A stretch of DNA of 36,573 nucleotides from a virus. The notes below the pieces were generated by a model. The model did no database searches, was not told the DNA's origin, and worked only from the letters and a program-made list of their open reading frames with translations. The position numbers were made by a program, and so were the translations under genes. The stretch lies in the IMG/VR virus record IMGVR_UViG_3300035224_000249, positions 1-36,573 of that record. The stretch is one strand, 5' to 3'. Shown here piece by piece: positions 1-36,573 of the stretch. How positions within the stretch are numbered: the stretch's first letter is position 1; each line of letters opens with the position of its first letter.

Positions 1-1651
1 CAAGTCTCTTCTTAGCAGCTTCAAACCCTTCGTCGGTTAATCCACCTAAGTCTCTTTTCTCTTCTAGCTGCTCGATGGTACTGATCTCGCCAGAGTCGAT
101 CTGATCGGTGATTAGAGCATCACCAATCTTGGCACCACTACCATTTTTGTATCCATCAAGCTCTTCTGCTAACGCAAAAGCATCTTCATCTAAACCATCT
201 CTTTCAAAACTCTTTATCTGAGCACTGATGATAGAAATACGCTGAGCTTTATCAGTGACACCCCTAAGGCTCTCTAGCATCTGCCTACGGCCTTGCTTAG
301 CAATTATGGTGCGTTGACCTTCTATATCACTATAGGTATCAGCACTAGCTTCTTCTAGATCCTCACCGTACATATAGGCAAGCTTTGTTCCTGCATTACC
401 AGGGACCTGCTCAATATTACCAAGGGCAATAAGACCTTCATTGTTATTGGTCCCTTTGAAGAAGTCCCGCATCGTCTCATAAGCAGACTTAGATGCAGCA
501 CTCAGACTAACTCCACCATTGATTATGTTGGAATCAGTTAGCGCCTGGAAACTTTGTTCCACGGGAACACCAGCTGTATACTCAGAATAGAAGTTAGCTT
601 TAGCTGTAAAATTAGCTGTCTCAATCGTATTCTTCTCTACCTGTCCATATAGTTTTGCTGATAATTGAAGGTCTGCATTATCAACCTGTGCTCTTAAGGA
701 GCGGACAGCTTCAGCAGCATCCATACCTTGGACATCAACACTCTGGAACTGAAAATTCCTTCCATACTTAACAATGGCATCAGCTTCAGCATAGGTCTTA
801 GGATTACGACTATCAATCGTACCCACACCATTAGGGTTAGGTATCTGTGCTCCACTTTGCTGCCAACCTGCTAGCTTGCCGTAGTAACTAGTACCAAAGT
901 CTCTTGTAGACATTTGGTTCATAACCCTTTCGGATCTAGCTAGAACCTGCCCTTGGCGTAGTACAGACCTTTCAATAGGACTAGGGGTGAGATTCTGAAT
1001 TGCCTGTTCACCAGCAAGCTCAACAGTAGTTTGGTTGTTATCAGCAGTAATCAGTTTTTCGGCTATATTCAGATCGATACCTGTCATGAACTTAACATTA
1101 TCAACCCGCTCTTGCTCTACCTTTTTAAGCTTATCAATTTCTGCGTTGTATTTAACTACAGACCCAGCAAAGGAAAGCATCCCGTTGATAGCAGTAGAGA
1201 ATGCTTGAGTCCTTGCGTTTTGTACCTGTGAGGAAAGCTGTTGGGCTGTCTGGTTAAATTGATCTTGCTGTTCAGAAGCTAAAGTATCTAGCTTAAGTAC
1301 ATTTGTTTGAAGGGTTTGCTTAACCTTTTGCTTGTTCTTCTCATCAAGCTGCTTGTTATTGAGAGTACCCTCATTCCATAGCTGTTGACGCTTCAGAGCA
1401 AAACCTTCAGCTTCAAGTTGAATCTTAAGAGCTTGAGAATCAGCGTCCTGTTGTCCACTTCTCTCTAGGTTCTCCAATTGGAACTGTCTTTCCAGTTCCC
1501 TATTCTTTACAGAATCATCAGCTGCTACCTGTTCCTTATATCCCTGCAAAGCCTTCTGACTAGAGGCAGCTTTAACAGAGGTGAAATTCCTTGATTGTGC
1601 TGATCCTTGGTAGCGAGTACCGCCAAAGTCTGCCTTTTGTAATCTAGCCAT
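1..1651 (-). CDS. Internal core protein, gp15-like (partial, 3' end cut by window edge)
   Basis: The reading frame starts with ATG at 1651 and stays open to base 1, giving 550 codons without a stop, so the C-terminus lies outside the window. The visible part begins MARLQKADFGG and is rich in Gln, Ala and charged residues, with long helical, coiled-coil-like stretches and no membrane segment. It follows the gp14-like gene by 3 bases and sits where T7 has gene 15, whose product is a core protein ejected into the cell with the DNA. The assignment rests on gene order and composition; I recognise no diagnostic motif. The next gene in T7 order (gp16, with the transglycosylase) is not in the window. 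Confidence 0.75.
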   Translation of the reverse strand, partial: MARLQKADFGGTRYQGSAQSRNFTSVKAASSQKALQGYKEQVAADDSVKNRELERQFQLENLERSGQQDADSQALKIQLEAEGFALKRQQLWNEGTLNNKQLDEKNKQKVKQTLQTNVLKLDTLASEQQDQFNQTAQQLSSQVQNARTQAFSTAINGMLSFAGSVVKYNAEIDKLKKVEQERVDNVKFMTGIDLNIAEKLITADNNQTTVELAGEQAIQNLTPSPIERSVLRQGQVLARSERVMNQMSTRDFGTSYYGKLAGWQQSGAQIPNPNGVGTIDSRNPKTYAEADAIVKYGRNFQFQSVDVQGMDAAEAVRSLRAQVDNADLQLSAKLYGQVEKNTIETANFTAKANFYSEYTAGVPVEQSFQALTDSNIINGGVSLSAASKSAYETMRDFFKGTNNNEGLIALGNIEQVPGNAGTKLAYMYGEDLEEASADTYSDIEGQRTIIAKQGRRQMLESLRGVTDKAQRISIISAQIKSFERDGLDEDAFALAEELDGYKNGSGAKIGDALITDQIDSGEISTIEQLEEKRDLGGLTDEGFEAAKKRL

Positions 1652-1654
1652 TAG

Positions 1655-2524
1655 TTAAGTAGGTATGTTTAGCTCAATAAAATTTGGTGTATCTGGTAAT
1701 GACGGTAATACTGGATCTTGTGGCTGAAATGGCATGTTGCTCATAGCTTGATTATTAGCAGATTGAGCAGAGAGAAATGCAGAGTCCATGCCAATAAAGG
1801 CTTGATCTGCTTTACTATCAAGCATTGCGTCTTCCTGAGCCATGGCAAAGCCAGCCTGACGACCTACATCATTTACAAGTAAGCCCACAGACTGGCCAGT
1901 GCGACCAGAGGCAAGGATTGTTCCTTTAGCACCAATAGACTTTGCAAGAATATTTTGTTGTTCAAAGGCTGCTTTCTTCTTAGCTTCAGATAGTTTTACC
2001 TGTTCCGCTACATAGGATCTATTAGCACCTTCATTATTAAAGTCTATTTGATCCCTAGCTTCTTCAGATGCACGTTGATATACTAACCTATCAATTTCAT
2101 TCTTCCTCATGATCTGAGCGCGTTCATTAAGTACCATGCGCTGTTGCTGTTGGTACTGATTTAAGATATTGGTATTAGCTTGTTGTACCTGAAGGTTAGC
2201 TTGAGCGGCAGTTGCATTCTGCTGTTGTATTTGATTCTGCCTATTGGTCTGCATAGTCAGCATCTGTTGCTGCCTCTGCTGTTGCTGTTGTTGTTGCATC
2301 TGAGCAGTCATCTGCCGGTTCTGCAACTCCATTGACCTTTGCATGTTGACCGATTGATTAGCCATGCTTTGCTGCTGCATAGCCATTGAGGCTTGAGCCT
2401 GCTGTTGTTGCTGCTGAGCTTGATACATACTCATGCCAATAGAGGCAGCTGTAGTAGCAGCACCAATGGCAAGCGTTGCGTTGGCTATTGCAGCACCAGC
2501 TACGGTACTTTCTACGACGCACAT
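1655..2524 (-). CDS. Internal virion protein B, gp14-like
   Basis: A 289-residue protein. Residues about 10-30 are a small-residue hydrophobic stretch (AIANATLAIGAATTAAS) that could insert in a membrane. Residues about 35-130 are extremely Gln-rich with several runs of four or more Gln, followed by a charged helical region. In T7, gp14 forms the outer-membrane part of the ejection channel, and a hydrophobic N-terminus plus long helical body fits that. The start overlaps the upstream gp13-like gene by 13 bases. Cyanophage gp14 homologues are poorly conserved, so the name rests on position between gp13-like and gp15-like genes and on composition. A glycine and alanine containing segment near residue 200 (AKGTILASGRTGQSVG) is also visible. 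Confidence 0.72.
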   Translation of the reverse strand: MCVVESTVAGAAIANATLAIGAATTAASIGMSMYQAQQQQQQAQASMAMQQQSMANQSVNMQRSMELQNRQMTAQMQQQQQQQRQQQMLTMQTNRQNQIQQQNATAAQANLQVQQANTNILNQYQQQQRMVLNERAQIMRKNEIDRLVYQRASEEARDQIDFNNEGANRSYVAEQVKLSEAKKKAAFEQQNILAKSIGAKGTILASGRTGQSVGLLVNDVGRQAGFAMAQEDAMLDSKADQAFIGMDSAFLSAQSANNQAMSNMPFQPQDPVLPSLPDTPNFIELNIPT

Positions 2525-2967
2525 AATTTCACGATCTCAAAATAAGGTAAATTGTCTGGACCTTTAGGAACTGTTCTTAGGGCCTTAAAGCCAAGTAGGC
2601 GGAGAAGTTTATGGTGGTAGTGGTTCCTTGCGTCTGCAATGTTCCACAATAATGTGTACTCTTTTTCAACTTCACGTAACCATCGCTTAGCGTTGCGGAT
2701 AAATGTATGGGGTGCAGTTTCGACCACAGAAGTACAGAGCATCCAGATCTGACCAATACCTGGCTCAAGTTCTACGATGCCTGCAATACCTGCCATTGCC
2801 CCGTTCTTATCATGGAATAGGGTTGCATGATTACTAACAAGAATCCCATAGGGGATATGAAGAATAGGGTGACCCATACCTTCTAATTCCCTACGGTCCT
2901 CTTCTCGCATCTCACGTATCAACCGACAGCCATCCTCAAAGGTGGCAGTACGAATAAATTGATTCAA
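2512..2967 (-). CDS. GNAT-fold protein, T7 gp13-like internal virion protein A
   Basis: A 151-residue protein resembling the GNAT acetyltransferase fold. It has a first strand and long helix (FIRTATFEDG to RRELEG), a central strand with bulge (MAGIAGIVELEPG), and a C-terminal helix-strand part (HHKLLRLLGFKAL) ending in PYFEIVKL. The segment YTLLWNIADARNHYHHKLLRLLG parallels T7 gp13. In T7 this protein is needed for virion assembly and no acetylation target is established. The start codon is TTG at 2967, overlapping the gp12 stop as TTGA. The next in-frame ATG would remove the first strand and helix, so TTG is preferred. Function as an enzyme is unproven. Confidence 0.75.
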   Translation of the reverse strand: MNQFIRTATFEDGCRLIREMREEDRRELEGMGHPILHIPYGILVSNHATLFHDKNGAMAGIAGIVELEPGIGQIWMLCTSVVETAPHTFIRNAKRWLREVEKEYTLLWNIADARNHYHHKLLRLLGFKALRTVPKGPDNLPYFEIVKLCAS

Positions 2968-5900
2968 ATGTTTGTGATGCCACGGCGGTTATAATGTCCC
3001 TCCCAGCTATAAGAAGTAATGCTTGCTGGTAAGGGATCAGGTGCTGTAATAATGACCTTTGCTAGATCACCTCTACAATAAATTGGTAATGCTTTAGTTG
3101 TTACCTCTTGCAGTGCTGCTTCATTAGCAAGGTAGACATCAGCAGGAGTTACATCCAAATCAATATTTACATCAAGGTATCCTTGACGTTTAAGAGTAAC
3201 AGAGTATCGACCTGAATAGTAAAGGTCAATATAAGCATTCTCAACCATAGGAAGATTTCTTCGATCTGATTTTTTTTCCTGCCTAATAAAGAACGCTGGT
3301 AGCTCTACACTCATTATGTAGCGAGTGCCAACAATATACTCTTCAGACGCAATACCTGCATCAACTTCAATATAGTAACCAGTAGTGTCTTGTAGGACTT
3401 GTGGAGTCTGAAATAAAGTTGCTGTACCATCAACAGTGAGGATAATATCGATAACTGTATCTGGTGTATCAGCATCTGTTACTTGGTAACTACCGGCAGG
3501 TAGCCTGATACGAGTGGTTGTGTCGTCTACCACCTCAGAAGTTGTCTGTGACTTGAGTAAATAAAAATCAAGCCTAGGTGTAAACTTACCACCAAAGGCA
3601 TTAATCGGACTTGTCTCTGGATCATCCAACATCTCCATCCTACTTAAAGTATGGGAGCCATCATTAAAGGTGACAAAGTACCCTGTATCATGATCAAACT
3701 CAGCTAGCTTCACATCAGCAGAAAAGATCCACTTGCACCATCCAGCCACACTACGCTTATTACCTTCATTGAAAAACTTAAACAAGTATAGAGTGTTATC
3801 GCCAGTGCCAAATAAACAGAGACTGTTGTTAGCACTAGCTGAGGAGATGAGAAGATTAGGTGGTATGTACTCTGGGACAATCCTAGTATTTTCAGATACT
3901 ATAGGTCTATCCTCTAGGGCCTCTAGGGCCATTTCAAAGACCTTTGTGAAGGTATCTGCCTCGGTGGCAAATAGAACCGACACACCCGTTTCTAGAGGCA
4001 GTACATTAGAGTTATAACTATAATTAGAAATATTAGTAAGCTTAACCGTAGCAGGTCCAAAAGCAACATCAGAAGTACCTAATAAGAACTGATCATTCTC
4101 AGCAAAGAGAAGAAGTCCTTGAGGTGTACCTAGTGCTGCTTTTAAGTTAGCTGGTTTGGTTGAGCTAGCGGTCATGTCAATTGGGTCAGCATCGCTAACA
4201 GCAATAGCAGAGCCCACAAAATAATTGAAATAGTCACCAGGCTGGCTAAGAATAACTGAGTCTTGAGCTAATAAACCAAGACGATTAGAGAAGAAGAACA
4301 TCCCTGAGATGGCGCGTCCAACAAATGTTGGGGCTGGGTTTGTATCTTCATCACCAACTTCTCTTGGTGCATAGCTTAAAAACTCATCAAACTCAAGACT
4401 TAATGGTCTAAGAATAAAAGTTCCATCTGATTGCCTAATTAAGGCATGTGGCATTGTTGATGGGTTTAAGTTGGTTGGTATACCTGGCTTAACTGTTTCT
4501 TCCCATGAGCCTTGACCAGGGATATCACCAGAAGCAGGAACAAACCTGACATAATAATCATCAGCTGATGAGTCAATAGTGTTGCGTACCTTAAGAACAA
4601 CCCCTTCTATACATTGATCAGGGAGTGATGAAATATCGTTAACAGAGCCCTTAACACCGGTCATAGCATTATCTGCTGTACCACCTCTAGTTTGAATGTT
4701 AAATTCTCTCCCATCATCTCTCTCAATGTGGATGGTACTACCAATAGGGGTAGCTGTATAAGCTGAAAGTGCATTAATGCTAGTTACTAACCCTCCTGTA
4801 ATCGTACCAATATCAAGAGCACCTGCGGTGGTGTCAGCAGCAGTAGTAAAGGAAACGCTTGCTTCGGATGCATAAGCAAACCCAAATGTCTCGTCAGTTA
4901 CAGTTATAGTATAAGACTTACCATTTAGAGAGACACTAACTGAATCGCCTATACGCCAATTAGCGCCACCATTGTTAAGAGTTACCCTAGCATTGTAAAC
5001 TGATTTATAACTATAGTCTGGCGTTGATGCTCCTTGACTAACATTGGTTACAAGAACAGTTGCAATAGCGCCACCACCATTAACTTGTCCGCCCTGTCCA
5101 ACAGCCCAAGGGCTTGTAGCTGGTTTAGCGGTATAACTTTTAATCTCTACACTGGTAACATCATATCTATTCCCCGAAAGTGCGGCATCAAATTTTTTAC
5201 TTACACGGCCATTAATCCTAACCTGTAAACTACCATTAGCAGTAGGTTGATCAACATAGACATAAGAGCCAACACCTTTAGTATCAGCACTACCTAAAAA
5301 TGAAGTAAAAAATGTCTGTGGCTGAGGAATTGAAACACTAGCAGCAGTAGGATACTTAGCACCCTTAACTTGCTCAACAACTTGAGTAGGATTACAATTA
5401 ACTTCTAACCTAAATCCTAATCCAGTTTTATTTCCAGAGCCATTTTCTACAAAGCTTTGAGCACCTGCAAAGCTGCAAGATGAATCTACAGCACCCTCAG
5501 CATCTTCAAATGAACCCGGAGATACGCTAATGGATTTAGCTTTGAAAACTTTTTCTTGAACAAGCTGATCACCATCTTTGAGAAAGTCAATGGTGTATGT
5601 AGTATTATAAGCAATCTGATTGATATTAACAAGAGCTTCTTGTTTAGCAGGGTCAGAAGTTGCAGTATCCATTGAGACTATCTTCTCTTCATTTGATATG
5701 AGAGTGTAATCAGCAATGGTTAGTGTCTTGATACTACTAAGATCATTACAAGCCAAGTAAACCCTTGAGTCACCTTCATAACTAACAGTTCTTTCAACAC
5801 CAGAGTCTGCTTCAAATGCTCTAATAGTAAACCCATTTACAGAATCATTGTAGGTAGCAATAACATAACGCTCCTGAGAATCCCTAAAGATGTTGAACCA

Positions 5901-6089
5901 CTTAGAATTCTCAGGTATATCACTAGCTAGATTTGCTAAGAACTGCGTAGGTGGTCGTTTCCTACATCCGAAAGTTGGATCGAGTAAAACATTCTCAGCT
6001 TCCCTTACCTGTCCTGGAATTTTATTTGGATCTGGTTGTTGGTTAACCCCGCCTAATAGGTTAGGTATAACCTGAGAAATAGCTGCCAT
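2964..6089 (-). CDS. Tail tubular protein B (gp12-like nozzle)
   Basis: A 1041-residue structural protein immediately after tail tube A (2-base gap). The N-terminus (SQVIPNLLGGVNQQPD, then AENVLLDPTFGCRKRPPTQFLANL) is the typical start of podoviral tail tubular protein B: a QQPD segment followed by a Gly-rich, Arg-Pro region. In T7, gp12 forms the nozzle at the tip of the short tail and contacts the tail fibres. The protein is longer than T7 gp12 (about 790 residues). The extra length appears to lie in a Ser, Thr and Gly rich beta region at about residues 160-480, typical of inserted surface domains. Residues about 560-800 contain the conserved core. Assignment is firm from sequence and order. 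Confidence 0.9.
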   Translation of the reverse strand: MAAISQVIPNLLGGVNQQPDPNKIPGQVREAENVLLDPTFGCRKRPPTQFLANLASDIPENSKWFNIFRDSQERYVIATYNDSVNGFTIRAFEADSGVERTVSYEGDSRVYLACNDLSSIKTLTIADYTLISNEEKIVSMDTATSDPAKQEALVNINQIAYNTTYTIDFLKDGDQLVQEKVFKAKSISVSPGSFEDAEGAVDSSCSFAGAQSFVENGSGNKTGLGFRLEVNCNPTQVVEQVKGAKYPTAASVSIPQPQTFFTSFLGSADTKGVGSYVYVDQPTANGSLQVRINGRVSKKFDAALSGNRYDVTSVEIKSYTAKPATSPWAVGQGGQVNGGGAIATVLVTNVSQGASTPDYSYKSVYNARVTLNNGGANWRIGDSVSVSLNGKSYTITVTDETFGFAYASEASVSFTTAADTTAGALDIGTITGGLVTSINALSAYTATPIGSTIHIERDDGREFNIQTRGGTADNAMTGVKGSVNDISSLPDQCIEGVVLKVRNTIDSSADDYYVRFVPASGDIPGQGSWEETVKPGIPTNLNPSTMPHALIRQSDGTFILRPLSLEFDEFLSYAPREVGDEDTNPAPTFVGRAISGMFFFSNRLGLLAQDSVILSQPGDYFNYFVGSAIAVSDADPIDMTASSTKPANLKAALGTPQGLLLFAENDQFLLGTSDVAFGPATVKLTNISNYSYNSNVLPLETGVSVLFATEADTFTKVFEMALEALEDRPIVSENTRIVPEYIPPNLLISSASANNSLCLFGTGDNTLYLFKFFNEGNKRSVAGWCKWIFSADVKLAEFDHDTGYFVTFNDGSHTLSRMEMLDDPETSPINAFGGKFTPRLDFYLLKSQTTSEVVDDTTTRIRLPAGSYQVTDADTPDTVIDIILTVDGTATLFQTPQVLQDTTGYYIEVDAGIASEEYIVGTRYIMSVELPAFFIRQEKKSDRRNLPMVENAYIDLYYSGRYSVTLKRQGYLDVNIDLDVTPADVYLANEAALQEVTTKALPIYCRGDLAKVIITAPDPLPASITSYSWEGHYNRRGITNI

Positions 6090-6091
6090 AT

Positions 6092-6697
6092 TTATGAACG
6101 ATAGAGTGTATCAATGGGACGGGAGGAAAATCTTCCATATGCATTACTACCATCTCTGGTTTGGAATACACTGTAATCACCTTGCTGAGTGTCGTACTCA
6201 AGCAACGTAGAGCGAGCAATAATTTCTTCTTGCTGGCCAAATCTGACAGCTTCTTGTGAGCCAACTGAGCGACCAGCAAAAACGTTAGCTGCTCTAATAG
6301 TAATGTAATTCTTAAATGGTTCTGGTAGATCTTCAAAATCAAAAAGCCAGATTACATCTAACTCTTGTTTACCTGTAAAGGTGTAAGTGTGCTTAACTCT
6401 ATCATATAGTTTGTTACTTCTAATGACGGCTTGTTCTCGCCTACCAATAGGAGCATCAATAGAAAGTACATTATCGGGGATTACAATGCATCCGTCTGAA
6501 TCAGGTACAAAGGGATAATTCCGTTCAGTATTGACTTCCCATCCTTCAGATTGCACAGCCCTTGTAATTTCATCAAGGATCTGTTCTGCCATCTCAACGA
6601 TAGGGTTTCCTGTCTCAAGGTTTACAACAGGAGCCTGACCAATGTTAGATATAATTGTGTTTACTGAATCAAGCCTTGTTGCCTTAGTCGTTGCCAT
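6092..6697 (-). CDS. Tail tubular protein A (gp11-like adaptor)
   Basis: A 201-residue protein from ATG at 6697 (MATTKATRLDSVNTIISNIG). The LDSVNTIISNIG start, the EQILDEITRAVQSEGW segment and the FPFVPD-like NYPFVPDSDG segment are characteristic of T7 gp11 family proteins, which form the ring joining portal and nozzle. The frame stays open upstream to 6742. That stretch, however, encodes the stem-loop at 6727-6740, and an ATG start at residue 16 of the open frame matches family starts, so the shorter form is chosen. It sits between capsid and tail tube B, as in T7. Confidence 0.9.
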   Translation of the reverse strand: MATTKATRLDSVNTIISNIGQAPVVNLETGNPIVEMAEQILDEITRAVQSEGWEVNTERNYPFVPDSDGCIVIPDNVLSIDAPIGRREQAVIRSNKLYDRVKHTYTFTGKQELDVIWLFDFEDLPEPFKNYITIRAANVFAGRSVGSQEAVRFGQQEEIIARSTLLEYDTQQGDYSVFQTRDGSNAYGRFSSRPIDTLYRS

Positions 6698-6726
6698 AAA
6701 TTTGCTTAGGGTATGGTAAGCCCAAA

Positions 6727-6740
6727 GGCCCCGAAGGGCC
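6727..6740 (-). terminator. UUCG-capped hairpin after the capsid gene
   Basis: On the minus strand GGCCC-TTCG-GGGCC forms a 5-bp GC stem with a C(UUCG)G tetraloop, one of the most stable RNA caps. It begins 15 bases after the capsid stop, and only TTTGGG follows, so the U-tract is weak. In T7 the late terminator T-phi also sits between genes 10 and 11. A partial terminator or an mRNA 3'-end stabiliser that keeps capsid message abundant both fit. Confidence 0.6.
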
Positions 6741-6754
6741 AAAGGGATAAAATA

Positions 6755-7759
6755 TCAAGCAGCCTGGAGAGATCCAGCTACAGAAGTACGAAGAGTATCG
6801 GCTCCCATACTTAATTTTCCGACAATCAAGTCGCCCTGGTATTGGACATGGAAGTCCCCAGAAGTTGTTTCAATGCTAGGACCAATTGCTTCTACACAAC
6901 CAGCAGCTTCTTTATGAAACACCAGACCTGCAAGGTTAGAGTTATCTACCTTGTAGTCGTTGTTCTCACCTGTAACATCAGCATTGTTGTTGATGCCATA
7001 CTGTGCAGAAAGCACATTGGACTTAACAATACGGATACCAGCAATAGAGTAGAGACCCTTACCGCTGTTCATATCACCCTGAGAGTTTCCAATATCACGG
7101 TTAAGGATGTTGGTATCTACAGAAGAGATCAGCGAATAGTATTGTCTAGGAGAAAGGGCTGCGACCCTGCCATCCTGAGGGGCTGACCGCTCATCAAGCA
7201 CAGCAGCAGCTTCAAAGAAGCCATCTACAAGAGCTTGTGCATTGTTAGTATTACCAGAGCCAATGTTGACCTGGAAGCCACCTGGCTCACCAGTTACAGG
7301 AGAGGCTTCAGTTGCTGCCTTAGCAAGCACACGAACAAGACGCTCATCATAGAAACGTGCAAGAGCTTCACCAATCTGCTTGGAGATCTCTGCTCGCTGA
7401 GAGTACTGCGAAACAATCTCATCAAGATCGTAAACGAACTGACTAGAAACCAAAAGATCATCAAGTGTGATGGTCTTCTCGTTTGCCTTCAGAGCAGCGT
7501 CTCCAAGGATAGGTTCACCTGGCGTATGGAAGCCAGCTGCGAGCTTACCTGTCATCAAAAATTGCTTTGACCGGCCACCACGTAGGGTGTAATTACGGAT
7601 CAAACCTTTGAAAATTGTTGCATCATTGAACGCAGTGAAGACTTCTCCACTAAACAGTTTCAATGCGGTATTGTACTTATCAGCCCATGTATTCGACTGA
7701 TTGCCGTTTACACTATTAGGACGTGATAATTCGTAGACGGTAGGGGGTGTGCCCGACAT
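6755..7759 (-). CDS. Major capsid protein (gp10-like)
   Basis: A 334-residue protein of T7 gp10 type with the HK97 capsid fold. Visible family features are the N-terminal segment ending in LKLFSGEVFTAFNDATIFKG, then YTLRGGRSKQFLMTGKL, GEPILGD and the strand EKTITLDDLLVSSQFVYDLDE. Length matches T7 gp10A (345 residues). No extended second form after the stop is obvious. The ATG at 7759 is preceded by an A/T-rich leader with no recognisable Shine-Dalgarno sequence. A 236-base structured non-coding region lies upstream and a UUCG hairpin lies downstream, as would fit special handling of the most abundant late message. Confidence 0.95.
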   Translation of the reverse strand: MSGTPPTVYELSRPNSVNGNQSNTWADKYNTALKLFSGEVFTAFNDATIFKGLIRNYTLRGGRSKQFLMTGKLAAGFHTPGEPILGDAALKANEKTITLDDLLVSSQFVYDLDEIVSQYSQRAEISKQIGEALARFYDERLVRVLAKAATEASPVTGEPGGFQVNIGSGNTNNAQALVDGFFEAAAVLDERSAPQDGRVAALSPRQYYSLISSVDTNILNRDIGNSQGDMNSGKGLYSIAGIRIVKSNVLSAQYGINNNADVTGENNDYKVDNSNLAGLVFHKEAAGCVEAIGPSIETTSGDFHVQYQGDLIVGKLSMGADTLRTSVAGSLQAA

Positions 7760-7995
7760 GATTAATAATTAAAATTGAGTTTATACAGTTGCGAATCGAT
7801 TCTAATTTTGATTGTTTAAAGGGCCACAATCAAGGCGCTAGCACCTTAAGAGTTATCCGTCGCAACGGGCTCAAAAGGCAAACACCAGGGAAGGGAGTCG
7901 AACCCCTCCTACACCATCTGGCTGACATCGAGGCTTTTCCGGTCCTCGATTCCGTAACCGTCCTTGGGAGTTTACAAGGAAAAGTATGTATAAGC
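7760..7995 (-). other. Structured non-coding leader upstream of the capsid gene
   Basis: This stretch has no credible gene on either strand. On the minus strand it holds a stem TCGAGG/CCTCGA near 7930-7951, a tRNA T-arm-like element near 7890-7910 (GGGGTTCGACTCCC), a short hairpin AAGGTG-CTAG-CGCCTT (7833-7848), a perfect 8-bp stem at 7808-7833, and an A/T-rich end leading to the capsid ATG. I could not fold a complete cloverleaf. It could carry a late promoter and an RNase III-type processing site, as the gene 9-10 region of T7 does, or a decayed tRNA. Confidence 0.5.
7808..7833 (-). promoter_or_regulatory. 8-bp stem-loop in the capsid leader
   Basis: TTGATTGT and ACAATCAA are perfectly complementary across a 10-base loop, 49 bases upstream of the capsid start codon. 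No U-tract follows, so it is not a simple terminator. An RNA processing or stability hairpin is the likeliest role; this is inference from position. Confidence 0.4.
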
Positions 7996-8097
7996 TTACT
8001 TAGCTAGTAAGTATTGGACACCACGATAAGTGAGCTTAGTTTGTTTTACGGTAGCCTTCTGAAGGCGAACCGCTTGCTTAACTTGAAGGTCAGACAT
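7996..8097 (-). CDS. Small protein with LTYRG motif, 33 residues
   Basis: A short gene between scaffold and capsid: MSDLQVKQAVRLQKATVKQT, then KLTYRGVQYLLAK. The start is decided by GGAG seven bases before the ATG at 8097; an earlier in-frame ATG at 8109 lacks such a site. The C-terminal KLTYRGVQY resembles the LTYRGVxY motif of small cyanobacterial proteins (DUF4278 type), whose function is unknown. The protein is basic and lacks a membrane segment. The frame is open further upstream to the scaffold stop, so a longer product by unusual initiation cannot be excluded. Confidence 0.55.
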   Translation of the reverse strand: MSDLQVKQAVRLQKATVKQTKLTYRGVQYLLAK

Positions 8098-8174
8098 TGG
8101 AATCTCCATAGGCTCAGGCCCCGTTCCATGCACTGAGTAGATGCGTCCCTTATGGGATGAACGAACTATGGAGA

Positions 8175-9020
8175 TCAGAGAAGATCCTTACTTCGGGATA
8201 GTCTCTCTTCAACATCCTGTCGAAATGCTGGATCATTCTTATACAGAGGATTAGAAATATCTCTAGCCAGCTCAGCTTGTGAGCGGTAAGGTTTGACTCC
8301 AGAAGAACCACGTCCTCCAGATACAAGGGGAGCTTCGTAACCAACATCACCACGATATCGATTGTTTAATGCCTCCACAGCAAACTTAATAGCAACAGGG
8401 TTACCAGTAGCTGTGACTTGGTTAAACTGATCTACTTCGGAGGATGGAAGACTATTGGATGCCCATGTAATCATCTCTGTATAAGCATCATCACCTCCAA
8501 TAGAGGCTTTGATATCACTGATGGCTGACTCTTGTAGCTGTACTTGCTGGGCAGAGGCAGCTGATTTCTGATAGTAAGATAGGTAACTCTTGATCAGATC
8601 CTTCTGATCCATCTGTGAGAGACGCTCAATAGCATCATCAGAGATAGTTCCTGTCTTATCATATTCACTGCCAAGCTCAGTCATATAGTTAACAGTTTCA
8701 CTATCAGTGTCACTGTCCTCTACATCGTCCTGAGTGGTCTCTGGCTGCTCCTCTGAGGGCTCTTCTTCATCTTCGGCGGTGTTAGCTCCTTGACGACGTT
8801 CAAGCTCTTGATAAGCATCTAGCAAGTCTTGTTGTGATCTGAACTTACCACCAATGAGAGAGACATTTTCTTGCTCATCATTGACTTGGCTAGTCCTTCT
8901 ATCTCGATCCTCGTTTGCAGCTTGCTGGAGCTTTTCGCCTTGTGCAAGAGCTGCAACTTCAGCAGCCTGTTGTTCCGGTGAGGGTTGGCTGCTGCTGGGA
9001 TCAAATGTGGTAGTGGTCAT
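8175..9020 (-). CDS. Scaffolding protein (gp9-like)
   Basis: A 281-residue acidic protein directly upstream of the capsid gene and downstream of the portal. The first 100 residues are disordered-looking (Gln, Glu, Asp, Ser). The middle has a segment IGGKFRSQQDLLDAYQELER, typical of phage scaffolds (GKFKSxEDLxxAYxELE). The C-terminus (residues about 240-281) is basic and helical (NPLYKNDPAFRQDVEERLSR), as expected for the capsid-binding end. The protein would guide procapsid assembly and then leave. It starts at a TAATG overlap with the preceding small gene. Confidence 0.88.
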   Translation of the reverse strand: MTTTTFDPSSSQPSPEQQAAEVAALAQGEKLQQAANEDRDRRTSQVNDEQENVSLIGGKFRSQQDLLDAYQELERRQGANTAEDEEEPSEEQPETTQDDVEDSDTDSETVNYMTELGSEYDKTGTISDDAIERLSQMDQKDLIKSYLSYYQKSAASAQQVQLQESAISDIKASIGGDDAYTEMITWASNSLPSSEVDQFNQVTATGNPVAIKFAVEALNNRYRGDVGYEAPLVSGGRGSSGVKPYRSQAELARDISNPLYKNDPAFRQDVEERLSRSKDLL

Positions 9021-9268
9021 TAATGATAGGTGGTTGAGATTCCATTAAAAGAAGGGCGAATCTTTTCCTTCTTGTCGTACTTACCAGCAGATGCACTGGA
9101 GATGCTATCTACTTTTGTTTTGATCGAATAGTCAATCTTCTTCTCTAACCCTGATTCAATCTCGGCAGGGTCAAAAGCCTCATTTACTGAGGTGTTGGGG
9201 TCATCGCCTTTATACGTTCCGTTAGTTTTCCTGGCCCTGCGGCGCTGGGGTTTGTTGCTGCTGATCAT
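9020..9268 (-). CDS. Small basic protein between portal and scaffold
   Basis: An 82-residue protein from ATG at 9268 (MISSNKPQRRRARKTNGTYKG). It is basic at the N-terminus and helical further on, with no recognised domain. It overlaps the 3' end of the portal gene by about 47 bases and its stop overlaps the scaffold start (TAATG). An AAGGAG lies 12 bases before this ATG and directly abuts another ATG at 9280, so the start is uncertain by four codons. Conserved placement between portal and scaffold suggests a role in head assembly, but I do not recognise the family. Confidence 0.65.
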   Translation of the reverse strand: MISSNKPQRRRARKTNGTYKGDDPNTSVNEAFDPAEIESGLEKKIDYSIKTKVDSISSASAGKYDKKEKIRPSFNGISTTYH

Positions 9269-10877
9269 TTGGGGGTACATCTCCTTGTGGTGGTTGTTCT
9301 TGTCCGCCACCCATCATTTGTTGAGCCATAGGTGATTTGGCTAATTGCCCCATCTGTCCCATGATCTGTGATTGGGTTGCTTGTTCTTGTGCAGCCTTCC
9401 TCTCTTCAGCTAACTGGTCAGATGTCTTGACAAGCCCAAGGGATTCAATCCCAGATGCTGTAGCTAAGCGACGGATAAATTCTTCTGGCTGGATAAATTG
9501 AGCTAGAGCTTCAGGCCCCATTGCTTGAGCCAAAGTACCAACAAACTCAATCAATGCTTGACGATCCTGACCACGGCCAACGCCGCTAAGACCAGCAATG
9601 ACCGTAGGCATTACTAGATCCTTGGGGAGGGGTGGGATCTTCTTACTTCTAGTTAGTAGATATAGCTTACGGTTAAGGTATGGAGTCAGTAGTTCAACAG
9701 TAAGATTGCCGAATATTCCCCCAAGTTGCTCATTCAGTTCCTGTTGGACGGCCATGACTTCGCTGGCTGTAGTGCGCTCAGACTGGCGAACAGACAGTAC
9801 TAGGAAAGCATCAGATAACCTCTGAGTAAGGTTAGCAATCATCTCCTGGACTGTTTTGAAGTCCGCCGTCTTACCGACTTGAACTACAGTGACATCCTCT
9901 TGGCGGCCCTGAATAATACTGCCCGTGCTCGCTTTAGCTAGAGATTGTGGTTTAGTAGTAGCACTAGGTGAGACCATAAAGACCACACGACTAGCTGCAG
10001 CACTACCTTCTACAAGGCTCTTCATCAAGCTCTCAAGGCTCATCAGATCGCCGATAAATTCAGATACTCTGGATCTACCGTAACTTTCACCATCGACCAC
10101 ATTGAAGCGAAGGGGAAGCCAAGGATTGGTTTTCTTAGGAGCACTAGATCTAGAACCTGGGATCTCCTTACCATCACATTCTTGATACCACTTGACTTGA
10201 CCATCCTTACTTTCAACATGGGTAAAGATAACAGCATCATCTGCTTGGCCTTTGTTCTGTGAGCTTGATACTCCGAACTTAGGACCATCTTCACCAGGAC
10301 TATTAGCATCCCTCTCAGGGAAGATACCTTGAAAGTTCTTAGGAAGTAGGCTTCTATCTACAATCTCTTTAGTTACAATCTCCGTTACATTTCCATCGCC
10401 ATCCCTAGAGATGACATATCGGTCTAGTGGGAATACTTTAAGGGCTTTCTTCCCCTGATAAAGCAATGCATTACCAGTAACAACCAAGTGCTTCATAGAT
10501 GCATGTAGCTGCACACGATCAGATGTTTCACTGATCTGTTGCATGACTACTCTCTCCATCTTAGATAGAGATTCATCAATGTCTGATCGAACTTGCTCAT
10601 CCATTTCTGGCATAGAAGCAAGCTCAGCATCATTGATCTGCAGCTTGAAGAAGGTTGTGTTAATTGGGAAGAGACTAAGCATCAATTTAGATGCCAGTAC
10701 ATTTACGCCCTTTGCTCCTACAGACTGCCAAGGGGTATGGAGTTTACCTCCCTCAGTCTGACCATCTGCTACTAGCAGATAGGGGAGAGTCAAAGCAGCA
10801 CAGCGCCGACCCTCATCTAGGAACTGTTCCCTGTCCGATTCCAGAGCAAAATATCTGGCTTGGGCAGAGCTATTCAT
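9222..10877 (-). CDS. Portal protein (gp8-like head-tail connector)
   Basis: A 551-residue protein, close to T7 gp8 (536). The N-terminal RRCAALTLPYLL, then GGKLHTPWQSVGAKGVNVLASKL and LFPINTTFFKLQI, are hallmark podoviral portal segments. The core continues through NPWLPLRFNVVDGESYGRSRVSEFIGDL, and QEELNEQLGGIFGNLTVELLTPYLNR is the conserved C-terminal core. The last 60 residues are Gln and Pro rich. It forms the dodecameric ring through which DNA is packaged. The gene follows the gp7.3-like gene by 6 bases. Confidence 0.95.
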   Translation of the reverse strand: MNSSAQARYFALESDREQFLDEGRRCAALTLPYLLVADGQTEGGKLHTPWQSVGAKGVNVLASKLMLSLFPINTTFFKLQINDAELASMPEMDEQVRSDIDESLSKMERVVMQQISETSDRVQLHASMKHLVVTGNALLYQGKKALKVFPLDRYVISRDGDGNVTEIVTKEIVDRSLLPKNFQGIFPERDANSPGEDGPKFGVSSSQNKGQADDAVIFTHVESKDGQVKWYQECDGKEIPGSRSSAPKKTNPWLPLRFNVVDGESYGRSRVSEFIGDLMSLESLMKSLVEGSAAASRVVFMVSPSATTKPQSLAKASTGSIIQGRQEDVTVVQVGKTADFKTVQEMIANLTQRLSDAFLVLSVRQSERTTASEVMAVQQELNEQLGGIFGNLTVELLTPYLNRKLYLLTRSKKIPPLPKDLVMPTVIAGLSGVGRGQDRQALIEFVGTLAQAMGPEALAQFIQPEEFIRRLATASGIESLGLVKTSDQLAEERKAAQEQATQSQIMGQMGQLAKSPMAQQMMGGGQEQPPQGDVPPNDQQQQTPAPQGQEN

Positions 10878-10883
10878 TAGTAT

Positions 10884-11288
10884 TTAATTCTTGGGAATAT
10901 TGAGGCCAGTGCTACCTGATGCACCAGCACCTGATGAACCAATAGAAGCACTTTTATCAAGAGGGATTCTCAATGCATCAGTACCACGACTGGCTTGCTG
11001 GATCTCCTTACGTTTTGACTTGCGCTTCTTAACAGCAGCATTCTCCTCATTCGTATCTGTCAGGACTGGGGGAGGGGCCTGCTGTTGAACCACTGCTGGT
11101 GGTGGCATTGGAGGGGGAGTGTTATATACAGGAGGTGGGGTTGGTGCAGCCACTGGTGACAGAGGTGGTGCCTGTGGAGTAGGTAGGGGTGTTGGTTCAG
11201 GTAAAGGTGGAAGAGGTTCTGGCATGACTACCTCAGGAGCTTCATACTCCGGCGGGTCATACGATGGCATTTTTGGAGCACTACACAT
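10884..11288 (-). CDS. Proline-rich tail or assembly protein, gp7.3-like
   Basis: A 134-residue protein. Residues about 9-75 are strikingly Pro-rich (repeated PxPP and PTP units), followed by a basic cluster (KKRKSKRKE) and a Gly/Ser-rich tail ending in TGLNIPKN. T7 gp7.3, encoded just before the portal, also combines a basic RKK-rich stretch with an SSGGGINI end; it is needed for tail assembly and host adsorption. Position and C-terminal pattern support the same role here, although the Pro-rich arm is not a feature I know from gp7.3. The gene overlaps the 62-residue gene upstream by 8 bases. Confidence 0.6.
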   Translation of the reverse strand: MCSAPKMPSYDPPEYEAPEVVMPEPLPPLPEPTPLPTPQAPPLSPVAAPTPPPVYNTPPPMPPPAVVQQQAPPPVLTDTNEENAAVKKRKSKRKEIQQASRGTDALRIPLDKSASIGSSGAGASGSTGLNIPKN

Positions 11289-11469
11289 TGTTTAGCTTTG
11301 CAATTAGATATTCAATAACTGATCGTTGACCAGACCTGTACATGATCCTGGTCAGATCATCCTTAGGAGAAGGTGTAAACTGTGGATACATACCATCCAG
11401 TTCATCTACTATTCGTTGGATAGCAGAATCACCTTCAAATACATCTTTTGGTGTTAACTCGTTAGCCAT
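11281..11469 (-). CDS. Conserved-looking small protein, 62 residues
   Basis: The product starts MANELTPKDVFEGDSAIQRI, is soluble, and has predicted helices around residues 15-28 and 40-60. It overlaps the ribonucleotide reductase beta gene by 8 bases and the gp7.3-like gene by 8 bases, so it is tightly coupled to both. I do not recognise the family. The LTRIMYRSGQRSVIEYL segment looks like a structured helix rather than linker, so the gene is likely real. Confidence 0.65.
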   Translation of the reverse strand: MANELTPKDVFEGDSAIQRIVDELDGMYPQFTPSPKDDLTRIMYRSGQRSVIEYLIAKLNNV

Positions 11470-12181
11470 ACATGGGGAGATTTAGGTTCGAGGCTTCGAA
11501 AAACGCTGGCATTCTGCTGCGCTTCGTCTCACCAAGTCCATCAGCCTTTCCCTGGGTGTAGAGACTGTCGGACTGTCGCATCCAGAAGTCCTTATTGAGG
11601 TACTTATTGGAGCTATGTCCCAATAGATCCATTGCCCAGTGGACTGTGGCTCGACGGAGTTTGTTGAGGTTTTCTGTTGACTTAAGTCCCAAGTCGTGGG
11701 CAACCATGGCGTGGCTTGCGACATGGCTGATTTCGTCTCGGCTGATATCTGATGCAACGGTCCTGATTCCAACTGATCCGTTAAATCGAAAGAAGGGGAG
11801 GAGAACAAAGAAGACACTTCGTTCAAGAATTGCAGTCTTAAGTATCGGGTGCTCAGGTGCTTCCAACCAGGCTTTCCTGATCGCCTGAGCTTCACGCTCA
11901 GCTTCATCGTCAACACCGTGAGCGTCAACAACAAACGAGAGAGCTTGGTCATGCTTCTCCTCATCATTGATATTAGATTGAAGGGCAGGGATGACACCAG
12001 GATCATCAGGTAGGTCTCTCTCAAGACCTTGTAAGAGCATCTCCTTTACGGGTAGCTCTAGTGTGCGAAGAGAAAGACAACGCTTCAGCGTGTCTTCTGA
12101 ACCCACAACAAGATCACCCTTAGTAATAGGTGTTGGGGTCCAGGCTCTTTTCTTAGAAATTACTTTTAAATAGCTTGACAT
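11462..12181 (-). CDS. nrdB: Ribonucleotide reductase beta subunit, R2-like ferritin fold
   Basis: A 239-residue protein, shorter than typical R2 (about 340-370). It carries paired metal-ligand motifs of the diiron/dimanganese ferritin-like fold: E74-x-x-H77 in NDEEKHDQA, E120 in AILERSVFF, and E150-x-x-H153 in RDEISHVASH, with an acidic residue near 47 or 54 as the fourth likely ligand. At the position of the radical tyrosine of E. coli R2 (seven residues after the first ExxH glutamate) there is Leu81. The gene abuts the alpha subunit. Known cyanophage RNRs of the P-SSP7 type were reclassified as class I with such a short beta subunit. No Tyr lies within four residues of that position. Confidence 0.8.
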   Translation of the reverse strand: MSSYLKVISKKRAWTPTPITKGDLVVGSEDTLKRCLSLRTLELPVKEMLLQGLERDLPDDPGVIPALQSNINDEEKHDQALSFVVDAHGVDDEAEREAQAIRKAWLEAPEHPILKTAILERSVFFVLLPFFRFNGSVGIRTVASDISRDEISHVASHAMVAHDLGLKSTENLNKLRRATVHWAMDLLGHSSNKYLNKDFWMRQSDSLYTQGKADGLGETKRSRMPAFFEASNLNLPMYG

Positions 12182-13572
12182 TACTCAGCGCAAGATGAAC
12201 AGTAGTTGTTATCGTCTTGTGCCCACTCTTCAAATCCAAAGATGTCCTTGTAATCTTCATCCATGATCGCCGCTGCATCATCTTTGCGCAGGGTATCAGG
12301 TTGTACTTGGAGGGCGTAGTAGAGACTGGTTTGAACTGATTCCAACCAATCGCGGATGAAGTTCTCATCATACGTGCAGCAATCGCTCCACGAATTTAAA
12401 CTGTAGCCATGAAACAATCCAGTATCAGTAAACATCTGGACTAATCCATCAGCTACTTTCCTAAATGTTTCGTACCCTACCTCTGCTGCGATTTCAATAT
12501 CATCGCCATAAGAATAGGATTGAACACCAAAGGTTCCACTATCACGGTCTACCTCACGGGCAATAGGCGGCGCTATTTCTGGAGTGCAAGTGTTACCTTC
12601 AAGGTCTTGGTAGCGGTAAGAGCAGGTAGCAGTTGGGGCAATAGTGAAGGCTCTCTCCATGCGGTGAAGCCTTGCGATATCAGCTGCCTTGTGTATGGCC
12701 TTTCTTAGTTCTTCTGCAAGAACTGTGGCAGGTGTATTAGCCAAAGGGAAGGGGCCACTATTGACCTGCTCTAGCGCTTCACCAAACTCTTCGTAAGAGA
12801 CCTTGTTAAGTGCCAGGAAGTTAGCCAGTCCCAACACCCCAAGACCAACTTGGCGATCCTCCTCTGGTGGAAGATAGTGACCACTCTTGGATACTCCTGT
12901 TCTTTGATGGAGATCACATAGTTCGGCCATTCCTTCTTCAAACGCACTAGAGAGATCTTCCACCCTGCAGGCACCCAAAGAGATGTGCTCCAGCAGACAG
13001 GTGCCCCGTGAACGGAGCGCGATTTCAAGACAAACGTTAAAAAATATCCGCTCCCCGTGCTTGTCGTATTTGACCTTACAAAGCCAAATGTCCCCTGCTT
13101 GTATCCCTTTATAGATAAGTTGTTTGGTAAGTTCGGAAGTTTCATTCCACCACTCCTCAGTTACATCGACACAACGCTTGACCCAAGGGAGGTCTCTCCT
13201 AGAGGCTGTAAGGAACTCATCGATATCAGCATGATTTAAATCTAGGTGGATCGTAATCGCGCCTGATCTGTAAGTCCCACCGCGACGGAGTACCTCGTTG
13301 AGGGTGGAAAAGATTTTAGCGAAGGAAACTGGACCACTAGAGATAAGACCTTTTCCATTGTCATGCCCTCTTGGGCGTAGATTAGATAGGTGGATAGCAC
13401 AGCCAGCTCCGTAGCGGAGAGCATGTCCAGCGAAGGTGATTGCTTCTTCGATTCCATCAGGTCCCTCGTAGGAATCCATGACGTTGAACACGGTGCAGCT
13501 GACCGGTAATCTTGATTGTGGATTGTCTAGCCAAGATTGAACTCTTCCGGTTCTTGCAATACGTTCTATCAT
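12181..13572 (-). CDS. nrdA: Ribonucleotide reductase alpha subunit (short class I)
   Basis: A 463-residue catalytic subunit that converts ribonucleotides to deoxyribonucleotides. The active site is visible: C26 in LPVSCTVFN and C192 in GTCLLEHISLG form the redox pair, and N179-x-C181-x-E183 in FNVCLEIA carries the thiyl radical cysteine. The C-terminus ends NYCSSCAE, the flexible CxxC that re-reduces the active site. It lacks the N-terminal ATP-cone and much of the typical length (about 750 residues). It overlaps the beta gene by one base (TAATG). P-SSP7-type enzymes were once called class II because of their short length, but the adjacent R2-like gene supports class I. Confidence 0.88.
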   Translation of the reverse strand: MIERIARTGRVQSWLDNPQSRLPVSCTVFNVMDSYEGPDGIEEAITFAGHALRYGAGCAIHLSNLRPRGHDNGKGLISSGPVSFAKIFSTLNEVLRRGGTYRSGAITIHLDLNHADIDEFLTASRRDLPWVKRCVDVTEEWWNETSELTKQLIYKGIQAGDIWLCKVKYDKHGERIFFNVCLEIALRSRGTCLLEHISLGACRVEDLSSAFEEGMAELCDLHQRTGVSKSGHYLPPEEDRQVGLGVLGLANFLALNKVSYEEFGEALEQVNSGPFPLANTPATVLAEELRKAIHKAADIARLHRMERAFTIAPTATCSYRYQDLEGNTCTPEIAPPIAREVDRDSGTFGVQSYSYGDDIEIAAEVGYETFRKVADGLVQMFTDTGLFHGYSLNSWSDCCTYDENFIRDWLESVQTSLYYALQVQPDTLRKDDAAAIMDEDYKDIFGFEEWAQDDNNYCSSCAE

Positions 13573-13973
13573 TAGACAAGATCTTGTAAATAAGGTTGGT
13601 GATAATTGGGGCCTTTTAAGACTTTTCCGTCCTCTCGCTTGAGAGGTTTGCCATCGACAAGCTTGGACATATTAGATTCATAAACCCTATCCAGGGCTTC
13701 ATCTAATTCCCAACCAGCAGCGGCGGCATATTGAAAACAAACAAAGACAACATCAGCTAATTCTTTTAGCAGGTTCTCTCTACTTCTTTTGTTTTGGATG
13801 TAGGTCAAGGCTTCACAATGAGCCTCGATCACTTCCTGATACTCCTCGGATATCAAACGCATCTGGGCCAAAGCTGCTGTGGGGTTGAAAGCTCCGATGG
13901 GTTGGTCCATCACTTTCCTGAAGTGAATCGCTTGACCCATCAGGTCCGGTGCTTTGTAAGTCATTGTGCTCAT
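13572..13973 (-). CDS. mazG: MazG-like all-alpha NTP pyrophosphohydrolase
   Basis: A 133-residue protein with the MazG/HisE helical pattern: an EExxE motif in LISEEYQEVIEA and an ExxD motif in LLKELADVVFVCF, followed by a helix GWELDEALDRVYESN and LKREDGKVLKG. These acidic residues bind Mg and hydrolyse nucleoside triphosphates to monophosphates. In cyanophages MazG is thought either to recycle host nucleotides or to alter alarmone levels. ATG at 13973 is chosen over a TTG two codons upstream; ATG at 13964 is also possible. The 5' end overlaps the DUF3310-like gene by about 160 bases, which is unusually long. It abuts nrdA (start 13572). Confidence 0.85.
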   Translation of the reverse strand: MSTMTYKAPDLMGQAIHFRKVMDQPIGAFNPTAALAQMRLISEEYQEVIEAHCEALTYIQNKRSRENLLKELADVVFVCFQYAAAAGWELDEALDRVYESNMSKLVDGKPLKREDGKVLKGPNYHQPYLQDLV

Positions 13974-14175
13974 GCTCAAGTACGGTGGTTTGAATAAGTT
14001 TGCGAAGATAAGTAGCAGCCTTAGCTAAGTCATCAAGCCTTGATTCACCTGGCTTGTTACCTGCACGGCACACGTACTTGATAATGTTTCCTTCAAGGAA
14101 GCTTAGTTTCTGTGAGACGATGAAGTCCCAAGGCTCAATGCCTCCCTGGTAGTGCTCAGGATTAGTCTTTGTCAT
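13813..14175 (-). CDS. DUF3310-like phage protein
   Basis: A 120-residue protein from ATG at 14175 (MTKTNPEHYQGGIEPWDFIV). The NPEHYQGGIEPWDFI start, the LEGNIIKYVCRAGNKPG block and DDLAKAATYLRKLI form the compact DUF3310 domain common in phages, sometimes annotated as a nucleotide kinase-like protein but with no proven activity. The domain ends near residue 66. The remaining 55 residues (HEHNDLQSTGPDGSSDS onward) are Ser/Gly-rich and run in an alternative frame over the start of the MazG gene. They may be non-essential read-through. The start overlaps the 48-residue gene by 14 bases. Confidence 0.75.
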   Translation of the reverse strand: MTKTNPEHYQGGIEPWDFIVSQKLSFLEGNIIKYVCRAGNKPGESRLDDLAKAATYLRKLIQTTVLEHEHNDLQSTGPDGSSDSLQESDGPTHRSFQPHSSFGPDAFDIRGVSGSDRGSL

Positions 14176-14308
14176 CGGTGGGGTTGTGGAACTCGCGGTT
14201 GATTTTGTCGAACAAGTCTTCTTCAAACTTTCCCCATAGCTTCACGCCATGTGGAATCTCTGTGTACCTGTAAGCAGCTTTAGCTAGCAATCCATTACGG
14301 ATATACAT
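14162..14308 (-). CDS. Small protein, 48 residues
   Basis: ATG at 14308 gives MYIRNGLLAKAAYRYTEIPH and ends in HNPTDDKD. The gene bridges the NblA-like and DUF3310-like genes with 14-base overlaps on each side, the same overlap style as its neighbours. The middle (VKLWGKFEEDLFDKINREF) is a likely amphipathic helix. I do not recognise the family and no function can be proposed beyond membership in the replication and metabolism operon. Confidence 0.6.
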   Translation of the reverse strand: MYIRNGLLAKAAYRYTEIPHGVKLWGKFEEDLFDKINREFHNPTDDKD

Positions 14309-14525
14309 CAGCTCCTGCAGAGTCAGATTCAAACTCATCTTCGTTCCAGTGGTGAATTAGGTTAGAGATAGTATTCTTAAGTACAAAGTTATGACGAATT
14401 AAAGCAGAGACACACTCAAGAATGGCATCTCTATCCGCTTCTTTTATGTTATTCTCTAGCTTTCTCATCTCAAACTGCTGTTCGTAGGTGAGTTCAAACA
14501 CTATCGGTGGTAGGGGTTTGTTCAT
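14295..14525 (-). CDS. nblA: NblA-like phycobilisome degradation protein
   Basis: A 76-residue protein with the pattern of NblA: ELTYEQQFEMRKLENNIKEA (compare the family's LSLEQxF+LR..xxQI..), then RDAILECVSALIRHNFVLKN, ending in ISNLIHHW. The spacing of two helices joined at DRDAI, the LxxEQQF motif and the LI+HNFVLKNxxxNLIxxW second helix match. NblA binds phycobiliproteins and the Clp protease to trigger antenna breakdown during nutrient stress. NblA genes are known from freshwater cyanophages and from some marine phages. It overlaps the exonuclease gene by 32 bases. The C-terminal acidic tail (NEDEFESDSAGAD) is longer than in typical NblA. Identity is by pattern only. Confidence 0.62.
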   Translation of the reverse strand: MNKPLPPIVFELTYEQQFEMRKLENNIKEADRDAILECVSALIRHNFVLKNTISNLIHHWNEDEFESDSAGADVYP

Positions 14526-15261
14526 TAGTAGGGTTGATCAGAATAGGCTCTTGTTTATCTGCATCCCAATCCTCTGCTTGCAAGATTTTTGCCAGCCTTA
14601 GATTACGGAGTGCATCTGCATCTGTCTGACCAGCACTTCTAAAAGCCTCCAGTACTGCCCCCCAATAATTACCATCCTTAACACCTTTCAGTATCAAAGA
14701 AGCTTTCTTAGGGCCAATACCTTTAGCTCCGCTGTATCCATCACAGCTGTCACCTGTTAAGCATTGTTCCCATAGCTTTAGGCCAGCTGCTTCCTTGGAT
14801 TGAGTAAACTCTTCCTTGAGATTCCAGATACGACAGGGGATCTGTTGAAGATCCTTATCAGGAGAAACGATTACAAAATTAGTAATGTCGCCCTTGGTAG
14901 CGAGGATGCCTAGGACATCATCAGCTTCTAGCTTTGGCTTAAGGACACTAGGCCAAGTAAACATGGCCCATTCCTTCAACTTCTTATATCCAGCAGGCTT
15001 ACGTTTAACACGGTTACCTTTATAAGAAGGGTCTACATCCTTGCGGAAGTTTTTTGTATCAGTAAAGCAAAGAAGAAGGTCATCAGTATCAAACCTTTGT
15101 CGTAGCTTGCGTAGCTCAGCCTTAACGATCTTCTTACCTTCAGAGAAGTCACCAACAATGACGGTGAGATCACTGGTGTATTCAATCTCCATTTCAGCAG
15201 CGCTGCATGAACGGTACAGAAAATAGTCCGCATCAACTAGGAGCTTGGTCGGTTGTAACAT
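14494..15261 (-). CDS. 5'-3' exonuclease (T7 gp6-like, FEN fold)
   Basis: A 255-residue nuclease. The metal ligands of the FEN/PIN fold are visible: VDADYF near the N-terminus, LEADDVLG at about 120, SPDKDLQQI at about 142, and the DGYSGAKGIGPKKA helix-hairpin segment at about 178. T7 gp6 degrades host DNA for nucleotides and removes RNA primers. The start ATG at 15261 is directly preceded by a CACACACC leader that lies inside the end of the upstream endonuclease VII-like gene. The gene sits between that nuclease and nblA. Confidence 0.85.
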   Translation of the reverse strand: MLQPTKLLVDADYFLYRSCSAAEMEIEYTSDLTVIVGDFSEGKKIVKAELRKLRQRFDTDDLLLCFTDTKNFRKDVDPSYKGNRVKRKPAGYKKLKEWAMFTWPSVLKPKLEADDVLGILATKGDITNFVIVSPDKDLQQIPCRIWNLKEEFTQSKEAAGLKLWEQCLTGDSCDGYSGAKGIGPKKASLILKGVKDGNYWGAVLEAFRSAGQTDADALRNLRLAKILQAEDWDADKQEPILINPTNEQTPTTDSV

Positions 15262-15679
15262 GTGGTGTGTGAGATGTGTGTTCCGTTAGGTAAATGTGAG
15301 CTGTTAGTACTCGAACAGGATCATCATTGAATAGACCTAGACCTAGATTGCAGTGATCACATATGTAACCTCTGAAAGTATTTGTCTGGTGACAGTGATC
15401 GAGAACCCACTTAGTGGTTTCTTCCTTACATATCGGACAAATACCTGGACCTTCAGGTCTTGGGTGTAGTTTCTTAAGTCTATTCCTTATCTGATTCTGA
15501 TCTCTGATGCACATCTTGCATCGAGTATCTAATCTATCCTTATGTCCTCTGTGATTAGGAAAAGCAATTAATGGTTTCTCTATCTCACAGTAGACACAAG
15601 TCTTAGTGGCATTCTGCCCAGTTGGATCCGATAACAGCTTCGGAATCAAGCTGACATCTAAACTTAATTGAGTGCTCAA
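15233..15679 (-). CDS. Recombination endonuclease VII-like HNH nuclease
   Basis: A 148-residue protein with N-terminal zinc pairs C28/C31 and C54/C57, a second pair C81/C84, and the catalytic WVLDHCHQTNTFRGYICDHC block (D94, H95, H97, C107, C110, N111) followed by LGLGLFNDD. This is the endonuclease VII family, which includes T4 gp49 (resolves branched DNA) and many mobile HNH enzymes. There is no ATG before the first zinc pair: the start is TTG at 15679 or 15649, and the gene overlaps the DNA polymerase end by 47-77 bases. It looks like an inserted cassette between polymerase and exonuclease. Confidence 0.8.
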   Translation of the reverse strand: MSTQLSLDVSLIPKLLSDPTGQNATKTCVYCEIEKPLIAFPNHRGHKDRLDTRCKMCIRDQNQIRNRLKKLHPRPEGPGICPICKEETTKWVLDHCHQTNTFRGYICDHCNLGLGLFNDDPVRVLTAHIYLTEHTSHTPHVTTDQAPS

Positions 15680-17372
15680 CGTCTTTCATTGCTGCGGTCA
15701 TTAAAAAGGCGGCCTGTTTGGCGTGGCCTGGGTGAACCGACAATTGGATTTCATCATGAATAAAACCTAACGGCCAGTAATCAATCTTGGCTTCTAGTAG
15801 TAGCTCATTGGTTCGTAATAACCAAGATTTGCATATGCAAGCTCCCATAGACTGCAAGATATAGTTAAGGCTGGCATGTGGTTTCCCTTGTAAGCGTATT
15901 GGGCGACCATCGAGACCTTTTAGTACCCCTGATTGAGCACGTTCCTTAATAGCTGCTGATAACTCAGCGAAGCCAGTAAGGTCAGTCATGATTGCCTTGC
16001 GGATAGCCTTACCCTTAGAAGCTGCTTGTGATTTAGAAGCACCAGCTGTCAGTCCTAACTTAATATCACCACCGCCATAGATCAAACAATAGGTGACCCC
16101 CTTCCCAGATTTCCGATCTGTGGAATAGATGTTTGCTAGAGCTGTGTGAATATCACCTTCAACTACTTCCTTTGCAAAAGCCCCTTGGTCATAAGGATGC
16201 AGAACGTGTGCAAGGCATCGAAGCTCAAGACCACTAGCATCAGCAGCAACTTGAGTACGTCCCTTGCCTGGGTAAAACAGTTCTCTGTACTCAGGGGCAG
16301 AGGGAACCTGCGCCAGGTTGGGTCGTAAATGGACCTGCCTCCCCGTGTTGGTATTAAGGACACAAGAGTGATGGATTCTGCCTTTGGTTGTGACTTGTTT
16401 AAGCCAAGCATTGGTTCCTTCACTTAATTGCCCTAGATGTTTTTGAAGCTCCAATATCCGAGCAAATTTTATGGATTCGGGTGTCCCTATCTCCTGTAAA
16501 ATTTTCTCATCAATTTTTGGCCGACCTGTATCGCTAAATTCACGCGGGTTCCATCCCCTGAAGGTTTGGAAACACCATGCGATATGTGCCCTTGATGTAG
16601 GGCTGAACTCCTTCAATCTTGTCATCTCACAATCAGCGTAATACCCTTGGGTTTTGTTATCACGCTTAGGAGTGAACTTGCTGCCTTCTACAAAGTAAAA
16701 GGTAGAACGCATTTCGTCTGATAATGCATCGAGTTCAATTCTTAACTTGCTCTCCAATTGGTGAGCTTTATCTACATCAAATGGCCAGCCTTCCCTCTCT
16801 TGCCATGCCATAACATCAGCAAGATGATGCTCGGTCTCGATACAGTCCTTGTATTGCTCAAGCTTTGGTATAAATACACCAGCAAGCTTGACGCTGACTT
16901 CCACGTCTTTAACGCAGTACTCCAACATCTCAGGGGAGTAAGTACTCCAATCTGATCCAAGTGATTTACCAAACTCAGACTTATGGCAGTTAAGTCTGTG
17001 CCCCCAGCTCTCAAGGCTATGGCGACCAAAAAGGTTACCTGGCATCCCTGCTGGTCTAGACCTAAAGTCTCGATCCAACATGTCTGTGAAAAACAGACGG
17101 CTTAGTATTAGTGTATCGAAGGTGTTCCCTTTGAACACAAACCAAGGAAATACCTCCCTAATGAACTGAGCGTCGAAGCCTATCCAGTTATGACCCCATA
17201 TCTCATCAGCCTCCATAAGGATGGAGATACCAGCAGAGATAGATAAATGTTTACCACTATCGTCATAACGTATGACTTGACCTGTATCTAAGTCTTGAGT
17301 AACAAGACAATGGATCTGTGGTTCTTCTTGTCTTAGGAGACCATTGGTCTCGATATCTGCTACTAATCTCAT
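15603..17372 (-). CDS. DNA polymerase, family A (gp5-like)
   Basis: A 589-residue polymerase with an intact 3'-5' exonuclease: D6/E8 in ADIETNGL, D67 in HNWIGFDAQF, and D156 in YCVKDVEVS. Palm motif A is D378 in VAADASGLELR, motif B is K424 to Y432 in KSGKGVTYCLIYGGG, and motif C is HDE 539-541. It is 115 residues shorter than T7 gp5. The interval from the last exonuclease Asp to motif A is 222 residues against 301 in T7, which matches loss of the thioredoxin-binding insertion. The start overlaps the thioredoxin-like gene by four bases (ATGA). Confidence 0.95.
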   Translation of the reverse strand: MRLVADIETNGLLRQEEPQIHCLVTQDLDTGQVIRYDDSGKHLSISAGISILMEADEIWGHNWIGFDAQFIREVFPWFVFKGNTFDTLILSRLFFTDMLDRDFRSRPAGMPGNLFGRHSLESWGHRLNCHKSEFGKSLGSDWSTYSPEMLEYCVKDVEVSVKLAGVFIPKLEQYKDCIETEHHLADVMAWQEREGWPFDVDKAHQLESKLRIELDALSDEMRSTFYFVEGSKFTPKRDNKTQGYYADCEMTRLKEFSPTSRAHIAWCFQTFRGWNPREFSDTGRPKIDEKILQEIGTPESIKFARILELQKHLGQLSEGTNAWLKQVTTKGRIHHSCVLNTNTGRQVHLRPNLAQVPSAPEYRELFYPGKGRTQVAADASGLELRCLAHVLHPYDQGAFAKEVVEGDIHTALANIYSTDRKSGKGVTYCLIYGGGDIKLGLTAGASKSQAASKGKAIRKAIMTDLTGFAELSAAIKERAQSGVLKGLDGRPIRLQGKPHASLNYILQSMGACICKSWLLRTNELLLEAKIDYWPLGFIHDEIQLSVHPGHAKQAAFLMTAAMKDVEHSIKFRCQLDSEAVIGSNWAECH

Positions 17373-17656
17373 GAGTTAACTGCTCGCAAGGCGTACAGAA
17401 TCCCATTTAGATCAGCACGGATAGCCTTACCACCTATTAGCTTTCCCAACTCATCACCTTGATCATCAACAATCAATAGTGTGGGGAAGAGTTCTAGGTC
17501 ATAAGAGACAACTAATGAGGTGTGGTTCTCCTTTTGCATTACAACGATATGATCGTAGTAAGGAGGTGTAAAGCTCAGCAGTGTGTTGAGATGATCTCTT
17601 GTTTGGGTGCAGGGTAGACAATCTTCTTTGGTGAAAAGGATGGCCTTAAAAGTCAT
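17369..17656 (-). CDS. Thioredoxin/glutaredoxin-like protein
   Basis: A 95-residue protein from ATG at 17656: MTFKAILFTKEDCLPCTQTR. It has active-site C13-x-x-C16 after the first strand and a cis-Pro (FPTLLIVDD, P58) before strand 4, then GELGK-like GDELGKLIGG. The fold and length fit thioredoxin or glutaredoxin. The start is inside the end of the primase-helicase gene (11-base overlap); a longer frame to 17701 would add a Pro-rich leader not expected in the family. It probably reduces a phage or host protein, with ribonucleotide reductase the best candidate because that enzyme ends in CxxC. Confidence 0.75.
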   Translation of the reverse strand: MTFKAILFTKEDCLPCTQTRDHLNTLLSFTPPYYDHIVVMQKENHTSLVVSYDLELFPTLLIVDDQGDELGKLIGGKAIRADLNGILYALRAVNS

Positions 17657-19250
17657 CGTAGAGGTTGGTTTTGGTGGTGGTATTGGTAGATGGTTTATCA
17701 ATCTCTATCAATCGCCCTGTTTCTTTGTTGTATGAGAGGGTTCCAGCTGGGCCTGTAGCCCCTGTAAAACGGTTCTTCAATACAACTAGCTCTGAAGTAT
17801 TACCACCCCCGCTGATGTCCCTCTGGAGGGCTATAACAACGTCGCTAAGTTGAGCCAGCGCATGGCTGCCCCTAAGCATTTGCAGGGTGATACGTGTCCC
17901 ATCCTCTGGTCCTTTGTCACCTTGTGATCTACGAAGGTGAGATACCAACAGCATGCCAACATTCGTCTCCTCACAGAAGCTACGAAGCATGGTCATGGTC
18001 CGGTCTACGGCCTTGCGCTCATCCTCAAGCTGAAGACCTGACATCAAGATTGATAGGTGATCAAGAATCACCCACTCAACGCCATGATGATTGACTAGAT
18101 ACCTGATGTCATTGAGGATGCTATCTGGATCAACACTCCCGAAACCATCCCTAAAGAAAACATTACCTAGACCAAGAGAAGTATCGAATGCTTTACGAAG
18201 CTCTCCTTCTGGTAGTTCATTATCGAGATGAAGTGGTTTGTTTGCCTTAACGCTCATTAAACGCAGGGCTGTGCGTTTTACGCTCTCCTCTAGAGCGATA
18301 TAGCCAACGGTCCCCCCTTGATCAACGAGGGATTGACAAATCTCTCCGCAGACCGTGCTCTTGCCGCAGCCGGAGCCGCTACAGAGGAGGACGACCTCCC
18401 TCTTTCGGAGACCACCAGTGACATCGGTAAGAGCACTGTAAGGATAGATAGCATCGCGCCCATGTAATGGTGCGGAGACAAGATCGAATAAGGTTGATCC
18501 ATCAATGATTGATTTAGGGACAAAGCTCCTTTTGTTCCAGACTGCTTGACGAATTGCTTCGCTATCACCAGCCTGTATGGCCTCAGAAGCGTCCTTGTAC
18601 TCGCTTAAAGAAGCGATGAACACTTTATCTAAGGGGAGCAGCCGAACACACTCCTCAGCGGCCTCAACCCCTGCAGAATCTGAATCAAAGAGCAACACAA
18701 CCTCATCAAAACCCATTAGGTATTTGATTTGAGCTGATAATGCTTTCTTTGCAGCTTTAGCACCATTGGGAATGGAGACTACTGGCCAATTCTTTCGGGC
18801 TTGCCAGACGCTTAACGCATCCAGCTCCCCTTCTACGCAAACCAGAGTCTTACCAGACCCGAATAACTGTTGACCAAAGAGTTGATCATCAGTGTTCTTA
18901 CCTTTCCAGCGAAAGGATTTCTCTTTATCTCGCTCCTTATACCCAACAATGCGGCCACTGCTGGAGTAATAAGGAAAGCGAATATGGCCATTCTCAACCC
19001 TGACATTAAACTTACGCAGAGTTTCCTCAGTAAGTTTGCGGGATGGGATGCCTACAAAGTCCCCCGAATATGTTATCGGAGATGCGGAGTTGTTTGATTG
19101 GGTGATGGTAGATGTGCCGGTAGGAGGTTTCCAGTAGCCACAAGAAAAACAGAAGCCATGATTGTCGCTGAACAGAGCGAAAGCATCACTAGACGAGCAG
19201 TTCTCGCATGGCTCATGCCTGACAAATTCAGAATCCTCATGAGTGGACAT
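17646..19250 (-). CDS. Primase-helicase (gp4-like)
   Basis: A 534-residue bifunctional replication protein. The zinc-binding domain is C15/C18 and C34/C37 (CENC and CFSC). The TOPRIM primase has E140 in LVCVEGELDAL and D189/D191 in LLFDSDSAG. The RecA-like helicase has Walker A at 291-299 (SGSGCGKST), Walker B in WVILDHLSIL, and LLVSHLRR as motif 3. The C-terminus NLYDDF resembles the acidic, Phe-ending T7 gp4 tail that contacts the polymerase. Length is close to T7 gp4 (566). It follows the 46-residue gene with a 14-base overlap. Confidence 0.95.
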   Translation of the reverse strand: MSTHEDSEFVRHEPCENCSSSDAFALFSDNHGFCFSCGYWKPPTGTSTITQSNNSASPITYSGDFVGIPSRKLTEETLRKFNVRVENGHIRFPYYSSSGRIVGYKERDKEKSFRWKGKNTDDQLFGQQLFGSGKTLVCVEGELDALSVWQARKNWPVVSIPNGAKAAKKALSAQIKYLMGFDEVVLLFDSDSAGVEAAEECVRLLPLDKVFIASLSEYKDASEAIQAGDSEAIRQAVWNKRSFVPKSIIDGSTLFDLVSAPLHGRDAIYPYSALTDVTGGLRKREVVLLCSGSGCGKSTVCGEICQSLVDQGGTVGYIALEESVKRTALRLMSVKANKPLHLDNELPEGELRKAFDTSLGLGNVFFRDGFGSVDPDSILNDIRYLVNHHGVEWVILDHLSILMSGLQLEDERKAVDRTMTMLRSFCEETNVGMLLVSHLRRSQGDKGPEDGTRITLQMLRGSHALAQLSDVVIALQRDISGGGNTSELVVLKNRFTGATGPAGTLSYNKETGRLIEIDKPSTNTTTKTNLYDDF

Positions 19251-19377
19251 CGAGATCCTCCAAGATCTCTAGATATTCCCGCAAAGTGTCAATAATCACC
19301 TGCATAGGAACACCATCACATTCCATATCAAAGACAGCTTTGTCTAGTTGAAAGAACAAATCTTCTGTGGGTTTCAT
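19237..19377 (-). CDS. Small acidic protein, 46 residues
   Basis: ATG at 19377 overlaps the endonuclease stop as ATGA, and the stop lies 14 bases inside the primase-helicase start, so translation is coupled on both sides. The product (MKPTEDLFFQLDKAVFDMEC onward, ending EILEDLDVHS) is acidic with a likely helix-turn-helix-free helical pair (VPMQVIIDTLREYLEILEDL). I do not recognise the family. Confidence 0.65.
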   Translation of the reverse strand: MKPTEDLFFQLDKAVFDMECDGVPMQVIIDTLREYLEILEDLDVHS

Positions 19378-19724
19378 AGAAGCCATGATGGTGGGATGTT
19401 TGGGAAGACACAAGATGGGAAACCGTGTTTAGTTGCCCATTGGGTGTATGTAGTTTTGGAAGTACGGGTAAGGGTGTTATCTCGCTGAAAAACAAACCTG
19501 ATATCTAATTCAGGATGCTGTTTCTTCATTGCCGCCATCTTTCTGCGGTCAGTTGGTTTAAAAAAACCCTTGACCTCAAGGATTACGCCATTGGGTAAAA
19601 AGAAGTCAGGTGTGTAACTAGAGGTAAGCGTATAGTCGAACTTACTCACCTCATACAAGTAAGGAATATTCTCCTTTTCAAGCGCATTCTTTACCCGCAC
19701 CTCAAGCTGAGAGCGGTAAGCCAT
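19374..19724 (-). CDS. Endonuclease I, Holliday junction resolvase (gp3-like)
   Basis: A 116-residue protein, compared with 149 for T7 gp3. The PD-(D/E)xK active site is visible: D40 in YTPDFFLPNG, then E50 and K52 in VILEVKG. The N-terminus (YRSQLEVRVKNALEKENIPYLYE) matches the family start. T7 gp3 cuts branched DNA and helps degrade host DNA. It lies between SSB and primase-helicase, as in T7. A second branched-DNA nuclease of the endonuclease VII type is encoded 4 kb away. Confidence 0.9.
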   Translation of the reverse strand: MAYRSQLEVRVKNALEKENIPYLYEVSKFDYTLTSSYTPDFFLPNGVILEVKGFFKPTDRRKMAAMKKQHPELDIRFVFQRDNTLTRTSKTTYTQWATKHGFPSCVFPNIPPSWLL

Positions 19725-19726
19725 AT

Positions 19727-20299
19727 TTAGAAGTCGTATTCTCCAGCGCCGGAGGATACTTTCTCTTCCCTGCGAACCTGTGGTTCATTGACTTTGAAGC
19801 CGTCTTTCTTGCCCAATAGAGCAGCAAGATCACCAGCATCCAATGAGCCACTGTCCACAGCACCGTTACCGGAGACCAGCTTTAATAGCTGACCACCTAA
19901 AACCTTGATGGTTGTACCCATTGCAGGCTTGGTGTAGGGGGTTTGCTGGCAGACCAGCTCAACCTCGGTCCCTTCCCGTGCTGTCTTAATGACATCGAGA
20001 GGCACTGGCTCCCCTGCTGAATCGATGAAAAGAGGACGAGGACGACCCGTCTCACCTTCAAACGAATATTTCACGAGGCCAGCGTCATCCCATTTCTCAG
20101 GGTTCAACGCAATTCGTTTGGGGTTATCAACTTTGGAGCGTGCCCAGACGAGTAATTCTTCTCGATCTTCGATGGCTTGCTCCAATACTTCTGGTGTAAG
20201 TCGGAATGAAAAGCAACAGTTGTTGTACTTACCGCTGGGTTCGCCAAGGTTAATAAAGCCCTCAAGTGTGGTGGTGAAGATGTAACGGTTGTTAGCCAT
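19727..20299 (-). CDS. Single-stranded DNA-binding protein (gp2.5-like)
   Basis: A 190-residue protein, slightly shorter than T7 gp2.5 (232). It opens with an OB-fold-like strand set (RYIFTTTLEGFINLGEPSGK, then CCFSFRLTPE), has a central VKYSFEGETGRPRPLFIDS segment, and a linker at 145-180. The C-terminus ends GAGEYDF, the acidic aromatic tail by which T7 gp2.5 contacts the polymerase and helicase. The ATG is preceded by an ACACCACACCACACACC leader. It heads the replication block after the int terminator. Confidence 0.85.
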   Translation of the reverse strand: MANNRYIFTTTLEGFINLGEPSGKYNNCCFSFRLTPEVLEQAIEDREELLVWARSKVDNPKRIALNPEKWDDAGLVKYSFEGETGRPRPLFIDSAGEPVPLDVIKTAREGTEVELVCQQTPYTKPAMGTTIKVLGGQLLKLVSGNGAVDSGSLDAGDLAALLGKKDGFKVNEPQVRREEKVSSGAGEYDF

Positions 20300-20316
20300 G
20301 GTGTGTGGTGTGGTGT

Positions 20317-20463
20317 TTAAAGATCGAACATGAGATAGGACTTTAAATATTCCTCATACTCATCATTCGTTGTGGATTCGCATATGTATGGGTTACCATA
20401 TGCAAGGAAACAAGTGAACTCTTCAAGCGAAAGTTGCTCTATTTCACGTTGAGTTAATTCCAT
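20317..20463 (-). CDS. Small protein, 48 residues, between attP and SSB
   Basis: ATG at 20463 gives MELTQREIEQLSLEEFTCFL and ends YLKSYLMFDL. It is acidic and helical. It is the first gene after the terminator and candidate attP, 17 bases before the SSB gene, with an AACACACC element 10 bases upstream of the ATG. No family recognised. Its position at the head of the replication block makes a regulatory role possible, but nothing in the sequence shows that. Confidence 0.6.
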   Translation of the reverse strand: MELTQREIEQLSLEEFTCFLAYGNPYICESTTNDEYEEYLKSYLMFDL

Positions 20464-20511
20464 TAGTTCGGTGTGTTACGCACTTGTGTGTACTTTTGCT
20501 GTGATGCCAAT

Positions 20512-20535
20512 AAAAAACCGGGTTGTTAAACCCGG
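20512..20535 (-). terminator. Strong rho-independent terminator after int
   Basis: On the minus strand CCGGGTT-TAAC-AACCCGG is a perfect 7-bp stem with a 4-base loop followed by six T. It lies 144 bases beyond the integrase stop and just past the candidate attP. It should separate the RNA polymerase-integrase unit from the replication block, so SSB and later genes need their own promoter or antitermination. Confidence 0.85.
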
Positions 20536-20549
20536 CGGTGTGTATCTTT

Positions 20550-20595
20550 CATCAGTACCTAAAACCAGCGCGTCTGCCAATTCCGCCAGATGGGC
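20550..20595 (-). other. attP: Candidate attP: 5' part of a tRNA-Leu gene
   Basis: On the minus strand the stretch reads as the first half of a tRNA-Leu: acceptor-like start, D-arm (GGCGGAATTGGCAGACGCGC) and anticodon region TGGTTTTAGGTAC with a TAG anticodon in the loop, then homology to a tRNA stops. It begins 84 bases downstream of int. P-SSP7 likewise carries a 42-base host tRNA-Leu match directly downstream of int, proposed as attP. No T-arm or 3' half is present, so it is not a functional tRNA. Confidence 0.7.
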
Positions 20596-20678
20596 ACAGG
20601 GATGTCAGCTTATTTTAGTTGACACTTGGAAGAGTTTATCACTCCAAAAGGACCTAAATCAGTAACCGCTAGTCACGG

Positions 20679-21524
20679 TTAGAGACGGCCTATTGCCTCA
20701 TCACAAGCCGATTGAGTGGGCTTGATGTAGCGAAGGCTGACCTCCACCGATGAATGCCCCATTACTTCCATGATCTGGCGGGGTGCTGCATGTTCACCGA
20801 GCCACGTCCCGAAGGAGTGCCTCAGTGTATGCCAGCAATGATCCTCAGGGATGCCTAAGTGATCGCGCACCTTTTTGAAGGCGTAGTAAAGCCTGTCCTT
20901 GGTTTCAAAATCATCTCTGAATAGATAATCATTTGAAGCACGGCGCTGTGCGATCTCCTTAATGCGATCAGCGAGCAGGATTGCCCGAACATCGCGTGGT
21001 TTTGTGACTTGCTCTGGCTTACCACCAATCCATAAACGATTGTTGATTAGATCCAAATCACGCCCCCTGAGTTTCATCAGTTCCCCCTGCCGACATCCCG
21101 TATAGGCACTCCATAGGATTGCCTCTGCTAGATCAATGCGATCAAACACATGAACAGCGGCATAAGCCATGTCCTCTACTTGATCCTTAGTAAACCAAGT
21201 AAGACGGTGCTTACCTTCCTTAAGACGCTTAAAAGGAGGGCAGGGAGTGCCATGTAAGCCAGCTAGGTAACTCTCCTTTAGGACATGTGTCCCGTTGGAG
21301 CAGATCCTGTTGACCGTACTGGTGCTCTTGCCTTCATCTTGTAGCTCCTCTTGGAGGTTCATCCAGAAGCCAGTCTTCCCCATCTTGGTGAGGGGATAAC
21401 TCCTCCCAACATGACGTGAAATGTGGTTGCTGTTGATGATTGCTGTCTTGGCGGAACGGGTGCGCTTCCAGCGTTTCATCTGGAAGTCCAGGGCTTCACC
21501 CCAGGTCTTGACGGTGGTTTTCAC
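20679..21524 (-). CDS. int: Tyrosine recombinase (integrase)
   Basis: A 281-residue site-specific recombinase. The catalytic set is visible: R145 in YTGCRQGELMKLRG, H232 and R235 in WHTLRHSFGTWLGEH, H257 in VMGHSSVEVSLRYIKPT, and nucleophile Y266 in the same segment. The N-terminal part (residues 1-90) is a core-binding domain. It starts with GTG at 21524, preceded by ATACACACC. Cyanopodoviruses such as P-SSP7 carry integrase genes although lysogeny is rarely observed. The tRNA-Leu fragment directly downstream is the candidate attachment site. Confidence 0.93.
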   Translation of the reverse strand: MKTTVKTWGEALDFQMKRWKRTRSAKTAIINSNHISRHVGRSYPLTKMGKTGFWMNLQEELQDEGKSTSTVNRICSNGTHVLKESYLAGLHGTPCPPFKRLKEGKHRLTWFTKDQVEDMAYAAVHVFDRIDLAEAILWSAYTGCRQGELMKLRGRDLDLINNRLWIGGKPEQVTKPRDVRAILLADRIKEIAQRRASNDYLFRDDFETKDRLYYAFKKVRDHLGIPEDHCWHTLRHSFGTWLGEHAAPRQIMEVMGHSSVEVSLRYIKPTQSACDEAIGRL

Positions 21525-21577
21525 GGTGTGTATCTAGTGGTAGGACAAAAGCGACTAATCAGCCGCCTAGGAGGATT

Positions 21578-21748
21578 CTACAGCCGTAGCTCCTCTTCGT
21601 CATCGTAGAAGGTGAGTTCCGGTTCATAGCAATCTTCCAAGAAATCACCAAGGGTGCAAAGAGCCCTGCACTTAGTGTGCTGCTCTGTATCTGTGTAATG
21701 AATGATCCTCTCCACGAGGGTTGCGTTGGGTGGTGGCTTCAAGCTCAT
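21578..21748 (-). CDS. Small acidic protein, 56 residues
   Basis: ATG at 21748 lies one base after the RNA polymerase stop. The product, MSLKPPPNATLVERIIHYTD onward, ends in DDEEELRL and is acidic at the C-terminus. It sits between RNA polymerase and integrase. T7-like phages often encode a small polymerase-modulating protein near gene 1, but I recognise no family here. The tight spacing and codon-consistent frame support a real gene. Confidence 0.6.
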   Translation of the reverse strand: MSLKPPPNATLVERIIHYTDTEQHTKCRALCTLGDFLEDCYEPELTFYDDEEELRL

Positions 21749-21749
21749 G

Positions 21750-24083
21750 TCAACAAAAGAAATACTTTGAATCGTTTACTTGGGTTATATCAAGTGTATT
21801 TTTCACAAGACCCTCAGGAATAGTTACCCCTACCTGATCAGCCCAGTTTTGTAACACTGGCTCCTTATACATCTCAACAAAGTGATGCCTAATTTCAATC
21901 GACATCTGATCAAGATCACAACTCCTACCTAGAATGCAATCATGGATTACGGAAAAAGGCTGATCCCAATGAGCAAAGGTCAAGTGGATCAAGGCAGCAT
22001 CATGGCTGTGAGTAACGTTGGGAGCTAGAGCATTACGGTGATGAGGTACATCTGGCTCGGCATAACCACTAGCAACAACACTTTGAACAGCTGACCCAAG
22101 TAACCTCGTTTTAATGAGGTGACCCTTTGGCTTTCGCAAGTCTTGACAAACAACAAAGCCACTAGGTGAGACCCATTGGATTTGACTTTGTCGCTGCATG
22201 ATTTCGCTAGCGCATTGCTGTAGCCACTCCATAGCTTTAACAGGACCAGGAAAGATCTCAGGGATAGATTCCTCAAAGACAACATTCACAATGTTTGAAA
22301 GAACACCAGGCTCCTTCAGGTCTCGATTATCTGCTTTTAGGGCTTCTCTGATGTAGTCACGGGCCGAATGCTTACGGATTCCGTAGGGGGTACACATACA
22401 GACCCTCTTTGTAACCTTTCGGTTCATCCAGGTATTCAATGGAGCAGGTAATCTCTTAGCTGCATGTTCTGCAACTGTTCGATAACCATCCTGTGGTTGA
22501 TCATTAGGAATCAAATTAACCAGCTCACCGCTGGATTTGTCCATACACATGGCGGAGAGATGCTGGATCCCACTTTGGGTTGCATCTATGCCCACGGGCA
22601 GGCCACTGGTCTTCTTATCACCAAGGACACAATCAACCCATTCACAACAAGCGGCCATAAATGCCCATGGTTCAGACACCTCCTCCCATAAAGGGATAGT
22701 GCCGATGGGATCTGTTCCTACTTGCTTGATTAGGTCTTGGTTGTCATAGGTCCATTGGATGCGAGCTTCCATTGATAACTTGTCGTTACCAAACGTATTG
22801 CTACAAGCAAAGGCAATCCAGTACTCATTGACTGGACCCTCCTCTGCAAAATAGAAAAGACTCTTGTGATGATCTGTCCCCTGTGGGTTTAGACCAGTCA
22901 CTAAGGGATAAAGCCTCCCCCTATACCCGAAGCTCCAGGGAACCCAAAAGATCTCACCCTCATACATCCTGGCGATATACATCGTTTCTGATGTAAGCCA
23001 GTTGTTCTGGGAGATTTGGGCGTTGTCGTCATGGATCTGGCGGCTTTTACGCTTCCAGACCTTCAGCTCCTCTTCAGTCGGTTCTCCGTCCAAAGGTTCG
23101 GGAGGCTGTTGCCATGCCTGACACCTGAATTTGCCGATGGTGATTCGCTGCTCATAACAGTGCTCACTAACAGCAAAGACACGAGGGTTGATCTTCCAAG
23201 CGACAGACTGAGCATTGTTCAGCATGTCGATGGGGACCTGTCCCTGCTGTACATCACCCGATAGCCCACTCTTACGCACAAGTGAGTACATCTCTCGATA
23301 AGAGCTGGTTAAATAGCCGCCACGCTGATCATTAGCCCAGGCCACAGGAGGGCACAACATAGGCCATTGACAGAAGCTCATAGCCTCAGCCTGATGGATG
23401 ATCGTGTCCCGCATTTCTAAATACGCAGGTGCATATCTCATTACTGTATGGCTCCGCTTACCACGGGTAATAGATACTTTATGCACCCATCCCGTAACAG
23501 TGATGATGCAATCAAGAATCCAGGCCCCAACCTTATGCTTGGTGAGAGAGTCCCACTCACTAAATTGTGGAACCGAGCAGGCTTCACTGTTAAATGACCT
23601 TTTGATTACTGTCAACTTTTGCCTTGTACCCGTGGCCTTGTGAAACCATTGAGAAGCTTTCTCATAAAGCTCGGGATCTTCCTTGTGGTAATAGTCAAGC
23701 CTCATCTGTGCGCAGATAGCAGCACCTATCGGAACGCATAACTCTTGGAAGCCTGGATCCTTTGTCTTACCAAGCACATCTAGTGCTTTCTTAAGACCAA
23801 TAAGCCCAAGAGTCCGTTCATCTGATGCATCCTTTAGATGCCTGAATACTGTTGCAGCATCAACTGAAGCTTTACCACGTCTTAGCACAAACAAACGCTT
23901 TGTGATCAAGTCGTTGATCAAGGGTAAGTATGTTCTGATTGCTGATTGACCAACAACACTACTTGATCCGTAGGCCCTTTCGTTAGCCACGCGGGTTCGA
24001 TTAGTAAGCATTTGGATGGCTGTATCCTTAGCTTGGATCTCTCGCTGGAGCTGCCTTGCGAGGTTATCAAGTGGTGCTTGCAT
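21750..24083 (-). CDS. Single-subunit DNA-directed RNA polymerase (gp1-like)
   Basis: A 777-residue polymerase of the T7 family. The catalytic Asp of motif A is D500 in LPVGIDATQSGIQHLSAM. Motif B has K559 R560 and Y567 in RKVTKRVCMCTPYGIRKHS. Motif C has D715 in VIHDCILGR. GYRGRLYP at about 386-394 matches the GR motif before motif A. T7 gp1 is 883 residues, and the shortening is largely in the N-terminal domain, as in cyanophage enzymes. It would transcribe the middle and late blocks. The ATG lies 19 bases past the T-tract of a terminator-like hairpin and no Shine-Dalgarno sequence is visible. Confidence 0.95.
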   Translation of the reverse strand: MQAPLDNLARQLQREIQAKDTAIQMLTNRTRVANERAYGSSSVVGQSAIRTYLPLINDLITKRLFVLRRGKASVDAATVFRHLKDASDERTLGLIGLKKALDVLGKTKDPGFQELCVPIGAAICAQMRLDYYHKEDPELYEKASQWFHKATGTRQKLTVIKRSFNSEACSVPQFSEWDSLTKHKVGAWILDCIITVTGWVHKVSITRGKRSHTVMRYAPAYLEMRDTIIHQAEAMSFCQWPMLCPPVAWANDQRGGYLTSSYREMYSLVRKSGLSGDVQQGQVPIDMLNNAQSVAWKINPRVFAVSEHCYEQRITIGKFRCQAWQQPPEPLDGEPTEEELKVWKRKSRQIHDDNAQISQNNWLTSETMYIARMYEGEIFWVPWSFGYRGRLYPLVTGLNPQGTDHHKSLFYFAEEGPVNEYWIAFACSNTFGNDKLSMEARIQWTYDNQDLIKQVGTDPIGTIPLWEEVSEPWAFMAACCEWVDCVLGDKKTSGLPVGIDATQSGIQHLSAMCMDKSSGELVNLIPNDQPQDGYRTVAEHAAKRLPAPLNTWMNRKVTKRVCMCTPYGIRKHSARDYIREALKADNRDLKEPGVLSNIVNVVFEESIPEIFPGPVKAMEWLQQCASEIMQRQSQIQWVSPSGFVVCQDLRKPKGHLIKTRLLGSAVQSVVASGYAEPDVPHHRNALAPNVTHSHDAALIHLTFAHWDQPFSVIHDCILGRSCDLDQMSIEIRHHFVEMYKEPVLQNWADQVGVTIPEGLVKNTLDITQVNDSKYFFC

Positions 24084-24101
24084 CGGTAGAAAATAGAAAA
24101 G

Positions 24102-24127
24102 AAAAAAGGGCAGGCTTTACGCCTACC
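24102..24127 (-). terminator. Terminator-like hairpin immediately upstream of RNA polymerase
   Basis: On the minus strand GGTAGGC-GTAAA-GCCTGCC forms a 7-bp stem (one T-G pair) followed by CTTTTTTCTTTTC. It overlaps the stop codon of the preceding small gene, and the RNA polymerase ATG follows 19 bases after the T-tract. It should cut early transcripts before the polymerase gene unless read-through or antitermination occurs. Confidence 0.75.
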
Positions 24128-24284
24128 ACATGCCATTGTCTAGATAGACCCTGAGGATATGATCAGGTTCGTAGAGTTCATCTACTTGATGCCTTGCGTG
24201 TGTTTCACTGTGAGCTAATAGCCAGATTTTTGCTGGCACGTTGTCCTTGATAAAGGTGCAGTAATACTCTTGAGGAGTGTCCAT
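24123..24284 (-). CDS. Small early protein, 53 residues
   Basis: From ATG at 24284 the product reads MDTPQEYYCTFIKDNVPAKI onward and ends LRVYLDNGMW. An ATG seven codons upstream (24305) is possible, but the ATG at 24284 is preceded by GTACACACAAG, the leader seen before other early starts. The pattern of alternating strands (YYCTFIKDNVPAKIWLLAHS, then helix ARHQVDELYEP) suggests a small alpha/beta fold. Its stop is inside the hairpin before RNA polymerase. Function unknown. Confidence 0.6.
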   Translation of the reverse strand: MDTPQEYYCTFIKDNVPAKIWLLAHSETHARHQVDELYEPDHILRVYLDNGMW

Positions 24285-24307
24285 CTTGTGTGTACGCTGA
24301 TACATAG

Positions 24308-24439
24308 CTAGGTGGTGATTGTGAACAGTTCAGATTGCTCAAGGTCAAGGAGTTCTAGAAACTCCTCTACATAGGCGTCATTCACAAGGCTTTGTTGATA
24401 CTCGAAATCGTTGGTATCAAAGTCAATGGTCTTGTTCAT
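24308..24439 (-). CDS. Small acidic early protein, 43 residues
   Basis: ATG at 24439 overlaps the previous stop as ATGA. The product begins MNKTIDFDTNDFEYQQSLVN and ends ELFTITT; it is acidic with a likely helix (VEEFLELLDLEQSELF). Translational coupling to the membrane peptide upstream supports a real gene. Family unknown. Small acidic early proteins in T7-like phages often bind host enzymes, but that is only an analogy. Confidence 0.6.
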   Translation of the reverse strand: MNKTIDFDTNDFEYQQSLVNDAYVEEFLELLDLEQSELFTITT

Positions 24440-24543
24440 AGCGAGCAGTCAATAACTGTGCGTAGGTAAAAAGCAACTTCAAGAGTCAGTACATAAAGCA
24501 CTGACACGGAGAAGCCAAAGGCAAGTGTGCGGAATGTGAGCAT
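24436..24543 (-). CDS. Single-span membrane peptide, 35 residues
   Basis: ATG at 24543, preceded by AGAACACACATC, encodes MLTFRTLAFGFSVSVLYVLT and continues to LRTVIDCSL. Residues about 5-28 are one hydrophobic membrane segment. The stop overlaps the next start as ATGA. It could act on the host membrane or be a superinfection-exclusion type peptide, but no motif proves this. Confidence 0.55.
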   Translation of the reverse strand: MLTFRTLAFGFSVSVLYVLTLEVAFYLRTVIDCSL

Positions 24544-24623
24544 GATGTGTGTTCTGATAATCAAACATATTCTCAGCCTCAACAAGTCAAACCAATGGGG
24601 TTATATCTGTTGAGGCCATGTCA

Positions 24624-24845
24624 TCAATGCAGAGTTGCTTTGCCATCTTTAATCTCAAACACGAGGAAATCAACTTCATCATCCAAGAGATAAGTCCACT
24701 CCAGAATCGAATACGTTTCTTTCTTTCCTCGGATCTTTGATGTGACAACTTGATCAACATCGTAACCAGTGATGCTTGCTCTCCACGTTAAGTAGCCCTC
24801 TATTGGGAAACTCTGAGGAATGACGGAGGCTTTAGAGGTGGTCAT
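24624..24845 (-). CDS. Early protein, 73 residues
   Basis: ATG at 24845 (MTTSKASVIPQSFPIEGYLT) is chosen because GGAACACACTAC lies directly before it; a GTG-initiated frame to 24902 is less likely. The product looks like a small all-beta protein: EGYLTWRASITGYDVDQVVT, then TYSILEWTYLL and DFLVFEIKDG. Function unknown. It follows the 109-residue gene by 59 bases. Confidence 0.6.
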   Translation of the reverse strand: MTTSKASVIPQSFPIEGYLTWRASITGYDVDQVVTSKIRGKKETYSILEWTYLLDDEVDFLVFEIKDGKATLH

Positions 24846-24904
24846 GTAGTGTGTTCCGTTGACTCCCAAATGGTAACTCCCTAGATACACACCTGTCAAC
24901 ACCC

Positions 24905-25234
24905 TCAGCAGTCTTTACCTTTTGTTTTGATTTTTATCAGCTCTTGTAGTGCATCGAGCAATGGTGTCGAGTCAGGACAGCGGCTGTAGAGATGCAAACC
25001 AAACTCTAGTGTGATGTTAAACTCTTCAACTAAAATAGCCCTTACTGTTTGAAGTTCCCACTCTTCTGCAGATGGTACTTTTTCCACTAATTTACATCTC
25101 AACAAGATCCAAGCTTGATCATTTGTCCAATCATTTCGAAGACAAATGTATTTAAAAAGACTCCGCACTCCTGACTGCCACAGGTTAAAACCCGCAAGCG
25201 TACAAGAATGCTTAGTAACTACAGCAGCCATCAT
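24905..25234 (-). CDS. Early protein, 109 residues
   Basis: The product starts MMAAVVTKHSCTLAGFNLWQ and ends IKIKTKGKDC. It is soluble, mixed, with Trp- and Cys-containing helices (VRSLFKYICLRNDWTND, then LQTVRAILVEEFNITLEFGL). No domain recognised. It follows the ribbon-helix-helix-like gene by 8 bases, so the two are probably co-expressed. Confidence 0.6.
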   Translation of the reverse strand: MMAAVVTKHSCTLAGFNLWQSGVRSLFKYICLRNDWTNDQAWILLRCKLVEKVPSAEEWELQTVRAILVEEFNITLEFGLHLYSRCPDSTPLLDALQELIKIKTKGKDC

Positions 25235-25242
25235 TTAGCTAG

Positions 25243-25563
25243 TTAGTCGTCACCTAAAAGTTCCATTAATGCCATCAGTTTCTTAATTTTGGCATCCGTG
25301 ATGTCAACACCCTCGATAGCAGCTGCCACTACATCAGCTTTAAACTGCGTTTGTGGTGTTGCAATTCGGGGATCGGGCTTAGGAGGCACAAGAATCTCTG
25401 CCTCTTCAAGCTGTGCTTTATAGGTTGGAGTCTGTAAAGCATGAGCTATCAACTCGGCACACATCGCGCTCTTGGTGCGTCGATTGTGCTTAGAGAGTGT
25501 AGACACTTGGGCATACACACTGGGCTGGAGTAGGCATTGAACCCGATCTAATGCTGTAGGCAT
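25243..25563 (-). CDS. Possible ribbon-helix-helix DNA-binding protein
   Basis: A 106-residue protein from ATG at 25563 (MPTALDRVQCLLQPSVYAQV). Residues about 6-45 fit a ribbon-helix-helix fold: a short strand (RVQCLLQP), helix VYAQVSTLSKHN, turn RRTKSA and helix MCAELIAHAL. Such proteins are dimeric repressors. The C-terminal half has a Pro-rich linker and a helix (DITDAKIKKLMALMELLG). The frame is open to 25707, but the upstream part carries operator-like repeats, so the shorter start is preferred. The palindrome at 25605-25614 and the tandem repeat at 25696-25745 lie in its leader, fitting autoregulation, which is inference. Confidence 0.55.
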   Translation of the reverse strand: MPTALDRVQCLLQPSVYAQVSTLSKHNRRTKSAMCAELIAHALQTPTYKAQLEEAEILVPPKPDPRIATPQTQFKADVVAAAIEGVDITDAKIKKLMALMELLGDD

Positions 25564-25604
25564 AGCAGAAATTTTGTACGGAAACAGCCATCCCCCTGTT
25601 TGGC

Positions 25605-25614
25605 TGTGTACACA
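25605..25614. promoter_or_regulatory. TGTGTACACA palindrome, candidate operator
   Basis: A perfect 10-base palindrome, with a further GTGTAC copy on the minus strand a few bases upstream. It lies 42 bases before the ATG of the ribbon-helix-helix-like gene. Short palindromes with a second half-site are typical of such repressors. The match to any known operator is not established. Confidence 0.35.
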
Positions 25615-25695
25615 TAGTACACCCATCACATCAACCGTGCCCCTGTCAAGCACAAATGGAATAAAGCACCACACCACTACACACTTATACACAAA

Positions 25696-25745
25696 CGCAG
25701 GCTTCACTGATGAATCGTGTTAGCGCAGGCTTTACTGATGAATCG
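25696..25745. repeat. 22-base tandem direct repeat, 28-base period
   Basis: CGCAGGCTTCACTGATGAATCG at 25696-25717 recurs at 25724-25745 with a single C-to-T change. The two copies lie upstream of the candidate repressor gene and downstream of a hairpin. Protein binding at two sites on nearly the same DNA face, or a recent duplication, are both possible. Confidence 0.85.
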
Positions 25746-25776
25746 AGTTCAATTCACGAGGCCGTGACACATTAAG

Positions 25777-25803
25777 AAGCCCCTGCTTACTAGGCAAGGG
25801 CTT
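25777..25803 (-). terminator. 10-bp hairpin, possible terminator
   Basis: AAGCCCTTGC and GCAGGGGCTT pair over 10 bases with one T-G pair and a 7-base loop. Only CTTAAT follows on the minus strand, so the U-tract is weak. It lies 63 bases after the stop of the 36-residue gene and would end or attenuate the first early unit. Confidence 0.5.
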
Positions 25804-25865
25804 ATCGAGTGTGTGTGTAGTGAGTTCTAATAGCTGTATGTTGATGCCTGCCATTGCATGAACAT

Positions 25866-25976
25866 CTACTCCTCCTCTTGTTCTTGTAACTCCTTCCGCT
25901 CTTGCTCCCAGTGCTGATCATTGAGGTTGTCTAACCACTGATCTTCAGCCTGTTGCATCAGTTGATCTTGAGTCAT
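25866..25976 (-). CDS. Small Gln/Glu-rich peptide, 36 residues
   Basis: ATG at 25976 encodes MTQDQLMQQAEDQWLDNLND and ends ELQEQEEE. It is a highly acidic, probably single-helix peptide. No Shine-Dalgarno or ACACAC leader is evident, so the call rests on the open frame and composition. Such charged peptides are common in early phage regions. Function unknown. Confidence 0.5.
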   Translation of the reverse strand: MTQDQLMQQAEDQWLDNLNDQHWEQERKELQEQEEE

Positions 25977-26017
25977 GACTATTTAGTAGAGAGTGGGTAG
26001 AATGTGAGTACTAAAGA

Positions 26018-26737
26018 TTAAACCGAAACAACATACTTAGCGCCGCTCCCATGTGCTTCTACAAAGATATCTGCCTTTGCACCATCACATAGAGAGCAAG
26101 TTCTACATTGTGCTTCGCTGGCTTCTACAGTGGCCGGACATTGCTTACCGCTGTAATAGTTGCCGCCTTTCGGTATCACTGCAAATGTTTTAAAACCTTT
26201 AGCACTGGCTTCTAAATAGTCGTGCATACCATCACAGCTGGCTTGGAATACTCCCTTTGTCCAATCTGCGAATGATTCTCTCCATTGGTGGGTATATCCC
26301 GTGTGACCTAACACATAGCCAATGATTTCTCTTACCACTGATTCGTGTAAGATTGCAGGGTCACCATAGGCTCCGAATCGGACCCTCCTGCCCTTCAGAG
26401 CATCCTTTAAATCAGCACTTGAGGCAACCGGGTAGCGACCTGCCTTGTAGCTCTTGTAGACGCTGTTCGGGGCTTGTCCAACATTGACATAGCAACTACG
26501 AACAAACCTATTTAGTGTTTCATCCCACTGCTTACGGTGTGGGCAGTTGCCGCAAATCGAGTAATCGTCACCCGTTGCAATTGCTTCAACTGGATTGATA
26601 TCTGACCTAAGGATCCAGGCTTGGGCCATATCCCCTGTTTTGGGGTTAGTAGTTTTCAGCGTCAAGATGCAGACAAAAGGCTTTCCATCGATTGGACTTA
26701 GACCTTGATCGATGATGTAGCCGATAGGTTTGGCCAT
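26018..26737 (-). CDS. Cysteine-rich phage protein, possible Fe-S or zinc protein
   Basis: A 239-residue protein of a family I recall as widespread in phages and functionally uncharacterised. It has two Cys groups: C62-x-x-C65 (ICGNCPHR) with C82 (SCYVNVGQAP), and C168, C200, C211-x-x-C214-x-x-C217 (QCRTCSLCDG). Between them lie GRRVRFGAYGDPAILHESVV and LGHTGYTHQWRESF, which look like strand-helix units of an alpha/beta barrel. The pattern could bind an Fe-S cluster or zinc; a radical-SAM-like CxxxCxxC is not present. The ATG at 26737 is preceded by a (AC)n leader. It is the largest gene in the early block before RNA polymerase. Confidence 0.7.
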   Translation of the reverse strand: MAKPIGYIIDQGLSPIDGKPFVCILTLKTTNPKTGDMAQAWILRSDINPVEAIATGDDYSICGNCPHRKQWDETLNRFVRSCYVNVGQAPNSVYKSYKAGRYPVASSADLKDALKGRRVRFGAYGDPAILHESVVREIIGYVLGHTGYTHQWRESFADWTKGVFQASCDGMHDYLEASAKGFKTFAVIPKGGNYYSGKQCPATVEASEAQCRTCSLCDGAKADIFVEAHGSGAKYVVSV

Positions 26738-26775
26738 GGAATCACGCGGGTTAGTGTGTGTGTCTCTTGTGTGTT

Positions 26776-27096
26776 CTAGACGCTAGCGCTGAAGGCTAAG
26801 AGTTGAAGATCTGCCTTAAGCCATCTTTTGCTTTTGATACCTGTTAACTGCCGCAACTGCTTAACGGTGTACGACTGGACTAGGTCCTGATACTGCTGCT
26901 GTCTGGCCAGTGTGACCTGCATGGCGCAGGCTTCAATATTCAATGGTGTGATGTTGACTTTGTTGACCTGTAGTTGATCTGTACTGGTGACGGTCTTGTG
27001 GAATCCTGCAGCTTCATTGATAAGGAAGCAGGTGAACTCGAAAAGATTGATGAGGCAAGCCAGAGCAAATTCAATCGGGTGAGTGGTGCTGTTCAT
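26776..27096 (-). CDS. Early protein, 106 residues, basic C-terminus
   Basis: From ATG at 27096 (MNSTTHPIEFALACLINLFE) to LLAFSASV. The N-terminal 30 residues are hydrophobic and Cys-containing. The C-terminus (YTVKQLRQLTGIKSKRWLKA) resembles the short two-helix SAP/Rho-N-like fold that binds nucleic acid, which is only a resemblance. The start is preceded by CACACACCACA; the open frame continues upstream into a His-Thr-rich stretch that is simply the translated leader. Function unknown. Confidence 0.55.
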   Translation of the reverse strand: MNSTTHPIEFALACLINLFEFTCFLINEAAGFHKTVTSTDQLQVNKVNITPLNIEACAMQVTLARQQQYQDLVQSYTVKQLRQLTGIKSKRWLKADLQLLAFSASV

Positions 27097-27136
27097 TGTG
27101 GTGTGTGCGGTGTTGTTGGTGTGTGGCTTGTGTGTT

Positions 27137-27337
27137 CTAGGCGCTAATCTTACAAGCCCCATACAAAGGCAAGACAGCGGCATGCGTGATCAGCAGTGAT
27201 GCCACGATCATCTCCCCGGTCTGCTTATCAGTGAGAGGCCCGTCATTGACAGCGTTGTGAATGGCAAATGCTCCCATGGTCAGGCCAAAGACGCTAGTAG
27301 CTAGTGAGAGAGAAAGCAGGATGTTTTGCTTAGTCAT
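27137..27337 (-). CDS. Two-span membrane protein, 66 residues
   Basis: ATG at 27337 gives MTKQNILLSLSLATSVFGLT onward. Residues about 5-27 and 42-62 are hydrophobic helices joined by a polar loop (NDGPLTDKQTGE). An upstream open frame to 27394 lacks a better start. It lies in the early block. Membrane-acting early proteins are common in T7-like phages, for instance to block superinfection, but no motif shows that here. Confidence 0.55.
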   Translation of the reverse strand: MTKQNILLSLSLATSVFGLTMGAFAIHNAVNDGPLTDKQTGEMIVASLLITHAAVLPLYGACKISA

Positions 27338-27428
27338 GGATGGTGGTTGGTTGCTTGACTCCTTTAATATAGAGGCAAAGGTCACCACTGTCAACTCACA
27401 GTGAGTACCACTTTACATTCTGTTGTAA

Positions 27429-27632
27429 TTAGTCCGGTTCGTCTGGTGTAAAGACGCTGAAGCGTTCCCGCTGCTCAGGGTCAACCAGCCACTCCTCCTC
27501 TATAGAGATAATGTTACCAACTGTCTGATCGATTGTCTCGTCATCTCCTGTATTGAATACGTCAGGAATTGATTCTTGAAGTTTACTAATGCGCTGTGCT
27601 GCTTCTGTTAGTGAGCGGTGCAATTGTTCCAT
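27429..27632 (-). CDS. First early gene, acidic protein of 67 residues
   Basis: ATG at 27632 starts MEQLHRSLTEAAQRISKLQE and ends SVFTPDEPD. The N-terminal 25 residues form a likely amphipathic or coiled-coil helix; the rest is acidic (GDDETIDQTVGN, SIEEEWLVD). It is the first gene after the early promoter. Early acidic proteins of T7-like phages can mimic DNA or bind host nucleases, but that is only an analogy. Function unknown. Confidence 0.6.
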   Translation of the reverse strand: MEQLHRSLTEAAQRISKLQESIPDVFNTGDDETIDQTVGNIISIEEEWLVDPEQRERFSVFTPDEPD

Positions 27633-27662
27633 AATGAATACGCTTAAGGTGTGGTTTATGTT

Positions 27663-27706
27663 TGATAAGTATATCTTATTCTATTCTTATAATGATAAGT
27701 ATATCT
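27663..27706 (-). repeat. 14-base direct repeat with TATACT, 30-base period
   Basis: TGATAAGTATATCT occurs exactly twice on the plus strand (27663-27676 and 27693-27706); on the minus strand each copy reads AGATATACTTATCA and includes a -10-like TATACT. The upstream copy has a good -35 at the right spacing, the other does not. Tandem promoters or tandem operator sites are both possible. Confidence 0.75.
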
Positions 27707-27725
27707 GATTGACGACAGATGCCAA
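27698..27725 (-). promoter_or_regulatory. Sigma70-type early promoter
   Basis: On the minus strand TTGGCA (27725-27720) and TATACT (27703-27698) are separated by 16 bases, each one mismatch from the consensus hexamers. Transcription would start near 27691, about 60 bases before the first early gene. Host RNA polymerase would use it, as expected for early genes of a T7-like phage. Not tested experimentally. Confidence 0.65.
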
Positions 27726-27739
27726 CAAAAATACAAATC

Positions 27740-27752
27740 GAGAATGATTCTC
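27740..27752. promoter_or_regulatory. Fur-box-like inverted repeat
   Basis: GAGAATGATTCTC is a perfect 6-1-6 inverted repeat located 14 bases upstream of the early promoter -35. It resembles the Fur/FurA 7-1-7 consensus (TGATAATnATTATCA) with a few mismatches. A host regulator bound here could tune early transcription. This is a candidate from pattern only. Confidence 0.4.
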
Positions 27753-27792
27753 AATAAATATTTAGAGACGCAACTGGTAGGCAACAACTAGC

Positions 27793-27815
27793 ACGTTAGA
27801 TCTCCTAACTAACGT
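27793..27815 (-). promoter_or_regulatory. 7-bp stem-loop in early leader
   Basis: ACGTTAG and CTAACGT are perfectly complementary across a 9-base loop. It is 68 bases upstream of the early promoter -35, so it is in DNA or RNA from the thyX unit. No U-tract follows. Role unknown. Confidence 0.4.
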
Positions 27816-27858
27816 AATCACTGTGAGGGCCTAGTCTGTGGGTTTCCACGAGGTTAAA

Positions 27859-27901
27859 GAGGGGTAGTACCCCCTCCTAATTTTCAGATAGCGGAGGGTA
27901 C
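27859..27901 (-). promoter_or_regulatory. Overlapping alternative hairpins
   Basis: On the minus strand a first arm GTACCCTCC (27901-27893), a middle arm GGAGGGGGTAC (27877-27867) and a third arm TACCCCTC (27866-27859) exist. The middle arm can pair with the first or with the third but not both. The middle-third hairpin is followed by TTTAACC. This is the layout of a terminator or attenuator pair downstream of the 46-residue gene. Confidence 0.5.
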
Positions 27902-27961
27902 TAGGGGGGTAAAAGGCGCTGGCAGCAACCGTATATCCCATCACAGAATTATTTCAAAATT

Positions 27962-28102
27962 CTAAGACCCCTCTGGAAGCTCTTCTAAGGCTTTTAAACA
28001 AGATTTAAGTAGATCTGGACTACCATTCATCTCCTTAAGCCTTCTAATGGCTTCTAGGAGCCTCTCACGTCTCGATACGCTTTCATTACCATCGGTAGAC
28101 AT
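27962..28102 (-). CDS. Small protein, 46 residues, overlapping thyX
   Basis: ATG at 28102 gives MSTDGNESVSRRERLLEAIR and ends EELPEGS. It overlaps the end of thyX by 49 bases in another frame. The product is charged and helical (RRERLLEAIRRLKEMN, then LLKSCLKALEEL), like a two-helix hairpin. The overlap is long, and no Shine-Dalgarno is clear, so the call rests on the open frame and helical composition. Function unknown. Confidence 0.45.
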   Translation of the reverse strand: MSTDGNESVSRRERLLEAIRRLKEMNGSPDLLKSCLKALEELPEGS

Positions 28103-28698
28103 AGATCTAATACTTCACCACATTGAGTAGCTATCTGTTGATGTTCAAGTTGAGTGCCATTAGCTGATCGTAGATCGACATAATGAATCCAAGACCTAAC
28201 TGTTCCTGACATATAAAGTCTGGTGGGAGTGCCAAGGGGCAAGATCTCCCTTGCACATTCCTTAGCAACACCATCATTAATCATCTGTTTATAGAGAAGC
28301 TCAGACTTTTGATATAAACAACCAATCTGAAGATGATAGTCCCGAACTTTTTGACCATCTAAAGTGTCAGTACTGTTTTGACGATTCTTTAGGTCTTGCT
28401 GTCGAAGAGCAGGAGGTTTAGCAAAAGAAAGGGAACTAACATCAGCATAACGCTGGGAGAACTCTTGGAAACTAAAACTGCGATGCCGAAGGATCTGGGC
28501 AGCAATAGCTCTAGTGGTTGATATTTCGATAACCACATGAGCCATTTCAAAAGGAGACCAGTGATTGTGTTTGATGAGATAGCGAATCAGCTTCTCACTC
28601 TCAGGATTGTCCTGATTCAGGGGGTTAGATACCCTTGCACAATAAGCAATAGTCTTCTCAGCATTTGGTGTGACTGAGATAAGGGATACAGTAGACAT
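28054..28698 (-). CDS. thyX: Flavin-dependent thymidylate synthase ThyX
   Basis: A 214-residue enzyme that makes dTMP from dUMP using methylenetetrahydrofolate and FAD. The ThyX motif RHRxxSxNExSxRY appears at residues 71-84 as RHRSFSFQEFSQRY, with Gln in place of Asn. The region SPFEMAHVVIEI upstream and DVSSLSFAKP downstream also fit. Length is normal for the family. It would pair with ribonucleotide reductase to supply thymidylate. It stands apart from the replication block, just after the terminase terminators, and is the first gene of the post-terminase region. Confidence 0.93.
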   Translation of the reverse strand: MSTVSLISVTPNAEKTIAYCARVSNPLNQDNPESEKLIRYLIKHNHWSPFEMAHVVIEISTTRAIAAQILRHRSFSFQEFSQRYADVSSLSFAKPPALRQQDLKNRQNSTDTLDGQKVRDYHLQIGCLYQKSELLYKQMINDGVAKECAREILPLGTPTRLYMSGTVRSWIHYVDLRSANGTQLEHQQIATQCGEVLDLCLPMVMKAYRDVRGS

Positions 28699-28715
28699 AC
28701 GGTTGAGATAAGTTA

Positions 28716-28748
28716 AACGATCAATCGTTCATAACGTCGATTCTCGAC
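28716..28748. promoter_or_regulatory. Two inverted repeats upstream of thyX
   Basis: AACGAT-CA-ATCGTT (28716-28729) and GTCGA-TTC-TCGAC (28736-28748) are perfect short inverted repeats within 50 bases upstream of the thyX ATG. They may be operators or an RNA hairpin. The surrounding 28700-28870 stretch is very AT-rich and could carry a promoter, but no hexamer pair with good spacing stands out. Confidence 0.4.
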
Positions 28749-28885
28749 TTTGTATAATAATTGATTAGTAAACAGTTATTATATATGTTTATGATTATTG
28801 ATATTATGTAGTTGTTAATTGCTAATTCTTAGCTATAACGTAGTTATTACTATATAGCTTATTGTTTTTTGTCTTTAGTAAAGAA

Positions 28886-28908
28886 GACCCCTGGAAATCC
28901 AAGGGGTC
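28886..28908 (-). terminator. Hairpin downstream of terminase
   Basis: On the minus strand GACCCC-TTGG...CC-GGGGTC forms a GC-rich stem with a one-base bulge and a short loop, followed by TTCTTTACT. With the second hairpin at 28927-28960 it probably ends the late transcript after the terminase gene. The U-tract is weak. Confidence 0.55.
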
Positions 28909-28926
28909 ATACTCACCGCATGATTA

Positions 28927-28960
28927 GGGGGGAAGGAGCACCACTTCCTTTTCGTCCCCC
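28927..28960 (-). terminator. Second imperfect hairpin downstream of terminase
   Basis: GGGGGA and AAGGA on one side can pair with TCCTT and CCCCC on the other around an internal loop on the minus strand. It lies 30 bases after the terminase stop and 19 bases before the next hairpin. Two stacked structures at the end of the late block suggest termination or a processing site. Confidence 0.45.
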
Positions 28961-28989
28961 TTGTACATCACCCAATGAAATATGTATGT

Positions 28990-30714
28990 CTAGTTCCAGT
29001 CCCAGACCTTAGTAGTAGGAACGGATTTAAGTCGATTGAAGGACTGTCCTAAGACAAGAGCATCAGTCGCAAGATTGGGGTGCTCTTCAAACGCTTGCAT
29101 CATGGCTTTCCACTCTTCGTTCTTGCGGGATGCTTGAGCCCGATGTGCACTTTGAGCAACACTATCTGTAAAGTATTGAACACCTTGACTTAGACAATCA
29201 ATTCTATCGTCATGTCTTACTGCTCCTTTGGAGCGGCACATGCGCGACATCTGGTATCCAAGCATATATTCCAGACGTTTTTCTGGTGGTTCATTAGGGT
29301 TAGAGGTATAATCATACTCCCATACTTTAGGGTCAATTATAAGTTTATGCTGGTTCATAATTGGTTCTAATGTATCGATAATACGTTCTTCTTTTCTAAC
29401 AGTGGCTCTTACTTCTTCAACATCCATAAGGGCTTGTTGTTGTTGAATATGACGTTTAAAGAGTTCACATATCATCCCATCTCCGAAGTTAGATTCTACT
29501 AGGAGCCTGTTTGCTTTAAATCTCTTACCAAGACGTACAATGTCAGACAAGGTAGCATCGCTGTAACCGTCACGGAAAGCACGCAGATGCCGCACAAAGA
29601 TATAACCATTAGCCTGACTAAGGACCACTGCAGCAGTTTCGTCAGCACCACGTCCTGAGGGATCCACAGAGATGATTGTCTCTTGATATTCACAAATACC
29701 TTCATCAATAAACATAGGGCCGTAGAAGCGATCTCCGGGCAGTCCTACGGGGTTTAGATCTTTAACCATGTAGCGAGGATCACTAGACCATGCATAGCGT
29801 TCTGCACATTCATGACCTAAGGGTGTAGTAATAAGATCTTGAAACTTAAGGGGGAACTTTTCAGCATCAGACAAGCTTGTATCAAGCATGAACTGAAGCA
29901 TGAAATTAGATCTCCCCATAGCCATTTCACGATCTAAAAGATCTAGCTCACCAAATCTGGTGTCGGTGGGTGTCCCTCTCTCCACTCCTTTCTCAAGGTC
30001 TGCAACCAATTGGGGTGCAAGGAGACCTTCGTATCCACTATCACTCTTGGGGTAACGGGCTGGCCAGACAAACGGTCTATAGGAGCGCTCAGCCAGTTTG
30101 CGGTAGACGGTGAACGTTGATTGTGGCGTCCCAAGGAATAAAATTCTAGAGTTGTCATTAGGTGTAAGAATTGATTCTGATTCAGTTACCAGTTGTAATA
30201 GCTTCTCGCGTTGCATATCAGTGGCACTATTTGCCGGAACCTCAACATCATCAAAGACCATTAAGTCGGCACGGGATCCAGTCATCTGACCGGTTATACC
30301 TACAGACTTAACTGAGGGGGCTTGATGAGGTTTAGCAGGGCCAACATCAAAACTAATGCGACTCCACCGTTGGTCAGCGTCTTTAGGTCCGAGATGATTT
30401 AACCATGAGATATCTAAGATCAGCTTTTGACAGAAAATAGAGAAGTTATCTGCTCTTTCTTTAGAAGCACTAACAACCATTATCTTTTTGTCTGTATCGT
30501 TATAAAGAGTCCAAAGAACAAAAGCAGCAGTAATCCATGATTTACCAACACCTCTAAATGCTTGTATCTGTAGTCGTTTAGGTCCATGCTGCAGATAATC
30601 AGCAATAGATAACTGTGCTCTAGTTGGTCTAGGTAGGTCTAACTCTTTCCAAACAAGCGTAAGAAAAACCTTAAAGTCAACTTTAATTTTATGCTCTAAC
30701 TCATTTAAATTCAT
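28990..30714 (-). CDS. terL: Terminase large subunit (gp19-like)
   Basis: A 574-residue packaging motor, like T7 gp19 (586). The ATPase has Walker A at about 52-60 (AFRGVGKSW) and Walker B with D155/D156 in DLMVFDDVEV. The nuclease has D351 in IISVDPSGRGADETAAVVL, then RLLVESNFGDGM and RHDDRIDCLSQ. It cuts concatemers and drives DNA into the procapsid. It starts 3 bases after the tail-lysozyme-like gene and is the last late gene before structured terminators. Confidence 0.95.
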   Translation of the reverse strand: MNLNELEHKIKVDFKVFLTLVWKELDLPRPTRAQLSIADYLQHGPKRLQIQAFRGVGKSWITAAFVLWTLYNDTDKKIMVVSASKERADNFSIFCQKLILDISWLNHLGPKDADQRWSRISFDVGPAKPHQAPSVKSVGITGQMTGSRADLMVFDDVEVPANSATDMQREKLLQLVTESESILTPNDNSRILFLGTPQSTFTVYRKLAERSYRPFVWPARYPKSDSGYEGLLAPQLVADLEKGVERGTPTDTRFGELDLLDREMAMGRSNFMLQFMLDTSLSDAEKFPLKFQDLITTPLGHECAERYAWSSDPRYMVKDLNPVGLPGDRFYGPMFIDEGICEYQETIISVDPSGRGADETAAVVLSQANGYIFVRHLRAFRDGYSDATLSDIVRLGKRFKANRLLVESNFGDGMICELFKRHIQQQQALMDVEEVRATVRKEERIIDTLEPIMNQHKLIIDPKVWEYDYTSNPNEPPEKRLEYMLGYQMSRMCRSKGAVRHDDRIDCLSQGVQYFTDSVAQSAHRAQASRKNEEWKAMMQAFEEHPNLATDALVLGQSFNRLKSVPTTKVWDWN

Positions 30715-30717
30715 AAA

Positions 30718-31371
30718 CTATTTAGTACGTTGAATTGGTATTCCCAAACTTTCCATAACATTAGACATCACACCCATAAAGCCACCTTGGCTTTTATTTA
30801 CTGGTTTGGGCTTTGCTTTAGGGATAGCTAGAGGACTAACAGGCTGGTTATATGCATTAAATACTTGATCGGCTGCTTTTCTACGCCGATCTGTATGTGG
30901 CACACTAGGACGAAAGTAGCCCTGACCTTTAGCGGCTGATCCTGTAATTAGTTCTGCATAATCTGCAGAGGAAAGGTTAGGTGGTAATTGGTCAAGTGAT
31001 CTTGTCCAACCAATAAGAGATTTACCTTGTTGGTCATATTTACCAGCATACTCATCAGCAAAATATTGCATCTGCCATGAAGCCTGATTGGGATCTAAAC
31101 CAGAAGATACAGCGGCTGAACGAGCACGGTCATAGGGGTCACGTCTTACTCCTGTGTACTGAGATAAGCCTCTTCCGGCGTTAGCATCTTTTTCAATAAC
31201 ATCTAAGTTTTGAAGAGAAGGATCACCAGTCTCAACAATCCAAGAACCGAGTAACCCAGATGCTTGCTGTGGGGTCATTTGAGGTATGCGACCTCCACTC
31301 ATTTGTGTGATCCGGGGAGAGGTTAATACTGAAAACATATAATCAGTATTATTATTTCTTTGAAAATCCAT
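30718..31371 (-). CDS. Tail-lysozyme-like peptidoglycan hydrolase
   Basis: A 217-residue protein. Residues about 33-120 resemble the phage tail lysozyme fold: QASGLLGSWIVETGDPSLQN has the helix with the likely catalytic Glu, and GRGLSQYTGVRRDPYDRARS is the substrate-site segment found as GRGLAQWT in relatives. The C-terminus is Pro/Lys-rich (PKAKPKPVNK). It may be a virion-associated hydrolase that opens the wall at entry, or it may help lysis. It overlaps the upstream gene by 20 bases and precedes terminase. Confidence 0.65.
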   Translation of the reverse strand: MDFQRNNNTDYMFSVLTSPRITQMSGGRIPQMTPQQASGLLGSWIVETGDPSLQNLDVIEKDANAGRGLSQYTGVRRDPYDRARSAAVSSGLDPNQASWQMQYFADEYAGKYDQQGKSLIGWTRSLDQLPPNLSSADYAELITGSAAKGQGYFRPSVPHTDRRRKAADQVFNAYNQPVSPLAIPKAKPKPVNKSQGGFMGVMSNVMESLGIPIQRTK

Positions 31372-31621
31372 TTGTTAGATTAATTATATCTAGACCTTCA
31401 ACTTCAGAAGGCTCTGAGTGGTATGTAGGAGGCTCTACAGCAGGGTCGGAAGGGATAAAAGGTGCAATCCCCTTCTCTATAGCTGCAACAGCTTTGGCGT
31501 TGATATAAGAGCTTTCTAGCCCGTATAACCAGCCTTTCAGGAAAAAGGCCAGAGGGCCGGGTAATTTCTTATCCAACCATCTAGCTATGTCCCGAAACTC
31601 ATTGAGTCGGAACTTGGTCAT
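31352..31621 (-). CDS. Hypothetical late protein, 89 residues
   Basis: The product starts MTKFRLNEFRDIARWLDKKL and contains a hydrophobic patch (PGPLAFFLKGWLYGLESSYI). The C-terminus is acidic and Pro-rich. It begins at a TAATG overlap with the small basic gene and overlaps the tail-lysozyme-like gene by 20 bases. I do not recognise the family. Confidence 0.6.
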   Translation of the reverse strand: MTKFRLNEFRDIARWLDKKLPGPLAFFLKGWLYGLESSYINAKAVAAIEKGIAPFIPSDPAVEPPTYHSEPSEVEGLDIINLTNGFSKK

Positions 31622-31746
31622 TACTTCTTCTTTTTAGGGAAGCCCTTCTTCATTGCTGAGTAGGACTTAGCCGATACAGTAGATTTTTTTTTAGAGCGGG
31701 ACGTACCAGCCTTCTTGCGCTTATTGATATTGCGGTAGAGGCTCAT
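31621..31746 (-). CDS. Small Lys-rich protein, 41 residues
   Basis: ATG at 31746 gives MSLYRNINKRKKAGTSRSKK and ends MKKGFPKKKK. I recall near-identical MSLYRNINKRKKAGTSR starts in cyanophage small proteins of unknown role. It is strongly basic, suggesting nucleic acid or capsid binding. The frame holds a run of nine A (31684-31692 on the opposite strand), which encodes three Lys. Its start overlaps the preceding stop as ATGA and its stop overlaps the next start (TAATG). Confidence 0.8.
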   Translation of the reverse strand: MSLYRNINKRKKAGTSRSKKKSTVSAKSYSAMKKGFPKKKK

Positions 31747-31964
31747 GAACGTGAAGCCTTACCAATAGAGGTAGCAGTCACAACGTGAGAGTCCTTAGTG
31801 ACGGTTGACAGGATTGCCAAGACTTCAGAGACAGTAGTAGCTGTAGTAACAGCGGCAAGGGCGGTTACAGCAGTAGAGGTTAGAACATATGAACCGCCAT
31901 TCTTACGCTCAGTAGAAAACGTAGATGCGGGCCGTACAACGGATGTAAATACTTCAGCAGACAT
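31743..31964 (-). CDS. Hypothetical Ala/Thr/Val-rich protein, 73 residues
   Basis: The product starts MSAEVFTSVVRPASTFSTER. Residues about 28-60 (VLTSTAVTALAAVTTATTVS) are rich in Ala, Thr and Val, suggesting beta structure or a virion decoration role. The stop overlaps the next start as ATGA. Family not recognised. Confidence 0.6.
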   Translation of the reverse strand: MSAEVFTSVVRPASTFSTERKNGGSYVLTSTAVTALAAVTTATTVSEVLAILSTVTKDSHVVTATSIGKASRS

Positions 31965-31967
31965 TTT

Positions 31968-32174
31968 TTATTTAGAAATAAGGTTATCAAGTTTTTCTTC
32001 GATACGGACCATATGATCCTCGAAGCGTGTGAGCATTAGGGAAACTTCTTCTCTGGGGATGTACTTCTCAGCAACTCGAAGTTCAATAGAATTGATACGT
32101 TCATTTAGCCTTGAGGAAACTACACCTAGTCCAGTGGCAGCGGCTATAGCAAGTGTTACAGCGGCTTCAATCAT
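31968..32174 (-). CDS. Membrane-anchored coiled-coil protein, 68 residues
   Basis: Residues about 3-20 (EAAVTLAIAAATGLGVV) form one membrane segment; residues about 21-68 are a coiled-coil with heptad-like Leu/Ile/Val spacing. This architecture fits an inner-membrane spanin (Rz-like) or a holin-associated protein, and it lies in the late lysis-packaging block with the endolysin. No cognate outer-membrane lipoprotein was found nearby, so the spanin reading is a guess. Confidence 0.6.
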   Translation of the reverse strand: MIEAAVTLAIAAATGLGVVSSRLNERINSIELRVAEKYIPREEVSLMLTRFEDHMVRIEEKLDNLISK

Positions 32175-32190
32175 GGTTAAAGTTGTATAT

Positions 32191-32457
32191 TTAAGCTGTT
32201 TGTGTTTGCATGAAAACGTCTACATGCATGGATCCCTTTGCTTGATTGCAGGGACGACAAGCTGTTACACAGTTGTCGGCTGTATCCGTACCGCCATTGG
32301 ACTTAGGGCGAACATGGTCAATTGTTAGGTTTTCCGTTGAGCCACAGTACACGCATTTGTGACCATCCCGATTCTTAAGTTGTTCTCTCCACATTCGCTT
32401 GGCATCGCCAGATCGAAAGCAGAGAAGATCATACATGAGGCTTCGGGGAGTATCCAT
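32191..32457 (-). CDS. HNH endonuclease
   Basis: An 88-residue nuclease with zinc pairs C35/C38 (CVYC) and C67/C70 (CRPC) around the active site D47 H48 in LTIDHVRPKSNGGTDTADN, N62 being the second HNH residue. HNH proteins next to terminase genes often stimulate packaging cleavage, but in T7-like phages they may also be mobile. The start overlaps no neighbour; ATG at 32457 is 32 bases past the basic protein stop. Confidence 0.85.
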   Translation of the reverse strand: MDTPRSLMYDLLCFRSGDAKRMWREQLKNRDGHKCVYCGSTENLTIDHVRPKSNGGTDTADNCVTACRPCNQAKGSMHVDVFMQTQTA

Positions 32458-32488
32458 TGGCTCATTTAGTTAGTATTTAAAAGTGAAG

Positions 32489-32794
32489 TTACTTTTTAGT
32501 TGATTTGCCGTTTTTTCCGTTCCGGCCACGATTTTTTGTTTTGTTTTCTTTGACCATATGGCCACTCTTGAGGTGAGACATATCAGGACCACCTTTTCCA
32601 GCAATACCAGCTTTCTTACGAGCAGCCCAGCGCTCTGCACCAGCTTTATTTAGCCGTCTTTTTTTAGGTCCATCAGGAGCTAGAGACCCCTTTTCCTTCT
32701 TTCGATATTCACGATCATATGCTCGCTTCTTATCGGCAGAAGATTTATTGGACTTGTAATGACGACTGGATTTACTTGACCCAGCATGTGCCAT
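32489..32794 (-). CDS. Highly basic protein, 101 residues
   Basis: The product starts MAHAGSSKSSRHYKSNKSSA and ends NGRNGKSTKK. About a third of residues are Lys or Arg, with Gly and Ser; a SHLKSGHMVKENK segment recurs in cyanophage proteins placed near terminase. It is likely a nucleic acid-binding or packaging-related protein. The ATG at 32794 shares its A with the TAA stop of the small terminase (TAATG). Confidence 0.65.
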   Translation of the reverse strand: MAHAGSSKSSRHYKSNKSSADKKRAYDREYRKKEKGSLAPDGPKKRRLNKAGAERWAARKKAGIAGKGGPDMSHLKSGHMVKENKTKNRGRNGKNGKSTKK

Positions 32795-33024
32795 TAAAAA
32801 TGTCCTTGAACGTCATCAAAAGTAAGTTCTGGGATAATGCCAGCAAGACCAGCCAAAGGGCTACCCTCAGCTGCTACACCAGTAACTCCGTTCTTATGTA
32901 ACCAGTCGGTAGCAGCTTTAATATCGGCAGTAGTTGCTTCACCTGATTTAATACGAGTCATTAACTCCACAGTCACTAAGCTATGCAACTCATCAAAAAG
33001 ATCTTCGTTTGCACGGTTAGTCAT
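32794..33024 (-). CDS. terS: Terminase small subunit, putative
   Basis: A 76-residue protein. The segment LMTRIKSGEATTADIKAATD and WLHKNG resembles the helix-turn-helix of small terminases in cyanopodoviruses and other phages. T7 gp18 is 89 residues. Placement between the lysis genes and the terminase large subunit agrees, although four genes intervene here. It is inferred from motif and position. Confidence 0.7.
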   Translation of the reverse strand: MTNRANEDLFDELHSLVTVELMTRIKSGEATTADIKAATDWLHKNGVTGVAAEGSPLAGLAGIIPELTFDDVQGHF

Positions 33025-33026
33025 AA

Positions 33027-33257
33027 TTAATCACCAAGTTGACGTAGCGTTTGGCGAAGCAGATCAACTGCTTTACGAACCTCAGCTACTTTTTCATCTT
33101 CCTTTCTGGTAGGCTTTAGAGTATCAATAGCCGACTTTGCAAGTTGGGCAATGGAGTTTTCTTTAAGCTTGGAAGTACCTATAACTTCAGATAAAAGAAA
33201 AGCACCTAGAAAACCAAGTGCTTCGATACTGAATTTAATTCCTAGAATTTCAATCAT
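33027..33257 (-). CDS. Small membrane protein, holin candidate
   Basis: A 76-residue protein with one hydrophobic segment at about 5-26 (LGIKFSIEALGFLGAFLLSE) followed by a charged helical tail (KLKENSIAQLAKSAIDTLK). It lies 2 bases before terS and directly follows the endolysin (8-base overlap). A single-span class III holin or pinholin is possible. T7 gp17.5 holin also has one segment and similar size (67 residues). Confidence 0.55.
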   Translation of the reverse strand: MIEILGIKFSIEALGFLGAFLLSEVIGTSKLKENSIAQLAKSAIDTLKPTRKEDEKVAEVRKAVDLLRQTLRQLGD

Positions 33258-33813
33258 TACTATTCATTAATTTAATTAGTTTTGAGGAGTAGATAGGATC
33301 TGTTGCATAGCCTTCTGACTTAAGAAGCCGCGCACACTCCTCACGGGTGTAAGCCCTATTAACACCCAGAAATCCGTTGTAGTCCTTATACCAGCGAGTG
33401 ACCAAATAGTCGATGCAATCGTATGGTGTATTAAAGTCTTTAAAAGAAGCTTGGATAGTAACAGGACCATAGCCATAGTCCTCCCAGGTTGTCTTGGTAG
33501 TGCCCTTACCTTTAATACCAAAGTAGTTATTTTTACCTGAGGTAAATTGACCAAACCCTGATTCAAGAGCCCATTGTGCTGCAACACACTCTGGGAACTT
33601 AGCTCCTGATTGCTTAGCTAGACGAATAATTTCATCCCAGCCAAGCTCATCTGAAATGGGTAGGGGTGTTGGTTCTGGGGTAGGAGATTTCCTATAAGCT
33701 GTTTTAAATGTATCAACAAGAAAGGAAGGGAGCTGAGATTCCAAGTTATCCCAAGCCCTATCCTGGTGAGATTCTCCTTGGTACCATTTAGCGGCTTCCC
33801 TAAGAAATGTCAT
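33250..33813 (-). CDS. Endolysin with glucosaminidase-type domain
   Basis: A 187-residue protein. Residues about 55-185 match the endo-beta-N-acetylglucosaminidase (FlgJ-like) domain: catalytic E84 in AAQWALESGFGQF, then KNNYFGIKGKG and a C-terminal FLGVNRAYTREEC helix. The N-terminal 50 residues (WYQGESHQDRAWDNLESQLP) are a linker or targeting part with a Pro-rich hinge. It cleaves host peptidoglycan at lysis. It neighbours the holin candidate and follows a tail-assembly-like gene by a 14-base overlap. Confidence 0.85.
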   Translation of the reverse strand: MTFLREAAKWYQGESHQDRAWDNLESQLPSFLVDTFKTAYRKSPTPEPTPLPISDELGWDEIIRLAKQSGAKFPECVAAQWALESGFGQFTSGKNNYFGIKGKGTTKTTWEDYGYGPVTIQASFKDFNTPYDCIDYLVTRWYKDYNGFLGVNRAYTREECARLLKSEGYATDPIYSSKLIKLMNSND

Positions 33814-34051
33814 TAGATGGTTCGGTTGGCCAAGTCATGGTGTATGGAAAGCCTGAAGCTGAAGGCAAGTCACGCAGAGCTGTGCGATAAGTAGACCAAG
33901 CTGCTTTATCAGCCGTGCTATCAGCAACTACTTTGTCATCAACATCATTATCAGTTGATTTAGCGTATGCTTTAAGAAGATCAAGAATAAGGAATTTAAC
34001 CTTTTCTGATTTCATGAATGAGAATAGGATTGGACGGATAAGAGTAATCAT
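33800..34051 (-). CDS. Small protein with tail-assembly motif
   Basis: An 83-residue protein. The C-terminal half (KAAWSTYRTALRDLPSASGF, then PYTMTWPTEP) matches the YRxALRDLPxxxGFPxxxxWPxxP motif of phage tail assembly chaperone-like proteins, usually at the end of tail fibre chaperones. The N-terminal half (MITLIRPILFSFMKSEKVKF) is a hydrophobic plus charged helix unlike those relatives. It lies between the glycine-rich adhesin and the endolysin, fitting a fibre assembly role. Confidence 0.6.
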   Translation of the reverse strand: MITLIRPILFSFMKSEKVKFLILDLLKAYAKSTDNDVDDKVVADSTADKAAWSTYRTALRDLPSASGFPYTMTWPTEPSNDIS

Positions 34052-34068
34052 AATTTTGAAAAGTTAAT

Positions 34069-35163
34069 TTAATTTTTTGTCCATATGCAGAAATATCCAG
34101 CATTGCCGTCTGAACTAGATGTTCCAATGTCTTGACCATAATTTCCAACAGTAAATGTTGTATTTCCAGACAGTGTTCTAATCCAACTTTGAAAATTACC
34201 TGCATCATAACCATTTGAATTATAATTACTATCAACTGTTACACTAATCCCAGAGATAGCACTGGCATTATTTTTACCAGAGCCACCACCACCGGCAGAA
34301 GCGTTATAACCGCCGCCACCCATAGAACCGCCGCCACCAAACCAGCCAGCGCCACCACCAGAACCGCCGTCATAACCTCCCATGGAACCATTACCACCTT
34401 GATACTGCTGCCCAGCTGTTGAGCTATTCATGTATATGTAGTTACCTGTACTGGCTGCACCACCGGCAGTAGTTGTACCACCTTTACCTCCTGAATCAGG
34501 ATAACTTGAATTCAAATAATTCCCGTCAATACCATTTTGATCTAAGCCGCCACCATGACTATGCCAATTAGTAGCCCCCACAGTATTATTTTGCATAGCA
34601 CCAATACCGCCGCCTGAACCAACTATTGCTATGACCCAGCTGCCACTTAGCCCGTTATTAGTTGATAAATAAGTTAATCCGCCGCCGCCGCTAGCTCTGT
34701 ACCATGTCGATTGGGCATTAGGCCATCCAGAGCCACCACCTCTACCTCCATAAGCAGTCGCAGATGCACCCAGACTGGCGGTACGATTGAGAATACCGCC
34801 GGAGCCTGAGATTGCCCAGACAGTCTGTGCAGAAGTTACAGTTAGTTCAAATACTGAAAGACCACCCGCTCCTCTTGGCTGTGCACCAATACCGCTTAAA
34901 CCGAGTTGCAAAGTTGACCGAGAACCACTTGCACCAATCATTGCTACATAAAAAGTACCCGGATCTAGGTCTACTGAAAATGTCTGAACAGGACCACTAT
35001 TTGAATTGGTGGCATGATTGCTATGATACATTTCCACACCGTTTGCAGCGGTTGTTTTGGTGTAAGCACCACTAGCAGCAGTAATTAAATTTTGAATTGA
35101 TGGGCCTGATGATATAAATCCACGCGCAGAGCCGCCTGCAAAAGTTGTAATAATAGGTGGCAT
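34069..35163 (-). CDS. Glycine-rich tail tip or adhesin protein
   Basis: A 364-residue protein. Residues about 90-300 are rich in Gly runs (GGRGGGSGW, GGGAGWFGGGGSMGGGGY), Asn, Ser and Tyr, resembling the glycine-rich sandwiches of phage adhesins such as gp38 of T4-like phages. The N-terminus (ITTFAGGSARGFISSGPSIQ) and C-terminus (GNYGQDIGTSSSDGNAGYFC) are beta-type. It follows the tail fibre repeat gene by 2 bases and precedes the tail-assembly-like gene. Receptor binding is likely but inferred. Confidence 0.7.
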   Translation of the reverse strand: MPPIITTFAGGSARGFISSGPSIQNLITAASGAYTKTTAANGVEMYHSNHATNSNSGPVQTFSVDLDPGTFYVAMIGASGSRSTLQLGLSGIGAQPRGAGGLSVFELTVTSAQTVWAISGSGGILNRTASLGASATAYGGRGGGSGWPNAQSTWYRASGGGGLTYLSTNNGLSGSWVIAIVGSGGGIGAMQNNTVGATNWHSHGGGLDQNGIDGNYLNSSYPDSGGKGGTTTAGGAASTGNYIYMNSSTAGQQYQGGNGSMGGYDGGSGGGAGWFGGGGSMGGGGYNASAGGGGSGKNNASAISGISVTVDSNYNSNGYDAGNFQSWIRTLSGNTTFTVGNYGQDIGTSSSDGNAGYFCIWTKN

Positions 35164-35165
35164 AA

Positions 35166-36143
35166 TTATTCAAAAGCAGCGGAACTTACAAGTACAGTAA
35201 ATGTGGCATCTGCTGTCTTGAAAGCGGTAAGTGTGTAGCTAGTAATTGAACTTGCTGTTTCTGCACCACTAGGTGCTCCGCCAGCCCATTTAACTGTTGC
35301 AGATGCACCATCAACTGTCACACCAGTTGGATAATATGCTGTTGATCCATATGCAACTACATAAGCAGTCGTCAATGATTGATTATCAGTCATTAGACTA
35401 TTTAGAGTTGTACTGCCATCACCGCGAATGTTAATAGCAAAGTTACCTGTAGCATTGGCAGCATCCCAAGTAATTGCTTGAGATTTAACATCTAGATTAA
35501 TAGTTCCAGTTGCTGCGCCGCTACTATTGTAGTCAACTTTTTCAGTTACACGTTCAATTGAAAGAGCTTCACTACATACAAGATTGCCAGTTAAAGTACC
35601 TCCTGCAAGTGGCAGCTTTGTTGCAATACTATTAGTTACTGTTGTTGAGAAACTTGCATCATCACCAAGTGCAGCTGCAAGTTCATTTAATGTATTAAGT
35701 GCATCTGGTGCTGAATCAGCCAAGGCTGCAGTAGCAGCTTCAACAAATGCAGTTGTAGCAATTTGAGTTGTATTTGTACCTAGTGCAGCTGTAGGAGCAG
35801 CTGGTACTCCAGTAAATGTAGGAGCAGCAATGTTTGCTTTAACACTAATATCCGGTACAGCAGCAGCAACAAACGCTGTAGTAGCTATTTGAGTAGTATT
35901 AGTACCGCTAGATGCTGTAGGAGCTGCAGGTACACCAGTAAAAGTAGGACCAGCAAGATTTGCCTTGAAAGGATCAGCTGCGGTAGTGTGATCTACTAAG
36001 CCTGAACCTTCTTTAACTTGTAATTTATTTAGAGCATTATCAAATACAATCTCACCTTCTTGAATGGCGCTGAGACCTGCATTTAATGCTGCTGTTGTAC
36101 CACGTGCAACGCGCACGGGTGTTCTGTTAGTTGGGACGCCCAT
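35166..36143 (-). CDS. Tail fibre protein with repeats
   Basis: A 325-residue protein. Residues about 65-93 and 107-134 repeat the phage tail fibre unit PTFTGVPAAPTA followed by GTNTTQIATTAFV, a known module in fibre shafts. The N-terminus (AALNAGLSAIQEGEIVFDNA, then LNKLQVKEGSG) resembles the start of fibre-like modules that carry a label for attachment. The C-terminal half is beta and Ser/Thr-rich. It starts one base after the stop of the preceding fibre gene. Confidence 0.75.
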   Translation of the reverse strand: MGVPTNRTPVRVARGTTAALNAGLSAIQEGEIVFDNALNKLQVKEGSGLVDHTTAADPFKANLAGPTFTGVPAAPTASSGTNTTQIATTAFVAAAVPDISVKANIAAPTFTGVPAAPTAALGTNTTQIATTAFVEAATAALADSAPDALNTLNELAAALGDDASFSTTVTNSIATKLPLAGGTLTGNLVCSEALSIERVTEKVDYNSSGAATGTINLDVKSQAITWDAANATGNFAINIRGDGSTTLNSLMTDNQSLTTAYVVAYGSTAYYPTGVTVDGASATVKWAGGAPSGAETASSITSYTLTAFKTADATFTVLVSSAAFE

Positions 36144-36573
36144 TTAGGTAAATACTCCACCATCGTAAGTTACTGTTGTGCTGACTAGGCTTGAAGTTGT
36201 ATTAAAATCACCAGCGTCAATAGTCACATTTCCGCCTACTGCCCACGTAAGTACACCTGAGCCATTAGTTGTTAGTACTTCATTTGCACTACCAGTGTTA
36301 TTAGGTAATGTCAGCGTATAACTAGCTGCTGCACTATGTGGTGGTCCTTTAATCTTGACACCATGAGAATTGTTCTCACAGTTAAGAGTAATCTGACCTG
36401 AGCCATTTGTTGAATCACCCGTTACTACTGGTACATTCCTTGTTAGATAACGAGCTTCTGGATCATTTACTGTGTAACCGTTATAAGCAAATGTCTTTGT
36501 ACTATGCGTGTAGGAAAGCCTAGTTGTAATACCACTAAGCTGCGTCATTGTTGAGTAGCTGCTAGGAATACCA
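36144..36573 (-). CDS. Tail fibre C-terminal region (5' end cut by window edge)
   Basis: The frame is open from base 36573 without a stop. Within the window the last 143 codons include PEARYLTRNVPVVTGDSTNG and SYTLTLPNNTGSANEVLTTN followed by GSGVLTWAVGGNV. These are typical of cyanophage tail fibre or fibre-accessory proteins. An ATG at 36548 could start a complete 134-residue gene, but the open frame upstream (GIPSSYST) makes a cut larger gene, such as the end of the gp17-like fibre, at least as likely. Confidence 0.6.
   Translation of the reverse strand, partial: GIPSSYSTMTQLSGITTRLSYTHSTKTFAYNGYTVNDPEARYLTRNVPVVTGDSTNGSGQITLNCENNSHGVKIKGPPHSAAASYTLTLPNNTGSANEVLTTNGSGVLTWAVGGNVTIDAGDFNTTSSLVSTTVTYDGGVFT

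Follow-up and report, generated by a model that had tools for sequence, protein, structure and literature searches.

The window, by which we mean the whole 36,573-base virus contig analysed here, carries a short minus-strand gene that probably encodes a phage NblA, i.e. a two-helix ClpC adaptor that would dismantle the phycobilisome of the host; we infer both this activity and its benefit to the phage. Membership of the gene in the NblA family is supported by profile, motif, predicted secondary structure, and synteny. An open reading frame had been proposed at 14295-14525 in an earlier note on this DNA, and we confirm it and place it on the minus strand, where it encodes a 76-residue product (MNKPLPPIVFELTYEQQFEMRKLENNIKEADRDAILECVSALIRHNFVLKNTISNLIHHWNEDEFESDSAGADVYP). 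The gene and its neighbours are as follows.

14295..14525, minus strand: nblA-type gene, 76 aa (start codon ATG at 14525, last base of the stop codon at 14295; above the Pfam PF04485 cut-off; relatives in the same slot)
14349..14495, minus strand: NblA domain, residues 11-59, with predicted helices 14-29 and 32-64 (Pfam profile, AlphaFold)
14295..14338, minus strand: end of nblA that encodes the acidic tail (residues 63-76) and shares its DNA, in a different frame, with the start of the 58-aa gene (ORF coordinates, phrog_17835 match, relatives)
14162..14338, minus strand: 58-aa gene, phrog_17835, function unknown (phrog profile match; similar to a P60 product of 56 aa)
14494..15261, minus strand: 5'-3' exonuclease gene of the T7 gene 6 type, upstream of nblA (Pfam PF02739)
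13813..14226, minus strand: DUF3310 gene, downstream of nblA (Pfam PF11753)
13572..13979, minus strand: MazG-like pyrophosphohydrolase gene (Pfam PF03819)
12181..13572, minus strand: ribonucleotide reductase gene (Pfam PF02867)
11462-12181, minus strand: gene for a 239-aa product, phrog_6799, named ribonucleotide reductase class Ia beta subunit (E 2e-108)

Synteny puts nblA in a block of replication and nucleotide genes, which agrees with the replication-operon setting first suggested for it. The more specific placement, between exonuclease and DUF3310-like genes, holds on the exonuclease side but not on the other, where the 58-aa ORF (14162-14338) intervenes. The gene overlaps both of its neighbours, by 32 nt with the exonuclease gene at the nblA start and by 44 nt with the 58-aa gene. 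Further along the block, the 239-aa phrog_6799 product is encoded directly behind the reductase gene, and the same is seen in Syn5 and S-TIP28.

The acidic tail pointed out in the earlier note is present and is unusual, but it is no clear special extension, as it coincides with the overlap with the start of the 58-aa gene. Specifically, the ATG of this next gene (14338) lies inside nblA, and the 44-nt overlap looks genuine because the phrog_17835 match begins at the third residue of the 58-aa product. The last 14 NblA residues (DEFESDSAGADVYP) are thus an other-frame reading of the N-terminus of the 58-aa gene. The same arrangement occurs in environmental relatives (L107-L109, L142-L144, and L146), with overlaps of 38-53 nt and tails such as ELDATGVEIPEERS. 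The reading of the tail as a special functional extension was not retained, since the tail falls where the two genes overlap; gene overlap, rather than a special domain, is its best explanation, and it may still have a functional role.

The product scores above the Pfam cut-off for NblA (PF04485; 30.2 against 25 bits, E 6.2e-7, profile positions 1-49 of 50), and this match is the single one in the whole contig. All of the motifs that had suggested NblA are present, i.e. LxxEQQF (L12-T-Y-E-Q-Q-F18), DRDAI (residues 31-35), HNFVLKN (45-51), and NLI (55-57). A search of PDB sequences with the single protein returned four NblA structures (3cs5, 2q8v, 1ojh, and 2qdo) weakly, with a best E of 0.005, and the phage profile recovered NblA structures with a better value (E 3e-4). 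Profile-profile comparison of the window subgroup with chromosomal NblA gave a probability of 93% (E 3e-7), with the alignment running mainly over the first helix and the turn. The NCBIfam equivalog model for chromosomal NblA (NF045916) gave 23.5 bits, far under its cut-off of 100 bits, and we therefore do not class the window protein as equivalog to host NblA.

The AlphaFold model (32 sequences; monomer) predicts helices at residues 14-29 and 32-64; residues 11-50 have mean pLDDT values of 92-95, and confidence in the tail is low. This predicted secondary structure is the two-helix hairpin expected of an NblA monomer, and its turn falls at DRDAI, just where the two helices had been proposed to join. 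The two expected helices are thus predicted, although the comparison with known NblA structures by fold search gave no match. Foldseek found nothing in the PDB even with E values up to 10 allowed, and VIA-align returned no NblA among the only 3 chains compared; a missing match from either says little because the model, a 76-residue helical hairpin, is so short. A structure search of BFVD, equally uninformative for such a short hairpin, gave nothing significant.

Relatives of the gene are found by tblastn in 33 phage records, and an alignment query of IMG/VR returns at least 488 related stretches; a search of related loci by exact peptide patterns from the window protein alone had no hits, the patterns being strict. 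In isolate genomes, nblA comes after the T7-like exonuclease gene, and DUF3310, MazG, and ribonucleotide reductase genes lie downstream of it, although some phages lack one or more of these. The window gene has this cyanopodovirus nblA position: the T7-like exonuclease gene comes immediately before it, and the MazG and ribonucleotide reductase genes come after it. In GenBank records of isolates, these relatives are often unannotated or labelled "hypothetical"; annotation frequently misses this short gene with its overlapping neighbours, so counts drawn from annotated records would be too low. Pfam also misses the copies of the same gene carried by Prochlorococcus-type phages (L009, which is P-SSP7, at 1465-1776; L012; L015; and L101).

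When a bacterial genome collection is searched with the phage profile, only five contigs match. The one examined belongs to the assembly of Prochlorococcus W8 and shows polymerase, exonuclease, and nblA in phage order, and we read all five as phage sequence within assemblies, with the context seen for W8 only. A more divergent NblA-like ORF, which scores 23.1 bits and falls just under the Pfam cut-off, is found at 1420-1707 (minus strand) of L103, a phage contig within a picocyanobacterial assembly, where it sits in the same slot, between exonuclease and MazG genes.

Judged by its core genes, the virus belongs to the Syn5/P60/S-TIP28 (MPP-A) lineage. Its terminase (TerL) is 76-84% identical to those of S-TIP28, S-CBP42, P60, Syn5, and SS120-1, and at most 68% to all others listed. 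The same pattern is seen for the portal (63-72% to S-TIP28, Syn5, SS120-1, and P60; at most 57% to others listed) and for the exonuclease (61-65% to S-TIP28, S-CBP42, P60, Syn5, and SS120-1; at most 51% to others). P60, Syn5, S-CBP42, S-CBP2, and P-SSP9 form the MPP-A cluster, with genomes that lack psbA, and P-SSP7 belongs with its relatives to MPP-B (PMC4646655); P-SSP9, accession HQ316584, is the SS120-1 record. Based on this lineage, a Synechococcus host is likely. Outside the nblA region, the window has a tyrosine-recombinase integrase gene (20679-21524, minus strand; PF00589) that adjoins the T7-like RNA polymerase gene (21750-24083), an arrangement shared with S-CBP42, and no tRNA gene that could mark an integration site was found in the window. 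A ThyX thymidylate synthase gene (28054-28698, minus strand; PF02511) adjoins the terminase gene, and thyX is present in two MPP-A Synechococcus podoviruses (PMC4646655).

A profile search found no nblA in P60, Syn5, S-TIP28, or SS120-1, while the positive controls S-TIP37, S-RIP2, and P-SSP7 were detected, and it found none in S-CBP42 or S-CBP2 in a run without a positive control. These six MPP-A isolates are also absent from the 33 records with a relative. Behind the exonuclease gene, Syn5, S-TIP28, and SS120-1 have no annotated nblA-type gene. The same slot in the remaining three holds a different protein of 78-80 aa with a hydrophobic N-terminus, which looks membrane-bound (L135, P60, 2718-2960; L139, S-CBP42, 42863-43105; L140, S-CBP2, 5709-5945), and the P60 copy is unrelated to NblA by profile.

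Environmental contigs with the exonuclease nearest to that of the window do carry nblA (L106-L110, L142-L144, and L146), and two contigs nearest SS120-1 (L111 and L112) have no nblA in the slot. On a tree built from few columns, the window copy clusters with four of those from the nblA-bearing contigs (support 89/87, together in 92% of bootstrap trees), and the cluster adjoins the MPP-B group as a separate subgroup. Environmental contigs of the MPP-A type thus have a distinct subgroup of nblA, which is present or absent in one slot. One such contig with nblA, L143 (IMGVR_UViG_2716884610_000003, 47602 bases), is possibly near complete. No match to psbA (Photo_RC) or hli was found in the window, a 36.6-kb fragment compared with about 45-47 kb in complete relatives. 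We tentatively propose, as one possible reading, that the MPP-A subgroup, whose analysed lineage genomes lack psbA, has an nblA lineage of its own and would dismantle the antenna without the psbA that MPP-B brings, the slot being filled by nblA, by an unrelated small protein, or by nothing. Phage nblA is already known as a kind, and what may be new, as a modest point, is the MPP-A distribution: nblA now reaches a lineage of phages in which the six isolates checked had none that matched. The relatives with an empty slot (Syn5, S-TIP28, SS120-1, and environmental contigs) offer natural comparisons of phages with and without the gene.

Among potential hosts, Pfam NblA is found in 109 of 145 sampled Cyanobacteriia and in 4 of 201 picocyanobacterial-family genomes, one of the 4 matches lying on a phage contig. 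Of the same 201 genomes, 106 encode a divergent NblA-like protein on the chromosome, at up to four places per genome (e.g. L104, 1423-1680, plus strand), and for this reason we do not claim that the likely host family lacks NblA. The phage profile matches only two places in these 201 genomes, both of which are phage sequence by context.

If the window protein works as NblA does, it would dimerise into a four-helix bundle, and the dimer would bind phycobiliproteins of the phycobilisome and hand them to the ClpC chaperone for proteolysis. NblA is described as bridging phycobilisome proteins and ClpC, and its structures are four-helix bundles of dimers (review PMC7966870). Made from within a replication and nucleotide-metabolism block, the protein would take the antenna down during infection, which may lower light capture and release amino acids to the benefit of the phage. 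In PMC9602691, Nadel et al. 2019 are cited for nblA predicted in 14 cyanopodovirus strains; the same paper describes nblA genes from marine viral metagenomes that, when expressed in S. elongatus, cause the spectral shifts of phycobilin loss, and freshwater cyanophages in which phage nblA expression accompanies falling host phycobilin. Phage NblA is also reported to cut light harvesting in the ocean: according to a 2026 review (PMC12892361) citing Nadel et al., Nature 2025, many oceanic cyanophages have NblA that degrades the light-harvesting complexes of the host, and the effect on global photosynthetic light capture is estimated at up to 5%.

Whether the frame is a functional gene at all can be judged from its relatives. 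In 103 pairs of environmental relatives, pooled pN/pS over the core 46 codons is 0.077 in the nblA frame; the two remaining forward frames give 1.2 and 7.5, and differences at the three codon positions number 337/80/933. The pairs are of MPP-B type; the copies nearest to that of the window have diverged too far for the test. By these sequence-based measures, the nblA frame of the environmental relatives is under strong purifying selection and is a real gene. E15, Q16, L42, F47, and L49 do not vary among isolates and nearest contigs, and N51, N55, and W60 hardly vary. That the window gene is a spurious ORF matching NblA by chance has next to no probability: the frame is short, overlaps both neighbours, and has counterparts that many GenBank records leave unannotated, but the codon-position differences, the low in-frame pN/pS, the Pfam E of 6e-7, and the at least 488 relatives all speak against it, and in our view selection and profile results exclude it. 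An NblA that is vestigial or has decayed, retained only through its overlap with the neighbours, would fit the two overlaps and a tail shaped by one of them. However, core residues 15-60 of the window protein lie outside both overlaps, and the core of the relatives is strongly constrained (pN/pS 0.077), so this already disfavoured explanation is very improbable.

Somewhat less improbable, yet still unlikely, is an NblA-derived ClpC adaptor whose main client is another photosynthetic or host protein and not the phycobilisome. Relatives of the gene occur in phages of Prochlorococcus, such as P-SSP7 and P-SSP3, and to our knowledge Prochlorococcus has no phycobilisomes. The second helix, which in NblA bears the phycobiliprotein-binding residues, is also the more divergent part of the protein. 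By contrast, most MPP-B relatives fall under the Pfam NblA cut-off and the window copy is, by Pfam score, among those closer to canonical NblA, and a marine viral NblA is reported to cause phycobilin loss (PMC9602691). The phycobilisome is the probable target of the window protein, with NblA as its probable identity.

Compared with chromosomal cyanobacterial NblA (1ojh, 2qdo, 2q8v, and 3cs5), the window protein has in common the EL-x-x-EQQF motif, R21, and L56, and a turn between two helices that is predicted at the same place. It is longer (76 aa against 54-65 in the solved chains), and its second helix is only weakly similar. In the freshwater cyanophages Ma-LMM01, MaMV-DC, and PaV-LD, NblA is phage-borne as in the window; these are different phages, and PMC9602691 calls freshwater cyanophage NblA phylogenetically distant from that of marine and estuarine cyanophages. 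Close counterparts are in the MPP-B cyanopodoviruses S-RIP2, S-TIP37, S-SRP01, S-CBP4, and P-SSP7, which have NblA of the same family in the same slot. The phrog_17835 gene that overlaps the tail of window nblA is not seen in MPP-B records, and the NblA proteins of these and similar records are 41-52% identical to that of the window, with lengths of 65-103 aa against 76 aa. E15, Q16, L42, F47, L49, N51, N55, L56, and W60 are common to both, while the window has H58 where its MPP-B relatives usually have K.

Follow-up and report, generated by a model that had tools for sequence, protein, structure and literature searches.

Integration into leucine tRNA genes has been described for T7-like cyanophages. 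According to the accessible passages of Shitrit et al. 2021 (PMC8776855), experiments demonstrated it in S-TIP37 and P-SSP7, and in the case of S-TIP37 both int and attP were required. Integration in relatives was rare, and stable lysogens were not obtained (PMC8776855). Four 39-nt motifs were named for the attPs of T7-like cyanophages in the same source, presumably those with the anticodons TAA and CAG and two with CAA, one of SS120-1 and one of S-CBP3. Mizuno et al. 2013 had used tRNA-Leu fragments to link int-bearing contigs to hosts (PMC3861242). As far as the accessible text of a further source goes, bacterial tRNA genes rebuilt by integration keep their original promoter with very few exceptions (PMC8371274). 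In archaeal pTN3-like elements, which hold the 5' half of the gene, the rebuilt tRNA is expressed from the integrase promoter, an arrangement seldom seen in bacteria (PMC8371274).

The DNA analysed here, referred to as the window, covers all 36,573 bases of the viral IMG/VR record IMGVR_UViG_3300035224_000249. Downstream of its integrase gene lies a segment with the same layout as the tRNA-Leu attPs of P-SSP7 and S-TIP37. Since integration was shown for these two T7-like cyanophages, the segment is very probably the attP of the phage. The half tRNA gene has the anticodon TAA in P-SSP7 and P-SSP3 and CAG in S-TIP37, whereas in the window it has TAG together with another acceptor strand (GCCCATC). 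The parallel to the attP of P-SSP7 drawn in the initial annotation thus stands for the 5' half following int in both phages, but not for the anticodon. As in the pTN3-like elements, the element holds the 5' half and the rebuilt tRNA would lose its own promoter; unlike these elements, which use the integrase promoter, the window has a separate promoter-like site between int and the half tRNA (compare PMC8371274). A tyrosine integrase acting at a tRNA gene is also found in the tRNA-dependent lysogeny of mycobacteriophages, but in the part of the source available these carry either a core made of the 3' half or an additional complete tRNA, while the window has the 5' half and lacks a tRNA gene (PMC10865867).

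The phage and its integrase

PHROG profiles detected an RNA polymerase, a primase-helicase, a DNA polymerase, an exonuclease, an endonuclease and a ribonucleotide reductase in the window, together with a terminase, a head-tail adaptor, a major head protein and tail proteins. The best DNA matches of the window were the T7-like cyanophages S-TIP28, P60, Syn5 and SS120-1, and its terminase showed 73-75% identity to cyanophage genes. When loci close to the window were searched, int retrieved none and the RNA polymerase only one, at 51%; the lineage therefore stands alone. Judged by its gene content, the window is a divergent, uncultured T7-like (Autographiviridae-type) cyanophage with an nblA gene. 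The NblA-like protein (Table 1) speaks for a cyanobacterial host with phycobilisomes; psbA was searched in the window and not found. Host DNA at att junctions, as expected of a prophage, is absent from the record, phage genes flank the half tRNA on both sides, and integration junctions were not seen.

Table 1. Features of the window relevant to the predicted attachment site and to the phage type
Feature	Position	Strand	Evidence or remark
NblA-like phycobilisome degradation protein	14295..14525	-	Pfam PF04485, E 6.2e-07, 30.2 bits (cut-off 25)
ssDNA-binding protein gene (gp2.5-like)	19727..20299	-	PHROG 112, E 7.9e-08; next listed gene downstream of the terminator
Predicted intrinsic terminator, a GC-rich hairpin followed by a T tract	20512..20536	-	Sequence; shuffle and family comparison
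Probable attP core, tRNA-Leu(UAG) nucleotide 1 to end of anticodon loop, 39 nt	20557..20595	-	Sequence; a half of this kind in 22 other viral contigs
Anticodon TAG	20559..20561	-	Within the presumed 7-nt overlap TTTAGGT (20557-20563)
Leader, from the -10 site to the half tRNA	20596..20632	-	Sequence; predicted to include the rebuilt pre-tRNA's 5' leader
Extended -10 promoter-like site, TGATAAACT	20633..20641	-	Fits TGnTAnnnT; located 37 nt upstream of nucleotide 1 of the tRNA
Tyrosine recombinase (integrase), 281 aa	20679..21524	-	Pfam PF00589, E 6e-17, residues 110-270; PHROG integrase families
T7-type RNA polymerase	21750..24083	-	PHROG 414, E 9.4e-196, Pfam RNA_pol; upstream of int; marks the phage type

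In the integrase, no Pfam domain other than the recombinase domain was detected. An alignment with five cyanophage integrases showed R145, H232, R235, H257 and Y266 to be invariant in all six proteins; these residues are presumably the catalytic ones (R, HxxR, H, Y). The protein is about 55% identical to the integrases of S-CBP42, S-TIP28 and S-CBP2 and is placed on a long end branch (0.9) in the integrase tree. Related integrases were also noticed outside cyanophages, in the Rhizobium phages RHEph01, RHEph21 and TRX32-1, where a tRNA-Leu-like stretch is located near int on the other strand.

The half tRNA-Leu and its counterparts in other phages

On the minus strand, positions 20595-20557 read GCCCATCTGGCGGAATTGGCAGACGCGCTGGTTTTAGGT. 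This stretch consists of the acceptor strand GCCCATC, T8, G9, the D arm, the anticodon stem strand CTGGT and the 7-nt loop TTTAGGT, and a spacer of 83 nt separates the int stop codon from nucleotide 1. When scored against the motif of the other viral contigs, the half reached 38 of 39, compared to 24 for the best match on either strand when the entire window was dinucleotide-shuffled 20 times. It is present as a single copy on its strand within the window. ARAGORN predicted no tRNA gene in the window, and the Rfam tRNA family gave no match in 20400-20700 up to E = 5; positions 20557-20595 are therefore half a gene. Thus, the half tRNA-Leu with TAG reported after the tyrosine recombinase in the initial annotation is real, and the intact tRNA with full cloverleaf named there as the contrary outcome was not found. 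The span given at that time, 20550-20595, holds as far as 20557; positions 20550-20556 are phage sequence except for the two bases AC directly after the half, which are perhaps shared with the host, perhaps not. Mirroring between the left and right core half-sites amounts to 3 of 11 positions in the window, with 2.7 expected by chance and a family mean of 4.5. In the flanks of the family the symmetry axis lies on average on the anticodon loop, a symmetry absent in the window.

To place the half among its relatives, int loci were gathered from viral contigs of IMG/VR (80) and from isolate records (12), giving 93 with the window. Two (L162 and L208) were dropped, having no int stop, which left 91 usable loci, 78 from IMG/VR, 12 isolates and the window; some IMG/VR loci appear to duplicate isolate records (S-CBP42, S-CBP2, S-CBP1). 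A 5' half of tRNA-Leu follows int in 74 of the 91 loci, P-SSP7 and S-TIP37 included, in most of them 81-95 nt after the int stop. The 74 attPs correspond to 61 distinct ones, and the integrase tree comprises 77 distinct proteins. CAG is by far the most frequent anticodon (57 halves), followed by TAG (11, window included), TAA (3) and CAA (3). Three loci of the CAG type (L132, L156, L157) have one extra base in the D loop. Among the isolates compared, TAA is found in P-SSP7 and P-SSP3, CAG in S-TIP37, S-TIP28, S-CBP1, S-CBP2 and S-SRP01, CAA in SS120-1 and, with differing sequence, in S-CBP3, and TAG in none. While the type of site is known, tRNA-Leu(UAG) as a target is new among the cultured relatives compared.

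A scan of viral contigs for GCCCATCTGGCGGAATTGG yielded 23 loci, of which 22 contain a UAG half; L111 was rejected as a chance match to the 19-nt pattern. The 22 halves (L109-L131 except L111) share with the window GCCCATCTGGCGGAATTGG, the anticodon TAG and a hairpin downstream. They differ at a single variable base, tRNA position 20, which is C in the window and T in 22 of 22, and the integrases of these loci are only 39-51% identical to that of the window. Nine of the 22 contigs reappear in the set of int loci. UAG 3' halves or whole tRNAs with the acceptor strand GATGGGC were not found in viral contigs, and L212, obtained with a degenerate tRNA pattern, was rejected as an attP; it is an intact tRNA-Leu(UAG) with the acceptor GCCCATA. 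On the integrase tree the TAG label (10 rows) changes five times, with all five changes forced by well-supported branches, and integrases with 81% identity aim at different tRNAs. The choice of UAG therefore arose or disappeared on several occasions. Within a clade of integrases whose other members are of the CAG and TAG types, one locus (L158) shows a UAA-type half with another acceptor (GGGGGCA) after int.

The remaining 17 int loci fall into three groups. Eight, among them S-CBP42 and Syn5, have no tRNA-Leu piece nearby. In another eight (L136-L140, L142, L164 and L165) an intact tRNA-Leu(CAG) is located just after int on the strand opposite to it. It is possibly a replacement tRNA, which looks similar to the way mycobacteriophages provide for the tRNA they hit, as described in passages of PMC10865867. 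The last one, L149, harbors a 3' half of tRNA-Leu(CAG) that begins at the anticodon loop (3465-3517, plus strand), after int and upstream of ssb. ARAGORN recognises a complete tRNA-Leu(CAG) when this half is fused at the loop to the S-TIP28 5' half, but not in either half alone; the pair therefore resembles a single target divided in the loop.

A promoter-like site and a terminator around the half tRNA

Inspection of the aligned attPs by eye drew attention to a motif, TGnTAnnnT, in the spacer, and its occurrences were subsequently tallied in the very set in which it had been spotted; control comparisons with shuffles, the reverse strand, the downstream stretch and the loci lacking a half accompanied or followed this tally. 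Upstream of the half, between -75 and -12, the motif is present in 44 of the 61 distinct attPs, while shuffles predict 2.0. It was not detected in any of the 61 on the reverse strand or in the downstream stretch, and after clustering of the upstream sequences by similarity, 17 of 29 clusters contain it. In the first 200 nt past int it is missing from all 17 loci without a 5' half, L149 included. The letters TG-n-TA-nnn-T are fixed and the inner ones mostly free, as in an extended -10 promoter; the copy of P-SSP7 reads TGTTATAAT, that of the window TGATAAACT. Only two of the nine distinct UAG-type attPs, the window and L169, have the strict motif. A conventional sigma-70 scan (-35/-10) of positions 20300-20900 revealed no promoter, and TGnTAnnnT occurs on the minus strand of the window at a density of 0.79 per kb; the window's own copy, with a chance of about 5% for the window alone, is thus weak evidence.

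Directly after the half, the window contains the hairpin GCCGGGTTTAACAACCCGGT at 20536-20517, followed by a T tract. Shuffles yield 0.7 terminator-like sites per 601 nt, so that this terminator, too, is weak evidence taken alone. Among the distinct attPs, however, a terminator was found within the next 110 nt in 47 of 60, with 0.7 expected; L193, the sixty-first, was too short to be counted. The terminator placed after the half tRNA in the initial annotation is hence borne out.

From these arrangements the following course of events appears likely as a whole. The tyrosine recombinase would pair attP with a host tRNA-Leu(UAG) gene at its identical 5' half, and strands would be exchanged inside the anticodon loop, presumably within the 7-nt overlap. 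At the junction on the int side, phage leader and phage 5' half would be joined to the host 3' half, giving an intact tRNA without its own promoter. The other junction would consist of the host promoter, the host 5' half and the phage terminator. Within the 83-nt spacer, the extended -10 site would drive the rebuilt tRNA, and the terminator would block the host tRNA promoter from entering the downstream phage genes, thereby shielding the gene for the ssDNA-binding protein. That the phage of the window integrates, and into which host, we infer from these comparisons.

The role of the extended -10 site is the less certain part of this scheme; on balance, it would serve as the promoter of the rebuilt tRNA. 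Because a 5'-half attP leaves the rebuilt tRNA behind phage DNA, a separate promoter in the spacer would meet a need, and in the literature searched, openly licensed papers only, no mention of one was found. Alternatively, with a genuine attP, transcripts of the rebuilt tRNA would come from the integrase promoter by read-through, and the -10 motif would have another role, such as an arm site of the integrase or an element of phage regulation. Transcription of int runs toward the half tRNA, no gene is listed between the two, and the archaeal pTN3-like elements are a precedent for a rebuilt tRNA expressed in this way (PMC8371274, accessible part). Against read-through, the conserved TG-n-TA-nnn-T resembles an extended -10 promoter, and the 17 int loci without a 5' half lack it, though int is present there; neither point is decisive. 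Read-through is possible, but we consider it rather unlikely.

A broader role may be tentatively considered. The attP could be a portable cassette for tRNA rescue, in which a bacterial promoter and a leader precede the tRNA-Leu 5' half and a terminator follows it. Such a cassette would rebuild a host tRNA upon integration and take over its transcription, could be re-aimed between leucine isoacceptors by a swap of the half with little change of the integrase, and would give a short tRNA-half RNA in the free phage. If true, the phage would control a host tRNA through the cassette, which might explain why int and attP are retained in lytic phages. The finding alone is modest, because this type of site is known and was proven in relatives. 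It adds a leucine isoacceptor unseen in the cultured phages compared, and switching between isoacceptors is recurrent. It also offers a testable answer to the question of which promoter transcribes a tRNA rebuilt at 5'-half sites, and it predicts an attB by which uncultured nblA-bearing T7-like cyanophages may be traced to their hosts.

Host match, remaining alternatives and other elements of the window

The predicted target is a host tRNA-Leu(UAG) gene. Genome contigs were scanned for exact copies of the 33-nt core GGCGGAATTGGCAGACGCGCTGGTTTTAGGTAC, a pattern that demanded the C of the window at tRNA position 20 and two bases past the 39-nt core. It was present in 90 contigs, none of them titled cyanobacterial, in a collection whose cyanobacterial content was uncontrolled. 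The tRNA-Leu(UAG) sequences in these contigs come from Acidimicrobiia, Blautia and relatives, Phycisphaerales and others. All of these were rejected as hosts, since their acceptor strand differs and the phage is a cyanophage. Scans of plasmids and phage records for the core gave partial matches only. The long exact match in a cyanobacterial tRNA-Leu gene that the initial annotation had anticipated was thus not obtained, but this does not refute the attP, because the pattern was exact, specific for C and extended two bases past the core.

The missing cyanobacterial match and the C at position 20, unique to the window, could also mean that the segment is a relic, a tRNA-Leu fragment of a past host that matches no current one, in an attP that does not work. 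The weak right half-site and the long end branch of the integrase would fit. On the other hand, apart from this C the half shows no defect between nucleotide 1 and the loop end and lies at the usual family distance from int, terminator and -10 site were kept, as were the invariant residues of the integrase, and other bacteria tolerate the C in their tRNA-Leu(UAG): the 90 contigs have it by design of the pattern. A relic is therefore unlikely.

Taken together, promoter-like site, half tRNA and terminator also resemble a small RNA gene. In the free phage they might specify a short RNA, estimated at about 115 nt, with a function of its own during lytic infection, perhaps that of a decoy made of half a tRNA, and phages of the family keep the unit although stable lysogens were not obtained, as stated in passages of PMC8776855. 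However, the predicted fold of the stretch does not surpass those of shuffled sequences (z -1.01), no RNA family reaches threshold, and the role as attP already accounts for the conservation, which makes such a function very unlikely. An intact or decayed tRNA gene serving phage translation, unrelated to int, may practically be dismissed; intact tRNA-Leu(UAG) with the same core occurs in the viral contigs L014-L018, but the absent 3' half refutes this reading and the fixed place after int in the family also speaks against it.

Two further RNA-like elements were noticed on the minus strand of the window apart from the segment after int. Positions 7880-7960 contain a stretch similar to a tRNA T arm, GGAGGGGTTCGACTCCCTTCC, which ARAGORN and Rfam do not recognise. 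At 8113-8166, between the scaffold and major head genes, a Glutamine-II riboswitch aptamer was detected (51.3 bits, gathering threshold 33), which may represent a nitrogen-sensing element amid phage structural genes. The aptamer is followed by a short peptide ending in KLTYRGVQYLLAK, with a sub-threshold match to DUF4278 (E 0.007).
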